A DNA stretch of 55,566 nt from positions 1 through 55,566 of the forward strand of contig PUND01000124.1 of NCBI GenBank assembly GCA_003551645.1. The letters are read 5' to 3'. Below are positions 1-55,566 of the stretch, in pieces. Position numbers and translations under genes: made by a program. A model generated the notes under the pieces. It ran no database searches. It was not told the origin of the DNA and saw only the letters and a list, made by a program, of their open reading frames with translations. Within the stretch, counting starts at the first letter, position 1, and every line of letters starts with the position of its first letter. This DNA is from Phycisphaerae bacterium. Lineage in GTDB: Bacteria; Planctomycetota; Phycisphaerae; SM23-33.

Positions 1-120
1 AACTTCCTTCAGACCCCGCCTCACGGCGGCAGCCCTTGCTGTTTGGCTAACGGTTCCTGTCATCAAGGTCCGTAGAGGACTTGCACCTCCAAGTCATCGC
101 GCCATGCCCGGCGCACCCAA
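1..120 (+). other. Structured non-coding edge element (3' part of a + strand transcript?)
   Basis: No convincing reading frame is present. The segment holds two short perfect hairpins: CCGCC-TCAC-GGCGG near 18-31, and GCGCC-ATGCCC-GGCGC near 99-114. It runs directly into a strong + strand terminator at 127-162, and no + strand gene lies between, so it is probably the 3' end of an RNA or gene that begins outside the window. The stretch GGACTTGCACCTCCAAG near 77-93 reminds me of recurring intergenic elements in environmental bacterial genomes, but that is an unverified impression. Confidence 0.35.
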
Positions 121-126
121 GAGACC

Positions 127-162
127 GCGGCGGCCTTTTAGACTAAGGGCCGCCGCCTTTTT
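127..162 (+). terminator. Rho-independent terminator
   Basis: The arms GCGGCGGCC (127-135) and GGCCGCCGC (148-156) are perfectly complementary. The stem can extend by three pairs inward, leaving a 6-nt loop. Five T residues follow at 158-162. The T tract lies on the + strand side only, so it terminates a transcript entering from the left and not tyrS, whose 3' end approaches from the right. Confidence 0.8.
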
Positions 163-208
163 GCGCAGGCATCGTCTTTGTTGCTTCTTGGCGGTCTTTG
201 TGATTCTC

Positions 209-1429
209 TCAGCCGACCACGATCCGCCCGAAGCGGCGCTTGCCGACCTTGAGCACCTGATCGGTTTCCGGCGTGACGGTTGCTTCGATATCGGTGATCT
301 TCTCGCCGTCGATGCTGACCGCGCCCTGCTGGACGAGCCGCCTGGCATCGCCCCTGGACTTGGCGAAACCGGCCGAGATGACCAGTTCCATAATGCTCAC
401 GCCGCCGTTGGCGATGCGGACATCCGGCATCTCGCTGGGCGTCTGGCGCCGGCTGAAGATGCGCTGGAACTCCTGCTCGGCCCGCTCGGCGTCGGCCGCT
501 GAGTGATAAGTCTGCACGATGGTCTTTGCCAGTGCGGCCTTGGCGTCTCGCGGGTGGGTCTGTTCGGTATCCAGCAGTGTCCGTATCCGCTCGGACGGCA
601 GGTCGGTTAGGAGCGTGAAGTAGCTTTCCATCAACTCGTCCGGGATGGACATGATTTTGCCGAACATATCGTCGGGCTTGTCGGTGATGCCGACGTAATT
701 GCCTTTGGACTTGCTCATCTTCTCGATGCCGTCGAGGCCCGGCAGCAGCGGGAAGACCATCACTATCTGCGGCGGCTGTCCGGCGGCCGACTGAAGCGTC
801 CGGCCGACGAGGTTGTTGAAAGTCTGGTCCGTGCCGCCAAGCTCCACGTCGGCTTCGATGCACACGCTGTCGTAGCCCTGCATCAGCGGATACAGAAACT
901 CGTGCACGCCGATCGGTTCGCCGGCCTCATATCGCTTCTCGAAGGTGTCCCGCTCCATCATTTGCGCGACGGTCATCTGTGCGGCCAGTTGCAGCACTTC
1001 CGCGAAGCTGAGCTTGCTCAGCCATTCGCCATTGCGGCGGACTTCCAGTTTCTCCGGCGAGGTATCCAGAATCAGCCCCGCCTGCTCCAGATAGGTCTCC
1101 GCGTTGGACTTTATCTGCTCCTCCGATAGCATCGGGCGGGTCTTGTTGGCGCCGCTGGGGTCGCCTATTCGGGCGGTGTAATCGCCTATTATCAGCACTG
1201 CGCGGTGGCCGAGATCCTGAAAATGCCTCAGCTTCCGCAGCGAGACGGTGTGTCCTAGGTGGATGTCCGGCGCGGTGGGGTCCATGCCGATCTTCACACG
1301 GAGCTGTCGGCCGTCCTCGTCGGCTTGCCGGAGCCGCTCGGTAAGCTCATCGCGCGTGTACAGCCCCTCGCAGCCCTGAGCGAGGGCGTTAACGTGCCCG
1401 GTAAGTTCCTTGTCAGTCAGCTTGGCCAT
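209..1429 (-). CDS. tyrS: Tyrosyl-tRNA synthetase
   Basis: 406 residues, full length for the bacterial enzyme that charges tRNA-Tyr in the cytoplasm. Class I signatures are clear: HLGH at residues 57-60 (HIGH motif) after the GMDPTAPD stretch, and KMSKS at 237-241. GGTDQTFN near residue 198 belongs to the tyrosine/tRNA-binding core. The C-terminus (about 340-406, with GDARRLVQQGAVSIDG) is an S4 RNA-binding domain. The KIGMDPTAPDIHLGH form resembles the TyrZ-like subclass more than the E. coli TyrS subclass. The ATG at 1429 has only a weak ribosome binding site, but the N-terminus aligns well. The gene stands alone and is divergent from the next gene. Confidence 0.96.
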   Translation of the reverse strand: MAKLTDKELTGHVNALAQGCEGLYTRDELTERLRQADEDGRQLRVKIGMDPTAPDIHLGHTVSLRKLRHFQDLGHRAVLIIGDYTARIGDPSGANKTRPMLSEEQIKSNAETYLEQAGLILDTSPEKLEVRRNGEWLSKLSFAEVLQLAAQMTVAQMMERDTFEKRYEAGEPIGVHEFLYPLMQGYDSVCIEADVELGGTDQTFNNLVGRTLQSAAGQPPQIVMVFPLLPGLDGIEKMSKSKGNYVGITDKPDDMFGKIMSIPDELMESYFTLLTDLPSERIRTLLDTEQTHPRDAKAALAKTIVQTYHSAADAERAEQEFQRIFSRRQTPSEMPDVRIANGGVSIMELVISAGFAKSRGDARRLVQQGAVSIDGEKITDIEATVTPETDQVLKVGKRRFGRIVVG

Positions 1430-1625
1430 AAGACCGGAAACTGTACTCCCGCCGCGTCGTCAATGCAACGCCCGCCCCGCGGCTGCGGCCGTCAGGCCGT
1501 CAGTCACGGCTTGGCGTGCTGGGCCATGCCGACGAAGCCCCAGGGACCTTTTGTGACCTCGCTCGACTTGTCCGGGGTGTTTGCTGTTGGTAGAATCCGG
1601 CCGGGCTTGAGAGCCACGCCAAACC

Positions 1626-3101
1626 ATGGAGCATACGAGGGTCTTACTTGCGGGTCTGCTGATCGCGTCGGCAGGCATGATATCCTGCGGTCAGCCGCCT
1701 CCCGCGCCGCCGCAGAGCCGGGAAGCGTACGCCCGCATGGATTCTTCCCATCGGATGCGGTATCCGAGGCGCACCATAGTCCTGCACAACGCCCAGAGGG
1801 TCCTGGACGGGGATTTGCCCGCGGAGTCGCGCATAGAATCGCTCGAGCTTCTGGACGAACTGGACGTCAACGACCGGGAGCTTAACGATGAGCTGGCGGG
1901 TGTTCTGGCCGACGCCGCGGCGTACGAGACCGTGCAGTCGGCGGTGCTGGAATTCCTTCTTGCGCGGGACTATCCGGGCCTTGCCCGCCACGCGGTGGCC
2001 GCTCTGGACCACCGCGGGGATCATGCCCATCTGGAGGAGATGGTTACGGCCTGGCTGGCAAGCCATCCCGCGCCGGAGGTCCTTGCGGAGGTCGTCAAAT
2101 TGTGGTCCGAATCGTCGCCCGATTCGGACAGGGAAGGGCAGTTCCGTGAGCTTGTCGAGCTGATAACCGGTGAGCATTGGAGAGAGGCGCTGCTGTATGC
2201 GCTGGCGGCCAGGGGTTTCACCGCTCGCGGCTCGGCCTGGGAAGTGTTGCGGAACCGGGAGGATGAGCAGACGCTGCGGAGTCTTATTTCCTCGATGGAA
2301 ACCGGCTCCGAAGCCATAGAGGCGATGCGGCTTTTCTTGGAGAGATTCGACTACCTGCCCGAAGACCGCGAAGCGCTGCTGACGATAGTTACGCACACGG
2401 TTAGGCGCCGGGACCTGGTGGACGGTGCGGCCCGGCTCCAGCGGCGGTGGGCGCTGGAGTACGGATACGAGTTCCGCCTGCGTGACTTCCACCTTATGAG
2501 CCGCCTGGCGGGCGACCCGCTGCGGAGCGATATCTCCCGGACCCACCTGGTGCTGGAGATAGGACAGGCCGTTAACAGACGCCGGCACGCGATCCCCGAC
2601 GACGAAGAGGGCGGTTCGGACGACGAGTTTGCCGACAGCTTCTGGATGCGGCTGGACTCGCTCGATATGGCCGATTTGTGGCGGCTTCACCTGCTCGACG
2701 AGATGCTGTCTCGACCGAGGGTACGGATCGCGCTGCGGCAGATGGCCCGGCTTGACCGCGAGGATATCGGTCGGGCCTGGGGCGGACTGGTTGTCTATAA
2801 GAGCGGGCAGGCCGAGGCCATTCTCTACCCGGGCGAACGCGACGCAGCCGAGTGGAGATACGTTCCCGGCGACGACCTGCTGGCCGACCAGCGGGACTCG
2901 CTGTGCCTGTTTCATGCGCACTTCAGCCGGGTTGAGAACATCGACCTCGCAAGGCCTCGGCCCGAGCAGCTCCGCGAGGCCGGGCATCGGCAGTATGACG
3001 CCCTGCTTCTGACCAGCATCGACGAGGACCACTTCAGCGCTCATTACTACAACGCCGAGGGAACGGTGGTCTCACTGGGGATATTCTCCTACGGGCCGTA
3101 G
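1626..3101 (+). CDS. Predicted lipoprotein, HEAT-like helical, unknown function
   Basis: 491 residues. The N-terminus is a lipoprotein-type signal: a short basic start, the hydrophobic run VLLAGLLIASAG and a lipobox-like MISC with Cys at residue 21, followed by a Pro-rich linker. The mature part is rich in Ala, Leu, Glu and Arg, with repeated amphipathic helices reminiscent of HEAT or armadillo-type repeats in about the first 250 residues. I do not recognise a catalytic motif or a named family. It probably sits on the periplasmic face of a membrane. No strong ribosome binding site precedes the ATG, so the start is chosen because it gives the signal peptide. It is probably monocistronic. Confidence 0.8.
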   Translation: MEHTRVLLAGLLIASAGMISCGQPPPAPPQSREAYARMDSSHRMRYPRRTIVLHNAQRVLDGDLPAESRIESLELLDELDVNDRELNDELAGVLADAAAYETVQSAVLEFLLARDYPGLARHAVAALDHRGDHAHLEEMVTAWLASHPAPEVLAEVVKLWSESSPDSDREGQFRELVELITGEHWREALLYALAARGFTARGSAWEVLRNREDEQTLRSLISSMETGSEAIEAMRLFLERFDYLPEDREALLTIVTHTVRRRDLVDGAARLQRRWALEYGYEFRLRDFHLMSRLAGDPLRSDISRTHLVLEIGQAVNRRRHAIPDDEEGGSDDEFADSFWMRLDSLDMADLWRLHLLDEMLSRPRVRIALRQMARLDREDIGRAWGGLVVYKSGQAEAILYPGERDAAEWRYVPGDDLLADQRDSLCLFHAHFSRVENIDLARPRPEQLREAGHRQYDALLLTSIDEDHFSAHYYNAEGTVVSLGIFSYGP

Positions 3102-3173
3102 CTGAAGGGCGGGCGGAACCAGTGTCGTCGGCTGGTGGTGAAGCGTCGCAAATCCGGGCCTGGGATTAATCTT

Positions 3174-3203
3174 TTGACAAGCAAAGCGTCCGGCGTGTAT
3201 GGT
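3174..3203 (+). promoter_or_regulatory. Candidate sigma70-type promoter for the pseudopilin gene
   Basis: A perfect -35 TTGACA (3174-3179) is followed by an 18-bp spacer and TATGGT (3198-3203). It lies about 100 bases upstream of the pseudopilin start in an otherwise empty 200-base gap. The -10 is imperfect. Confidence 0.4.
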
Positions 3204-3304
3204 TATTGTTGCTGGATATTCTGTGGTGTTGACTGTCTTTCACGTCGGCCGTTTTTGTGTTGTTAGAGTCGAGCCAATCGCCTGAAAACCCCGGAGACAA
3301 GGCC

Positions 3305-4033
3305 ATGTCAATTGGATTGCGTAGCGGCGGGGGGGCTGGATCGGTCAGGATGGGCTTCACGCTCATCGAGCTTCTGGTCGTCATCTCCATCATCGCGCTG
3401 CTGATGAGCATACTTCTGCCGGCACTGGGCCAGGCCAGGGAGGTTGCGATGAAGGTCCGGTGTATGACTAACGCCAGGGCCTTGGGGCAGGCCTTGAACA
3501 TGTACGCCAGCGATTCCCGCGGGGGCGTAATGCCCTTTACGAACTGGGGCAACAGCACGGAATACGGGCCTGGCTGGCTCTATGATCCGGCGGAAAGGGA
3601 CGGGGACTGGGACGAGGAGCTTGCAAAAACGGGCCTTTTCGTCGCCGGCGATTATCTGCAGCCGGACGCCTTCCGCTGTCCGGCGGACGACCCCGGCCCG
3701 TTCGACTCGGATCGTCCGGCCCGCACAGTCACCAGCTATGTTCAGAACGGAGCCAGTTGCGCATACGGTGATGAAATGCCGGCCCTGCCGCTGGAGATCT
3801 TCGGACCGGACGATATAGTATTCTGGGAGGCCCACGAGGAACCGGCCGGCGGTCAGTGGAACGACGGCGCCAACTTTCCTGGCGAACGGCTCAGCGAGCG
3901 GCATCTTGACGGTGCTTCCGTCGCACGATACGACGGCGGCGCCGAGTGGGTCGATTTTGACGATTGGATGGACTGGGAAGAGGACGAACCCGGTCGCCTC
4001 TGGTGCAACCCACTGAGCTCCGACGGCAGATAG
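3305..4033 (+). CDS. Type II secretion/type IV pilin-like pseudopilin (H-x9-DG type)
   Basis: 242 residues from the ATG at 3305, chosen because GGAG lies 8 bases upstream; an upstream GTG at 3257 has no such site. After a short leader comes a prepilin peptidase site, [10 protein letters not shown], followed by a hydrophobic N-terminal helix ending in [17 protein letters not shown]. This is the N-methylation/pseudopilin architecture, with the conserved Glu5. Near the C-terminus, [14 protein letters not shown] matches the H-x9-DG signature of the large planctomycete pseudopilin families. Such proteins are exported and assembled at the inner membrane by a T2SS-like machine, but no other secretion gene is nearby, so the partner system is unknown. 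Confidence 0.88.
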
Positions 4034-4125
4034 CCGGCACGCACCTTACGATACTTTTACCTGCTACGATTGCCTCGCCGCCGGTCGCCGGTCGCTGTTC
4101 GCTGTGCTATTCGCCGCTGCCCGTT

Positions 4126-4725
4126 TCAATCGAACTTCCGCAGCACCTCTTCGATGGCGTCGTACTCCTTGCGCATCTCCCGGAGCTGGCGTCGATGACG
4201 CCCGACGGATTCCTCGGAGGCGTGCTCCAGAAACGTCTCATCGTCCAGGCGCGCCGAAAGCTCGGCGATCTGGTCCTCGAGCATCTCCTTACGTTTGCGC
4301 AGAAGCTCGATGCGCTCTTCCATGGTCGCCGGCTCGCTGACCTGTTTGAGCACCTCTTCAGCGACATATATCGGCGTCTCCGAAGCCACGCCAAGCGCTA
4401 TGGCGTCGGAAGGGCGCGAGTCCACCTGTATAACCTCGCTGCCACGGCGGATGTAGAGATTGGCCAGGAACGTATGGTCCTGCAAGTCGTGGATGACCAC
4501 TCGCTCGATCTGTCCGCCAAGCGACTCTATCACGTTGGCCATCAGGTCGTGCGTCATCGGGCGGGGCATGGGTACGCCTTTGAGCCGGCGGTCTATCGCC
4601 AGCGCCTCGGCGATGCCGATGACGATGGGGAAGCTGCGCTGCCCGTCCTTTTCCTTCAGAAATATTACCTGCTGATCGCCCAGTTCTGTAATCAGAACCC
4701 GCGACAGCTCCATCAGCACTTCCAT
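4126..4725 (-). CDS. Bifunctional nuclease (BFN/DUF151) domain protein
   Basis: 199 residues from the ATG at 4725, supported by GGAGG 7 bases upstream; a longer frame to 4815 lacks this. Residues about 1-130 match the BFN/DUF151 family: FPIVIGIAEALAI, then RPMTHDLMANVI, then VDSRPSDAIALGV. Plant and bacterial members have been reported to have DNase/RNase activity, but the biological role is poorly defined. The C-terminal 70 residues are charged and predicted helical (EERIELLRKRKEMLEDQIAE), probably a UVR-like or coiled-coil tail for protein contacts. The gene ends tail to tail with the pseudopilin. Function here is inferred from family only. Confidence 0.88.
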   Translation of the reverse strand: MEVLMELSRVLITELGDQQVIFLKEKDGQRSFPIVIGIAEALAIDRRLKGVPMPRPMTHDLMANVIESLGGQIERVVIHDLQDHTFLANLYIRRGSEVIQVDSRPSDAIALGVASETPIYVAEEVLKQVSEPATMEERIELLRKRKEMLEDQIAELSARLDDETFLEHASEESVGRHRRQLREMRKEYDAIEEVLRKFD

Positions 4726-5055
4726 AGCGCACCTCCGCCCGTTTCCGCTGTCATTGTAAGCCCCCGGCCGGAGGGCACGCAACCGCGGCCGTGGCGACAG
4801 AGGCGAGCGCGGCAATCACTAAGCTCGCCAGGGCCACAAAGCCCACAAAGACAGAATGTCTTAACGATACGTCCCTGTTGCAACGCAACCGCGAACCGCG
4901 AATGGCGAATCGCGAGTGGCCCGTAGTCGGGCATGCCTGCCCGAGGGCAATTGCTGGAATGTCTCAAACGACGGAGCTTTCGCGCGATTGCCGGTTTGGG
5001 ACATTCGAATTTTTGCTTTTCTGATTTCGAGTTTTACCAACCAACCGGCCTGCCC
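4726..5055. other. 330-base gap with degenerate short repeats, no gene
   Basis: No coding frame is convincing. The gap contains the palindromic-looking GCGAACCGCGAATGGCGAA run near 4889-4910, a CCACAAAGCCCACAAAG near-repeat around 4833-4850, and a CGGGCA-TGCC-TGCCCG hairpin near 4928-4943. These resemble degenerate intergenic repeats rather than regulatory sites. Confidence 0.45.
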
Positions 5056-7968
5056 TCAGCGCAGCTTTTCCATCGCATCTTCGACCGCGGCCAGTTGCGC
5101 CTTCTGCTCGGCCAGGCGGTCGCGCTGCTGCCGGACGACCTCCGCGGGGGCCTTCTGTACGAAGTTCTCGTTCGAGAGTTTCTTCTCGGCCGATTCGATC
5201 GCCTTTCGCAGCTTGTCGGCCTCTTTGGACAGCCGGGACAGCTCCGCCTCGCGGTCCACCGCGCCGAGCACGTACAGCTTGACGGTCCCGACGGTGGCGG
5301 CCGCGGCGTCGGCCGGCGGCCGGTAGCCCGGCTTCTGGATGCTAAGCTCGCCCACCGACGCCTGCGAGCGGATAAGCGCGCCGTTGTCGGCGATAAACTC
5401 GGCCTCCCGGCCCTGGGCCTCTACCACCACGTCGGTGCTCTGGCTGCGCGGGATATTGTGCTGGGTGCGGACGTTTCGCACTTCGCGTATCAGGTCTCGC
5501 AGCGTCTCAAACCGCTGCTCCAGCGCGGGGTCGATGCATGCGGCGTCCGCACGCGGCCATTGTGCCCGCACGAGCATCGGCTCGGCCGTGGCGTTGTCAG
5601 GCCCGCGGCGGGGTGCGACCTCGTTGAGCCGCTGCCAGACGGCCTCGGTGATAAACGGCACAACCGGATGCAACAGCCGCAGAAGCCCGTCCAGCACATA
5701 AGCAAGCACCGCCCGGGGGGCATTCTCGCCGGAGTTGATGCGGGCCTTGGCGATCTCCAGGTACCAGTCGCAGAAGTCGTCCCACATGAAGTGGTAGAGC
5801 GTCTCGCCAAGCTCGTTGTAGCGGTATCCGGTCAGCGCCCGCGTGGCGTCGCGGGCGGCGGAGTGGAAGCGGCTGAGTATCCAGGCGTCGGATATGTTCG
5901 CGTGCGGCTCGATGTCCGAAAGCGGCGGGGCGCCCGAGAGGTTCATCATCGTAAACCGCGCGGCGTTCCACAGCTTGTTGCAGAAGTTCCGGCCCTGGTC
6001 GAACTTCGGGCTGGTGTTGGCCTTGCGACCGTCGGGCAGGGTCATCTCCTCCACAGGCATGCGGACGTCCTGGGTCTGGGTAGTCATGCTGACCAGCGTG
6101 AAGCGCATCGCGTCGGCGCCGTGGCTGTCGCTGATGGTCAGCGGGTCGATGCCGTTGCCCAGTGACTTGGACATCTTCCGTCCTTGGCCGTCCTGGATCA
6201 TCGCGTGGATGAACACATCCCGGAAGGGGATATCGCCCAGGGCGTACTGGCCCATCATCACCATCCGCGAAACCCACAGCGTGATAATCTCCCTGGCTGT
6301 AACAAGCACATCACCTGGATAGAACGTCTCCAGCTCCGGTGTTTCCTCCGGCCAGCCCAGCGTGCTGAACGGCCAAAGAGCCGACGAAAACCACGTGTCC
6401 AGAACGTCCTCGTCCTGCTGCCAGCCGGAATCGGCCAGTTGTTGTTCCAGCTCTTCGTTATCCGGGCCGAGGCAGACAAACGTAACCTTGCCCGTATCTG
6501 TCTCGGCGTGGCGGACGCCGACGGCCTCGATGCCGGCAGGCGGCTCATGCTTGCCTTCCTTGCGCCAGACGGGTATCCGGTGGCCCCACCAGAGCTGTCT
6601 GCTGATTGGCCAGTCGCGGAGGTTTTCCAGCCAGGTCTGGTAGGTCTTCGCGTAGCGGTCCGGGGTGAATCGCAGCCGCTTGTCCAGCAGCGGCTTCAGC
6701 GCCAGCCCGGCCAGCGAGTTGACCGGCACGTCGGTTCCCTCGATGTTGCCGGTTCCGAACGCCTCGGCCAGGCGGTCTATCGGTTCCTTGATGGCGATGT
6801 ACCACTGGTCGGACAGGTACGGCTCTATGGGCACGTGGCTGCGGTAGCTGTGGCCGACCTGGTGGACGTATTCACGGACATCGGCCAGCAGGTTCTCGGT
6901 GCGGAACCACTCGACTATCGCCTCTCGTGCCTCGAAGCGGTCCATACCGAGGAACTGCTCGGCCTCGGTGCCGGCGGCATCCGGCCAGCCGTGACGGTCC
7001 GAGATGGTCCCGTCCGGCGCCAGCACGTTGACCACAGGCAGCTCGTGGCGGCGGCCTATCTCCCAGTCGTTGGGGTCGTGTGCGGGCGTTACCTTCAAAA
7101 AACCGGTGGAGAACTTCGCCTGCTCATCGTCGCTGTCGGGGTTGGGCAGCACCACGTGCTCGTCGGCGATAATGGGTATCTCCCTGCCGACCAGCGGCAG
7201 CCGGACCATCTTGCCAAGCAACCCGGCCGCTCGCGGGTCGGCTGGGTTCATCGCCACGGCCGTGTCGCCGAGCATGGTCTCCGGGCGGGTGGTGGCGACG
7301 GTAACGTGCTCGACGGTCTCGCCCACGATCTCCACCGGCTCGGCCAGCGGATATCGCATGTAGTAGAAGTGTCCGTGGACCTGCTCGTGCTCGACCTCGT
7401 CGTCGGCGAGCACCGTCTGTGTGGCCGGGTCCCAGTTGACCAGCCGCTTGCCGCGATAGATAAGCCCGTCGGCGAACAGCCGGAAGAACATCTCGCGGAC
7501 GGCCCGGGCGCAGACTTCGTCCATGGTGAACCGCGTCCGCCGCCAGTCGCAGGAGCAGCCGATTTGCTTGAGCTGCCCGAGGATGCGTTCTTCGTATTCA
7601 TCCTTCCACGCCTGGACGCGCCGCACAAACTCATCCCGCGGGAAATCCGTCCGGCGTTTGCCCTCTTCGGCGAGTATGCGCTTCTCGACGACGGTCTGGG
7701 TGGCGATTCCGGCGTGGTCGGTGCCCGGCATCCAGAGCGTGTTGAAGCCCTCCATACGCTTCCAGCGGATGAGCACATCCTGCAGTGTGTTGTTCAGGGC
7801 GTGGCCGAGGTGCAGTACGTCGGTGACGTTTGGCGGTGGTATGACTATGCAGTACGAGCTTCCTCGCCCGTCCGGCTCGGCGCCAAAGGCGCCCCGCTCG
7901 GTCCACATCAGATAGATGGTTTCCTCGACCGATTTCGGGTCGTAGGTCTTGGCCAGTTCCGTCGTCAT
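5056..7968 (-). CDS. valS: Valyl-tRNA synthetase
   Basis: 970 residues, full length. It charges tRNA-Val and edits mischarged threonine. Visible in order: the class I HLGH motif at residues 53-56 after PPPNVTDVL; the large editing (CP1) insertion with TTRPETMLGDTAVA; a KMSKSLGNG motif near residue 560; the anticodon-binding helical domain; and a C-terminal coiled-coil arm (about 900-970) typical of ValS. The usual PPPNVTG has Asp in place of Gly. The ATG overlaps the cimA stop codon as ATGA at 7965-7968, so the two are very likely co-transcribed and translationally coupled. Expression should therefore depend on read-through of the isoleucine attenuator upstream of cimA. Confidence 0.97.
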   Translation of the reverse strand: MTTELAKTYDPKSVEETIYLMWTERGAFGAEPDGRGSSYCIVIPPPNVTDVLHLGHALNNTLQDVLIRWKRMEGFNTLWMPGTDHAGIATQTVVEKRILAEEGKRRTDFPRDEFVRRVQAWKDEYEERILGQLKQIGCSCDWRRTRFTMDEVCARAVREMFFRLFADGLIYRGKRLVNWDPATQTVLADDEVEHEQVHGHFYYMRYPLAEPVEIVGETVEHVTVATTRPETMLGDTAVAMNPADPRAAGLLGKMVRLPLVGREIPIIADEHVVLPNPDSDDEQAKFSTGFLKVTPAHDPNDWEIGRRHELPVVNVLAPDGTISDRHGWPDAAGTEAEQFLGMDRFEAREAIVEWFRTENLLADVREYVHQVGHSYRSHVPIEPYLSDQWYIAIKEPIDRLAEAFGTGNIEGTDVPVNSLAGLALKPLLDKRLRFTPDRYAKTYQTWLENLRDWPISRQLWWGHRIPVWRKEGKHEPPAGIEAVGVRHAETDTGKVTFVCLGPDNEELEQQLADSGWQQDEDVLDTWFSSALWPFSTLGWPEETPELETFYPGDVLVTAREIITLWVSRMVMMGQYALGDIPFRDVFIHAMIQDGQGRKMSKSLGNGIDPLTISDSHGADAMRFTLVSMTTQTQDVRMPVEEMTLPDGRKANTSPKFDQGRNFCNKLWNAARFTMMNLSGAPPLSDIEPHANISDAWILSRFHSAARDATRALTGYRYNELGETLYHFMWDDFCDWYLEIAKARINSGENAPRAVLAYVLDGLLRLLHPVVPFITEAVWQRLNEVAPRRGPDNATAEPMLVRAQWPRADAACIDPALEQRFETLRDLIREVRNVRTQHNIPRSQSTDVVVEAQGREAEFIADNGALIRSQASVGELSIQKPGYRPPADAAAATVGTVKLYVLGAVDREAELSRLSKEADKLRKAIESAEKKLSNENFVQKAPAEVVRQQRDRLAEQKAQLAAVEDAMEKLR

Positions 7969-9584
7969 CTTGCCGATGGCTCCTGTTGCTGCCGGTCGCT
8001 GCCGAGTTCGGTCAGCAGCTTGTACTCAACGGCGTCCACCAGCGCCAGCCAGGACGCCTCTATGATGTTCTCGCTGACGCCGACGCTACCGAAATAGGCC
8101 TCTCCGCGGGCGTCGTGCCAGTCGATGACCACGCGGACCTTCGCGGCGGTCTCGGCCTGGGTGTTGACCACGCGGACCTTGTAATCCACCAGGTGCAGGT
8201 CGTCAACGCGGCGGTAGTGCGGGCGCAGCGCCGAGCACAGCGCCTTGTGCAGCGAATCGACCGGACCGTCGCCGGCGGCGACGGTGTGTTCCTGCGCGCC
8301 GTCTATCGTCAGGCGGACGATCGCCTCGGTGTCGGCCTCGGCGGCGTCCTGTTTGAAGATAACGCACCTGTAATGGTCCAGCTCCCACAGCTTGCGGTAC
8401 CACCTGCCGCCAAGTATGCGGCGGATAAGCACGTTGAAGCTCGCCTCGGCCGCCTCGAACTGATAGCCCTCGGACTCCAGTTGCGTAAGCTTCTCCAGGA
8501 CCTTCCTCTGGGCGTCCTTGTCCCGGCCTATGTCGAACTCCGCCGGCGCCAGTGCCGCGATGTTACTAACCCCGGAGACCTCGGATACCAGTATTCGGCG
8601 GGTGTTGCCGACGGTCTCCGGCTCCATGTGCTCGTAGGTGGTGGCGTTGCGCCGTACTGCGTGAACGTGCATGCCGCCCTTGTGGGCGAACGCGGCCGCC
8701 CCGACGAACGGCTGGTTCTCCCGCAGGTTCAGGTTCGCCACCTCATAAACGAATCGGCTGACCTCGGTAAGGTTCCTCAGCGTGCCCTCTCGCAGGCAAG
8801 TATAGCCGTACTTCAGGGCCAGGTTCGGTATCACCGCCGTCAGGTCGGCGTTCCCGCATCGCTCGCCGATGCCGTTTATGGTTCCCTGCACCTGCACCGC
8901 GCCGTGCGTCACCGCGGCGAGCGAGTTCGCCACGCCCACGCCGGCGTCGTTGTGGCAGTGGACGCCGAGCTTCACATCGCCGAGTTCGGCGCGGACGATA
9001 TCGACCGCCTCGGCGACCTGCTGCGGAAGGGCGCCGCCGTTGCTGTCGCAGAGCACCAGTCGCGTGGCCCCGGCTTCCATCGCCGCGCGCAGAGTATCCA
9101 AGGCGTATTGGCGATTGCCGCGCAGCCCGTCGAAAAAGTGCTCGGCGTCGTAGAACACCTCGCGTCCCTGACCGGTCAGAAAAGCCACCGAGTCGGCGAC
9201 CATCGCGAGGTTCTCATCCATGCTCACCCGCAGCACCTCACGGACGTGCATGTCCCAGCTCTTGCCCACCACCGTTACCACGGGCGTGTCGGCCGCCAGC
9301 AGGGCCTTCATGCCGGCGTCCTGGTCGGCCGGGAGGTCACGCCGACGGGTCATGCCGAAGGCGACGGGCGTGGAGTGTTTCAGCCCGCGGCCGCGAACGT
9401 CGCGGAAAAACGCCTCATCCTTGGGGTTGCTCAGCGGGTATCCGCCCTCGATGTAATCGATGCCCAGCCGGTCCAACGACTCGGCTATCAGCAGCTTGTC
9501 CTCCAGCGACAAGCTGACGCCCTCGGCTTGCGCGCCGTCTCGTAGCGTGGTGTCGTAGATTTCGACTCGTCTGTTGTGGTTCAT
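7965..9584 (-). CDS. cimA: (R)-citramalate synthase, isoleucine biosynthesis
   Basis: 539 residues from the ATG at 9584, with GGAGG 9 bases upstream. It is a DRE-TIM metallolyase of the LeuA/homocitrate synthase superfamily: YDTTLRDGAQAEG near the start, VHCHNDAG (metal-binding HxH) in the middle and NGIGERCGNAD, followed by a C-terminal LeuA-type allosteric domain with GDGPVDSLHKAL. The DGAQAEG variant and closeness to the long citramalate synthase type favour acetyl-CoA plus pyruvate to citramalate, the threonine-independent entry to isoleucine. The upstream leader peptide, with six Ile codons, independently supports isoleucine rather than leucine synthesis. A separate, typical leuA lies at 35005-36549. 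It is translationally coupled to valS. Confidence 0.93.
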   Translation of the reverse strand: MNHNRRVEIYDTTLRDGAQAEGVSLSLEDKLLIAESLDRLGIDYIEGGYPLSNPKDEAFFRDVRGRGLKHSTPVAFGMTRRRDLPADQDAGMKALLAADTPVVTVVGKSWDMHVREVLRVSMDENLAMVADSVAFLTGQGREVFYDAEHFFDGLRGNRQYALDTLRAAMEAGATRLVLCDSNGGALPQQVAEAVDIVRAELGDVKLGVHCHNDAGVGVANSLAAVTHGAVQVQGTINGIGERCGNADLTAVIPNLALKYGYTCLREGTLRNLTEVSRFVYEVANLNLRENQPFVGAAAFAHKGGMHVHAVRRNATTYEHMEPETVGNTRRILVSEVSGVSNIAALAPAEFDIGRDKDAQRKVLEKLTQLESEGYQFEAAEASFNVLIRRILGGRWYRKLWELDHYRCVIFKQDAAEADTEAIVRLTIDGAQEHTVAAGDGPVDSLHKALCSALRPHYRRVDDLHLVDYKVRVVNTQAETAAKVRVVIDWHDARGEAYFGSVGVSENIIEASWLALVDAVEYKLLTELGSDRQQQEPSAR

Positions 9585-9643
9585 GATTTCCGCCTCCGGC
9601 GGCCGTCTCGGCCGCCCCGGCCCGCACCAGCGAGCCGGCAAAC

Positions 9644-9677
9644 AAAAAAACCCCGAAGCTTTAGTCTCGCCTCAGGG
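9644..9677 (-). terminator. Attenuator terminator upstream of cimA
   Basis: On the minus-strand RNA, 9677-9670 (CCCUGAGG) pairs with 9658-9651 (CUUCGGGG) over 8 bp with two G-U pairs and an 11-nt loop. Seven U residues follow at 9650-9644. It lies between the leader peptide stop (9714) and the cimA start (9584). Its 5' arm is also the 3' arm of the alternative antiterminator. Confidence 0.85.
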
Positions 9678-9719
9678 CCTGCGGTGTCGGCTGGTTTACC
9701 GGCCGGTTCCGCCCTAAGG
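9670..9719 (-). promoter_or_regulatory. Antiterminator pairing of the isoleucine attenuator
   Basis: RNA segment 9719-9711 (CCUUAGGGC, which includes the leader stop codon UAG) can pair continuously over 9 bp with 9678-9670 (GCCCUGAGG), with one G-U pair. The second segment is the 5' arm of the terminator, so the two structures exclude each other. A ribosome stalled at the Ile codons (9752-9732) would leave the first segment free. A ribosome at the stop codon would cover it. Confidence 0.75.
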
Positions 9720-9824
9720 CGCGCAGCTTACAATGATTATGCCGATAATGATGCCCGCGCGGACGCCGACCGGCGGGTCCGAAGACCCGCTCAGGGCCGG
9801 GAGATTGCCTCGCATCGTCCGCAT
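9714..9824 (-). CDS. Isoleucine-rich leader peptide of the cimA-valS operon
   Basis: A 36-codon ORF from ATG 9824 to TAG, with GAGGAG ending 5 bases before the start. An in-frame second ATG lies at 9815. The C-terminal part reads AGIIIGIIIVSCAP: six Ile and one Val within eight codons, using ATC, ATT and ATA. The ORF lies between a good promoter and an overlapping antiterminator/terminator pair. That is the layout of leader peptides that sense charged tRNA (known for ilv, leu, his, trp and thr operons in other phyla). It is too hydrophobic and short to suggest an enzyme, and its function is inferred to be purely regulatory. Confidence 0.8.
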   Translation of the reverse strand: MRTMRGNLPALSGSSDPPVGVRAGIIIGIIIVSCAP

Positions 9825-9872
9825 CTCGGCTCCTCATCGCTGCGCGCCGATAGCGCTGAACCTGCCATTGTG

Positions 9873-9900
9873 ATTATATCGGCAGGGGTGATATCGTCAA
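9873..9900 (-). promoter_or_regulatory. Promoter of the cimA leader
   Basis: On the minus strand a -35 TTGACG (9900-9895) is followed by a 16-bp spacer and a perfect -10 TATAAT (9878-9873). Transcription would begin near 9866, about 40 bases before the leader ATG at 9824. Confidence 0.75.
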
Positions 9901-10003
9901 TTCACTTTCCCGCCCGTTTCCGCCGCGGGGCTTTGTGGAAAGCAGGGATTCAGGGGATGCATGGGATGGTTGTTGAGAAAAAAGCAACTTCCGGCGCCCC
10001 GGG

Positions 10004-10086
10004 GTTTCGAGCTTCGGATTTGTTTCGGATTTCGAGCTTCGGGTTTCGTATTTGTTTCGTATTTCGAGCTCCGAGTTTCGGATTTC
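10004..10086. repeat. Degenerate short repeat cluster (TTTCGAGCT...)
   Basis: TTTCGAGCT occurs at 10005-10013, 10030-10038 and 10062-10070, each followed by TTCGG/CCGAG and TTT-rich spacers such as ATTTGTTTCG. The composition (many TTTCG steps, locally AT-rich) differs sharply from the surrounding genes. It looks like an interspersed repeat family expanding and decaying in intergenic DNA. Confidence 0.65.
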
Positions 10087-10171
10087 CCCTGTAAGTGGCC
10101 ACAACTGGACGTTCGGTCCGGCTGGTAGTATAAAGGCAGTTGTGTTTTCCCACAGCCGAAGGAGTGAATTC

Positions 10172-11521
10172 GTGCCCCGAACCATCGCGGAGCTATCCCG
10201 AGACGTGCCGGTTTACGATGAGGTCGATGTGCTGGTCTGCGGCGGCGGGCCGGCGGGTTTCTGTGCGGCCGTCGCCGCCGCCCGAGCCGGAGCAAAGACG
10301 CTGCTTGTCGAACAGACCAACTGCATGGGCGGCATCGCAACCGCCGGCGGACACAACCACCTGTGCCTGTACACCTCCTGGGGCGGCGGCGACCGCGTGG
10401 TCGGCGGCGTGCCATGGGAGATGGTCCGTGGCGTGGTCGATGCCGGCTTCGGCGTCTATAACCGCGGAAACGCCGACTTTGAGCTGGAGGGTCTGAAGCT
10501 GGTCCTGGACCGTCTGGCGGCCGAGACGGGCGTGAAGGTGCTGTATCACACGCTCTTCGCCGACGCCATCGTCGATAACGGGCGCATCGCCGGCGCCTAC
10601 ATCCAGAACAAGTCCGGCCGACAGGCAGTACTTGCCAAACGCGTAATAGACGCCACAGGCGACGGCGACGTGGCCGCCTCCGCCGGATCGCCCTGGGAGA
10701 TGGGCCGCGATCCCGACGGCGCCTGTCAGCCGGCGACGCTGATGTTCCTCATCGGCGGTGTGGACTGGGACCGCGTGCAGCAGTTCCGCCAGGGCGACTG
10801 GAAACTAAAAAAAGTCTGGCAACAGGCCCAGCAGGCCGGGGACATGGAGCCGTTCCAGAGCCAGATAATGGGCTGGTGGTGGACGCCAACCCGGCCGGAC
10901 CAGGTGGGCGTGAACTTCACGCATCTTGTTGGTGTGGACTGCACCGATGCCGAGAGCATATCCGCGGCCACGGTCGAGGGCCGACGGCAGTCGCACCACA
11001 TGATCCCCGTGTTACGCAAGTACATTCCGGGAATGGAGAACTGCTACCTGGTTTCGACGGCGGCTCTGCTGGGCACGCGCGAGAGCCGCCGCGTGATGGG
11101 CGAGTATGTGCTGACCGACGAGGATGTGGTCGGCCAGAAGACTTTCGACGACAGCATCTGCTATGGCTCGTTCTTCATCGATGTGCACAACTGCACCGGA
11201 CCGGGGATGGACGCCGAGACGTGGCGGCCGGAACAGGGCTTCCGATACCAGATTCCATATCGCTGCATCGTGCCGAAGCAGGTGGACAACCTGCTGGTCG
11301 CCGGCAGGTGCATATCGGTCACGCACCGTGCGCTCGGCTCGACGCGGGTGATGCCGCAGTGCGGCGCGCTCGGCCAGGCCGCCGGCGAGGCCGCGGCCAT
11401 GAGCATCGACGCCGACGCCCCCCCGCGCAGCGTGGACATCGCCAAGCTGCAAGGCCGCCTTCGCACCGCCGGCGCGATAGTCGGCGAAGAGGATATCGTC
11501 CCGGACACAAAGCTGAGCTGA
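10172..11521 (+). CDS. FAD-dependent oxidoreductase (FAD_oxidored family)
   Basis: 449 residues from the GTG at 10172, chosen because GGAG ends 7 bases upstream; a longer upstream frame runs through repeat DNA. A Rossmann FAD-binding motif DVLVCGGGPAGFCAAVAAARAGAKTL starts near residue 20, split here as VLVCGGGPAGF then the GXXXA helix, with acidic LLVEQ closing the fold. RVIDATGDGDVAA and the C-terminal LLVAGRCISVTHRALGSTRVMPQCGALGQAAG are characteristic of the planctomycete-rich FAD_oxidored family, whose substrates are mostly unknown. It is a soluble cytoplasmic protein without a signal peptide. TAGTATAAAGG just upstream may be part of a promoter. No neighbour suggests a pathway. Confidence 0.85.
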   Translation: MPRTIAELSRDVPVYDEVDVLVCGGGPAGFCAAVAAARAGAKTLLVEQTNCMGGIATAGGHNHLCLYTSWGGGDRVVGGVPWEMVRGVVDAGFGVYNRGNADFELEGLKLVLDRLAAETGVKVLYHTLFADAIVDNGRIAGAYIQNKSGRQAVLAKRVIDATGDGDVAASAGSPWEMGRDPDGACQPATLMFLIGGVDWDRVQQFRQGDWKLKKVWQQAQQAGDMEPFQSQIMGWWWTPTRPDQVGVNFTHLVGVDCTDAESISAATVEGRRQSHHMIPVLRKYIPGMENCYLVSTAALLGTRESRRVMGEYVLTDEDVVGQKTFDDSICYGSFFIDVHNCTGPGMDAETWRPEQGFRYQIPYRCIVPKQVDNLLVAGRCISVTHRALGSTRVMPQCGALGQAAGEAAAMSIDADAPPRSVDIAKLQGRLRTAGAIVGEEDIVPDTKLS

Positions 11522-11960
11522 TCGTGTGCTGTGTCCGCAGCGGCGTGGCCGGCCCCGCTTGCGGCTTACCGGCCATCCGTGGCGACTATCTTGGTGCGGC
11601 TGCGCCGGAGCCAGGTTCTCAGGCGTCCGGCTCGTCGTTGACGGTCAGTTCCACGTCGGCCAGCGAGATAAGCTGTGGCGGCAGCGGCAGGAGGATGCTG
11701 GACCGCCTGGGGTTGCGGTTGTCGCTTGTGAACGGCCTTGCGGAAATCCCGGCGGGAAACGAGCGAAAGCACCTGTGCAAACAGACTGGCGACCGATACA
11801 CATATAAGCTTCTCCTGGATGGGGTGTTTGGGCTTCTATCAACCCCTATCCTACCCCATTCAGGAGCGTTTGTGTCCTATCGTGAAATCAGCATTGTTTT
11901 GGACGAGAGTGGTGTCCGAACACGTGTCAACGATGTGTCCGGCCTATGCAATAGCCCGCC
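11522..11960. other. 440-base gap; possible decayed minus-strand gene fragment
   Basis: No intact gene is supported. On the minus strand, one frame near 11690-11619 reads as a plausible protein tail, LLPLPPQLISLADVELTVND, ending at 11619. A different frame just upstream (about 11830-11720) also reads like protein, and both lack a usable start. This pattern could be a frameshifted remnant. It could equally be chance in high-GC DNA. Confidence 0.25.
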
Positions 11961-13172
11961 CTATTTTGTCAGCGACGGCGTTCGGAGTACGAATCCGTAA
12001 TCGTTCCGCTCCAGTCGGCCGAGCAGGGCGATGGACTTTCCGCTGATGACGGCGGCGTGCCCGTAGCGGTTGCGGATGGCGTCCACGGCGTGGTGGAGCT
12101 TTCGCAGCCGCTGCGCCGCCGGCGGCTCGAACAGCCGGCCCGGCCGCTTCCGCGTAAGACGTGACAGAACCACCCCCACGTGCCGCAGTGCCACTCGCCT
12201 GCCATGGAGCCGGCCGAGCATTTCGGAGGCGGCTTCAAATGCCTCCTCGTCCGACTCGGTCGGCTCGGTCAGCGTCCTTGAGGCGACGGCCGAGTGCCAG
12301 TCCTCGTAGCGGATGGAAAGCTCCACCCGCCCGACGCTCAGCCGGAGCTTGCGGGCCGAGCGCATCGCCCGCTCCAGCAGGTACCACAACATGCCGCGAA
12401 CCTGTGCCGGGTCGGTCTGCGGCCGGTGGAAGGTGGTCTCACGCGAGAGCGTCCGCGGCGTGCGCAGCCGGCAGGCGGGCTGGGTATCGGCGCCGCGGCA
12501 GCGGTCGTAAAGCAGTTCGCCCCGCCGGCCGAACATCGTCCGCAATTGTGCCCGCGAGAGCCGGCGAAGCTCGCCGATATGACGGATGTTCATGTCGCGG
12601 AGCTTGCGAGCGGTCTTCGGGCCGACGCCCGGAAGCTTGCCAATCTCCATCGGCGCCAGGAGGTCCGCCTCCGTGCCCGGCCGCGTCCACATAACGCCCC
12701 GCGGCTTGGCCAGGCCCGAAGCGAGCTTGGCCAGCATGCGGTTGGCGGCCAGGCCGACCGAGACAGGCAGGCGGACCTCCTCGGCGACGGCGCGTTGCAG
12801 CCGCCGGCCCAGCTCGTCGGGCCTGCCGTAGAGCCGCTCCATGCCGGTGGCCTCGCCGAATGCCTCGTCCAGGAACGTCTCCAGCGATACGGTGAATCGC
12901 CGACAGACATCCCAGACATGCTCGGCAAAGCAGCGATAGATCGGATACGAACCGGCCAGCACGACCGCCTGCGGGCAGAGCTTTCTGGCCTCGTGCAGAG
13001 GCATGCCCGCCCACAGCCCGAACCGCCGCGCCTCGTAGGAGCAGGACGCGATAACGCCGCTTCCGACGATGACCGGCCGATGCCGCAGCGCCGGTATCAG
13101 CAACTGCTCCACCGACGCGAAGAAGGCGTCAACGTCCACGTGGACCCACAGCGTTTTCGAAACATCACACAC
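11961..13172 (-). CDS. dinB: Y-family DNA polymerase (DNA polymerase IV type)
   Basis: 403 residues from the GTG at 13172, with AAGGAG 7 bases upstream. It is a translesion polymerase that copies damaged templates. The catalytic palm shows HVDVDAFFASVEQ with the first metal-binding Asp near the N-terminus. SYEARRFGLWAGMPLHEARKLCP follows and is the fingers region. The usual SIDEAFLD is replaced by FLDEAFGEATG, keeping the Asp-Glu pair. LPGVGPKTARKLRDMNI is the helix-hairpin-helix thumb region. A little-finger domain completes the C-terminus, ending without an obvious beta-clamp peptide. It follows a small conserved partner gene by 28 bases, apparently in one operon. Confidence 0.9.
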   Translation of the reverse strand: MCDVSKTLWVHVDVDAFFASVEQLLIPALRHRPVIVGSGVIASCSYEARRFGLWAGMPLHEARKLCPQAVVLAGSYPIYRCFAEHVWDVCRRFTVSLETFLDEAFGEATGMERLYGRPDELGRRLQRAVAEEVRLPVSVGLAANRMLAKLASGLAKPRGVMWTRPGTEADLLAPMEIGKLPGVGPKTARKLRDMNIRHIGELRRLSRAQLRTMFGRRGELLYDRCRGADTQPACRLRTPRTLSRETTFHRPQTDPAQVRGMLWYLLERAMRSARKLRLSVGRVELSIRYEDWHSAVASRTLTEPTESDEEAFEAASEMLGRLHGRRVALRHVGVVLSRLTRKRPGRLFEPPAAQRLRKLHHAVDAIRNRYGHAAVISGKSIALLGRLERNDYGFVLRTPSLTK

Positions 13173-13200
13173 GGCGGCGCTCCTTTCGGCCGATCGGGCG

Positions 13201-13449
13201 TCAGGCGACCACAAGCTGGTCCAGCCGCCACCGGACCTCGGCGGTATTGAATTGCAGGTAGTAGGTCTCCTCTCCGACCTGCACGCTGAAGTGCAGCCGC
13301 GGCGCATCCGCGTCGCGGTCCGTCCAGCGGGCGTTGATGCGTTCCACGCGATAGTCGCGCCCGCCCCAGCGAAAACTCAGCGGGCGCACCTCGCCGTCGG
13401 CGAAGCTCGCCACAACCCGGATCGGCTCGTCAATCCGCTCGATATTCAT
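13201..13449 (-). CDS. Small conserved protein upstream of dinB (DUF6504-like)
   Basis: 82 residues. It contains VRPLSFRWGGRDYRVERINARW, split as a beta strand-turn-strand unit with FRWGGRDYRV, and ends FNTAEVRWRLDQLVVA. From memory this resembles the small DUF6504-type proteins found beside DNA polymerase IV or DnaE2 genes in Actinobacteria; I cannot confirm the match. The all-beta, Trp/Arg-rich composition suggests a small OB- or SH3-like fold. Only 28 bases separate it from dinB, which suggests a role with translesion synthesis. That role is inference from position. Confidence 0.7.
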   Translation of the reverse strand: MNIERIDEPIRVVASFADGEVRPLSFRWGGRDYRVERINARWTDRDADAPRLHFSVQVGEETYYLQFNTAEVRWRLDQLVVA

Positions 13450-13887
13450 CTCAGCGCCCGAGGCGGCCGGAACCCGCCACCAGGCCGCCCGCGATCCCCC
13501 CCCGGCATTGCGGCGCCTGGTTCAACAGCATTGTCCTAACCGATACCTAACATATCATAGCCGTCCCGGCCGGGGCGGACAAGGGGAAAGTGAGCGAACA
13601 GCGAATAGCGACCAGCGAAAAGCTTGTCCTGGGCGAAACCAAAGGCCATGGGGCACGAGCGATCAGCTTGTCCGTAGAAGGGCCGCGCCGGTTTTATCTC
13701 CGGATATGCCGACCCCGCTTGACGGATTGTGTGTTGAATCAACAGAAGGCCAGGTCAATGCCGGCCGGGGCCATCAAACGGCCGGCGCACGAGCGTCGCT
13801 CGTTCGCCCGGGTTTTGATGGCTTTTGCCTTGGGCCGACCAAGGCGCTACAATTCAGAAGTAGTCAGAGTCCGGAAAGGAGCAGAAG
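13450..13887. other. 438-base gap with GCGAA-type repeat and a GC hairpin
   Basis: No gene is evident. GCGAACAGCGAATAGCGACC at about 13592-13611 is a short internally repetitive run (GCGAANNGCGA) related to one seen near 4090. A perfect 8-bp stem, GCCGGCCG (13760-13767) with CGGCCGGC (13779-13786), has an 11-nt loop but no T tract. The promoter of the following + strand gene should lie at the right end, but I see no strong match. Confidence 0.4.
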
Positions 13888-14163
13888 TTGGCGGAAGAGC
13901 AATCCAGATCGCGGCTGCTTGGTCTTGGGCTGGACAACGACGATGGGCACGTCCGCATCACTCGCGGAGAGAACTTCCATCTCTACGGCGGTTCGGCCGA
14001 GACGCACGAGGTGATGCAGGACAAGTGTGTCCGCTTCAACGAGAAGCTTTCGGACCGCGGCAAGCTTCTGGACGACCTGGAAGCCAACGAGCTGGCCGAT
14101 CTCGCCGGCGAGTGCGAGATGAACCTTCTAGTGCGGAAGCGCGGTCCTGCTCAGGACGGCTGA
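13888..14163 (+). CDS. Small conserved hypothetical protein
   Basis: 91 residues starting at TTG 13888, which has AGGAG 6 bases upstream; no ATG start exists in this frame. The sequence is acidic and hydrophilic with no signal peptide or membrane segment. It contains GLDNDDGHVRITRGENFHLYGGSAETH, here cited only as the GENFHLYGGSAETH core, and a helical ECEMNLLVRKR end. I do not recognise the family, but codon use and the good ribosome binding site support a real gene. It looks like a small soluble protein of the type conserved in planctomycetes (impression only). Confidence 0.65.
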   Translation: MAEEQSRSRLLGLGLDNDDGHVRITRGENFHLYGGSAETHEVMQDKCVRFNEKLSDRGKLLDDLEANELADLAGECEMNLLVRKRGPAQDG

Positions 14164-14347
14164 AAGCCCGTTGGCCGGAGGTAGGATTTTAGCGGTTTTG
14201 CTGTTGCCACGGATAACGGCGATAGCGACAATATAGGAAACACGTCAGGTTTATAGCCAAGGTTCTTGTGCGTATTGGCTCGGAGGCAGGCATCACGGGA
14301 ACGGAGGTCCCGCAAAGGAGGCCTTGGCAGAGTCTGGAGGGCTGCAA

Positions 14348-14539
14348 ATGCCGTATCCAGATCGCAATGTGCGGGCGTACAGGCCGAGTCAGTTCGCTCA
14401 GTTGGAGGAGCAGGAAGAAGACCCTGCGTGGCGCGAGAAGCAGGAGAAAGTGGCTCTGTATTCTCGACGCGCTCAGGCCGGACTGCCCCTGTTTGAAACG
14501 TCCGCGACAGATCAGTCGCAGGTGTCACCGAGCGCGTAG
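14348..14539 (+). CDS. Small conserved hypothetical protein
   Basis: 63 residues from the ATG at 14348, chosen over an earlier in-frame ATG at 14324 because GGAGG lies 7 bases upstream. The first two thirds are charged and helical (QLEEQEEDPAWREKQEKVAL). Then comes YSRRAQAGLPLFE, a compact motif that looks conserved, followed by a Ser/Thr-rich tail. There is no signal peptide. The function is unknown. It sits 184 bases after another small + strand gene and 104 bases before ispE, so a shared transcript is possible but not shown. Confidence 0.65.
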   Translation: MPYPDRNVRAYRPSQFAQLEEQEEDPAWREKQEKVALYSRRAQAGLPLFETSATDQSQVSPSA

Positions 14540-14643
14540 GACTGGCTGGCGCACTCTTCCCGGCCGCCCGTTGCGCACGGTCCGAAGTCAAGCTGCGCGA
14601 TTGGTCGTTGCTTTTGCGGGTCGGGTTGCCGTAAATACGCGGC

Positions 14644-15555
14644 GTGGACGATGTCGCACTGACAATCCGCCCGTCTCGGCCGCGTTTCCAGCGGCTCTCC
14701 GACGGATCGCTTCGTGTCTGGGCGCCGGCCAAGATCAATCTCAACCTCCTGGTCGGCCCGCCGGGCGACGATGGCTTCCACCCCATCGACTCCCTTGTGG
14801 CCAAGGTAACGCTATATGACGAGGTGGACCTGCTGCCTCGACGGGATGGGCGAATCAGCATCACCTGCGAGGGGTACGACTGCGGACCCGACGAGCGGAA
14901 TCTGGCCGTTCGCGCGGCTCGCCTTCTGGCCGAGCTGACAGGCGCCGAAACCGGTGCGGATATCCGGCTGATAAAGCACATCCCGCCTGGTGCGGGGCTT
15001 GGAGGCGGCTCTTCGGACGCCGCGGCCGTGCTGGAAGGGCTTAATCAGGTCTGGGAATTGTCGCTGTCGGCCGGTGAGCTTGCGGCGCCGGCCGCCGAGC
15101 TTGGCGCGGATGTGCCGCTGTTTCTAAACGGTCCGTGCGCACGAATAACCGGCAGGGGGGAGATAGTCAGGCCAGTTGGGATAGGGCCTTTTATGGCGGT
15201 TCTGCACCTTCCGCCGGTGGTGTGCTCGACGGCCGAGGTATATGCGGAGTTGGACCGCGACCCGCCGTCGGAATCCGAGCAGTTGACGTTGAAGCTGCTG
15301 GAGCGTCAGCCGCCCTCTCGCTGGCGGGCGGCACTGGTGAATCAGCTTGCCCCGGCGGCTGAGCGGGTCAGCGGGGCGTTGGCCGAGGCGCACGGGCGAT
15401 TCTCCCGGGCGGTGGGGGTGGAAACCCACCTGACGGGAAGCGGCAGCGGCTCGTTCGTGCTCTGTGACGACGAGCGTGAGGCCGGGACTGTATGGTCGCG
15501 ACTGCCCGCGGACCTGCGGAGCGACTGCCTGCTGGTGCGGCGGAACGAGTGGTAG
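14644..15555 (+). CDS. ispE: 4-diphosphocytidyl-2-C-methyl-D-erythritol kinase
   Basis: 303 residues. This GHMP-family kinase phosphorylates CDP-methylerythritol in the non-mevalonate isoprenoid pathway. Key segments are APAKINLNLLV near residue 28, the ATP-binding PPGAGLGGGSSDAAAVL near residue 118, and LGADVPLFLNG, followed by a C-terminal HLTGSGSGSFVL that matches the conserved glycine-rich third GHMP motif. The start used is GTG 14644, giving a 20-residue N-terminal extension before the family core; its ribosome binding site is weak, so the true start could be slightly downstream. The window also holds dxr (53336-54556), an earlier step of the same pathway. Confidence 0.93.
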   Translation: MDDVALTIRPSRPRFQRLSDGSLRVWAPAKINLNLLVGPPGDDGFHPIDSLVAKVTLYDEVDLLPRRDGRISITCEGYDCGPDERNLAVRAARLLAELTGAETGADIRLIKHIPPGAGLGGGSSDAAAVLEGLNQVWELSLSAGELAAPAAELGADVPLFLNGPCARITGRGEIVRPVGIGPFMAVLHLPPVVCSTAEVYAELDRDPPSESEQLTLKLLERQPPSRWRAALVNQLAPAAERVSGALAEAHGRFSRAVGVETHLTGSGSGSFVLCDDEREAGTVWSRLPADLRSDCLLVRRNEW

Positions 15556-15625
15556 CCGGGCCGGCGCCGTTTCGGCGATGACCGGAAAAGTCCAGCCGGT
15601 GTATATGCCGATATTTGGTGCGGCC

Positions 15626-15654
15626 TTGACCACCTGTGCCGTATCGGGTACAAG
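15626..15654 (+). promoter_or_regulatory. Candidate promoter of tRNA-Ala
   Basis: TTGACC (15626-15631), a 17-bp spacer and TACAAG (15649-15654) lie 45 bases upstream of the mature tRNA start. The -10 is imperfect, but spacing and position suit a stable-RNA promoter. Confidence 0.5.
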
Positions 15655-15699
15655 CACATACTGACAACCTGGCCGGCGGGTGTTTTCGCCGGAGGCAGC

Positions 15700-15772
15700 G
15701 GGGCCGTAGCTCAGATGGGAGAGCGTCTGCATGGCATGCAGAAGGTCCGGGGTTCGAATCCCCGCGGCTCCA
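15700..15772 (+). tRNA. tRNA-Ala (anticodon GGC)
   Basis: A 73-nt cloverleaf. The acceptor stem GGGGCCG pairs with CGGCTCC and includes the G3-U70 wobble that identifies alanine tRNAs. The D arm contains TAGCTCAG. The anticodon arm TCTGC-ATGGCAT-GCAGA presents GGC, which reads GCC/GCU codons. The T arm is CCGGG-GTTCGAA-TCCCCG in outline. The 3' CCA is not encoded (the sequence continues A-TCC). The anticodon was assigned by aligning the 7-nt loop. Confidence 0.95.
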
Positions 15773-15783
15773 TCCTGCGACGT

Positions 15784-15812
15784 TCACTGGGCCGACAGAG
15801 TCGGCCCAGTGA
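15784..15812 (+). terminator. Strong hairpin after tRNA-Ala
   Basis: TCACTGGGCCGA (15784-15795) and TCGGCCCAGTGA (15801-15812) form a perfect 12-bp stem with a 5-nt loop, 11 bases after the tRNA. There is no T run. A smaller GCTAT-GCGGG-ATAGC hairpin follows at 15813-15827. It is likely a terminator or an RNA-processing/3'-end signal. Confidence 0.6.
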
Positions 15813-15935
15813 GCTATGCGGGATAGCACTGCGAAGTCCCGAAGGGACCAAGCAGGGCCTGTGACGGCGCATGTGATGTTTCGCGGGCCAGTTGGACCTT
15901 AACCGGCAATGCCGCGTGCTTCCAGGGAGCCAACC

Positions 15936-16415
15936 ATGGCGAAGATACTGATATGCTACTACTCACGGACGGGACACACCGAGCACATGGCTGGTGAGGT
16001 GGCCGAGGGCGCCAAGGCCGTTGAAGGCACCGAGGTGGACGTTCGTCCGGTGGGAAAGATCGAACCGAGGGAGATGCTGGACTTCGACGCCATCGTTATG
16101 GGTTCTCCGACGTACTATGGGAGCATGGCGGCGGAGCTTAAGAAGCTGCTTGACGATTCGGTCGCCTTCCACGGCAAACTCAACGGCAAGGTGGGCGCCG
16201 CCTTTGCCAGCAGCGCCAACGTCGGCGGCGGAAACGAAACGACTGTCATGGATATCATAAAGGCGCTGCTCATCCACGGCATGGTGGTTCAGGGCTCTCC
16301 GGGCGGCGACCACTTCGGTCCTGTGGCCGTCGGTGACCCGGACGATCGCTCCCGCGAGGAGTGCCACAAGTTCGGGCGGATAGCGGCCGAGCTGGCAGTG
16401 AAGCTGCACGGATGA
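15936..16415 (+). CDS. Flavodoxin/WrbA-family flavoprotein
   Basis: 159 residues from the ATG at 15936, with AGGGAG about 6 bases upstream. The FMN-binding P-loop YYSRTGHTEHMA lies at residues 8-19, SPTYYGSMAAELKKLLDD is the second flavin loop with its helix, and ASSANVGGGNETT the third. This is the flavodoxin-like NAD(P)H:quinone oxidoreductase (WrbA-related) group, which carries electrons or reduces quinones in the cytoplasm. The stop codon overlaps the start of the next gene as ATGA at 16412-16415, so the flavoprotein and a membrane protein are translationally coupled. Exact substrate unknown. Confidence 0.85.
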   Translation: MAKILICYYSRTGHTEHMAGEVAEGAKAVEGTEVDVRPVGKIEPREMLDFDAIVMGSPTYYGSMAAELKKLLDDSVAFHGKLNGKVGAAFASSANVGGGNETTVMDIIKALLIHGMVVQGSPGGDHFGPVAVGDPDDRSREECHKFGRIAAELAVKLHG

Positions 16416-17176
16416 CACTTGCCGGCGAACAATCGGACGCATCCTGCCGGCGTCGCCGGCCCGGACCAAGAGCCGTCTGGGACTTCCTCAGCCCGCTGCG
16501 CGCCCAACGGCCACTGACGGCTGTGCGGCTGTTCCTGATGGCCGAGGTGCTGGTCTTTCTAGGCGTCCTTGCGGCCTTCATGAACCTGAGTCTTCCCGCT
16601 GACGGGGAAGTCCGATTCGTGCACGTGGCCGTTTACGTGTTCGCGGGCGCCTATCCCATCCTGATGAACCTGCTGCACGGCGACAGGCCGGCCGACAGCG
16701 GTATCCGCATCGATAACCTTCTCAGCTCGGCCGGGGAGTTGGCGGCCGCCTCGGTGGTGATGGCGACCGGAGTGCTGGTTACGGGCGTGGCCGTGGATGG
16801 TTTTGACTGGGCCGGGCCTATGGCTGTGGCCGCGCACCTCGGCCGATACCTCGGATGGGGGTTCGTGCAGCAGTACTGGATGCACGCGTTCGCCGTGCGG
16901 CGGTTTCGCCAGGCGGGCGTCGGTAAAGCGCCGATGGTCCCGCTTGCCGGTGTGCTGTTCGGCCTGATGCACGCGCCGAACTGGCCGCTGGTGGCCCTTA
17001 CGGGCGGGGCGGCGATGGTCTGGTGTGCGTTGTTTCTGCGAAAGCCGAACCTCTTTACGCTGGCGGCCTCGCACGCCGTCCTGGCGGTGCTTGTGCGGTA
17101 TTCCCTGCCGGAGTCATGGATGCACAGGTTGACTGTCGGCGGCATATATCTTCGCGCCGTGTCGGAGAGCATGTGA
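16412..17176 (+). CDS. CPBP/Abi-like integral membrane protein, altered active site
   Basis: 254 residues with a basic N-terminal region and about six hydrophobic helices. The second half resembles CPBP (Abi/CAAX-processing) membrane proteins: FGLMHAPNWPLV matches the second His motif and LFTLAASHAVLAVLVR the third. The first motif, normally EExxxR, reads WGFVQQYWMHAF, with Gln-Gln in place of the catalytic Glu pair. It may therefore be non-proteolytic or only distantly related. The ATG overlaps the flavodoxin stop (ATGA), so coupling is likely. It faces a canonical CPBP gene (17265-18161) tail to tail. Confidence 0.75.
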   Translation: MTLAGEQSDASCRRRRPGPRAVWDFLSPLRAQRPLTAVRLFLMAEVLVFLGVLAAFMNLSLPADGEVRFVHVAVYVFAGAYPILMNLLHGDRPADSGIRIDNLLSSAGELAAASVVMATGVLVTGVAVDGFDWAGPMAVAAHLGRYLGWGFVQQYWMHAFAVRRFRQAGVGKAPMVPLAGVLFGLMHAPNWPLVALTGGAAMVWCALFLRKPNLFTLAASHAVLAVLVRYSLPESWMHRLTVGGIYLRAVSESM

Positions 17177-17264
17177 GCCGCATGTCCGACGTCTCGGGCG
17201 CGGCCGTATGGGGCAATCACGCATCTGGTCAACGCCTCAAACGCTTTTTCGGTTCCGCTGCAGG

Positions 17265-18161
17265 TCAGAGCAGCCGGGCCAGAAAGACGGCTACGCTCAC
17301 GCCGTTGAAGAACGCGTGTATGAGTATGGGCGAGAGCAGGCGGCCGGACCGTTCGTAGCTGTAGCCGATAACCACCGACAGGGCGAACAGGGCGGGTATA
17401 TGGTGAGGAGTCGCGACGTGCATCAGGGCAAATATGGTCGATGTCAGCAGGACGGCCGCCCACGCGTTGCGCAGGTAGCGCCTGACCATGGTCTGGAGCA
17501 GCCCCCGGAAGAGAATTTCCTCGGCGACAGGCACCAGAACGACGGTAACCAATACCAGCAGCACCAGCCATGCCGCGGGCAAGTCGTACATCGCCTCCAG
17601 CATCGGGTGGGGCGTCACCCACTGCTCGGGGACCAGCAGTGCGGTTATCCACGCCAGGCCCACACAGAACGGGAATATCGCCAGATAGGCATACGCCGCA
17701 CGCAGCGTGTCGTAAATCCAGTGTCGTAAGCTCAGCCCCATACCCCGCCTGACACCGAAGCGGAAGCACTCGGCCGCCACCAACAGCGAGACGACGATCC
17801 ATATAATGCGGTCCAGCGTCACCGCCAGGACCATGGCCCGCACTTCTTCTAAGCCCAGCGACCAATGCAGCGGCAGCATTATTACAGAACTGAGCAGATA
17901 CAGAGTCACCAGCAGGATTAGCACGGGCGCGGCCGTCAGCGTGTTAGCCCTGCCCGGGGCCTTGGCCAAGCTGAGCTTACGGGGATAGATAATGCGGCGG
18001 ATGAGCCAGATTATCGCCAGACAGATGCCCACAGCGAACAGGGCTATCTCGGCCTTGGAAGGCACTGCCTCAAGACCGCCTGGCTCCGTCGCCGCCGAAG
18101 CCCCGGTCTCGGCGAGAAGGCGGGCGGTCTTCGCCGATGCGTTTGACACCGTAAAGCCCAT
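17265..18161 (-). CDS. CPBP family intramembrane metalloprotease (Rce1-like)
   Basis: 298 residues with about seven membrane helices. All three CPBP motifs are intact: VPVAEEILFRGLLQ near residue 210, FALMHVATPHH near 245, and LSPILIHAFFNG near 280. These supply the Glu and His residues that bind zinc in the Rce1/CAAX protease fold. Residues 1-45 form an Ala/Thr/Glu-rich segment with an early hydrophobic stretch. The target is unknown; family members range from prenyl-protein processing to bacteriocin immunity. The start lies only 38 bases from the divergent trpC start, so the two share a promoter region. Confidence 0.88.
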   Translation of the reverse strand: MGFTVSNASAKTARLLAETGASAATEPGGLEAVPSKAEIALFAVGICLAIIWLIRRIIYPRKLSLAKAPGRANTLTAAPVLILLVTLYLLSSVIMLPLHWSLGLEEVRAMVLAVTLDRIIWIVVSLLVAAECFRFGVRRGMGLSLRHWIYDTLRAAYAYLAIFPFCVGLAWITALLVPEQWVTPHPMLEAMYDLPAAWLVLLVLVTVVLVPVAEEILFRGLLQTMVRRYLRNAWAAVLLTSTIFALMHVATPHHIPALFALSVVIGYSYERSGRLLSPILIHAFFNGVSVAVFLARLL

Positions 18162-18199
18162 ACAGTTACTTATAGCGCCGCTCCTTCGGGAAAGTCAGG

Positions 18200-19018
18200 A
18201 TGGCCGGAAATATACTGGACAAGATACTAAGGACCAAGCGTAAAGAGGTTGACGGACTTCGTCGCGCCGGCGATATCGAGCACTGGAAGGCGCTGGCGGC
18301 CGAGTCGCCACGGCCGAGGAATTTTTTCGCCGCCGTAACCAAGCGACCCAGGAATCTGCTGAATCTGATAGCCGAGGTCAAGAAGGCGTCGCCCTCGGCG
18401 GGGGTTATCCGCGAAGACTTCGACCCTGGACGGATAGCGCGGACCTACGCCGACGCCGGCGCCGATGCCGTCAGTGTGCTGACCGACCGCGAGTATTTCC
18501 AGGGACACCTCGATTACCTGCGCGCCGTTCGCGAGGCGATGGACCTGCCGGTCCTGAGGAAGGATTTCATCATCGACCCGCTGCAGGTGTACGAGTCGAG
18601 ATGGGCGGGCGCCGACGCCATACTGCTGATAGCCGCGGCGCTTCCGCCGGGAGAACTGCTGGATTTGATGATCCTGGCGACCGAGCTGCGGATGACCGTG
18701 CTCGTGGAGGTGCACGGGGCCGAGGAGCTTATGCGGGTCCGGTCTATGGTGGGCTTTCCGCACGCATCCTACGGGCTGCTGGGCATCAATAACCGCGACC
18801 TGACCACCTTCGAGGTGGACCTGAACACCACCGTCCGCCTGGCCGAGTTGGCCGAGGGCGCTCCGCTGGTAAGCGAAAGCGGCATCCGAACGCGGGACGA
18901 TGTGCTGCGGCTCAGGGGCGTGGGCGTAAAGGCAATCCTTGTCGGCGAGACGCTGATGCGCTGCGGCGACCCCGCGGCCGAAATCAGGTCGCTCGTGTCG
19001 GTATCGGGCGGCGAGTAG
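18200..19018 (+). CDS. trpC: Indole-3-glycerol-phosphate synthase
   Basis: 272 residues. It converts CdRP to indole-3-glycerol phosphate in tryptophan synthesis. It is a TIM barrel with the family segments IAEVKKASPSAG (catalytic Lys and substrate-binding loop), AVSVLTDREYFQG, LPVLRKDFIID, QVYESRWAGADAILLI, LLGINNRDLTTFEVD and VSESGIRT. The length is typical and it is not fused to other trp enzymes. No other trp gene is in the window and no trp leader peptide precedes it. The RBS (GGGAAAGTCAGG) is weak to moderate. It is divergent from the CPBP protease gene. Confidence 0.96.
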   Translation: MAGNILDKILRTKRKEVDGLRRAGDIEHWKALAAESPRPRNFFAAVTKRPRNLLNLIAEVKKASPSAGVIREDFDPGRIARTYADAGADAVSVLTDREYFQGHLDYLRAVREAMDLPVLRKDFIIDPLQVYESRWAGADAILLIAAALPPGELLDLMILATELRMTVLVEVHGAEELMRVRSMVGFPHASYGLLGINNRDLTTFEVDLNTTVRLAELAEGAPLVSESGIRTRDDVLRLRGVGVKAILVGETLMRCGDPAAEIRSLVSVSGGE

Positions 19019-19092
19019 CGACAGTCGGCCGGCGAACGGCTTCAGGCAAATGGCGGAGCCGACAGCGGACGGCGATCCGGCAGGACTATGCT

Positions 19093-19944
19093 TCAGTCCG
19101 CACCCAGTGCCACGATAGGCGTCATAAGCTCACCGAGGCGTTCGGGTACCACCGGGCTGTCGGAGCTGAACCGCATCAGACATCCGTGCGAGTGATCGCT
19201 GGCTATGGTCACTGCCCGGGGGCCGAGAACCTCCCAGCCGCTATCGACGTGCCTGTGTCCCAGGACGAAGAACTTCACGCCCAGCTCCTCGGCCAGGGCA
19301 TCGAGCTGTTCAGGTGTCTGTCCCCGGCCCCACGTCCATTCGTAGAGTCCGTTGCCCCGACGCATGTCTTCGGGGGTGTAGGGTCGGCGGAGTATCTCTG
19401 TGCCGGCCTGCTGCATGCGTGCCGGGTGGGGCAGCGAGTGCGTGATGAACACGCCGTTGGGGCATCGCACCGCCACAGGGAGCGACAAAAGGAACGCCTC
19501 GACACCTGATATTACCTCATCGGCCTCATCCTCGAAGGCGTAGGCGATGCCCCGGGAGAACTCATCGCATACGCCCCGGCCGCCCTTGGTAATCTCGCTG
19601 CCGGATAGCTGGGCAACGTCGTGATTGCCCATAACGAACAGGACCTGTTCGGGATGGGCGCACTTGAGCCGGGCGGCCCGCAGCAGCGGTTCCACACTGC
19701 GGTCGGGGCCTTCGGAGCCGAACGGGCCGTGGATGACTTCCTGCAGGATTAGCCGCCGCTGAGGGTGCGAGCCGAGGTCGGCGAAGCGGATAATCTTATT
19801 CAGGTTCCGCGTGTTGCCGTGCACATCGCCGGTGGCGACGACCTCCCGGCCGTCCTCGATATCGACGATATTGCCGTCACGGCGCGGATCGTCGGCGTTG
19901 TGTTCGGCGGCCTGTCGAAAGATGTCTGCCGCGGCGCTGGGCAC
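19093..19944 (-). CDS. Calcineurin-like metallophosphoesterase (PPP type)
   Basis: 283 residues from GTG 19944, with AGGAAGG just upstream. Metal-binding motifs of the PPP/calcineurin fold appear in order: ATGDVHGNTRNL near residue 37, MGNHDVAQL near 104, THSLPHPARM near 170 and LGHRHVDSGW near 230. They support a two-metal phosphoesterase, plausibly a protein phosphatase or a nucleotidase. There is no signal peptide. It is the second gene of a pair with a Ser/Thr kinase that ends 70 bases upstream on the same strand, so opposing kinase and phosphatase activities are an attractive idea, but no shared substrate is evident. Confidence 0.88.
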   Translation of the reverse strand: MPSAAADIFRQAAEHNADDPRRDGNIVDIEDGREVVATGDVHGNTRNLNKIIRFADLGSHPQRRLILQEVIHGPFGSEGPDRSVEPLLRAARLKCAHPEQVLFVMGNHDVAQLSGSEITKGGRGVCDEFSRGIAYAFEDEADEVISGVEAFLLSLPVAVRCPNGVFITHSLPHPARMQQAGTEILRRPYTPEDMRRGNGLYEWTWGRGQTPEQLDALAEELGVKFFVLGHRHVDSGWEVLGPRAVTIASDHSHGCLMRFSSDSPVVPERLGELMTPIVALGAD

Positions 19945-20014
19945 TATGGTCCTTCCTTGGTTGTCGGCAAAATATGGCTTTGGGCGCCCGCCGTGTCCTA
20001 TGGGGTCGAGCGCT

Positions 20015-20875
20015 TCAAGTGTCCTGCGGCTGCTGCTTGCCGTTAGCTGATCGATTTACCGAGTAGTTAATCACTTCCAGCCGTGAGACGACCTGTTCCA
20101 TGTTCAGCGGACGGGCCGACGGCTTGGGCCGGATGCAGTCCATGACGAGTTTGCTCAGCGAGGCAGGGACTTCGCTGTTGACCTCGTGCGGAGGCACGGC
20201 GTCCGGCTCTCCCGCCAGGGAGACGGCGCCGCCTTTTTTGGGCAGAATAGTGGGTATCGGCTCACCGGTCAGCGTCCAGTAAAGCGAAGCGCCGAAGTTG
20301 AACACATCGGTGCGCGGGTCCAGGGGGCGGCGCAACACCTGCTCCGGGGCTATGAAGTCCGGCGTGCCCTGGATGCGCTGCTTGGTCTCGCCGATGCGGC
20401 AGCTCTGGCCGAGGTCGATTATCTTCACCGTGCCGTTGGGGCCGACCATGATGTTGTTGGGCTTCATGTCGGCATGGACGAAACCCAAGGTGTTCATGTA
20501 GGCCAGCGCGACGCCCACCTCGTGGAAAATCCGCAGCACCTCGCGGATTTCCCCGGGCGGGTCACCCTGGATTGTAAGCCCATCGCACAGCTCCATTATC
20601 AGCAGAATCTCGCGAACGCTCAGCCAGTGCTTCCTGCGGCGGAGGTGGTGGACCTTCCGGATGACCTGATGATCAAGCTGGGACGCGACTTCGTATTCGT
20701 TACGCGCCTGGTCGAGGAACCTCGTATCCGAGGTCTTGCGTTTGACCACCCGCTTTAGCGCATACTGAGCGCCCGTCCGCTTTTCACGGACCTTCCATAT
20801 GGTGCTGCGGGCCCCGCTGCCGAGGAACTGAACCACCTCGTAGCCGGGCACTTCCAGGGTTTGAGCCGTGTCCAT
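20015..20875 (-). CDS. Hanks-type Ser/Thr protein kinase, soluble
   Basis: 286 residues containing only a kinase domain. Residues 19-24 GSGARS form the glycine loop, Lys41 in YALKRVV is the ATP-binding lysine, and Glu60 or a neighbour in RNEYEVA forms the C-helix contact. The catalytic loop is HADMKPNN (Asp136) and the magnesium loop is IDLG (Asp154 instead of DFG), followed by TPDFIAPEQV. There is no transmembrane segment, PASTA or other sensor domain, so it is cytoplasmic and probably regulated by a partner. HRD is replaced by HAD, so it is a non-RD-type kinase that may not need activation-loop phosphorylation. It precedes the phosphatase gene. Confidence 0.92.
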   Translation of the reverse strand: MDTAQTLEVPGYEVVQFLGSGARSTIWKVREKRTGAQYALKRVVKRKTSDTRFLDQARNEYEVASQLDHQVIRKVHHLRRRKHWLSVREILLIMELCDGLTIQGDPPGEIREVLRIFHEVGVALAYMNTLGFVHADMKPNNIMVGPNGTVKIIDLGQSCRIGETKQRIQGTPDFIAPEQVLRRPLDPRTDVFNFGASLYWTLTGEPIPTILPKKGGAVSLAGEPDAVPPHEVNSEVPASLSKLVMDCIRPKPSARPLNMEQVVSRLEVINYSVNRSANGKQQPQDT

Positions 20876-21093
20876 GTCTTCGGTGTCTGTGTCGGTATGA
20901 AGTAAAAAACTATGAGGTAGGATATACGACTTATTCTAACGCCCCGAAGGGCTGAGTTTAAGTCGAAAAGTCCCGCCGTCTTCGCTATCGGCATGCCTGC
21001 GCGTCGGCTTCAGCGAGTTCGCGCCCGCCGATAAGCCGACTTTGCCGTCGATTGTACCCGCCGCTATAATCTCGCCGATACCTTCCAAAGTCA

Positions 21094-22302
21094 ATGAATT
21101 CGAAACTCAGAAAGAGACTGCTGTTCGCGGGCAAGCTGCTTCTGGCGGCCGTGCTGCTCGCATGGGTGCTTAACCAGGTCCACTGGCACGATTACGTCCT
21201 GGACCCCGATGGCGACACGCACCCGGTCCTGGCGGTCGAGCCATCGCCGGATGAGCCGGAACAGATCACCATCGCCACAGGATTCCTGGGACTGGGCGAG
21301 CAGGTGGTTCGTGATGCGGATGATTTCCTCAAGCCGTTCGAAGATGCGCCTACGCCTGTACATGAGGGCTTCGCATCGAGCTTGGGCCGTACGCGGCCGT
21401 GGGTGCTGACCGCGTCGGTGGTCTGCTTCCTCGCGGCGTTTCTGATGATGTCGGTGAGGTGGTGGTTCCTGCTGGGACTGCTGGACATCCGGCTTGCGGT
21501 CTGGGAGACGGTCCGACTGACCTTTCTGGGGCTTTTTTTCAACATCGTCGTGCCCGGAACGGTCGGCGGCGATCTGGTCAAGGCCTACTACGCGGCAAAA
21601 CACACACCGGGCAATCCCGGCCCGGCCGTGCTGAGCATCTTCATGGACCGCGTTCTAGGGCTGTTCGGTCTGACGATGATGGCTGCGGTCATGCTGGCGG
21701 TGGTGCTTGTCGGCGGACTGGCCGCCTTCGCGGATGTCCGCGTGCCGACGCTGACGGTGCTGGTGCTGCTGGCGGGGGTCTCGACGATGATGATGATTCT
21801 TCTCAGCAGGCGGCTTCGGCGTGCTCTCCGGCTGCGAAAGTTCTATCAGAAGCTGCCGATCGCCCACCATATATCCGCCGCCGGCGACGCCGCGCGGACC
21901 TATCGAAGTCAGGTTAGGGGGCTTATGAAGGCCGGTCTTATCAATGTGGTATCGCAGACCCTCTATGTCGGCGCGATTGCCCTGGTAGGCGTAAGCTTGG
22001 CGCTGGATGTCGAGTGGTTCAGCTATTTTGCATATATCCCCCTGGTTTATATCCTCGGGGCGATTCCCCTGACTCCGGGAGGGGTGGGACTTGTGGAGAC
22101 GTTTTTTGTCCAGTTCTTCCAGTCACCCACGGTCAATCCCAGCGAGATACTGGCGATGGCACTCATCGCCCGTCTGATTCCCATCCTCTGGGGCCTTCCC
22201 GGAGCCCTCGTGGCCGTTACCGGCGCCAAGGTCCCCAAGACCGAGACAATGCAGTCCGAGTTGGGACTGAGCGACCAGCAGGCCCCCGAAACCGCCGGCT
22301 AG
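21094..22302 (+). CDS. UPF0104/LPG-synthase-type integral membrane protein
   Basis: 402 residues, about eight membrane helices. An 80-residue periplasmic-looking segment follows the first helix. Family signatures include VVPGTVGGDLVKAYYAAKHTP near residue 165 (core cited as PGTVGGDLVKAYY), AVLSIFMDRVLGLFGL, and IPLTPGGVGLVE near 325. These match the lysylphosphatidylglycerol synthase transmembrane region family (PF03706), also called UPF0104. The C-terminal catalytic domain of MprF-type enzymes is absent, so this is the stand-alone transmembrane form, with no proven function; flippase roles have been proposed for relatives. No strong RBS precedes the ATG. Confidence 0.88.
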   Translation: MNSKLRKRLLFAGKLLLAAVLLAWVLNQVHWHDYVLDPDGDTHPVLAVEPSPDEPEQITIATGFLGLGEQVVRDADDFLKPFEDAPTPVHEGFASSLGRTRPWVLTASVVCFLAAFLMMSVRWWFLLGLLDIRLAVWETVRLTFLGLFFNIVVPGTVGGDLVKAYYAAKHTPGNPGPAVLSIFMDRVLGLFGLTMMAAVMLAVVLVGGLAAFADVRVPTLTVLVLLAGVSTMMMILLSRRLRRALRLRKFYQKLPIAHHISAAGDAARTYRSQVRGLMKAGLINVVSQTLYVGAIALVGVSLALDVEWFSYFAYIPLVYILGAIPLTPGGVGLVETFFVQFFQSPTVNPSEILAMALIARLIPILWGLPGALVAVTGAKVPKTETMQSELGLSDQQAPETAG

Positions 22303-22414
22303 CGGTGGTCGGGCCTTTTCCGGTCCGGTTTTTAAGTGCCGGTTAATTTCTGCCGAGGAAGAATCTGTTGCGTATCCGCCCTTGGCTTTACGGCGGCCAT
22401 AGAGGTCGAGCCAG

Positions 22415-23173
22415 ATGCCGACACTCAAAGACCTGACCATCGATGAAATCGCCGAGGCCCTTCGCGGGGCCGCCGACCGTGAAGTGCCCGTAACACTTAC
22501 CGTCAGGGAAGACGACCGCTGGGTGACATGCCGCACCTGTCTGCTGTCCGTCGGCGACACACACCTGCTGCTTCAGATGCCCGTTGCGGCCGAAGGCGCG
22601 CCCGTGCACGAGTTCACGCCCGCCGAAAAAGCGGGCATGAGCTTCAAGCTCCGACATCACAAATACATCTGCAAAGTGACGATCGTCGGCCAAGCTCGGC
22701 GTCAGCAGGAACCGGTGCTGCAGGTCTGCTGGCCCAACTGGATGCAGAAAATGCAGCGCCGTGCGTTTCAGAGGGCGGATGTGCCCAGCGGGCGTCTGGC
22801 CCGCGCGGCGTTCTGGTCCGGAACCAGCGCGGACGAGCCGGCCGGCGACAGCCCGGAACGACCGGTCTGGACCGGCATCATCAGTAACATAAGCGCAGGC
22901 GGCTTCCAGGTGGAAACCGACGCATCCGCCGCCGAGGCGCTGGATACGGGCGAGCCGATGGGGGTTCGGCTCGCCTTCGGTACGGCCCGAAAGGCGATCT
23001 ACGCCGACGCCCAGCTCCGACACGTGGCGCCGACCGACGGCCGGACGATGCTTGGCTTTCAGTTCGTGGGGCTTGGCCAGTCCGGCGAAGGCCGCCGCAT
23101 CCTTCAGGAGATAAGCTCCACGGTAACCGAGTTGCACCGATTCACTGAGCGGACGGCGGGGGAGCGAACCTAG
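22415..23173 (+). CDS. PilZ domain protein (YcgR-like)
   Basis: 252 residues. The N-terminal half is a YcgR_2-like beta domain (residues about 1-105). A PilZ domain follows: MQRRAFQRADVP near residue 115 supplies the RxxxR c-di-GMP-binding motif, and ISNISAGGFQVE near 155 supplies the (D/N)xSxxG motif. Proteins of this type bind cyclic di-GMP and change motility or exopolysaccharide output. No flagellar or pilus genes flank it. A short insertion in the PilZ domain (about residues 130-150) is rich in Asp, Glu and Pro. The start ATG has a moderate purine-rich upstream sequence. Confidence 0.9.
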   Translation: MPTLKDLTIDEIAEALRGAADREVPVTLTVREDDRWVTCRTCLLSVGDTHLLLQMPVAAEGAPVHEFTPAEKAGMSFKLRHHKYICKVTIVGQARRQQEPVLQVCWPNWMQKMQRRAFQRADVPSGRLARAAFWSGTSADEPAGDSPERPVWTGIISNISAGGFQVETDASAAEALDTGEPMGVRLAFGTARKAIYADAQLRHVAPTDGRTMLGFQFVGLGQSGEGRRILQEISSTVTELHRFTERTAGERT

Positions 23174-23231
23174 ACGAAGGCCTGGGTCCGCCGGTTGACC
23201 GTCCGACCTCAGCGCGGGAGGGAGCAGTGAG

Positions 23232-23258
23232 GCCCGCGTCTCGCAGCGAGGCGCGGGC
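23232..23258 (+). terminator. Hairpin after the PilZ gene
   Basis: GCCCGCG (23232-23238) pairs with CGCGGGC (23252-23258), and an inner CTCG/CGAG stem closes the loop. The stem is GC-rich, but no long T run follows (TTCCGCTT), so it is a weak or Rho-assisted terminator at best. Confidence 0.4.
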
Positions 23259-23300
23259 TTCCGCTTGTAACGACGGCGCGGCTGCCATATCCTGCCCGCG

Positions 23301-23837
23301 ATGGCGAAACAACCCCTCCAGAGCGACAAGGAGCTTTACTACACCGTCTGGACCACCGCGTGGGGGCCGATGGGCGCCGCCGCCGGTCCGGGAGGTATAA
23401 CGCGAATCGAGCTGCCGCACTACCAGCCGGACGACCTGGAGCAGTTGCTCGCCTGGGAGCATCCGAACGCCCGGCGGGCGGATGAGCCGTTCGAGACGCT
23501 GATCGAGCTTTCGCGGAGATATTTTAGCGCCGAACCGGTGGATTTTGCCGACGTCGCCTGCGAGCTTCCGCCGCCCGGCGGCTTCACCGGAAAAGTCTTT
23601 CGTGCATGCCGCGAAATCCCGTACGGCCAGACCCGCAGCTACAGCTACCTGGCCAAGGCGATTTCTCGCCCAGACGCCGCACGTGCGGTCGCGGCCGCCA
23701 TGGGCAGGAATCCCCTTCCGCTGGTGATCCCATGCCACAGGGTGACGTATGCTGACGGGCGGCTGGGCGGCTTCTCCGCCGCCGGCGGCGAAACGCTAAA
23801 ACGCCGCATGCTGGATCTGGAAAGCCGGGCGGGATAG
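23301..23837 (+). CDS. ogt: Methylated-DNA--protein-cysteine methyltransferase
   Basis: 178 residues. This suicide repair enzyme transfers alkyl groups from O6-alkylguanine to its own cysteine. The C-terminal domain carries FTGKVFRACREIPYG (helix-turn-helix with the arginine finger region) and the active-site LPLVIPCHRV, Cys145. The GGFSAAGG loop follows. The N-terminal domain is short and variable, as in Ogt/AGT rather than Ada, and there is no AlkA or Ada AraC fusion. It stands alone on the + strand between a hairpin and the convergent esterase gene. Confidence 0.94.
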   Translation: MAKQPLQSDKELYYTVWTTAWGPMGAAAGPGGITRIELPHYQPDDLEQLLAWEHPNARRADEPFETLIELSRRYFSAEPVDFADVACELPPPGGFTGKVFRACREIPYGQTRSYSYLAKAISRPDAARAVAAAMGRNPLPLVIPCHRVTYADGRLGGFSAAGGETLKRRMLDLESRAG

Positions 23838-23933
23838 GTCGGTTGGGCCGGTAGCTTTGCCGCCGATGCGGATTGAGCAAGCGACCCGCTGCGCAATCGA
23901 GGGTCCGCGCCAGTAATGGTTCCGGGAGGCGAC

Positions 23934-24677
23934 CTACCTCTCGAGCCGCTCGGCGACGAACTGCAGTGTATCGACTATGTGCTCATCCCAGTAGGACCAC
24001 TCATGCTCTCCGGGATATTCCCGGTACACATGCTCGATTCCCAGCCGTTGAAGGTGTTCGTGGAAAAGGCGGTTGTGCTCTATGAGAAAATCCTCTGTCC
24101 CGCAGTCCATGCGCAGCGAAAGCTGTTCCGGCCGGCCGGCCAGTCGCTCGGCCAGCAGGAAGCAATCGTAATTGTTGTGTGGCAGGGTCGCGGCCAGTCC
24201 GAGTATGTCCGGCCGGTCCTCCGGCGGCTCGAATCGGCTGCAGAGAAAGCCCAGCGCCCCGGAATGCGAACAGGCCACCGAGAACGTCTCCGGGTGTCGC
24301 ATCGCCAGCATCATCGCACCGTACCCGCCCATGCTAAGGCCCGCTATGGCGCGCGGCCCGCGCCCGGCCGCCGCCGGGAAGGTCCGCTCCACAAAGCCCA
24401 CCACGTCCCGAACGATGTGGTCCTCGTACGCCAGCCCTTCCGGCCGGGGGTCGTTGCAGTACCAACTGCGGTGGCCGTCGGGCATCACGATGATGAGCGG
24501 CATATCCTTAACGTGCCGCTCGATGCTCGTCCGTCGCAGCCAGATGGTATAATCGTCGCTCAGCCCGTGCAGCAGATAGAGCACCGGGAACGGCCCGTCG
24601 CCTTCGGGCAGAATCACGTTCATCGCGGTCTGCTTGTCGAGGGATTCGGCGAAAAAATGCACGTCGCATAAAGCCAT
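23934..24677 (-). CDS. Esterase-D-like alpha/beta hydrolase
   Basis: 247 residues from the ATG at 24677, with AAAGGA 7 bases upstream; a longer frame to 24740 lacks this support. The putative-esterase (PF00756) fold shows FPVLYLLHGLSDDYTIW near residue 30 (oxyanion region), IAGLSMGGYGAMM with nucleophile Ser115, and a catalytic His in YPGEHEWSYWD near residue 230. HRSWYCNDPRP lies on the expected loop. Relatives include S-formylglutathione hydrolases, feruloyl esterases and mycolyl transferases. It has no signal peptide, so it is probably cytoplasmic. The natural substrate cannot be assigned from sequence. Confidence 0.87.
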   Translation of the reverse strand: MALCDVHFFAESLDKQTAMNVILPEGDGPFPVLYLLHGLSDDYTIWLRRTSIERHVKDMPLIIVMPDGHRSWYCNDPRPEGLAYEDHIVRDVVGFVERTFPAAAGRGPRAIAGLSMGGYGAMMLAMRHPETFSVACSHSGALGFLCSRFEPPEDRPDILGLAATLPHNNYDCFLLAERLAGRPEQLSLRMDCGTEDFLIEHNRLFHEHLQRLGIEHVYREYPGEHEWSYWDEHIVDTLQFVAERLER

Positions 24678-24945
24678 GTCGTAGTCCTTTGATTGCTTCT
24701 GAACCTCAGGCATGCCGCTTTTGCCCAGGCCGACGGGCAAGGCAGCTCACGGCCTCCGTCAAATCGTAACAGTAATGTCCGGCCTTGTCTTGAAGCAAAT
24801 ACTGGGTCGTTCTTTCGGTTCTGAACGGGTGGCAGCGAGGAATGACAGACCGCGAAGCCGGCTGAGACACCTCCGTGCCGCCGAGCTTGCGGGTCGGGCT
24901 GGTCGTGGGTAATATTGCCATTTTCCCGAAAGCACGGAGCGTGTA

Positions 24946-26178
24946 ATGATTCGTTTCGGCATCATCGGCATCGGCGGGTATGCCCGCCAACTGGTTCAGA
25001 GGATAGAGGAAGTCTCCGAGACCGTCGGCTGCAAGCTGGCCGCGGCCGCGGTGCGCAATCCGGCGAAATACGCCGAGCAGGTCGAACGGCTCAAGGCGGA
25101 CGGCGTGGAAATCTTCCGCGATACCAACGAGATGCTCCACGCCTGCCGGGGCCGCTGCGACGCCATATTCATACCCACCGGCATCGACACCCACATGCCG
25201 CTGACACTGGCGGTTGCCGAGGCCGGGTACCACATCCACCTGGAAAAACCCGCCGCCGGGACGGTCCAGGAGGTGGATGCGATGATAGAGGCGGTCCGCA
25301 AAGCCGGCCGGCTCTGCCTCGTCGGCTTCCAGGCCCAGCACGGCGACGATGTACGGTTCGTCAAAGACCTTATTGCCTCCGGCCGTCTGGGCGCGGTCAG
25401 GACGATGTCCTGCATGGCGGGCTGGCCGAGGCCGGCGTCGTACTACAGCAGAAACAGTTGGGCCGGCAAGCTCCGCATCGGCGAGACCTGGGTGCTGGAC
25501 GGTCCGGCGATGAACGCCATGGCCCACCAAGTAAACAATATGCTGTATTTCGCTTCGCCGGAACCCGGCGGCTACGCCGTGCCCGCAAGCGTGCGGGCGG
25601 AGCTTTACGCGGTCGATGGGCTGGAGTCGCACGACACCGCGGCCATCGAGATAAAGACCATCGAAGGCCCGACCCTGTACTTCCTCGGCAGCCATCGCAC
25701 GGAGGAGTCGTTCGATCCGAGTATCACCATCGAGGCCGAGAAGGGCACAATCAGGTGGAAACTGCACTCCGGGGTTACCGTTACCTATTCAGACGGAAGC
25801 CAGGAGACCCACCCCGGCCAAGCCGACCAGATACCGAAGATGATAATGCATTTCACAGAGGCCGTCCGCGAAAACGACCCATCGAAGCTCGGATGCGGCC
25901 TGGAGGACTCCCGGCAGATGGTCCTGGCACTGAACGGCGCTCACGAAAGCTCGGGGCGCATCCACACGATTTCCGCCGAGCACACCAGGCGAAAGCCCGC
26001 GATGAATGAGGGCGACCACCACACCGTCGTGGAGAACCTTGACGAGTACATCGGCCGAGCGGCCGAGATGCCCGGCCTGTTCAGCGATCTCTCGCCCGCC
26101 CCCGGCTGGGCGACTGCCACGGAGCCGTTCGACCTCACGGATTACAGGGCCTTCCCTGTGCGATTCGGGCGAAGCTGA
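24946..26178 (+). CDS. Gfo/Idh/MocA-family oxidoreductase
   Basis: 410 residues from the ATG at 24946, with GGAG 6 bases upstream. The N-terminal Rossmann domain begins MIRFGIIGIGGYARQLVQ, the NAD(P)-binding GxGxxA/G form. IFIPTGIDTHMPLTLAVAEAG and HIHLEKPAAGTVQEVDAM (core LEKPAAG) form the substrate-side loop containing the conserved EKP. The C-terminal beta-sheet domain includes GPAMNAMAHQVNNMLYF, with a conserved His. These enzymes oxidise or reduce sugars, inositols or related alcohols; planctomycetes encode large families of them. A 30-residue tail after residue 370 is predicted flexible. No sugar-pathway neighbours help to narrow the substrate. Confidence 0.9.
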   Translation: MIRFGIIGIGGYARQLVQRIEEVSETVGCKLAAAAVRNPAKYAEQVERLKADGVEIFRDTNEMLHACRGRCDAIFIPTGIDTHMPLTLAVAEAGYHIHLEKPAAGTVQEVDAMIEAVRKAGRLCLVGFQAQHGDDVRFVKDLIASGRLGAVRTMSCMAGWPRPASYYSRNSWAGKLRIGETWVLDGPAMNAMAHQVNNMLYFASPEPGGYAVPASVRAELYAVDGLESHDTAAIEIKTIEGPTLYFLGSHRTEESFDPSITIEAEKGTIRWKLHSGVTVTYSDGSQETHPGQADQIPKMIMHFTEAVRENDPSKLGCGLEDSRQMVLALNGAHESSGRIHTISAEHTRRKPAMNEGDHHTVVENLDEYIGRAAEMPGLFSDLSPAPGWATATEPFDLTDYRAFPVRFGRS

Positions 26179-26244
26179 GTCGGCCCGCTGACGCTGCATG
26201 CGTCTGTTCGTCCGGTTGCGAAAACCGGAAATGGTAGGCCGGAA

Positions 26245-27651
26245 GTGTTCCAGACCGAAGACACGATAGTCGCCATATCCTCACCGTCCGGGGCCGCCGC
26301 GCGCGGAATAGTTCGGCTCAGCGGCGATTATGCCGCGCCCGTCGCCGCACAGGTGTTCCGGGGGGATGTCCCGCTCGATAGAGTAGGCGGATTTCGTATG
26401 GTTGACGGTCTTGTAAGCTTGCCGCCGGGGCCGATGGTATTCCCCGCAAGGGCGCAGGTGTTTCGCGCCCCGCGAAGCTACACGCGCCAGGACGTGGTCG
26501 AACTCCATGTGCCTGGATCGGTGGAAGTTACCACGGCCGTGCTGGCGGCGCTTATCGACGCCGGTGCAAGGCAGGCGCTTCCTGGGGAGTTCACCGCCAG
26601 GGCGTTTTTTTCCGGTCGGCTGGACCTTTCACGGGCCGAGGCGGTGGCCGACGTCATAGACGCCGCCGATGATGCGATGCTTCGCTCGGCGTCGGCTGCA
26701 CTGGGCGGTCGGGTGCACCGTCTGTGCGAGTCGGCCGCGGCTAGATTGACCGAGATGCTGGCGACGGTCGAGGCGTCCATCGATTTGGCCGGCGAGGACA
26801 TCCGTCTTGAATCGCCGGCCGAGCTTTCCAGTCGGCTTCAGGAGCTTTCCGGCTGCCTGCATCGCGTCGCCGCCGAGGCAGTCGATGTGCCCGAAACCGG
26901 CGAGCTTCCTCACATAGTGCTCGCCGGTCGCCCGAACGTAGGTAAAAGCTCGCTGCTGAACACGCTTACCGGAACGGACAGGGCGATTGTGTCGGCTCTT
27001 GCGGGCACGACGCGCGATGTACTAAGCGCCACGCTGGTCCTCGGCGGCGGCGCGGCGGCTGTGCTTTCGGACGCGGCCGGCTTCGCCCCGGCGGGGGATG
27101 ACCTTTCGGCGGCGATGACGTCGGCCGCACGCGCCGCGGTCGCGCGGGCCGACGCGGTGGTGCTGGTGGTGGACCTGTCGGCCGAGGACTTCCGGCCGGA
27201 TTTGGAGCTGTATCACGAGGTCCGGGCCGTCAACCGTCGCTCGCCGGTGCTCCTGGCCGGCAACAAGACGGACCTTGTCGGCGCGGGCCGGTCGCGGCTG
27301 GAATCGCTTGCCGCGGAGCTTGGCGTGCCGGCAGTCGCAACCAGTGCGGTAAACGGCGAGGGGCTGGCCGCCCTGAAGCAACACCTCTCGGATGCGCTGC
27401 ATCTGACGCCGACCGACGGCTCGGAGCACATGGCTCTGCACGTGCGGCAGAAGAGGCGCCTGCTTGATGCGGCTTCGGCCGCCGCCAGGGCTGCCGGGCT
27501 GCTGTCTGACCGCGGGGAGGTCGCCGACTCGGCCGAACTCGTCGCCGTCGAGCTGCGCGAGGGGCTTTGGCGGCTGGGCGAGATAAGCGGCGAAGTCGTA
27601 ACCGAGGATGTCCTCGGAAACATTTTCTCAAGGTTCTGTGTGGGCAAATAG
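26245..27651 (+). CDS. mnmE: tRNA modification GTPase MnmE
   Basis: 468 residues from GTG 26245. With MnmG it adds the carboxymethylaminomethyl (or related) group to wobble uridine of some tRNAs. The N-terminal tetrahydrofolate-binding domain begins [22 protein letters not shown]. The inserted G domain has [14 protein letters not shown], then DAAGF (DTAGL position) and GNKTDL (G4). The C-terminus ends RFCVGK, the conserved Cys-x-Gly-Lys tail required for modification. All elements of a functional MnmE are therefore present, in contrast to the paralogue at 40060-41241. The partner mnmG is not in this window. Confidence 0.95.
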
Positions 27652-27782
27652 TGCGGGGGTCGCCGAACTGTCGGCCGGGCCGCACGGCCGCGTGCGTTCG
27701 GGGTTCGGGCGCCGACCGGATCGAGATTGGAAGGATGTCCGCGCTTGGCTAGCGGTGTCCGAGTTTGTAGAGTAACGGCTCG

Positions 27783-29489
27783 ATGTCTGCTGCCGAAGAC
27801 AACCCGAGTCGGGAACTGCACACCATCCGCGATACTGTCGAGGGCGTGTGGGTTGCGATAGTCCTGGCGTTCGTTTTGCGGGCGTTCCTGATCGAGGCGT
27901 TCGTCATACCGACCGGCTCGATGGCGCCCCGCCTGCTCGGTGAGCACTGGCCGCTTCAGTGCTCGGCGTGCGGGTACGAATACGATTACGGACTCGGTCA
28001 GGACGGCGGCGGGACGGTGGACAGGCGGACGCGCAGCATCCCCGCCGGCGCACGCTGTCCCAACTGCACGTACCCCTACGACCTCGGCCGTGAGGCGCAA
28101 TACCTGCACAGCGGCGACAGGGTGCTGGTGCTCAAATACGTTTACCGATTCCGCGACCCGCGGCCGTGGGATGTGATCGTATTCAAAAACCCGCAGAACA
28201 ACCGCGAAAACTACATCAAGCGGCTGGTCGGGCTGCCCGGGGAAACCGCGGAGATCGTCCACGGCAATGTCTTCGTCAAAGGTCCGGACGACGAAACCTT
28301 CCGCATCCGGCGGAAGCCCCGCGAGGCCCAGGAGGCCACCTGGCAAGTCATCTACGACAACAACTACCGGCCCGACCCGGGTGCTATCCGCGAAGCCGAA
28401 CGTCGGGGCCGGGATGTAAGCCCTCCGCAATGGATAACTCTGACCGGACAGGACCGATGGGACCTTGACGGGCTTAACGGCCGGAAGTTCACATTCGCCG
28501 GCGGCGAGCGCGCCGAGCTGGAGCTTGATGCGCCGCGGAGCCACTTCCTGCCATGGTACGGCTACAACTCACCGCAGGCCATGCAGCCCCCGGCGGTGGA
28601 CCGTGACCGCGATATATGCACCGACCTGAAGCTGTCTTTTATGTTTGTGCCTACCGAGCCGGACGCGGGCGTGTCGCTCGAGACCAGCAGCTTTGGGCAC
28701 CGTTTCAGGGGCAAAATAAGCGCCGACGGCTCGGCCGCGCTTATGTACAAGGCGCCCGGTGAGGACTGGGTGCGTTGGAAAGCGACCAGTATAGACCCGA
28801 TGCCCGTCGGAGAGGCCTTCGATGTGGCGCTTGAGCACGTGGATTTTTCCCTGAGGTTGCGAATCGACGGCAGGACTGTACTGGAGGTCTCCGACGGCGG
28901 CTATCCCTTTGATTACCGCTGGCTGAAGGATCGTATGGCCCGTGCCGAGACCGACCCCATCCCGGCTCCCGATGTGCGGATAACCGCCTCAGGCGGCAGC
29001 AGCGAGATATGGCATGTTGGGCTGATGCGGGATGTTTACTATACCAGCCCGCCGCAGCGCCGCATTCCGCGCGGAGTTGCGGGCGACTATGCACGTGACC
29101 TGCTCGGGCTTCTGGAAAGGTACGAGGACCTTTCGAAGCAGCGGTGGTGGATGCCGATGGTGGCCAGCATCGGCGAAGGCAAGCCGGGCTGGGGGACCGC
29201 GGGAAACCCCATCAAGCTGCGGACACACGAGAATAGGGACTTGGACGAGTTTTTCGTCGTGGGCGACAACAGCCCGCAGAGCTTGGACAGCCGCTCGTGG
29301 ACGCACGCGGCCCCGACGCTGCGATTGTATGATGAGCAGGGCGAGCCGCAATATCGGGTGGGAACCGTTCCGCGGTACTGCATTATCGGCAGGGCGTTGC
29401 TGGTTTACTGGCCCGCCGGGCACCGCGTGCCGGGGCTTCCAGGGCTGCCACTGGTGCCCAACGTGGGCAGGATGCGGTTGATTCGCTGA
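27783..29489 (+). CDS. lepB: Signal peptidase I with zinc-ribbon-like and large insertions
   Basis: 568 residues, about twice a typical LepB. It cleaves signal peptides at the periplasmic membrane face. One N-terminal helix (residues 22-42) precedes IPTGSMAPRL with catalytic Ser46. Lys146 in YIKRLVGLPGE is the general base. GDNSPQSLDSRSW near residue 492 is the last conserved box. Between Ser and Lys lies CSACGY ... CPNC (Cys60, Cys63, Cys92, Cys95), which looks like a zinc ribbon. A segment of about 300 residues (roughly 170-470) is inserted before the last box. It contains a beta-rich portion with no recognised domain. The start ATG lacks a clear RBS. Confidence 0.9.
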   Translation: MSAAEDNPSRELHTIRDTVEGVWVAIVLAFVLRAFLIEAFVIPTGSMAPRLLGEHWPLQCSACGYEYDYGLGQDGGGTVDRRTRSIPAGARCPNCTYPYDLGREAQYLHSGDRVLVLKYVYRFRDPRPWDVIVFKNPQNNRENYIKRLVGLPGETAEIVHGNVFVKGPDDETFRIRRKPREAQEATWQVIYDNNYRPDPGAIREAERRGRDVSPPQWITLTGQDRWDLDGLNGRKFTFAGGERAELELDAPRSHFLPWYGYNSPQAMQPPAVDRDRDICTDLKLSFMFVPTEPDAGVSLETSSFGHRFRGKISADGSAALMYKAPGEDWVRWKATSIDPMPVGEAFDVALEHVDFSLRLRIDGRTVLEVSDGGYPFDYRWLKDRMARAETDPIPAPDVRITASGGSSEIWHVGLMRDVYYTSPPQRRIPRGVAGDYARDLLGLLERYEDLSKQRWWMPMVASIGEGKPGWGTAGNPIKLRTHENRDLDEFFVVGDNSPQSLDSRSWTHAAPTLRLYDEQGEPQYRVGTVPRYCIIGRALLVYWPAGHRVPGLPGLPLVPNVGRMRLIR

Positions 29490-29875
29490 GCGGCATCGGT
29501 TAGTCTCCGCCGTGAAAGCGGTTCGGATGGCCGGTGGCCGAGGTCGCAATGCCGGTTAAATTCGGCGTGTTTTTCCAGGTTATGCACAATGACGTGCGGA
29601 GTTGTCAGGCCGTTCTTTCAGCGGCGGCCGGTGGTTCCGGACGCTTGCGGATTCGGCCCAGGCGGCCGGGCGGTGCGTCAGTGCCCATGTCATTGTGGCT
29701 AACCTGTTTACTGAGAAGGCCTTGCTGATATGTCGGACCGTCTTGTCCGGCTTGGCGCCATGGAGAGGTAGCTGAAGCCGGACCACAGGTGCATGACAGG
29801 GAGTAGTCTATTGAAGTGCTGCGACCGTTATCCACAAGTTATCCACATCGGCTACGCGGGCAGGGAAGCTGACGC
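29490..29875. other. 386-base gap; tandem DnaA boxes near its right end
   Basis: No gene is evident here. The right-hand end holds the two DnaA boxes described separately. A short stem, GGACC-GTCTT-GTCC in outline, is visible near 29735-29748. The base composition is slightly less GC-rich than its neighbours. The promoter for the lptB-like gene should lie here, but I could not assign boxes with confidence. Confidence 0.4.
29828..29847 (+). promoter_or_regulatory. Two perfect DnaA boxes (TTATCCACA) in tandem
   Basis: TTATCCACA occurs at 29828-29836 and again at 29839-29847, same orientation, 11 bases apart (one helical turn). They lie 28 bases before the lptB-like start. Each matches the standard 9-mer consensus exactly. 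They could let DnaA act as a transcription factor here or titrate it. Replication origin activity is less likely because dnaA is 15 kb away. Confidence 0.7.
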
Positions 29876-30613
29876 ATGATTCTCCTTCAGACAAAGGATC
29901 TCGTGAAACGATACGGCGGCCGGGCCGTGGTGAATCATGTCTCGTTTGTGGTTGCACAGGGCGAGATTGTCGGACTGCTCGGGCGAAACGGTGCCGGAAA
30001 GACCACCACCTTCCGAATGACCATCGGGATGATAAGACCCGAAGAAGGCGCGGTTATCTTCGACGGCGTGGATGTCACCCGTATGCCCATGTACAAGCGA
30101 GCCAGACGGGGCATGGGGTATCTTTCGCAAGAGCCGAGCATCTTTCAGCGGCTGACGGTCAGGCAGAATCTGCTGGCGATCCTGGAAACCATGAATCTGC
30201 GAAGTTCCGCTCGGGCGGAGCGATGCGACGACCTTCTGGAGCAGTTCGGGCTGACGCACGTGCAGGGCCAGCTCGCCAGGACCCTTTCCGGCGGTGAGCG
30301 CCGCAAGCTGGAAATCGCAAGGGCTTTGGTGACCAATCCGACCATGATACTGCTGGATGAGCCATTCAGCGGCGTGGACCCCATCGCCGTTGAGGACCTC
30401 CAGCGGGAGATACGTGGGCTGAAGGACCGGGGCATAAGCATCCTGTTGACGGACCACAACGTCCGGGAAACCCTCTCTGTTACCGATCGGTCCTACATCA
30501 TCGACAGCGGCAGGGTCATGCGGGAGGGGCGTCCGGGCGAGCTGGTCAACGACGAGCTGGTCCGCAAGACCTATCTGGGCCAAACCTTCCGCGGGGATGA
30601 GTTCGATACCTGA
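29876..30613 (+). CDS. lptB: LptB-like ABC transporter ATP-binding protein
   Basis: 245 residues. It is an ABC ATPase with Walker A GRNGAGKTTTFRM, Q-loop SQEPSIF, signature LSGGERRKLEIARAL, Walker B MILLDEPF and H-loop DHNVRETL. The pattern GYLSQEPSIFQRLTVRQNLLAILE, cited here as SQEPSIFQRLTVRQN, and the D-loop SGVDPIAVEDLQ are typical of LptB, the motor of the lipopolysaccharide export system Lpt(B2FG). Family membership is clear; the LPS assignment is inferred from those motifs. The partner genes lptF, lptG, lptA and lptC are not adjacent. Two DnaA boxes lie just upstream. The moderate RBS is AGGGAAGCTGACGC. Confidence 0.88.
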   Translation: MILLQTKDLVKRYGGRAVVNHVSFVVAQGEIVGLLGRNGAGKTTTFRMTIGMIRPEEGAVIFDGVDVTRMPMYKRARRGMGYLSQEPSIFQRLTVRQNLLAILETMNLRSSARAERCDDLLEQFGLTHVQGQLARTLSGGERRKLEIARALVTNPTMILLDEPFSGVDPIAVEDLQREIRGLKDRGISILLTDHNVRETLSVTDRSYIIDSGRVMREGRPGELVNDELVRKTYLGQTFRGDEFDT

Positions 30614-30630
30614 AGCCCGATCCGGAGGCG

Positions 30631-31734
30631 TTACGCCTCCCGAATCGGCAGCGTGATCGTGAAGCTGGTTCCCTCGCCGGGGGTGCTCTCGACGCTTATG
30701 TCGCCGCCCATCTCCTGCACGAGTCCGTGTACGACCGAAAGTCCCAGGCCGGGATTGTTCTTGTCGCCGCCGGCGAGCAGCCCCCTGGTGGTGAAAAACG
30801 GCTCGAATATCTGTGGCTGATTCCCCGGGGCGATTCCTTCGCCATCGTCGGCGAAGGTCAGCACGGCATTGTCCGCCTCCTGGTCGATTCTTATGGTGAT
30901 TGTGCCGCCGTCCGCTATGGCGTCCTCGGCGTTTGACAGCAGGTTGCCGAGGACCTGATGCATGCGTTGGGCTTCGACCGGCACGGCCGGAAGCGGCTGC
31001 AGGTCGAGCTTCAGTTGAATCTTCCGCTCGGCAAGCGGCCGTTCCACCAGGTGCACGAATGTCAGCACCACCTCCGTCAGGTCAACCAGGTCGTCGCGTT
31101 TCTTGCCCCCGTGCTCGGCGAAGCTCAGCAGCGATTGCGTGATGCGGGTGGTCCTGGCGGCCGCCTCGGAGGTCATCTCCAGTGCCCGGCGCATGTTCGC
31201 CGGATTGTTGCTGCGAATCGCGTAGTCAACGAAGGTGGATACCCCGCCGAGGATATTGTTGAAGTGGTGCGCGACGCCTCCGGCGAGCGTGCCAAGGGAG
31301 GCCATCTTCTCGCTCTGGGCCAGCCGTTTTGCGATACGGCTCTCCCGCGTGCGGTCTATCAGCCAGGCGGCCACGCCGTCACAACCGGTGCCGGGAGCGT
31401 CGGGCACCGGTGAGAGAATAACAAGTAGACGTCGCCGGTCTGTTCCGGCGGGCAGGTCCAGCTCCATCTCGGCGATGTGACGGTCGGCCGCTGTCCGGGT
31501 CGCCTGGCGCTGAAGCTCGTCACGGTTCTCTGGCGGGAGGATATCGACCAGCGGCCGGCCGATAAGCTCCTTCGGCTGTTTGTTCAGTATCCTTACTGCC
31601 GCCGGGTTGGCCGAGAATATCCGCAGGTCGGCATCGGTGGCCACCACGGCCACGGGAGCATTTGACAGCAGCGAGCGATGGAACCCGTCGGGCTGTTTCA
31701 TCGTCTCGTTTGGTGGCTGGTCGCACATGTGCAT
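30631..31734 (-). CDS. PAS-domain sensor histidine kinase (NtrB-like)
   Basis: 367 residues, soluble. A PAS domain occupies about residues 15-130 (SNAPVAVVATDADLRIFSANPAA, cited as SNAPVAVVATDADL). The dimerisation domain carries SLGTLAGGVAHHFNNILGG with the phospho-accepting His. The ATPase shows an N box LGNLLSNAEDA, DDGEGIAP, FEPFFTT and GLGLSVVHGL. The architecture resembles NtrB-like nitrogen or metabolic sensor kinases, with no membrane segment, so the signal is cytoplasmic and binds the PAS domain. No response regulator is adjacent. The ATG at 31734 is one of several in-frame Mets. Only 20 bases separate it from the lipoprotein gene upstream on the same strand, so they may be co-transcribed. 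Confidence 0.92.
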   Translation of the reverse strand: MHMCDQPPNETMKQPDGFHRSLLSNAPVAVVATDADLRIFSANPAAVRILNKQPKELIGRPLVDILPPENRDELQRQATRTAADRHIAEMELDLPAGTDRRRLLVILSPVPDAPGTGCDGVAAWLIDRTRESRIAKRLAQSEKMASLGTLAGGVAHHFNNILGGVSTFVDYAIRSNNPANMRRALEMTSEAAARTTRITQSLLSFAEHGGKKRDDLVDLTEVVLTFVHLVERPLAERKIQLKLDLQPLPAVPVEAQRMHQVLGNLLSNAEDAIADGGTITIRIDQEADNAVLTFADDGEGIAPGNQPQIFEPFFTTRGLLAGGDKNNPGLGLSVVHGLVQEMGGDISVESTPGEGTSFTITLPIREA

Positions 31735-31754
31735 CTGGCGGTGAATCGGTCTTT

Positions 31755-32582
31755 TTACCGACGGGCTGCCGTTATTTCCGGCCGAATTACCACCACCTGC
31801 TCAAATGCCATCCCGCCGGTCTGTCGGACCAGGAAGTGGCGCCCTATGCTGGTGGTCTGCCGGCTCTGGGAACCGGGGCCTATAACGATGATATCATTAT
31901 CGCTGATCGATAGTTGGAACATAAGTTGATCAAAGCTGTACCTGTCGGCCTCCGCGGCAAGCTGGACGCCATCCTCGGTTACGATGTAGCGGGGCTGCTC
32001 CTGGCCGGTGCGTATCTGGGGCATGCCGGTGATCAACACGAACGAGGGGTCGTGCACGTCGAGGGTGGCGGTGACCATCAGTACGTAATCGCCCGCCGGA
32101 TAGTCCGCCCCCACAAGTGTCCTGTCGTCCTGGGATGTGAAGATGGTAGCAGCCGGCTGTTCCCTGCGAAGTATCAGGTCCATCGACCTGCCGGGCAGCG
32201 CAGTGGTCTGAGCCCTGCGCAGCTCGTTGCCCGTCATCTCCCTGAGCCGTTCGGCTATTTCCGGCCAGGCGTCCGCCGGCGCTGTGCCCACGCGCAGGCC
32301 GTTGCGCCCCAGCGCTGCCTGACGACGTGGACCTATCTGCTCTTCCTCCAGATAGCTCCAGAGGTCCTCGGACCTGCTGATAAGCCCAACCGGGGCCTCC
32401 AAAATCCAGGTGTTCAGACGCACGAACAGGACGGGGGGAGACGATGTCTCCGGATTATCGCGGTTTCCGCCGGGCATGGTCTGGTCGGCGAACGAGGGTT
32501 CGGCGGCCTGGCGGCCGTCGTTTTGACAGCCCGCGACCGCCGCGATCAGCACCAGTGCCGGGAGGATGATGCATCGGCTCAT
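31755..32582 (-). CDS. Predicted lipoprotein, unknown function
   Basis: 275 residues from the ATG at 32582, which opens a lipoprotein signal: MSRC, a hydrophobic helix LPALVLIAAVAGC with Cys at residue 18, then a polar linker. A longer upstream frame would bury the signal and is rejected. The mature protein is about 255 residues, hydrophilic and beta-rich, with VGADYPAGDYVLMVTATLDV and a C-terminal GMAFEQVVVIRPEI. I do not recognise a domain. Its position between a histidine kinase and a membrane protein, all on the minus strand, may indicate an envelope role, but that is weak inference. Confidence 0.8.
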   Translation of the reverse strand: MSRCIILPALVLIAAVAGCQNDGRQAAEPSFADQTMPGGNRDNPETSSPPVLFVRLNTWILEAPVGLISRSEDLWSYLEEEQIGPRRQAALGRNGLRVGTAPADAWPEIAERLREMTGNELRRAQTTALPGRSMDLILRREQPAATIFTSQDDRTLVGADYPAGDYVLMVTATLDVHDPSFVLITGMPQIRTGQEQPRYIVTEDGVQLAAEADRYSFDQLMFQLSISDNDIIVIGPGSQSRQTTSIGRHFLVRQTGGMAFEQVVVIRPEITAARR

Positions 32583-32726
32583 GATGACAGAAGCCCGTGG
32601 GTCGGTATGCGACACGAGCTTTATGCTAGTGTTGCCCGTCCGCGGAGTCAAATGCAACATCGTCGGGCGAACAGGCCCCGCCGGAGTTGCCCCTGGCGGG
32701 GCCTGAAAGTACGGCCGCATGCGAGC

Positions 32727-33422
32727 TTATTTGTTGCCGCCGGGCGTCGTCGGCCGGTTGGCGGGCTGGGCCGGCTGTGCGGGCTGCGCCGGCTGTGCGG
32801 GCTGGGCCTGGGTCCCGCCGGCGAGCGACGACATAATTTGTCGGTACCCCCGGCCGAACTTCAACTGCACTATAAGCGCCACAAGCAGTGCAATTATCGG
32901 GTAGGCCAGGTATCTGGCATAGAAGAGTACCTGCTCTAACATGTCCTCTTTCAGTACCGTCCTGCTGCGCTGCAGGTCGCCCAGACTGTAAAGCGCGCCT
33001 GCCCCGAAGCTGTCCGTCAGGACATCCTGCCAGGGGATGAGCATCGCGAACAGGATAAGCGACCAGAAGAAGGCGCTCATCAGTCCCGCCACGCCGCCCA
33101 GACGCTCAAGCAGCGACAGCTTAACCGCGAACATAAGCGTCATCACCAGCAGCAGCCCGGTCACCACGGCGACGATTTTCGCCGTCGGCATAGCCCAGTG
33201 AAGGACCTCATACAACCAGGTGGCTGTGGTGTCCGGCTCGCCCGCGGCGGTTTGCTGACCGGCGTTGTCGATCATCCCGGCGAACTCCACCATCACAAAG
33301 CCCGCTATCTGCACGAGAACGGCCAGCAGTAGCAGAAGCCAGAAGATGTTCTTTGCCGTGCGGATGCTGCCGAATGCCTTGGCGTACTCGGATGCGGAAG
33401 TTGTGTACTGTCTTGCACTCAT
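32727..33422 (-). CDS. Integral membrane protein with Gln-Pro-Ala repeat tail
   Basis: 231 residues with about four predicted membrane helices (residues 25-50, 80-105, 108-130, 165-185). GGGAG sits 6 bases before the ATG at 33422. The family is not recognised. The C-terminal tail reads AQPAQPAQPAQPAQPA, a 9-nt-unit degenerate repeat at about 32759-32812, which could vary in length by slippage. Such Pro/Gln-rich tails often serve as flexible linkers. It lies upstream of the lipoprotein and the histidine kinase on the same strand, spaced by 144 bases. Confidence 0.78.
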   Translation of the reverse strand: MSARQYTTSASEYAKAFGSIRTAKNIFWLLLLLAVLVQIAGFVMVEFAGMIDNAGQQTAAGEPDTTATWLYEVLHWAMPTAKIVAVVTGLLLVMTLMFAVKLSLLERLGGVAGLMSAFFWSLILFAMLIPWQDVLTDSFGAGALYSLGDLQRSRTVLKEDMLEQVLFYARYLAYPIIALLVALIVQLKFGRGYRQIMSSLAGGTQAQPAQPAQPAQPAQPANRPTTPGGNK

Positions 33423-33500
33423 GCGATGCTCCCTTTCAATTTGTCACGGGCGGCGACTCTTGGGACCAAACCCAAAAAACGTATCGGCTTTTGACCTCGC

Positions 33501-34808
33501 TTACATAAGGTTGGCGGCGGCTTCAAAGGCGGACTCGGCGGCCGAAACCGTCTGTGCTATATCCTGGGCAGTGTGGGCTGCCGAGACGAACATGGCCTCC
33601 ATCCCGCTGGGTGCCAGGTACACACCTCCGGAGAGCATCATGTGGAACCATGCGCCGTAGGCCTCCTTGTTCGCGGCTGCCGCACGAGAATAATCCGTAA
33701 CCGGCTCCGGCGTCAAGAAACAGCTCATCATGCTCCCGGCGCGGTTGATGCACACGCGGTCACCGAGGCCCGCGGCCGTTGCGGCTCGGAGCAGGCCGCT
33801 TTCCAGCTCCGCGGACCGCTCGTGGAGCGTATCGTAGAAACCGTCTTCCCGCAAGGCCTGGAGCGTCGCCAGACCCGCGGCGGTCGCGACCGGATTGCCC
33901 GAAAGCGTTCCCGCCTGATAGACCGGGCCTGCGGGGCTGAGGTGGTCCATCAACTCCGCAGGTCCGCCGACGGCGCCTATAGGCAGACCGCCGCCGATTA
34001 TTTTCCCGAGGATGGTCAGGTCCGCCCGTACGTCGTAAACCGCTTGGGCGCCTCCGTAGGCGAGCCGGAAGCCGGTGATTACCTCGTCGAAAACCAGCAA
34101 GGCCCCCGCGGCGTCGCAGAGCTTGCGGAGCTTAGAAAGGTAGCCCTCTGCCGGCGGCACCACGCCCATATTCGCGGCGACCGGCTCGACCAGCACGGCG
34201 GCTATCTCGTCGCTTCGTTCGGTCAGCAACGCCCGCATCGCTTCGATGTCGTTGTAGGGGACGATCAGCGTGTCGGCGGTGGCGCCGGCCGGCACGCCCG
34301 GAGACGACGGCGTCCCCAGGGTGGCGGCCCCGCTGCCGGCCGAGACCAGCAGGGCGTCGGTGTGTCCGTGGTAGCAGCCCACGCACTTGACGATTTTGTC
34401 CCGCCCGGTCGCCGCCCTGGCCAGCCGGACGGCCGTCATCGCCGCCTCCGTGCCGCTGTTGACGAAACGAACCTTTTCTATCCCGCCGATGGCGGCGGCG
34501 ATCGCTTCGGCAAGCTGCGTCTCCCCGGAGGTGGGGGCACCGTAGCTTGTCCCGCGCCGGGCGGCCTTGTTAATCGCGGTAACCACCGCGTCCGGGGCGT
34601 GTCCGAGGATGGCCGGCCCGTAGCTGCAGACGTAGTCGATATATGTGTTGTCGTCCACGTCGGTGATTGTGGCACCCTTGGCCCTGGCGATCACCGGCGG
34701 TGTGCCTCCCACTGCCAGATACGCCCGCACCGGCGAGTTAACGCCGCCTACGAGGACCTTGCAGCCGCGGTCAAACTGCGCCTGCGACTTACTCGTTCGC
34801 CTCGACAT
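33501..34808 (-). CDS. hemL: Glutamate-1-semialdehyde 2,1-aminomutase
   Basis: 435 residues from the ATG at 34808, chosen for the AGAGGGA ribosome site 8 bases upstream; a longer frame to 34904 lacks it. It is a PLP enzyme of tetrapyrrole synthesis, the C5 pathway step to 5-aminolevulinate. Aminotransferase class-III signatures include FVNSGTEAAMTAVRLARAAT, VFDEVITGFRL, and LTILGKIIGGGLPIGAVGG with the pyridoxal lysine. GCYHGHTDALL is also characteristic. The length and end are typical. It is a sole gene, 78 bases from the membrane protein and convergent with nothing. Heme is needed for cytochromes, so the gene is probably essential. Confidence 0.96.
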   Translation of the reverse strand: MSRRTSKSQAQFDRGCKVLVGGVNSPVRAYLAVGGTPPVIARAKGATITDVDDNTYIDYVCSYGPAILGHAPDAVVTAINKAARRGTSYGAPTSGETQLAEAIAAAIGGIEKVRFVNSGTEAAMTAVRLARAATGRDKIVKCVGCYHGHTDALLVSAGSGAATLGTPSSPGVPAGATADTLIVPYNDIEAMRALLTERSDEIAAVLVEPVAANMGVVPPAEGYLSKLRKLCDAAGALLVFDEVITGFRLAYGGAQAVYDVRADLTILGKIIGGGLPIGAVGGPAELMDHLSPAGPVYQAGTLSGNPVATAAGLATLQALREDGFYDTLHERSAELESGLLRAATAAGLGDRVCINRAGSMMSCFLTPEPVTDYSRAAAANKEAYGAWFHMMLSGGVYLAPSGMEAMFVSAAHTAQDIAQTVSAAESAFEAAANLM

Positions 34809-35004
34809 CGATATTCCCTCTGCGGACACTCCATAATCCTCCACGCGGACAAGCCGACAAGCAAACATTATATCCCGGCCGAAGCGAAGTGAACAACAGG
34901 TCATAATATCCGAGCCGGCCGCGGCGGGCGCCGGCTCGGGTGGGGCAGAGCCGCGGCCGGGCCGACCGGCCGTCCGGGACGCGGTATATGTTGCAGGCGC
35001 TCGA

Positions 35005-36549
35005 CTATGGCTGCGGCGGCTTCTGTCGGTCGCCGTTGGTCCGGGTGGCGGCGCGGTTGACCGCCGAGAGGAACGCCCGCGCCGAGGCCTCCACTATGTC
35101 GGTGCTGACGCCGCGCGTGCGGAACCGCCGGCCGTTGTGCTCGACCTCGATGGTAACCTCGCCCTGGGCGTCCTTTCCGGAGGTTATCGCCCGCAGTGAG
35201 TAGTCCACCAGCTCCAGCGAGACGCAGGTTATCCGCTGTATCGCCTCGTACACGGCATCGACCGGCCCGTCCCCGGTGGCGGCGTCGGTGAGCCGCTCGC
35301 GGTCTCGCATCACGGTAACGGTGGCGGTCGGCACGGTGTTGGACCCGGCCGTGGTCTGAACACCCTGGAGCGTCCAAAGCTCGGAAGTCCGCTCTATCTG
35401 CTCGTCTATCAGCGCCTCGATGTCGGCGTCGAAGACGTGCTTCTTCTTGTCCGCCAGCGTCTTGAATTTCTCGAAGGCGTTGTCTATCTGCTCGGTTTCC
35501 AGCGAGTAGCCCAGCGCCTCGATGCGCTGCTTGAAGGCATGGCGGCCGGAGTGTTTGCCGAGCACCAGGCGGCTGGGCGGCACACCGATGTCCTCGGGCC
35601 TCATTATTTCATATGTCTCGCGGTTGGCCATTACGCCGTGCTGATGTATGCCCGCCTCGTGGGCGAAGGCGTTCTCGCCGACGATTGCCTTGTTCCGCTG
35701 GACGTGCAGGCCGGTTACCGACGAGACCAGCCGGCTGGTGGGGTAGATGCGGCTGGTGTCCACGCGGCAGTCGGCGTTGAAGAAGTCGCGGCGGGTCTTT
35801 ATCGCCATGACGACCTCCTCCATTGAGGCGTTTCCGGCCCGCTCGCCGATGCCGTTGACGGTGCACTCAACCTGTCCGGCCCCGGCGTGGACCGCCGCCA
35901 GCGAGTTCGCGACGGCCAGTCCGAGGTCGTCATGACAGTGCACCGATATCACTGCCCGATCGATGTTCGGTACGTTCTCACGCAAATGCCGTATCAGCGC
36001 GGCGAACTGCTCGGGCATGGCATAGCCGACGGTGTCCGGGATGTTCACGGTGGTTGCGCCGGCGTCGATGACCGCGCGGGTTATCTCCACCAGGAAGTCC
36101 CACTCGGTCCGCGAGGCGTCCTCGGGCGAGAACTCCACGTCGTCGGTGTGGTTGCGGGCCTGGCGAACCGCATCGACGCTCATGCGGACTATCTCTTCCT
36201 TGGCCCGCTTGAGCTTGTGGCGGCGGTGGATCTCGCTGGTGGCGCAGAAGACGTGAATCCTCGGCCTGGCCGCGCCGCTGACCGCCTCCGCGGCGGCCGA
36301 GACGTCCGCCTCGAGCGACCTGGCAAGCCCGCAGACCGCCGAGTCGCGCATCTCGCTTGCGACAGTCCGCACCGCCTCGAAATCGCCCTTGCTGGCCGCG
36401 GGGAAGCCCGCTTCGATAACATCCACGCCCAGCCGTTCCAGCGCGCGGGCAAGCTCGACCTTCTCGGTAAGGTTCATACTGCAGCCCGGCGACTGCTCGC
36501 CGTCGCGAAGCGTGGTGTCGAAAATCGTTATGTTGCGTTGTTCGCCCAT
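35005..36549 (-). CDS. leuA: 2-isopropylmalate synthase, leucine biosynthesis
   Basis: 514 residues from the ATG at 36549, with AAGGAG 7 bases upstream; an ATG at 36555 is too close to that site. It joins acetyl-CoA to 2-ketoisovalerate, the first committed step to leucine. Signatures are FDTTLRDGEQSPG, SVHCHDDLGLAVAN, and NGIGERAGNAS. The C-terminal third is the LeuA allosteric domain, with GDGPVDAVYEAIQR and a conserved REIT-like stretch, consistent with leucine feedback. Typical length. It is preceded by a leader peptide with eight leucine codons and a terminator, so leucine-tRNA levels should control its transcription. Confidence 0.97.
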   Translation of the reverse strand: MGEQRNITIFDTTLRDGEQSPGCSMNLTEKVELARALERLGVDVIEAGFPAASKGDFEAVRTVASEMRDSAVCGLARSLEADVSAAAEAVSGAARPRIHVFCATSEIHRRHKLKRAKEEIVRMSVDAVRQARNHTDDVEFSPEDASRTEWDFLVEITRAVIDAGATTVNIPDTVGYAMPEQFAALIRHLRENVPNIDRAVISVHCHDDLGLAVANSLAAVHAGAGQVECTVNGIGERAGNASMEEVVMAIKTRRDFFNADCRVDTSRIYPTSRLVSSVTGLHVQRNKAIVGENAFAHEAGIHQHGVMANRETYEIMRPEDIGVPPSRLVLGKHSGRHAFKQRIEALGYSLETEQIDNAFEKFKTLADKKKHVFDADIEALIDEQIERTSELWTLQGVQTTAGSNTVPTATVTVMRDRERLTDAATGDGPVDAVYEAIQRITCVSLELVDYSLRAITSGKDAQGEVTIEVEHNGRRFRTRGVSTDIVEASARAFLSAVNRAATRTNGDRQKPPQP

Positions 36550-36612
36550 CTTCATGCTCCTTCGCCGGCTGACTCTAGATGATTCGTCCATCCGGCCCAG
36601 CCGTGACGAGAT

Positions 36613-36648
36613 AAAAAAAGCTCCGCAACCCGTGAAGGATCGCGGAGC
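36613..36648 (-). terminator. Attenuator terminator upstream of leuA
   Basis: On the minus-strand RNA, GCUCCGC (36648-36642) pairs with GCGGAGC (36626-36620). The next five positions (GAUCC with GGGUU) extend the stem to 12 bp with a 5-nt loop UUCAC. Seven U residues follow at 36619-36613. It lies between the leucine leader and the leuA start. Confidence 0.9.
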
Positions 36649-36679
36649 CGATGGTCGGTCAGCGGGCAGTCCGCGATCC
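36637..36679 (-). promoter_or_regulatory. Antiterminator pairing of the leucine attenuator
   Basis: RNA segment 36679-36670 (GGAUCGCGGA) is perfectly complementary over 10 bp to 36646-36637 (UCCGCGAUCC), which forms most of the 5' half of the terminator stem. The first segment begins one base past the leader stop codon (36683-36681), so a terminating ribosome would mask it. A ribosome stalled at leucine codons would leave it free. Confidence 0.8.
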
Positions 36680-36680
36680 G

Positions 36681-36740
36681 TCAGCGCAGCAGGAGCCCGG
36701 TAAGTAGCAGCAGGCCCAAGCTGTTCGTCTGACGAATCAT
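36681..36740 (-). CDS. leuL: Leucine-rich leader peptide of leuA
   Basis: A 19-codon ORF, MIRQTNSLGLLLLTGLLLR, ATG at 36740 and TGA ending at 36681, with AGAGGG just upstream. Eight of the last twelve residues are leucine, encoded with TTG, CTG, CTA, CTT and CTC, including codons that should be rare in this GC-rich genome. It sits between a promoter and an attenuator and matches leu leader peptides of enteric bacteria in design. It is too small for a catalytic product. The role is inferred: ribosome stalling on low leucyl-tRNA prevents the terminator. Confidence 0.88.
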   Translation of the reverse strand: MIRQTNSLGLLLLTGLLLR

Positions 36741-36758
36741 TCGTTGCCCTCTATAGCA

Positions 36759-36787
36759 ACTATATCGTCCTCTTGTGACGGCTTCAA
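36759..36787 (-). promoter_or_regulatory. Promoter of the leuL-leuA transcript
   Basis: On the minus strand a -35 TTGAAG (36787-36782), a 17-bp spacer and a -10 TATAGT (36764-36759) lie 18 bases before the leader ATG. The start point near 36752 leaves just enough 5' leader for the AGAGGG ribosome site. Confidence 0.7.
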
Positions 36788-37079
36788 GAGAGAAAAGAAT
36801 ATCCGCAACGGGTTTTGTCGCCGGCGATGCCGCCGGCCGGTTCGCCGTTCCGTAGGTAATCAGCGACCGGGCGGCGCGATTCCTCAATTCGCGTCGCCCG
36901 GCCGGCTCCCCGGGTTTCCCGCCACTTCGCCCCGGTTCCTCCCTGCGTCCACTGCACGAAGGTCGGTGGTCTTGATTGCACGGGCCGCCCAGCGCTGAAC
37001 CAGCCCCTGTGGAGCGGTCCGGCGCCCTCCACGGGCGGCCCGGGATGTCGTGCCGGCCTTCCGGTTCGTCAGCGGCGCA
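36788..37079. other. Intergenic gap with a 9-bp outer stem and inner hairpin
   Basis: No gene is evident. GGGCCGCCC (36982-36990) and GGGCGGCCC (37033-37041) are perfect complements 42 bases apart. Inside, GTGGAG (37009-37014) pairs with CTCCAC (37027-37032). The element follows the minus-strand regulator stop codon at 37080. There is no T run, so it might be a Rho-type or processing structure, or chance in GC-rich DNA. Confidence 0.35.
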
Positions 37080-37658
37080 TCAACGCACCGAAGCCGAGGC
37101 CGCGCGGGCGATGCCGACCAGTGCCTCGGCGGTGTACGGCCGCGCGATGACCTCGTCGAAGCCCTCGGCCTTCAGCCGGTCGGCCTGACAGTCCGCGTCG
37201 TCAACGGCCGCCACCACCGTCGCGCCGCGGAGTGTGTCGGTATCCTTTATGTTCCGGCATATCGCGACGGCCTCTTCGTGCCGGCCGCCGGAGATATCGA
37301 GAAGAATCACGTCCGGCTGGACCCGCTGGGCGATTACGCCGGCCTCGAAGCCGTTCTTGGCAGTTGTCACCTCGAACCCGGACCGCTGGTGCAGTTCCTC
37401 GACGACCTCGCCCACCGGGTCGGGGTCCACCACCAGCACACGCCACGACTCGCCGGTCAGCCCGTCCATGGGAATGCCGTGGGCGCGCATGAACGCCTCA
37501 AGCTGTTGCCTGGGTATGCGCCTGTCCCTGCTGCCGGGGATGCGATAGCCGCGAAGCTTGCCGGTGTCGAACCACTTGCTGACCGTTCGCGGGGCGACGT
37601 GGCAGATGCTCGCCACCTCCCCGGTCGTCAGTACTTCTTTGTTTGCGTAACTCGGCAT
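37080..37658 (-). CDS. Excisionase-type HTH plus receiver domain regulator
   Basis: 192 residues from the ATG at 37658. Residues about 8-55 form a MerR/excisionase-like winged helix: TTGEVASICHVAPRTVSKWF and the wing GKLRGYRIPGSRDRRIPRQQL (cited as GYRIPGSRDRRIP). Residues 72-192 form a receiver domain: VLVVDPDP with acidic residues, PDVILLDISG with Asp121 as the phosphorylation site, and a conserved-type ARPYTAEAL where Lys of the usual KP is replaced by Arg. The order, DNA-binding then receiver, is reversed from typical response regulators. Such HTH-receiver proteins act as transcription factors. No cognate kinase is adjacent. The RBS is weak. Confidence 0.88.
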   Translation of the reverse strand: MPSYANKEVLTTGEVASICHVAPRTVSKWFDTGKLRGYRIPGSRDRRIPRQQLEAFMRAHGIPMDGLTGESWRVLVVDPDPVGEVVEELHQRSGFEVTTAKNGFEAGVIAQRVQPDVILLDISGGRHEEAVAICRNIKDTDTLRGATVVAAVDDADCQADRLKAEGFDEVIARPYTAEALVGIARAASASVR

Positions 37659-37889
37659 GTTTTTCTCGTTGCGGTTGTAAGGTTCCGCCGCAGAATTCAT
37701 CGGCTTGTGGCGGGCGGGCTTTAGTTTCGAAGGCAAAAACCGCAGTCATTGAGGCGATTGCCGCTCATTGCGGCGTCCCACGGGCCGGCGGCGAGACCCC
37801 AGACCGACGATCACCCCTGCGGAGGCGCTTCTTTGCCTCGGCCGGACGGGGCGGTTATATTTGTCCGCGAAGGCACGGATGGAGGAAGC

Positions 37890-40106
37890 ATGCAGGATCT
37901 TCTTGCTGACCTTAACGAACCCCAGCGTCGCGCGGTTACACACGTTGACGGGCCGCTGCTGGTGCTTGCCGGCGCCGGTTCGGGCAAGACCCGAGTCATC
38001 ACCCGCCGGGTCGCCTGGCTGATCCACAGCGGCATCCCGCCCTGGAACGTGCTGGCGATTACCTTCACCAACCGGGCGGCCGGGGAGATGGCACAGCGGG
38101 TCCGCGAACTGGAAACACCCCGAGGAGCGACGGTCTGCACCTTCCACTCGCTCTGTGCCCGCCTGCTGCGGGAATTCGCCCCAGAGGCGGGACTCAGCCA
38201 GAACTTCTCAATCTACGACCGCGCAGACCAGCTTAGATTGCTCAAGGAAGCGATAGAACGGCTGGACATTCCAACCGGCGGGCTGACCCCGGCCAAGGCG
38301 CACTCGGCCGTCTCGCGGGTAAAAAACTCGCTGAAGACGCCTCAGGCCTTCGCCGACGAGGCCGCCGGACCGCGCGACCGGGCGCTTGCGGAGATATACG
38401 ACCAGTACGAGCGGCTGCTGGCCGGCAACAACGCCCTGGATTTCGACGACCTGCTGCTTCGGATGGCGATGCTGCTTCGCGACCGTGACGATGTGCGCCG
38501 GGCGCTGGGCGAGCGTTATCGTTACGTCCTGATAGACGAATACCAGGACACCAACCACGCCCAATACCTCATCGCCCACGCCATCGCCATGGAGCACGAG
38601 AACATCTGCGTAACCGGAGACCCGGATCAGAGCATCTACGCATGGCGCGGCGCGGATATCACCAATATCATGGACTTCGAGCACGACTACCCGAACGCCG
38701 TGGTCGTCCGGCTGGAGGAGAACTACCGCTCGACGGCGCCGATACTGGCCGCCGCTTCGCGACTGATAGCACGCAACCGGCTTCGCAAGTCCAAGTCGCT
38801 GTGGACTATGCGCGAGGGCGGCAGGGAGGTCCGGGTCGTTACCTGCGACGACGGTTCTGCCGAGGCGGAGATTATCGCCGAGCGCATCGCCGCCCACCGC
38901 CGCGCGGGAGGGGCGCTGGAGGATGTGGCGGTCTTTTACCGTGTCAACGCGCTTTCGCGGCAGGTGGAGGAAACGCTGCTGAAGCGCGGCATCGCCTACC
39001 GCATCGCCCGCGGCACGGAGTTCTACAACCGCAAGGAGGTCAAGGACGTCCTGGCGTACCTGAAGCTGCTGGTAAACCCCGCCGACGACCTGAGCTGCCT
39101 GCGGGTTATCAACACTCCGGCCCGTGGCATCGGCGCCACGACCATCGACCGGCTCCGGGCGTTCGCCGAGTCCGCCGGCTGCCCAGTGCTCGAGGCCTGC
39201 CGACGCGCCGGGGCGGAAAACCTGGGAAAGGCCGGCGCGAAGCGCTCGGCCGCCTTCGCCGGGATGATCGCCTCACTCGCCGCAAGGGCCGACGCCACGG
39301 TACGGGAAACCATCGAAGAAGTCATAGCCGCAACCGGGCTGGAGGAGGCCCTTTCCAAACAGGATGAGGAAAGCCGCCAGGCCAGGTCGAACGTCGAGGA
39401 GCTTATCTCGACGGCCGCAGACTTCGACCGTACCGTCGGCGGCACGTTGGCCGACTATCTCTACCAGGTATCGCTGGTCAGCGACGTGGACCACTTTCAG
39501 GGCGGCGGCGGGGCGGTGACGCTGATGACGCTGCACGCTGCGAAGGGTCTGGAGTTTCCCAAAGTGTTCATCATCGGCTGCGAGGACGGGCTGCTGCCTT
39601 TCAAACGCGACCATGCCCCGGCCGAAGACAGCGACGTCGAGGAAGAGCGGCGGCTGCTTTTCGTCGGCATGACCCGGGCCATGAACGAGCTTACCCTCAC
39701 GCATGTCCGCCGGCGGGTGCGGCGCGGCAGGGGAGAGTCGCAGATTGTCTCGCCGTTTATCGTCGAGCTTGGCGGCGAGCACGTCGTTACCGAGGATCAG
39801 ACCACCGGTCTGCCGCATTCGTCTTCTGCGGCGGCGCGGTACAGCCGCGGCGGCTTCTACGCGCCCAACGCCGAGCGAAAGGCGATAGAGGCCTTGTACG
39901 ACGAGCACGAACAGCCCCTGCCGCCGGAGTATGAGCATCTGCGCAGTGGCTGCCGCGTCAGGCATCCGCGGTTCGGGGAGGGGAAGGTCCTGCGGCTAAG
40001 GCAGCCCTGGCCGGAAACCAGGGCCGAGATAGTCTTCGACGACTTCGGGCCTAAGACGATCAAGCTCTCGGCGACGTCGCTCGAGCTTGTCGGTCAGTGG
40101 GACTGA
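37890..40106 (+). CDS. pcrA: UvrD/PcrA-type superfamily 1 DNA helicase
   Basis: 738 residues from the ATG at 37890, with GGAGG 4 bases upstream; a longer frame to 37749 is rejected. It unwinds DNA 3'-5' during repair and replication. Helicase motifs in order: GAGSGKTRVITRR (I), ITFTNRAAGEMAQR (Ia), LIDEYQDTNHAQ (II), GDPDQSIYAWRGA (III), VRLEENYRS (IV), TLMTLHAAKGLEFP (V) and EEERRLLFVGMTRAM (VI). Length suits UvrD/PcrA, and a C-terminal tail (about 640-738) includes a typical GCRVRHPRFGEGKVL segment. The 3' end overlaps the convergent MnmE-like gene by 47 bases. Confidence 0.95.
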   Translation: MQDLLADLNEPQRRAVTHVDGPLLVLAGAGSGKTRVITRRVAWLIHSGIPPWNVLAITFTNRAAGEMAQRVRELETPRGATVCTFHSLCARLLREFAPEAGLSQNFSIYDRADQLRLLKEAIERLDIPTGGLTPAKAHSAVSRVKNSLKTPQAFADEAAGPRDRALAEIYDQYERLLAGNNALDFDDLLLRMAMLLRDRDDVRRALGERYRYVLIDEYQDTNHAQYLIAHAIAMEHENICVTGDPDQSIYAWRGADITNIMDFEHDYPNAVVVRLEENYRSTAPILAAASRLIARNRLRKSKSLWTMREGGREVRVVTCDDGSAEAEIIAERIAAHRRAGGALEDVAVFYRVNALSRQVEETLLKRGIAYRIARGTEFYNRKEVKDVLAYLKLLVNPADDLSCLRVINTPARGIGATTIDRLRAFAESAGCPVLEACRRAGAENLGKAGAKRSAAFAGMIASLAARADATVRETIEEVIAATGLEEALSKQDEESRQARSNVEELISTAADFDRTVGGTLADYLYQVSLVSDVDHFQGGGGAVTLMTLHAAKGLEFPKVFIIGCEDGLLPFKRDHAPAEDSDVEEERRLLFVGMTRAMNELTLTHVRRRVRRGRGESQIVSPFIVELGGEHVVTEDQTTGLPHSSSAAARYSRGGFYAPNAERKAIEALYDEHEQPLPPEYEHLRSGCRVRHPRFGEGKVLRLRQPWPETRAEIVFDDFGPKTIKLSATSLELVGQWD

Positions 40107-41241
40107 CCGGGCCGGTGAGCAGTTCCTCCAGCGAGGCGTTGAGTTCGCCGGTGTTCGTCCGCCCGGCGGCCTCGGCCGCGCGGCCGAGCAGGCGCGCCTG
40201 TCGCTGCGTGAAGGCCCGCGGCTTGGCCGGGTCGAAGTCGGAAAGCCCCAGTTTGGTCACCATCGCCTGTCGCAGCGCATCCAGTCCGTCGCCTGTCTTC
40301 GCCGAGACCGCCACTTCGGCTTCGGGGCAGGGGGCTTCGGCGTCCGACTTGGACGAAACCAGCAAAGTCCTGTCCCGCGGACACCACGCCGGCGGCGGAT
40401 CGGCCCGGCCCGGACGGACCAGCAGGATCAGATCCGCACGGCTCAGACGCTCGCGCGCTCGGCGGACCGCCTCGGCGTCCTCAGTCCGGCTTCGCTCACC
40501 GCAAGCGGCGCCTCCCGGCCGCCAGATGCCCGCGGTATCCGTCAGCCAGATGGGGACCCCGTCTATGATCGCCTCGGCCCGGACCCAGTCGCGAGTGGTC
40601 CCGGGGGTCTGGTGGACTATGCTCACGGGCCTTCCGACAATGGCGTTGGCGAGTGCGCTTTTCCCGGCGTTGGGCGGCCCGGCCAGCACCACCTCGGCGG
40701 CGTTGAGCAGCCGACGCATGGCCGTCAGGCCATCGGCGGCCCGGAGCAGGGCGTCCGGTGCGGCGGGCGTTTCACGCGCCAGCGCGCTTATCCCGCCGGA
40801 CCACTGCGCGGCAAGCGCCTCGGCCGCCAGCCGGCCGCGGGCCTGTGGCAGAAGGTCCAGCATCTCCCGCCCGATGGCGGGGTTTTCCCATCGCGGATGG
40901 ACGATCGGCAGGTCGGCGATGCCCGCCTCTTCCGGCGGCACGATTTCCGCCCCTTTCGCCGCCAGCAGCTCCAGCATGGACCGCAGCACCTGCGGGCCTC
41001 CGTGGACCTGCAGCTCGACGGAATCATCCGTCCGGCAGACGAGGGCCTCGTCAAGCAGGCGGTTGCCGGAAACGACGTGTCCGAACTGGAGCTTGCCCTT
41101 TCCCGGGCGTCCGGACCGCAGCGGACGGAACGTCTCGGCCAGCAGGTCTTCGGCCCCGTCGCCGGAAACGGCTATTACGGCTATGCCCCCGCGGCCCGGC
41201 GGCGTGCGGAGCGTCGCAATAATCCGGTGCTCCGCCGTCAT
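40060..41241 (-). CDS. MnmE-like GTPase paralogue lacking the C-terminal CxGK motif
   Basis: 393 residues. The N-terminal TrmE domain begins RIIATLRTPPGRGGIAVIAVSG. The G domain has P-loop GPPNAGKSALANAIVG, a DTAG switch (WLTDTAGIWRP), and a G2 threonine in TPGTTRDW. The G4 position, normally NKxD, reads SSKSD. The C-terminus ends TGPVSPTDRQ without the FCIGK tail that MnmE needs for tRNA modification. It is therefore probably a GTP-binding protein of a different role. It is the fourth gene of rpmA-obgE-coaX-this, only 8 bases after coaX, and its end overlaps pcrA. A genuine mnmE exists at 26245-27651. Confidence 0.8.
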   Translation of the reverse strand: MTAEHRIIATLRTPPGRGGIAVIAVSGDGAEDLLAETFRPLRSGRPGKGKLQFGHVVSGNRLLDEALVCRTDDSVELQVHGGPQVLRSMLELLAAKGAEIVPPEEAGIADLPIVHPRWENPAIGREMLDLLPQARGRLAAEALAAQWSGGISALARETPAAPDALLRAADGLTAMRRLLNAAEVVLAGPPNAGKSALANAIVGRPVSIVHQTPGTTRDWVRAEAIIDGVPIWLTDTAGIWRPGGAACGERSRTEDAEAVRRARERLSRADLILLVRPGRADPPPAWCPRDRTLLVSSKSDAEAPCPEAEVAVSAKTGDGLDALRQAMVTKLGLSDFDPAKPRAFTQRQARLLGRAAEAAGRTNTGELNASLEELLTGPVSPTDRQARATSPRA

Positions 41242-41249
41242 AATAGGTT

Positions 41250-42059
41250 TTATCGCTCCGAAAGAAGTGTTCGATAGTAGGCCATCGCCACGCCGCGAAG
41301 GGTCAAGTCCGGTACTATTGCCTGGACCATTCCGGTCTCGAGCAGTTTCGAGCCGACCAGTTCTGCGTCGCCGCCGGTAAGGATGACTACCGGCCAGTTG
41401 CCAAGCTCTGTGGCATATGACTCCGCCAAGGCCCGCAGCGATCCCCTCGCGGCCGCCAGAATTCCGGCCTGAATCGCCTCGGTGGTGTCCTTTCCGAAGA
41501 CGTCCGGCGGCTCAGCCGGCTCCACCAGCGGAAGCGCCGCCGTCTGCTCTTGCATCGCCCGGGCCTGCATTCTCAGGCCGGGCAGGATGGCGCCTCCGAG
41601 GAACACGCCCTGGTCGCTTACGCAATCGATGGTAACCGCCGTTCCGAAGTCGGCCACCACACACGCCATGCCCAGCCGGTCGAACGCCGCGACGGCCGCA
41701 CAGAGCCGGTCGCTTCCCACGGACAGGGGCGAGACCAGGTCGGTGTCGATGGGCCGGGGCAGGTCCCGGCCGACGACGAGGATCTTCTGCTCAAGTCCCT
41801 CGGCGGCGGCCGCCTCCAGGGCTTTGAGTGCGGCGGGGTTTACGCTGGCGGCGGCAATCACTCGCGGAGAGGGCGTCTGCGACCATAGCTCTCGCATTAC
41901 GCCGGCCAGGGAGCTAAGCTCGCCGACGCGGAAGCTCCGCATATCCGCCACTTCATCGCCATGGATGCGGGCGATGCGGACGGCGAAGTTGCCCACATCA
42001 CACGCCAGCACGTGCGGTATCGCCTGTTGTGGTGATTCATCCGTCGGATGCTCTGTCAT
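41250..42059 (-). CDS. coaX: Type III pantothenate kinase
   Basis: 269 residues. It phosphorylates pantothenate, the first step of coenzyme A synthesis, and belongs to the ASKHA fold. VLACDVGNFAVRIA near residue 18 is the phosphate-1 motif, SVGSDRLCAAVAAF the substrate region, VVADFGTAVTIDCVS phosphate-2, and GGAILPGLRMQARAM the potassium-related segment. Asp20 of DVGN, Asp in GSDR and Asp in DFGT are the expected acidic residues. The ATG overlaps the obgE stop as ATGA at 42056-42059, and the downstream mnmE-like gene follows after 8 bases. It is thus part of the same transcript. Confidence 0.94.
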   Translation of the reverse strand: MTEHPTDESPQQAIPHVLACDVGNFAVRIARIHGDEVADMRSFRVGELSSLAGVMRELWSQTPSPRVIAAASVNPAALKALEAAAAEGLEQKILVVGRDLPRPIDTDLVSPLSVGSDRLCAAVAAFDRLGMACVVADFGTAVTIDCVSDQGVFLGGAILPGLRMQARAMQEQTAALPLVEPAEPPDVFGKDTTEAIQAGILAAARGSLRALAESYATELGNWPVVILTGGDAELVGSKLLETGMVQAIVPDLTLRGVAMAYYRTLLSER

Positions 42060-43087
42060 GAATGCTCCTGCGTGTCCTGCTCGCTCAAGACCTGCCAGAT
42101 GCGTTCGGTCAGCGGCTCCAGTCCCTGTCCGGTGACGGCGCTGATGCCGAATACCTCCAGGCCCAGCTGGCGCCGAATGCGGTCCGCCGCATCCTCGGCG
42201 CCGGTGAGGTCCATCTTGTTTGCGACCACTATCTCCGGCTTCTGTGCCAGAGCCGGAGAGTATTCGGCAAGTTCCCGGCGGATTTCGCGGTAGTCCTCGA
42301 CGGGATCGGCGCCGGGGCTTGCAGCGTCGATGACGTGCACGAGCACCCGCGTCCGCTCAATGTGCCGGAGGAACTCATCGCCCAGGCCCGAGCCGGAGTG
42401 AGCGCCCTCTATGAGTCCGGGGATATCGGCCATCACGAATCGCCGGAACCGGGCCAACTCCACGATGCCCAGTACCGGATAGCGGGTGGTGAACGGGTAG
42501 TCGGCGACCTTCGGCCGGGCCGCGGATATTCTGCTCAGCAGCGTGCTCTTTCCGGCGTTTGGTTTGCCGACGAGTCCGGCGTCGGCCATCAGCTTCAGTT
42601 CTAGCCGCAGACGCCGCTTTCTGCCGGGCAGGCCCGGCTCGGCCTCCTGCGGGGCCTGGTTTGTGGAGCTGCGGAAGTGCACGTTTCCGCGTCCGCCGTG
42701 TCCGCCTTCGGCCACACAGACGCTCTCGCCGGGTTCTGAGAGATCCTTCAGCATTGTTCCGTGGTCCGCGTCGTAGATGATCGTTCCCGGCGGAACCCGA
42801 ATGTGCACATTCTCGCCGCTTCGGCCGTGGCATTTCTTGCCTGCGCCGCGGCGGCCGTGTTTGGCGTGCCACTGTCTGTGGCCGGTAAGGTGCTGGAGTG
42901 TGTTGTAGGATTCGTCGGCTACCACGAACACGCTGCCGCCGTCGCCTCCGTCGCCGCCGTCCGGCCCGCCGCGGGGTACGAACTTCTCCCGCCGGAACGA
43001 GACGCAACCATCGCCGCCGTCGCCGGCGGTCACGGACAGTTCCATCTCATCAACGAAAACGGCCTTTTCGGTGGACCTCTGGGGCAT
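42056..43087 (-). CDS. obgE: Obg/CgtA GTPase
   Basis: 343 residues. This essential GTPase assists assembly of the large ribosomal subunit and responds to stress. An Obg glycine-rich fold occupies the N-terminus (DGGDGCVSFRREKFVPRGGPDGGDGGDGG, cited as FRREKFVPRGGPDGG), followed by HGGRGNVHF. The G domain has KPNAGKSTLLSRI, ADIPGLIEGAHSGSGLGDEFLRH (cited as DIPGLIEGAHSG), and VANKMDLTGA. The C-terminal OCT extension seen in Firmicutes is absent. It is separated from rpmA by a terminator at 43108-43138 and probably depends on partial read-through. Its stop codon overlaps coaX. Confidence 0.96.
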   Translation of the reverse strand: MPQRSTEKAVFVDEMELSVTAGDGGDGCVSFRREKFVPRGGPDGGDGGDGGSVFVVADESYNTLQHLTGHRQWHAKHGRRGAGKKCHGRSGENVHIRVPPGTIIYDADHGTMLKDLSEPGESVCVAEGGHGGRGNVHFRSSTNQAPQEAEPGLPGRKRRLRLELKLMADAGLVGKPNAGKSTLLSRISAARPKVADYPFTTRYPVLGIVELARFRRFVMADIPGLIEGAHSGSGLGDEFLRHIERTRVLVHVIDAASPGADPVEDYREIRRELAEYSPALAQKPEIVVANKMDLTGAEDAADRIRRQLGLEVFGISAVTGQGLEPLTERIWQVLSEQDTQEHS

Positions 43088-43107
43088 GTCCGACTCAACG
43101 CGGCAAG

Positions 43108-43138
43108 AAAAAAGGATGGTCCCGCGCCGGAACCATCC
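43108..43138 (-). terminator. Terminator between rpmA and obgE
   Basis: On the minus-strand RNA, GGAUGGUUCC (43138-43129) pairs with GGGACCAUCC (43123-43114), one U-G pair in 10, and a 5-nt loop GGCGC. Six U residues follow at 43113-43108. It is a strong intrinsic terminator that would let rpmA be transcribed at a higher level than obgE. Confidence 0.88.
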
Positions 43139-43170
43139 TCTTTATGACCATATCTGTACGCAAGCTTACG

Positions 43171-43410
43171 TCAGACCGGCTCGACGTCCACGAATCGTCC
43201 GCGGAAGGCGACCTTGCCCTCGCGCATCGCGAAGAGCGTATCGTCGTTTCCGCGTCCGACGTGGTGTCCCGGCTTAAAGCGTGTTCCACACTGGCGGATG
43301 ATGATACCGCCGGCCGGCACGGCCTGGCCGCCGAATATCTTCACGCCGCGCCTCTGTGCGTTGCTGTCACGGTTATTGCGGCTTGCGCCCTGTCCCTTCT
43401 TGTGCGCCAT
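43171..43410 (-). CDS. rpmA: 50S ribosomal protein bL27
   Basis: 79 residues, [20 protein letters not shown] at the start and [22 protein letters not shown] in the core, the standard bL27 sequence. It contacts the peptidyl transferase centre, and the N-terminus is important there. The usual short cleaved N-terminal extension seen in Firmicutes is absent. The usual upstream partner rplU (bL21) is not found; a lipoprotein gene lies there instead. Downstream is a terminator, then obgE. Confidence 0.97.
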
Positions 43411-43504
43411 TGTTGTTTCTCCGCTCGCTGGTTGTTTCCTTCGTTTCGGTGTCAGGACCGGAACGCTGTAAGTTATCCGATACGGCCGATACTGTCAATC
43501 CGGA

Positions 43505-44173
43505 CTATCGCATCACCCATTCGGCTGTGACGGCCTCGACGGGGGCACGGAGCCGGCCAGCCGCCTCGCCAGGAACCGAGTAGCGGATGCGCAGTGTCCT
43601 GCTCAGGAGTATCCTGCTTCTGACGACTTCTTCCTTCTCGCCGGTCAGCGGATCCATCTCCATTACCGTCACCGGTGTGGGAAGCTCGACTTCGGCGGAT
43701 TCACCGCTCAGCCCGCCGATGAACACGTCGAAGCTGCCCGCCTTGGCGTCGAAGTCCGGCCAGATGGCCGCCCCGGTTCGGGCGTTGTCGGCGCCCTGGA
43801 GTATCCTGCCGGATATCTCGGTCATGTCCTTCAGAAGCGGCTTGTTGTAGGTCCGCTTTACGTGCTCGAAAACGCGGTTCGGCACGTCCGTGCCGGCCCT
43901 GAGGATCTGGCCGGTGTCGGTGTAGAGGGCGAAGTCCGGCACGAATATCTGGTCGTCGCCGGTTTTGTTGGTGACGGTGTATATCATCACCCAGTACACG
44001 CGCTTTTCTGTTTCGCCCGGCAGCCGCACTTGCACGGCCTTCGGTCTCTGGTACTCAAAGTCAAGCTGCCAGGCCGTGGGGAATTCGTCCGGCTGCGGCG
44101 CTGTGCCGGCGGCAAGACAAGACGCCAGCATCAGAACCGCCGTGACGGTAACACCTGCGACGTTCCATTTCAT
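43505..44173 (-). CDS. Predicted exported lipoprotein, unknown function
   Basis: 222 residues from the ATG at 44173, with AGGAG 7 bases upstream; the earlier in-frame Met at 44194 is rejected. The N-terminus is a hydrophobic signal with the lipobox LASC at Cys19. The mature part, beta-rich and without cysteines, begins DEFPTAWQLDFEYQRPKAV, and contains VIYTVTNKTGDDQIFVPDFALYTDTG (cited as YTVTNKTGDDQIF), which resembles a DUF-type immunoglobulin-like fold, but I cannot name the family. It is probably anchored in the envelope. It is separated by 94 bases from rpmA and its promoter is unknown. Confidence 0.82.
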   Translation of the reverse strand: MKWNVAGVTVTAVLMLASCLAAGTAPQPDEFPTAWQLDFEYQRPKAVQVRLPGETEKRVYWVMIYTVTNKTGDDQIFVPDFALYTDTGQILRAGTDVPNRVFEHVKRTYNKPLLKDMTEISGRILQGADNARTGAAIWPDFDAKAGSFDVFIGGLSGESAEVELPTPVTVMEMDPLTGEKEEVVRSRILLSRTLRIRYSVPGEAAGRLRAPVEAVTAEWVMR

Positions 44174-44313
44174 CGGAATACTCCTAGTCTGCATGGTACG
44201 GAGCTTTACCGGTGCGACCGGTGAACAAGAGTAAATTACGTCGCCGACTCGCGTAAGTCAACCGCGAAGCTGCGACTTGTTTCCCCCGTCGGCTGCGTTA
44301 CGATGTCGCCGCG

Positions 44314-45225
44314 ATGAGTCGAAGCCGGCATATCGAGCAGGTCGAGGGTGAAGGGCGCGACGAGACGGTGCGCTTTATCGCGTGCGGACGGTCGCGCGGC
44401 GCGATTCCCGATGCACGGGCCGCGGCCCTGGCGACTTACCTGGACCGGCGTCCTGACCGCTCGGTTCGACTGTGGCGGGCGACGGGGCGCAGGCGGACGG
44501 TGGCCGCGGCGGCGGTCTGCGAAAACCCCGGCCGGACGGGGGTGCTTCTGCACGCCCAGGCCGATGCGGCGGGCGTCAAGACCGACGTTCTGTCGGAAGT
44601 CTGCTCCGCTGCCTCAGCTGATGCGCTGGAAAGAGGCATGTCGCTGGTGCAGTCGCTGGAGCTTCCCGAAGCCGAGGATAGCGCTTGCGTACTGTTGGAG
44701 GCCGGTTTTTGGCGGCTGGCCGAGCTGCTGTATATGCGCATCGCGACTGCCGATATCGCAGAAATGCCGCGGGACGATCTGACGTGGCGTGAGTACGGGC
44801 AGTTCGACGAGCGGGAGCTGGGGCGGGTAATAGCCGCCACGTATGAGGGATCATGGGATTGCCCCGGGCTGGGCGGCGTGCGCGAGATATCCGACGTTAT
44901 CGAAGGGCACAAGGCCGGGGGAGTCTTCACGCCGCCGGCGTGGTTGATAGCGGACCGTCACGGCGAGGCGGCGGGCTGCGTGCTTGTCAACGACACCTCT
45001 TCGCCCGATGTGGCGGATCTGGTTTACCTGGGCGTGGCGCCGGCGCATCGCGGCGCCAGCGTCGGCGAAGCACTTGTTCGGCGTGCCGCGGCCGATGCCC
45101 GCGGACGCGGCCGGCGTACTCTCACACTGGCTGTTGACGCATCAAACACGCCGGCGATGCGCGTGTACGAGCGAGTCGGTTTTCGCGCAAAAGAGCGTCG
45201 CGTTTCGTACGTCATGACCGGTTGA
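44314..45225 (+). CDS. GNAT-family N-acetyltransferase
   Basis: 303 residues, longer than a single GNAT domain. The C-terminal half carries the acetyl-CoA-binding motif: VYLGVAPAHRGASVGEALVRRAA (cited as LGVAPAHRGASVGEALV) near residue 240 and LAVDASNTPAMRVYERVGF near 275. The N-terminal half (residues 15-150) looks like a degenerate second GNAT fold, so this may be a tandem-GNAT protein. There is no signal peptide. The substrate is unknown. It lies directly upstream of the dnaA control region on the same strand, with 300 bases between. Confidence 0.85.
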   Translation: MSRSRHIEQVEGEGRDETVRFIACGRSRGAIPDARAAALATYLDRRPDRSVRLWRATGRRRTVAAAAVCENPGRTGVLLHAQADAAGVKTDVLSEVCSAASADALERGMSLVQSLELPEAEDSACVLLEAGFWRLAELLYMRIATADIAEMPRDDLTWREYGQFDERELGRVIAATYEGSWDCPGLGGVREISDVIEGHKAGGVFTPPAWLIADRHGEAAGCVLVNDTSSPDVADLVYLGVAPAHRGASVGEALVRRAAADARGRGRRTLTLAVDASNTPAMRVYERVGFRAKERRVSYVMTG

Positions 45226-45525
45226 GTGTGCTCTTTTCGGCTGATTTTCCGCTACTTGTCGCCGGATTGTGCAGAACCTGTGGATGAAAGTTTTTTTTTT
45301 CTCGAAGGTGCGGATGTGCAAGGTGGTTGGCGGCTGTGGATAAGAATCCGGCGCATTTGCTGTTGACCAAGGTCGCGAGTAGGGGTTAAAGTCCCCCTCG
45401 AACTTCGAGGCCGTTGGTTTCCCGGACTTAATTGATCATCGAGTTTGTGTTGAGCAGAACGGCTTCGAGGGGACAATCGGCGCAAGGCAGTTCGCAAGGA
45501 ATTCTGGCACGAGGGATCGAATACT
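45226..45525 (+). promoter_or_regulatory. dnaA upstream control region with DnaA boxes; possible origin
   Basis: A perfect inverted DnaA box TGTGGATAA lies at 45335-45343 and a near-match TGTGGATGA at 45279-45287. A ten-T run at 45291-45300, in a region poorer in GC than the flanks, could be an unwinding element. The candidate dnaA promoter (45363-45391) follows. This layout suits dnaA autoregulation and could mark oriC, but two boxes are few for an origin. dnaN and rpmH are not adjacent. Confidence 0.45.
45363..45391 (+). promoter_or_regulatory. Candidate dnaA promoter
   Basis: TTGACC (45363-45368), a 17-bp spacer and TTAAAG (45386-45391). It is about 130 bases before the dnaA start and close to the inverted DnaA box at 45335, so DnaA could repress its own gene. 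Confidence 0.5.
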
Positions 45526-46947
45526 ATGGGCACGGTTGCGGAATCGGTCTGCGCAGGCGGACTCACGGAGCAGAAAGTTCTTGAGGCGTTGCAGGCCCGT
45601 ATCGGGCCGAGGAAATTCAACGCCTGGTTCAAGCACGGAACGCGAGTGAGTATCGAGGAAGGAACGGTAAAGATATCAGTGCCTAACACGTTCGTGGCCA
45701 ACTGGATTGAGACGCATTACCAGGATGAGATCGCCGCGGCCGTCTCCTCGGACGGCGACGGCGACGGGGGCGTACTGGTAACCGTCGATCCGGACCTGAA
45801 CGGCCGGGTCCGCCAGCGTCAGCTTGACATGCAGGCGGACATCGTCTCGCGCACGGCCGAGGGGCGCACCCGGCCGGCGCCGGCGCAGCAGCAGCGGACG
45901 CTCCGCCACAAGCTCGACACGTTCGTTGTCGGCGATTGCAACAAGCTGGCGCACTCCGCCGGACTGATGATGGCCGGGCCGTCCGCTCCGGCGTTCAACC
46001 CGCTGTTCGTGCACGGGCCTTGCGGAATCGGCAAGACGCACCTGCTTCAGGGGGTGTGCAACGCCTTCTCGAAGGTCCGTCTGGGCGGCAGGCCGCCGGT
46101 GTGGCGATACGTCACGGCCGAGGAGTTCACCAACGAATACATCACGGCGCTGCGTCGAAAGCGGATAGACGATTTCCGCAATCGCTACCGCGGACTGGAC
46201 CTGTTGGCGATAGACGATGTGCATTTCTTCGCCGCGAAAAAGTCCACCCAAGACGAGTTCCTACACACCTTCAACGCCATTGAGTCGTCGGGTCGCAGGG
46301 TGGTGATGGCGTCTGATGCGCATCCGAAGCTGGTCGGCGACCTGAACGAGCAACTGGTCAGCAGGTTCCTGGCGGGGATGGTGGTGCGAATGGAGCCGCC
46401 GGAGCTGGCTACGAGGATGGAGATCCTCCGCCGCCACGCTCGGCAGATGAAGCTGCACGTCCCCACGGACGTGCTGGAGTACGTCGCGGTGCACGTTCGC
46501 GGCTCGGTTCGAGAGCTTGAGGGTACGTTGATCAAGCTGGCGGCGATGGCGTCGGTGTCGGGCGAGTCGATAACTCCGCAGTCCGCGGCCGAGGCCCTTG
46601 CGGAACACTTGGCCCGGACCGGCAGCGCCCGTACGGTGGACGACATAGAAGCGGTGGTGGCCACTTTTTTCGGCATCACACCGGCGGACATCCACTCATC
46701 CCGGCGGACCAAGACAGTATCGACGGCCCGGATGGTGGCGATGTACCTGGCCAGGCGTCACACGCAGATGAGCTATCCCGAAATAGGGCGGCACATGGGC
46801 AAGAACCACTCATCGGTGGTGCTGGCGGTTCAGAAGATGGAAAAGCTGCTTGCCGTCGGCGGCGAGTTGGAGTGGCGTACGCCCGCCGGCGGGAATTCGA
46901 TGTCGGCCGGCGAGCTTCTCCAGCGACTCAGCGAGCAGTTCGATTGA
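45526..46947 (+). CDS. dnaA: Chromosomal replication initiator DnaA
   Basis: 473 residues. Domain I is at 12-90, including FNAWFK and VPNTFVANWIETHY. The linker is short, Arg/Gln/Pro-rich. The AAA+ module has Walker A HGPCGIGKTHLLQG, Walker B LLAIDDVHFFA, sensor SDAHPKLVGDL and arginine-finger region. The DNA-binding domain IV ends with ARMVAMYLARRHTQMSYPEIG and MGKNHSSVVLAVQK; the usual DHTTV is NHSSV here. The ATG has GAGGG 9 bases upstream. DnaA boxes lie upstream and a terminator follows at 46990-47026. It has no dnaN neighbour; GNAT and gdhA flank it instead. Confidence 0.96.
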   Translation: MGTVAESVCAGGLTEQKVLEALQARIGPRKFNAWFKHGTRVSIEEGTVKISVPNTFVANWIETHYQDEIAAAVSSDGDGDGGVLVTVDPDLNGRVRQRQLDMQADIVSRTAEGRTRPAPAQQQRTLRHKLDTFVVGDCNKLAHSAGLMMAGPSAPAFNPLFVHGPCGIGKTHLLQGVCNAFSKVRLGGRPPVWRYVTAEEFTNEYITALRRKRIDDFRNRYRGLDLLAIDDVHFFAAKKSTQDEFLHTFNAIESSGRRVVMASDAHPKLVGDLNEQLVSRFLAGMVVRMEPPELATRMEILRRHARQMKLHVPTDVLEYVAVHVRGSVRELEGTLIKLAAMASVSGESITPQSAAEALAEHLARTGSARTVDDIEAVVATFFGITPADIHSSRRTKTVSTARMVAMYLARRHTQMSYPEIGRHMGKNHSSVVLAVQKMEKLLAVGGELEWRTPAGGNSMSAGELLQRLSEQFD

Positions 46948-46989
46948 CTCGCCGGACGGCGCCGGTGAGGTGCGACGTCTTCACGGACG

Positions 46990-47026
46990 GGCGCCCGGGC
47001 AGGGACGTCCGGGCGCCGTAGTTTTT
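46990..47026 (+). terminator. Terminator after dnaA
   Basis: GGCGCCCGG (46990-46998) pairs with CCGGGCGCC (47009-47017) over 9 perfect base pairs, loop of 10, followed after AUAG-like spacing by TTTTT at 47022-47026. It separates dnaA from gdhA. Confidence 0.75.
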
Positions 47027-47169
47027 CACGCCGGGGGCGATAAGCACGGGGGTTTCTGCTATGAGAATTTCTTATGCACACTCAAGAGGCGTGAAAGTAT
47101 CTTACAAGGTTCCCGGCTGGTCGGCTATCGGGCCTGGCCGGCACGAACCCGCCCGGACAGCACTTGTGA

Positions 47170-48522
<1,353 letters not shown>

Positions 48523-48617
48523 CGCCGGTTGACCGGTCGGACCGGGCGGAGGCATCTTCGCCGGCTTCGGGTTGAGCCGGTGCGGCGGCCTCGGCGGTGC
48601 GGTTGCGGATGGGCGGC

Positions 48618-50123
48618 TCATCGTGTCGCGGCGATGTCCAGCGTCTTGCTGCCGCCGGCCCAGCGAATCTCCAGCGTCAGCGGGACGCTGGATTCGACCC
48701 TCGGTCGGGGTTCAGCTTCGGTGTTGTCGCGGGCGGGGCAGTGGAGGTTCAGCAGTCCGTCGGCCGCGAATGGATAACGGTCCACGCCGTGTTCATCCGT
48801 CAGGCGAATATCCCAGACAAGGCGTTTTTCGTGCGCCGCCGGACGCAGGCCGAAGACGTACTCCAGCAGCACCGCCACCGGTCCCACACCGCCCCAACCG
48901 ACGAAATCGCCCTTGGACGGCTTCCCCGGGGCCGAGGATTCCGGCGCGTAGTTCTCCCACACCGTATAGGTGTCGGCGAAGACCTCGCTGACCCGCTTGA
49001 GGTGGTTCAGTCCTATCTCGTGGGCAAGCTCGGACTTCCCCGCTCGCGTCAGCCCTCTGAGAACCATGTAGTTGGTAGGCGGCCAGACGCTGCCCTTCCA
49101 GTACCCGCCGGCGGGGTTATAGTCGGGGTGGTCGGCCGAGAGCGACGGGATGCGATGGTGGCGGTTGAACTCGGACGGGTCGTCCAGATGGGCCGTGAAG
49201 GCCTCAAGACGGTCCGACGGCGCCAGATCGGCGAGCAGCGCCCAGTACGCACCGACAGTCTTGACTTTCGACAGCGAGCCGTCGCCGAAGCGGTCAAAGT
49301 AGAACCCGGCCTGATCGTCCCACATATGCTCGTTGATGTACCGCGACAGATCGTCGCGCTCTTTTCTGAGGTCGTCGGTGTCGGTCTGGCCGAGCACGTC
49401 GGCCATCTTCAGCAGCACCTCGGCCGAGAGCGCCTGCTGGCAGCAGGCGTCTATCCATGCCATGTGCCCGGGGTGGTCTACGTCGTTATATCCCGCCGGC
49501 GTGCGCGGCTGGTTGTCCATGCCGCAGCCCAGCCCGCTGGTGAAATAGGAGCCGTCCTTCCATGTCCGATACAGGCGGAGCCACCGGTGGTAGGCCCGCA
49601 GCACAGGGAATACCTCCTCCAGGCGTTTTCGGTCGGAGAAGTTCAGGAAGTATTCCCACTCGCACCAGCCCATCACGTTCGGGCCTGTGGAGTTGGGGTC
49701 GTGGCGGTGAAAAAAGTCCCGTCCGTCTTGCTCGACGATCTCGCGGCAGATGAATCCGTCCGGGTGCTGCCTGGCGTAAAGGTTGTCGAGTGTCTTCTGG
49801 AAGTCGAACGCCCGGCGTCCGTAGCGAGCGAACATAAGTATGAAAACCGAGTCCCACATGAACAGGTGGTCGTTTAACGCCGTGTCGATGTAGTTGGCGA
49901 CGAAGCCGTTTTCGGCGGTCGGTCGGCGGAGGTGTTCGAATGCCAGCTCCCACACCCGCCAGTAGCACCGCAGAGCGTCGGCGTTTGCCGGCCAGCGGGG
50001 CGACGGTAGAAACTCCCTCGACTCCTCGAATGTCGGCAGGGGGGCGTCCTCGGGCTGCCTGCCGATGAAGGCGTTACGCTCCACCAGGGGGTTTCCGACG
50101 TACCTGTCGAAGTATCCGGTCAT
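48618..50123 (-). CDS. Trehalase/MGH1-like glycoside hydrolase
   Basis: 501 residues, an (alpha/alpha)6-barrel glycosidase. Visible features include ALNDHLFMWDSVFILMFARYG, CGMDNQPRTPAGY near residue 205, AWIDACCQQALSAEVLL, and GGYWKGSVWPPTNYMVLRGL near residue 310. They resemble the GH37/GH63/MGH1-like group that cleaves alpha-glucosidic or mannosylglycerate-type substrates. An Asp near 200 and Glu in VWENYAPES near residue 360 are candidate catalytic acids. There is no signal peptide, so it probably acts on an internal pool. The substrate cannot be assigned. It ends convergent to gdhA and lies 143 bases after the PP2C gene. Confidence 0.82.
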   Translation of the reverse strand: MTGYFDRYVGNPLVERNAFIGRQPEDAPLPTFEESREFLPSPRWPANADALRCYWRVWELAFEHLRRPTAENGFVANYIDTALNDHLFMWDSVFILMFARYGRRAFDFQKTLDNLYARQHPDGFICREIVEQDGRDFFHRHDPNSTGPNVMGWCEWEYFLNFSDRKRLEEVFPVLRAYHRWLRLYRTWKDGSYFTSGLGCGMDNQPRTPAGYNDVDHPGHMAWIDACCQQALSAEVLLKMADVLGQTDTDDLRKERDDLSRYINEHMWDDQAGFYFDRFGDGSLSKVKTVGAYWALLADLAPSDRLEAFTAHLDDPSEFNRHHRIPSLSADHPDYNPAGGYWKGSVWPPTNYMVLRGLTRAGKSELAHEIGLNHLKRVSEVFADTYTVWENYAPESSAPGKPSKGDFVGWGGVGPVAVLLEYVFGLRPAAHEKRLVWDIRLTDEHGVDRYPFAADGLLNLHCPARDNTEAEPRPRVESSVPLTLEIRWAGGSKTLDIAATR

Positions 50124-50266
50124 ATCCGAGAATCCTTGTGTATAGCCCGGCCTCGCTTGAGGCGGTGGTTTGTGACGGTTTACCTTCGCCAGCCCCTCGA
50201 TGCAACGTGTTTGGGGAAGCTTACAGGGCTGGGGGAGCGTCGAAGCGGCCGAGCCGCCGACGGCAC

Positions 50267-51025
50267 TCAGATACGATCTATCACGACGATTGACTCATCG
50301 TCGGTCTGCGGCGCATCGCCGCGGAAGACCTCCACGGCTCGGAATACGCCGTCGGCGCAGGCGTGGGCATCGTCTTCGGCGTGGCGGTTGGCGACCTCGT
50401 GCAATCTCGCAGCCCCGAAGCGCTCACCGTCGGCGTTGGCCGCGTCGGTCAGCCCGTCGGTATAGAGCACCATCCGCTCGCCGGGGCTGAAGGTGTGGCA
50501 GACCTCTGTCGGCTCGAAGGAATCGACCCCCAGGATCATATTGTCTCCGTTCAGCGGCAGAACCCGGCATTTCAGGCGGTCGCACAGGAAAGGCGGCGGA
50601 TGCCCCATGTTCACGAAAAAGCTCGCGCCGCTTGGCAGGTCGATCACGCCGTAGAGCATCGAGCAGGGCACCACCGAGCCGGCCCGCCGGCCCAGGTCCA
50701 GCAGCATCTCGTTCAGCGCAGTGACCACCTCGAGGGGTCTGGCTTGCTGCTCCGGGCGGGAGTGCAGAAAGCCCATCATCCGGGCCATCACCAGGGCCGC
50801 ATGGACGCCGTGTCCCACGACATCGCCGATGAGCACCGCTATCTGGTCGCTGTTGAGGCGCACAAAGTCGTAGAAATCGCCGCCTACCGCGCCGCACATG
50901 CGGTTGCGGGCCGCGGTGACGTGGTGCGGGCAGTCTCGCGGGCAACCGGTCGGCAGCAGGGCCGCCTGCAACTGTGCCGCAAGGGCAAGCTCAACATCGG
51001 ATTCTGTGCGTGTGTCGGGGACCAT
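50267..51025 (-). CDS. SpoIIE/RsbU-type PP2C protein phosphatase
   Basis: 252 residues, a lone PP2C_SIG (SpoIIE) domain. AVGGDFYDFVRL, VLIGDVVGHGVHAALVMARM and LYTDGLTDAANADGERFG are the metal-binding and catalytic motifs, and GHPPPFL is also typical. Such phosphatases act on anti-anti-sigma factors of the SpoIIAA/RsbV type in partner-switching circuits. No sensor domain or STAS protein is fused or adjacent. It lies 25 bases downstream of a rubredoxin gene and may be the last gene of dxr-rseP-rubredoxin-PP2C. AGGA lies 7 bases before the ATG. Confidence 0.88.
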   Translation of the reverse strand: MVPDTRTESDVELALAAQLQAALLPTGCPRDCPHHVTAARNRMCGAVGGDFYDFVRLNSDQIAVLIGDVVGHGVHAALVMARMMGFLHSRPEQQARPLEVVTALNEMLLDLGRRAGSVVPCSMLYGVIDLPSGASFFVNMGHPPPFLCDRLKCRVLPLNGDNMILGVDSFEPTEVCHTFSPGERMVLYTDGLTDAANADGERFGAARLHEVANRHAEDDAHACADGVFRAVEVFRGDAPQTDDESIVVIDRI

Positions 51026-51050
51026 TATTACATCCTAGCCCCCATCGGTG

Positions 51051-51209
51051 TTACAGGGGCGAGAAGTCCTCCTTGCCCACACCGCACTCGGGGCAGACCC
51101 AGTCCTCAGGCAGGTCGTCAAACGAAGTTCCCGGGTCGATCCCTCCGTCGGGATCGCCCTTGTCGGGGTCGTACACCCAGCCGCATACATCACAGATATA
51201 CTTCTGCAT
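51051..51209 (-). CDS. Rubredoxin
   Basis: 52 residues. The two iron-binding CxxCG knuckles are perfect: [20 protein letters not shown] near the start and [17 protein letters not shown] near the end, giving the Fe(Cys)4 site of a one-iron electron carrier. The length and the aromatic residues are typical. AAAGGA lies 7 bases before the ATG at 51209. It lies 36 bases after rseP and 25 before the PP2C gene, on the same strand, so they are probably co-transcribed. Its redox partner is not obvious; rubredoxin often serves oxygen or peroxide reduction in anaerobes and microaerophiles. Confidence 0.93.
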
Positions 51210-51245
51210 TGCAAAGTCCTTTCGTTGGGAAGGGTCGTTTACTGC

Positions 51246-53339
51246 TCACCACAGCCCGCGGATTATCCGCGCCAGGTCCTGCCAGGTGATCAGCACGAAC
51301 AGCAGCAGTATAAGCGCCAGTCCGACCATCTGTATTGCGTTGGCCACCTTCAGGGGCACGGGCTTTCCGCGGATCTTCTCTATCAGCAGAAATACCGCGT
51401 GTCCGCCGTCGAGCACCGGGAACGGCAGGAAGTTTATGACCGCCACCGCCGATGACACCAGTGCCATAAGGTACACCAGGTCCATCACGCTCTCTCGGCC
51501 GACCTCTATGGCTATCTGTCCGATACCCACCGGCCCGCGGACCATCTCCGGCGAAAGCCCCCCGCTTATCAGTCCGCCGAGTGTCGCCAGTGTGCTGCGG
51601 ACGTGGAACCACGTCTCATTCGCACCCCAGGTGACGGCGGCAAGCGGATTGGTCTTGCGGATAAGCACCGTCAGCGGCTCGAACCGCATCGGGCCGGGAA
51701 ACAGGTCGAAACTGTAGTGGTCCGGGTCGAACTTTTCCGCGGGCAGAGCGACCTCCAGCTCAAGCTCCTCGTCGCCGCGCCGGACTGTCAGCATGACGGA
51801 CTCCCCGGCATGGTCCGCCAGCGCCTGCAGCAGCTCGGGCCAGTCGCCTACCGGCTCGTCGGCGACGGCTGTTATCTCGTCGCCGCGGCGGATGCCCGCG
51901 CCGGCGGCCGGGGATTCGCTGCGAATCGAGGCGACCATCGTGTGTTCGGCGTCAACGCCCATGGATATGCCCACCAGCGCCTGATCGTGCCGCCGAGAGG
52001 GTGTAATCTTCAAGGGCCCGACCGTCCGGCCGTCGCGAAGCACGACTATCGTTGTTTCGGTCCTGACCTTGTCGTCGGTGATGCCGCGGAACTCATTGAG
52101 AGTCGGGGTGGTGCGGTCGGCGTAGCTGAGGATTACGTCGCCCGCCTCCAGACCGGCCCTGTCGGCCGGCGATCCTTCTTCCACCGCCTGTGCCCTGATA
52201 CGCGGAATCATGCCCGCGACGTCCAGCAGTTCCATGTGAATGCCGCCGGCGAGTTGGTCTTCGGCAAACTCCTCCTGGCGCTCGTCTTCGTAGAACAGTC
52301 GGATGAAGCGCTCGCCGTTTTCTTCGTATCGCTCCATGCGTACGGCCTCGACGGCCGTTCCATCTTCCAGGAATACCACGCCCTCTCGCAGCCGCGGCGT
52401 TGGCAGCACCTCCAATTCGACGGTTTCCGCGTCGTCGTCGGCCTCCGCCGGCCGCTCGACGGTCACGGTTGTTCGCCGGCCGTCCAGCGTCTCGACAATC
52501 CGCTTTATGTCCCATTGGTGCTCGACCGGTTGTCCGCCGACGGCCACGACCCTGTCGCCGGGTTGAAAGTCCTCGATAGTCCGGTAGTTGCGAACCCGTG
52601 CGAAGACATTGTCCGCCGCCGGTTCGATGCCGAAACCCATTCGCGTTCCGTCCGGCAGGCGGCGGACGCCCATCTCGGCGATACCGGTGTAGGTCCGTCC
52701 GTCAACTGTCCTCTCGAAGGTGAACTCGAACGTCCTGTCCCTGCCAGCAAAGGCGCCCTCTACGAAAACCGAATCGAAGCGGGTGACCTCATTGCCGTCG
52801 ATCTTGACGATCCGGTCGCCCGGCTGAAGCCCGCGTTCGTGACCGTCTTCCGGTGACTCGTCGATCCAACTGATTTCGGCGGTTGCGGCCGGGTAGCCAC
52901 GCACGGTTTCGCCGACGACCGGGGCCATGAACTCCTTGCCCACCAGTCCGATGATGACAATAAACAGCAGTGCCGCCAGGATGATGTTCATCACCACGCC
53001 CGCGGAGATGACCAGGAACCGCGCCCCGACACTCTTGGCCGTGAACGACCGCGGGTCCCGCTGCTGCGATTGGTCCATCGGGGCGAAATCCTCCTGGCCG
53101 AGCATCTTGACGTACCCGCCGAGAGGCAGGACGTTGATGCAGTATTCGGTCTCGCCGCCGGTGAAGCCGACAAGCCGCGGGCCGAAGCCGATGGCGAAAC
53201 GCTCCACCTTTATGCCGACCGCCTTGGCCACAAGGAAATGCCCCAGCTCGTGAACCAGAATCACCACCCCCAGCCCTATGATCAACTGGAGCAGGGGCCA
53301 GATCCATTGTCCGAATATTCCGGTAATTTGTCCTGTCAT
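51246..53339 (-). CDS. rseP: RseP-type site-2 intramembrane metalloprotease with four PDZ-like segments
   Basis: 697 residues, longer than E. coli RseP (about 450). Zinc-binding HELGH lies at residues 30-34 in the first helix, and NFLPFPVLDGGH near residue 635 supplies the third ligand. Between them I count four PDZ-like segments: RGLQPGDRIVKIDGNEV, DFQPGDRVVAVGGQPV, RAGLEAGDVILSYADR and GAGIRRGDEITAVADEP. GYVKMLGQ follows HELGH as in the family. It cleaves membrane-bound anti-sigma factors or signal peptides. The ATG overlaps the dxr stop (ATGA at 53336-53339), so coupling with dxr is likely. Confidence 0.93.
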   Translation of the reverse strand: MTGQITGIFGQWIWPLLQLIIGLGVVILVHELGHFLVAKAVGIKVERFAIGFGPRLVGFTGGETEYCINVLPLGGYVKMLGQEDFAPMDQSQQRDPRSFTAKSVGARFLVISAGVVMNIILAALLFIVIIGLVGKEFMAPVVGETVRGYPAATAEISWIDESPEDGHERGLQPGDRIVKIDGNEVTRFDSVFVEGAFAGRDRTFEFTFERTVDGRTYTGIAEMGVRRLPDGTRMGFGIEPAADNVFARVRNYRTIEDFQPGDRVVAVGGQPVEHQWDIKRIVETLDGRRTTVTVERPAEADDDAETVELEVLPTPRLREGVVFLEDGTAVEAVRMERYEENGERFIRLFYEDERQEEFAEDQLAGGIHMELLDVAGMIPRIRAQAVEEGSPADRAGLEAGDVILSYADRTTPTLNEFRGITDDKVRTETTIVVLRDGRTVGPLKITPSRRHDQALVGISMGVDAEHTMVASIRSESPAAGAGIRRGDEITAVADEPVGDWPELLQALADHAGESVMLTVRRGDEELELEVALPAEKFDPDHYSFDLFPGPMRFEPLTVLIRKTNPLAAVTWGANETWFHVRSTLATLGGLISGGLSPEMVRGPVGIGQIAIEVGRESVMDLVYLMALVSSAVAVINFLPFPVLDGGHAVFLLIEKIRGKPVPLKVANAIQMVGLALILLLFVLITWQDLARIIRGLW

Positions 53340-54556
53340 GGTGTCCTTCGTCCGTTCCCTATCTGTGGGTTTTCATCAAAAGCGCCCGCTTCCGAGGTCC
53401 TGGCCATACCGAGTCGTTCGGCGACACTGCGGCGAGCGCGGATGTCGGCTTCCTGAAGCCGCTGTAGTGTTGGTTCCTCGCTTTCGGCCTCGTGGTTCAA
53501 TGTTTCTTCGACCAGCGGCACGATATCTCCGAAGCGAATCCGGCCCTGAATGAACGCCTCGACCGCCGCCTCGTTCGCGCCGTTGAGCACCGCCCCGGCC
53601 GTTCCGCCGTGACGGATTACCTCGTAGCCGAGGTTAACGGCGCGTTCGGCTCGTGGCGGCAGGGGCGAGAATGTCAAGGCCCCGAGCGAGGCGATATCCA
53701 GCGGCGCCACCTCTCGGCCCAGGCGGCGGGGATATCCCAGGGCATGGGCGATCGGTCCTGTCATGTCCGGCCGGGCCATCTGGGCGACGGCCGAGCCGTC
53801 GCAGTATTCCACGATTGCGTGAACAATCGACTCCGGATGAATGACCACCTCTATCCGTTCGGCTGGGAGGTCGAAGAGCCAGTGGGCCTCGACCATCTCA
53901 AGGGTCTTGTTCATCAGGGTAGCCGAGTCGATAGTGACCTTCCGGCCCATCCGCCAGGTGGGGTGTTTCAGGGCGTCCTCGACTCCGGCGGCGGCGGCGT
54001 CGGAGTCGGACCAGTCCCGAAGGGCGCCGCCGGAGGATGTGATTATCACCCTTCGGACCTCCTCGGCCTGACCGGCCGAGAGGCACTGGAATATCGCCGA
54101 GTGCTCGCTGTCCACCGGCAGTACGGACACTCCGGCGGCACGGGCCGAGGGCATGACTATGGCCCCGGCCATCACAAGCGTTTCCTTGTTGGCGATCGCC
54201 AGGTCGGCGCCGGCGCGGATTCCCTCGAGCGTGGGCGCAAGCCCTGCCGAGCCGACCACGCCGCTGAGCAGCACATCCGGTCGCGATCGTCGGACAAGCT
54301 CCGACATGGCGTCCGGCCCGGCAAGCGCCTCAATATCCGGCACTTCTGCGCTGAACCGCTCGGCGGCGGCTTCGTCGGCCAGGGCCACGATTCCCGGATG
54401 GAATCGCAGCGCCTGCTCGGCCAGCAGTCGCCAGTTCGCGCCCGCGGCCAGGGCGCAGGCCCTAAGCCCCGGCTGCGTGTCAATCAGCTCCAGCGCCTGC
54501 CGGCCTATGCTGCCGGTTGAACCCAGAATGGCTATGCGCCTGTCGCCGTGAGTCAT
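53336..54556 (-). CDS. dxr: 1-deoxy-D-xylulose 5-phosphate reductoisomerase
   Basis: 406 residues from the ATG at 54556, with GGGAG 5 bases upstream; a longer frame to 54721 is rejected. It makes MEP in the non-mevalonate isoprenoid pathway. NADPH-binding ILGSTGSIGRQALELI lies at the N-terminus, ANKETLVMAG near residue 120, SEHSAIFQCLSAG near 155, and TIDSATLMNKTLEMVEAHWLF (cited as DSATLMNKTLEM) near 210, with the metal-binding Asp and Glu in these segments. The stop overlaps rseP, a neighbour often found with dxr in bacteria. Divergent to the leuB-like gene. Another MEP gene, ispE, is at 14644. Confidence 0.96.
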   Translation of the reverse strand: MTHGDRRIAILGSTGSIGRQALELIDTQPGLRACALAAGANWRLLAEQALRFHPGIVALADEAAAERFSAEVPDIEALAGPDAMSELVRRSRPDVLLSGVVGSAGLAPTLEGIRAGADLAIANKETLVMAGAIVMPSARAAGVSVLPVDSEHSAIFQCLSAGQAEEVRRVIITSSGGALRDWSDSDAAAAGVEDALKHPTWRMGRKVTIDSATLMNKTLEMVEAHWLFDLPAERIEVVIHPESIVHAIVEYCDGSAVAQMARPDMTGPIAHALGYPRRLGREVAPLDIASLGALTFSPLPPRAERAVNLGYEVIRHGGTAGAVLNGANEAAVEAFIQGRIRFGDIVPLVEETLNHEAESEEPTLQRLQEADIRARRSVAERLGMARTSEAGAFDENPQIGNGRRTP

Positions 54557-54719
54557 TTCGGCTCCCATCGCCGTATCATGGCCACATCTTACACCCGCCG
54601 ACCGTCGCGACAAGGATGAACGTTCGCTGTACCTTGTCCCGGCACCGGCTTGCATGTAAGATATCGAACTTTGCCCCGGCCGCCGCGGGCGGCCACAGCC
54701 ACAGGCGAGAAAGGAACCC

Positions 54720-55566
54720 ATGATGAGGATAGCCGTTATCGGTGGAGACGGGACCGGTCCGGAGGTGGTCGCGGAAGGGCTGAAGGTCCTTCAGGCGGTC
54801 GCGGAAAAGGTCGGTCTGGACGTGGAGACCAAGGATTTCAACGTCAGCGGCGACCGCTACCTGGAAGCCGGCGGCGATCCGTCCGTCCAGACAATACCCG
54901 TCATCCACGATTCCGAGATAGCCGAGCTTAAGACCTGGGACGCCATTTATCTCGGCGCGGTGGGGCATCCTGATATCGTCCCCGGCATCCTTGAGAAGGG
55001 GCTTCTGTTGAGGTTGCGGTTCGAGCTGGATCAGTACGTGAACCTCCGTCCAGTGAAGCTGTATCCCGGCGTCTGGACGCCTCTGAAGGACAAGGGGCCG
55101 GAGGATATCGACTTCGTGGTGGTTCGCGAGAATACCGAAGGGCTGTACAGCGGCATGGGCGGGGTGCAGTATCGCGGCACGTCCCACGAGGTGGCGACTC
55201 AGGTCATGTGCAGCACCCGACACGGCGCGGAGCGGGCCTGCCGGTACGCCTTCGAGCTGTGCCGTCGCCGAAACGCCAAGAAACGCCTCACGCTGGTCGC
55301 CAAGACCAACGTACTGACATACGCCCACGGCATGTGGGACAGGGTTTTCCACGAAGTCGGCGAGGAATACCCCGACATCGAAAAGGATTACAACCACGTG
55401 GACGCCTGCTGCATGTGGTTCGTTAAGAACCCCGAATACTACGACACCATCGTGGTGTGCAACATGTTCGGCGACATCATCACCGACCTCGGCGCGATGA
55501 TCCAGGGCGGCATGGGCGTCGCCGCCGGCGGCAATATAAACCCCGATAGCGTGAGCATGTTCGAGC
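54720..55566 (+). CDS. leuB: Isopropylmalate/isocitrate dehydrogenase family, truncated by window edge
   Basis: The first 282 residues only; the frame runs off the end. AAAGGA lies 4 to 7 bases before paired ATGs at 54720 and 54723. The fold begins [33 protein letters not shown] and [13 protein letters not shown] are the substrate-side segments, and [14 protein letters not shown] and [12 protein letters not shown] the metal-binding region. This is the decarboxylating dehydrogenase family; sequence details favour 3-isopropylmalate dehydrogenase over isocitrate or tartrate dehydrogenase, but not decisively. If leuB, it completes the leucine pathway with leuA. No leucine-rich leader is visible upstream. 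Confidence 0.85.

Follow-up and report, generated by a model that had tools for sequence, protein, structure and literature searches.

Does the DNA lying ahead of cimA, the gene for citramalate synthase, in a Phycisphaerae bacterium (Planctomycetota) carry a switch in which a ribosome stalling on isoleucine codons decides whether the gene is transcribed, and if so, which genes does this switch control? The question arose from a first-pass annotation of a 55,566-nt stretch of DNA (contig PUND01000124.1 of assembly GCA_003551645.1, positions 1 to 55,566, referred to here as the window), in which a promoter, a 36-codon leader ORF with six Ile codons and one Val codon within eight, a 9-bp antiterminator and an overlapping 8-bp terminator followed by seven U were described upstream of cimA and read as an isoleucine attenuator, the leader being taken as an argument that the gene makes isoleucine rather than leucine. 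When the sequence was re-examined, the observation was confirmed, since every element listed is present on the minus strand. The interpretation is also supported, although the mechanism is inferred from sequence and the response to amino acids is untested. The features identified are given in the table.

Features of the window around the cimA leader and elsewhere (L numbers denote loci; positions in nt)
Position	Strand	Feature	Basis or remark
9873-9900	-	sigma-70-like promoter TTGACG-16-TATAAT	11 of 12 consensus positions; 0.3 such sites expected in the 1.5 kb scanned
9830-9835	-	Shine-Dalgarno-like GAGGAG, 5 nt before the leader ATG	read by eye
9714-9824	-	leader peptide ORF, ATG 9824 to TAG 9714, 36 codons, MRTMRGNLPALSGSSDPPVGVRAGIIIGIIIVSCAP, ending in AGIIIGIIIVSCAP before the stop	similar leaders in relatives
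9816-9822	-	5' arm of start-codon-proximal stem P1 (GCGGACG)	pairs with 9765-9759
9759-9765	-	3' arm of stem P1 (CGUCCGC)	just before the Ile run
9729-9752	-	control codons AUC AUU AUC GGC AUA AUC AUU GUA (IIIGIIIV)	six Ile and one Val in eight codons
9711-9720	-	region 2, antiterminator 5' arm GCCUUAGGGC	contains the leader stop UAG; pairs with 9678-9669; L001: -21.0 kcal/mol against -12.9 in shuffles, p 0.005
9669-9678	-	region 3, GCCCUGAGGC	shared by antiterminator (with 9720-9711) and terminator (with 9659-9650)
9669-9677	-	terminator 5' arm CCCUGAGGC	pairs with 9659-9651
9651-9659	-	region 4, terminator 3' arm GCUUCGGGG	
9644-9650	-	U7 tract of the intrinsic terminator	
7965-9584	-	cimA, citramalate synthase, 539 aa	TIGR00977
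5056-7968	-	valS, valine--tRNA ligase, 970 aa	NF004349, 1080.7 bits; overlaps the end of cimA by 4 nt
35005-36591		leuA	
36681-36740	-	Leu-rich leader MIRQTNSLGLLLLTGLLLR before leuA	terminator down to 36613, ending in U7
10000-10090	-	imperfect short repeats of the type CGAAACCCGAAGCTCGAAATCCGAAAC	between the promoter of cimA and the divergent FAD-dependent oxidoreductase-like gene
26245-27651	+	ORF that looks like an MnmE/TrmE GTPase	named by eye
40060-41241	-	second ORF that looks like an MnmE/TrmE GTPase	named by eye

The stems proved to be slightly longer than first described: the antiterminator has 10 pairs instead of 9, and the terminator has 9 pairs plus a possible G-U instead of 8, with a loop of 9 nt. 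The terminator was not listed by a simple terminator scan, the definition of which allows only loops of 3-8 nt. The region 9860-9640 folds 3.7 SD below shuffled sequences. The leader is the only ORF of 10-60 codons in the window, on either strand, with at least 5 Ile in 8 codons, whereas 40 first-order random sequences of the same length gave 0.025 such ORFs each on average, and none with at least 6. Boxes similar to the promoter (TTGAC...TATAAT) can be read by eye ahead of the leaders of the related loci L009, L023 and L031.

Which genes lie behind the leader? The first gene is identified as a citramalate synthase by TIGR00977 (672.4 bits, cut-off 450), and its score with the 2-isopropylmalate synthase model leuA_bact is well below the cut-off (266.8 against 598.7 bits). 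The first-pass annotation missed the fact that cimA overlaps valS, so that the device heads a cimA–valS operon; it also missed the Val codons as part of the code in valS-linked relatives, the recurrence of a start-codon-proximal stem and the related elements before ileS and ilvB. The separate leuA of the window has its own Leu leader, the only ORF of 10-60 codons in the window with 7 or more Leu in 10, and this is a second amino-acid attenuator in the same window; among 18 relatives whose leuA upstream DNA was listed (one cut short), similar Leu leaders are clearest in L229, L230 and L233. In the genome, which is about 94% complete, no protein exceeded the cut-off of the one threonine-deaminase model tried (TIGR01127, best 60.2 against 378.75 bits), which fits isoleucine made from citramalate.

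Conservation of the Ile-rich ORF and of both stems upstream of cimA orthologues had been proposed with the original observation as the way of putting it to the test, and this comparison came out positive in many relatives, but not in all of them. cimA was found in 53 of 60 genomes, the window's own included, and leaders of the form MRT...VRAGII...VP recur. In an alignment of 23 chosen loci, 94.2% of the antiterminator cells and 94.8% of the terminator cells pair, against at most 62.4% and 63.3%, respectively, when slid by one column. Covariation inside this close alignment is modest: two pairs in each stem show changes on both sides, and shuffles reached the covariation score in 7 of 500 cases (antiterminator) and 45 of 500 (terminator). 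The compensatory changes include U-A to C-G in 4 sequences at one antiterminator pair and A-U to G-C in 2 at another. Stem P1 (AUGCGGAC with GUCCGC) recurs, a G-C pair being replaced by A-U on both sides in L038 and L007 and broken by one mismatch in L025, although no formal pair count was made. As regards the 1:2 protector or pause stem, 80% of the cells were paired, which is weak support and does not settle whether such a stem exists. The covariance model R1 hit 11 of the 20 same-family genomes listed in a scan of the class, one of these hits lying before ileS.

To examine whether the device extends beyond the family, cimA upstream regions were collected from relatives, from named GTDB genomes (the best 80 of 580 confirmed relatives, 20 of these 80 loci being non-planctomycete, 15 from Omnitrophota and 5 others) and from a phylum sample in which 76 of 196 genomes matched and loci were obtained for 30 and then for 40 of the other 46. 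Of the 201 loci placed (the leuA locus L002 being left out), 191 were distinct and 3 had less than 200 nt upstream, leaving 188. In short ORFs ahead of these genes, Ile is enriched (at least 4 in 8 codons: 47 loci, shuffles 3.0; at least 5: 22 against 0.1), and so is Val (17 against 2.3; 9 against 0.1), whereas the other 18 amino acids show nothing of this size, the next being Pro (26 against 14.9) and Lys (6 against 2.8). Seventy-four loci, none of which is among the 20 non-planctomycete ones, have a high-scoring Ile/Val leader with a terminator. The region around each leader stop fits its own terminator arm better than the arms of other loci (-15.0 against -11.5 kcal/mol, 0 of 5000 permutations; also with one locus per distinct arm, n=60), although the arms differ between groups: CCUUAGGGC in the window's family, GGUAGGG in Phycisphaeraceae and CGGGGUC in Gemmata relatives. 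Taken singly, 42 of the 74 reach p<=0.05 against shuffles and 32 do not (including several in Gemmata relatives, for example L084 p 0.34 and L076 p 0.20), and a locus's own antiterminator region is among the best 10% of partners in only 24 of 74. Only 118 of the 188 regions have a terminator-like hairpin by the definition used, many valS-linked relatives have no detectable leader, and an Ile leader (Ile>=3) with a terminator was found in 62 of 188 loci; the device is therefore common, but not universal.

Do the Val codons follow the presence of valS? Among 66 leaders with known context (8 of the 74 having unknown linkage and being left out), 32 of 37 with valS within 1.5 kb carry at least 2 Val in the 12-codon control stretch, against 3 of 29 without (Fisher p 3e-10), and the effect remains within loci of 50-66% GC. 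When leaders were chosen on Ile alone, the figures were 18 of 29 against 1 of 28 (p 2.2e-6). With the cimA tree, for which stops inside the cimA matches were written X, and GC content as a covariate, PGLS gave +2.0 Val, p 1.9e-6 at the fitted lambda of 0.62, but p 0.047 under strict Brownian motion (lambda 1). Linkage changed at least 6 times on the tree, 2 of these changes being forced by starred branches; only 2 independent pairs could be drawn on starred branches (1.4 the same way, 0.1 opposite), too few for a test. Of five predictions written down beforehand, four held (genomes G046, G047, G056 and G048), while the fifth (G055) was not confirmed, as no valS lay in the 813 nt left on its contig; G047 and G056 belong to one family, as do G046 and G055, and in G048, the confirmed negative, no valS at all was found at the threshold of the search. 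That search gave a valS match at E<=1e-120 in 23 of 26 genomes with cimA taken as unlinked. In relatives of Gemmata sp. IIL30 fetched later, 14 new valS-linked leaders with terminators were seen, of which 14 have at least 1 Val and 12 at least 2 in their last 22 codons, whereas the one new unlinked leader with a terminator has none; 8 repeats of earlier loci and one of unknown linkage were removed by eye, the 14 belong to one group and several are near-copies. The unlinked L325 has an ORF with 6 Ile and 2 Val, but no terminator was found.

Elements related to this leader also occur ahead of other genes. Model R1 gave 43 matches in 35 of 150 genomes of the class, of which 15 lie at cimA loci already known, 20 were fetched and 8 weak ones were not looked at. 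Of the 20, 5 precede cimA, 6 precede ileS (L256, L257, L258, L263, L264, L272; E 3e-11 to 4e-4), 2 precede ilvB (L262, L265; E 4e-7 and 3e-5), and one each precedes a DAHP synthase gene (L260), a gene that looks like serS (L269, no fitting leader seen) and a MATE transporter gene (L270); the 4 others (L267, L271, L274, L275; E 2.8e-5 to 3.7e-3) look like chance. A family search bore the names ileS and ilvB out, with TIGR00392 over cut-off in five of the six ileS (the sixth is cut off at 222 aa, 257 bits) and TIGR00118 over cut-off in both ilvB. In the window's own genome only the cimA copy matched, and no leader was seen at ileS either by eye or in an ORF listing.

These data are best explained, with high confidence, by a classical ribosome-mediated transcription attenuator controlling the cimA–valS operon by the supply of charged Ile-tRNA, with charged Val-tRNA as a second input. 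In this view, a ribosome starting on the leader would stall at the control codons, upstream of region 2, when Ile (or Val) tRNA is short; region 2 would then pair with region 3, the terminator could not form, and RNA polymerase would read on into cimA and valS. When Ile and Val are plentiful, the ribosome would reach the UAG inside region 2 and mask it, region 3 would pair with region 4, and transcription would end at the U7 tract. Without any translation, stem P1 and a short pairing of the bases before the Ile run with region 2 would also favour termination. The analysis establishes the anatomy, its recurrence in relatives and the association between Val codons and valS, while stalling, the alternative folds in the cell, termination and the response to amino acids are inferred, as no transcript or translation data were examined and read-through under amino acid limitation was not measured; the mutual exclusion of the two stems likewise rests on complementarity and position only. 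The finding is, by all sequence tests available, a leader-peptide attenuator, and it extends leader-peptide attenuation to a phylum and to genes (cimA, valS and ileS) for which no example turned up in our searches of open-licence papers.

Among the alternatives, the one that survives best, although we consider it unlikely, is that the attenuator senses isoleucine only, the Val codons being by-products of base composition or of stem pairing and the link with valS reflecting shared ancestry. The window's own run, with six Ile and a single Val, the scarcity of independent pairs, the strict Brownian result and the valS-linked loci L138, L141, L142, L077 and L181, which have a single Val in the control stretch, would all be in keeping with this view. 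On the other hand, the effect persists with GC as a covariate at the fitted lambda and within the restricted GC range, Gemmata relatives show up to 7 Val in 12 codons in sequence contexts unlike the window's, the valS-linked leaders with terminators fetched afterwards carry Val, and in one genome with a separate valS, valS itself has a Val-rich ORF upstream. It is much less likely that termination is constitutive or Rho/translation-coupled, the leader ORF setting basal expression (for instance by reinitiation) without sensing amino acids. Reinitiation at leader ORFs is proposed for many bacteria, Planctomycetes included, in a study that counts leader ORFs near genes (PMC4833913), but that proposal rests on leader-gene distances of 10-11 bp, whereas here the stop ends 129 nt from cimA with a terminator between them, and it does not explain the Ile/Val specificity or the Leu leader at leuA. 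A riboswitch or T-box binding tRNA or a ligand directly, the ORF being incidental, is very improbable: sequence conservation across the family alignment is considerable, but no Rfam family other than a tRNA gene matched the window at the gathering score, none but a tmRNA was matched in 20 related loci, and outside the family the stem sequences differ while Ile/Val ORFs persist. A chance ORF and hairpin, in favour of which there is only the lack of experiment and the absence of a detectable leader in many relatives, can practically be dismissed, since conservation beyond chance, the result that would refute this reading, was found in the amino acid enrichment and in the matching of leader-stop regions with their own terminator arms.

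How does this element compare with systems already described? The ilvBNC attenuator of Corynebacterium glutamicum and the ilvB-II motif (PMC11857589; PMC10272879) share with it a leader ORF rich in branched-chain codons (ilvB-II), an antiterminator and a terminator, with a third hairpin acting as an anti-antiterminator in C. glutamicum, but they head ilvBNC in Actinobacteria, whereas here cimA–valS is headed in Planctomycetota, with related copies before ileS and ilvB in other genomes of the class. The ilvB-OMG and Leptospira ilvB motifs (PMC10272879) also have candidate leader ORFs with branched-chain codons and are proposed attenuators; they are associated with ilvB, and the Rfam scan of the window found no family but a tRNA. 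The proteobacterial leader attenuators (ilvGMEDA, ilvBN, leuABCD, pheST, thr, his and trp) follow the same region 2/3/4 logic, several amino acids can be sensed by one leader, and pheST shows that a synthetase operon can be controlled in this way; the genes and the phylum differ, and no sequence relation was tested. T-boxes control synthetases such as firmicute valS and ileS by tRNA charging, and translational T-boxes of actinobacterial ileS have been described (PMC1262725), but they involve direct tRNA binding without a leader peptide, and no T-box match was found here. In 2010, leader peptide systems were stated to be known from Proteobacteria and Actinobacteria, to which Firmicutes were added (PMC2965389). 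Our full-text searches, which covered open-licence PMC papers only and were judged mostly from titles and the beginnings of abstracts, yielded no description of an attenuator of cimA or of leader-peptide attenuation in Planctomycetota, nor any example of such attenuation for valS or ileS.

If these readings are correct, a broader picture, which we regard as somewhat more likely than not, is that in Planctomycetota the codon make-up of a leader peptide evolves in step with the content of the operon behind it: Ile alone for cimA, Ile plus Val once valS joins, and in some genomes a Val ORF before a valS that stands apart, related leader elements before ileS and ilvB making up a tRNA-charging regulon. 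Such loci would offer natural experiments in which the regulatory code can be compared with operon content. In this picture, because such attenuators sit before cimA in Gemmata, ribosomes there must translate nascent RNA beside RNA polymerase for at least these genes. This bears on an open dispute, since Gemmata obscuriglobus has been reported to separate transcription from translation (Gottshall et al. 2014, as cited in PMC6554331, PMC5287468 and PMC6212462). G. obscuriglobus itself was not identified among the genomes looked at, but as attenuation works only if a ribosome follows the polymerase closely, the attenuators conserved in Gemmata relatives give a direct genetic test of coupling at defined genes.

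Other leader-like ORFs were observed ahead of related genes. Of the 22 upstream regions of valS read in genomes with cimA taken as unlinked, one (L284, genome G182) has an ORF MRQPAVVVVVVTS with six Val codons in a row, and six carry short ORFs without a U-run, ending in VAVS (L287, L290, L291, L297, L305) or VAVG (L304). The recurring VAVS ORFs are followed by a GC-rich stretch and lie in several cases very near a TATAAT-like box, but since they lack a U-run, they were not accepted as classical attenuators. In the window's own genome, an ORF ending in LLALPALRVVVVRRAAAQWSA, with four Val codons in a row, precedes ilvB (L279), with no clear terminator seen by eye. The R1 match at L270 (genome G283, E 3.7e-4) has an Ile-rich ORF MKPYIDIIPIIAVAGGGCA with a terminator-like hairpin ahead of the MATE-family gene (TIGR00797 over cut-off). 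At L260 (genome G257), upstream of the DAHP synthase gene (NF006421 over cut-off), a leader translated by eye ends in LGFWRRWYYFYSFGHGGS, with eight aromatic codons, and is accompanied by a terminator-like hairpin, which makes it look like an aromatic-amino-acid attenuator.
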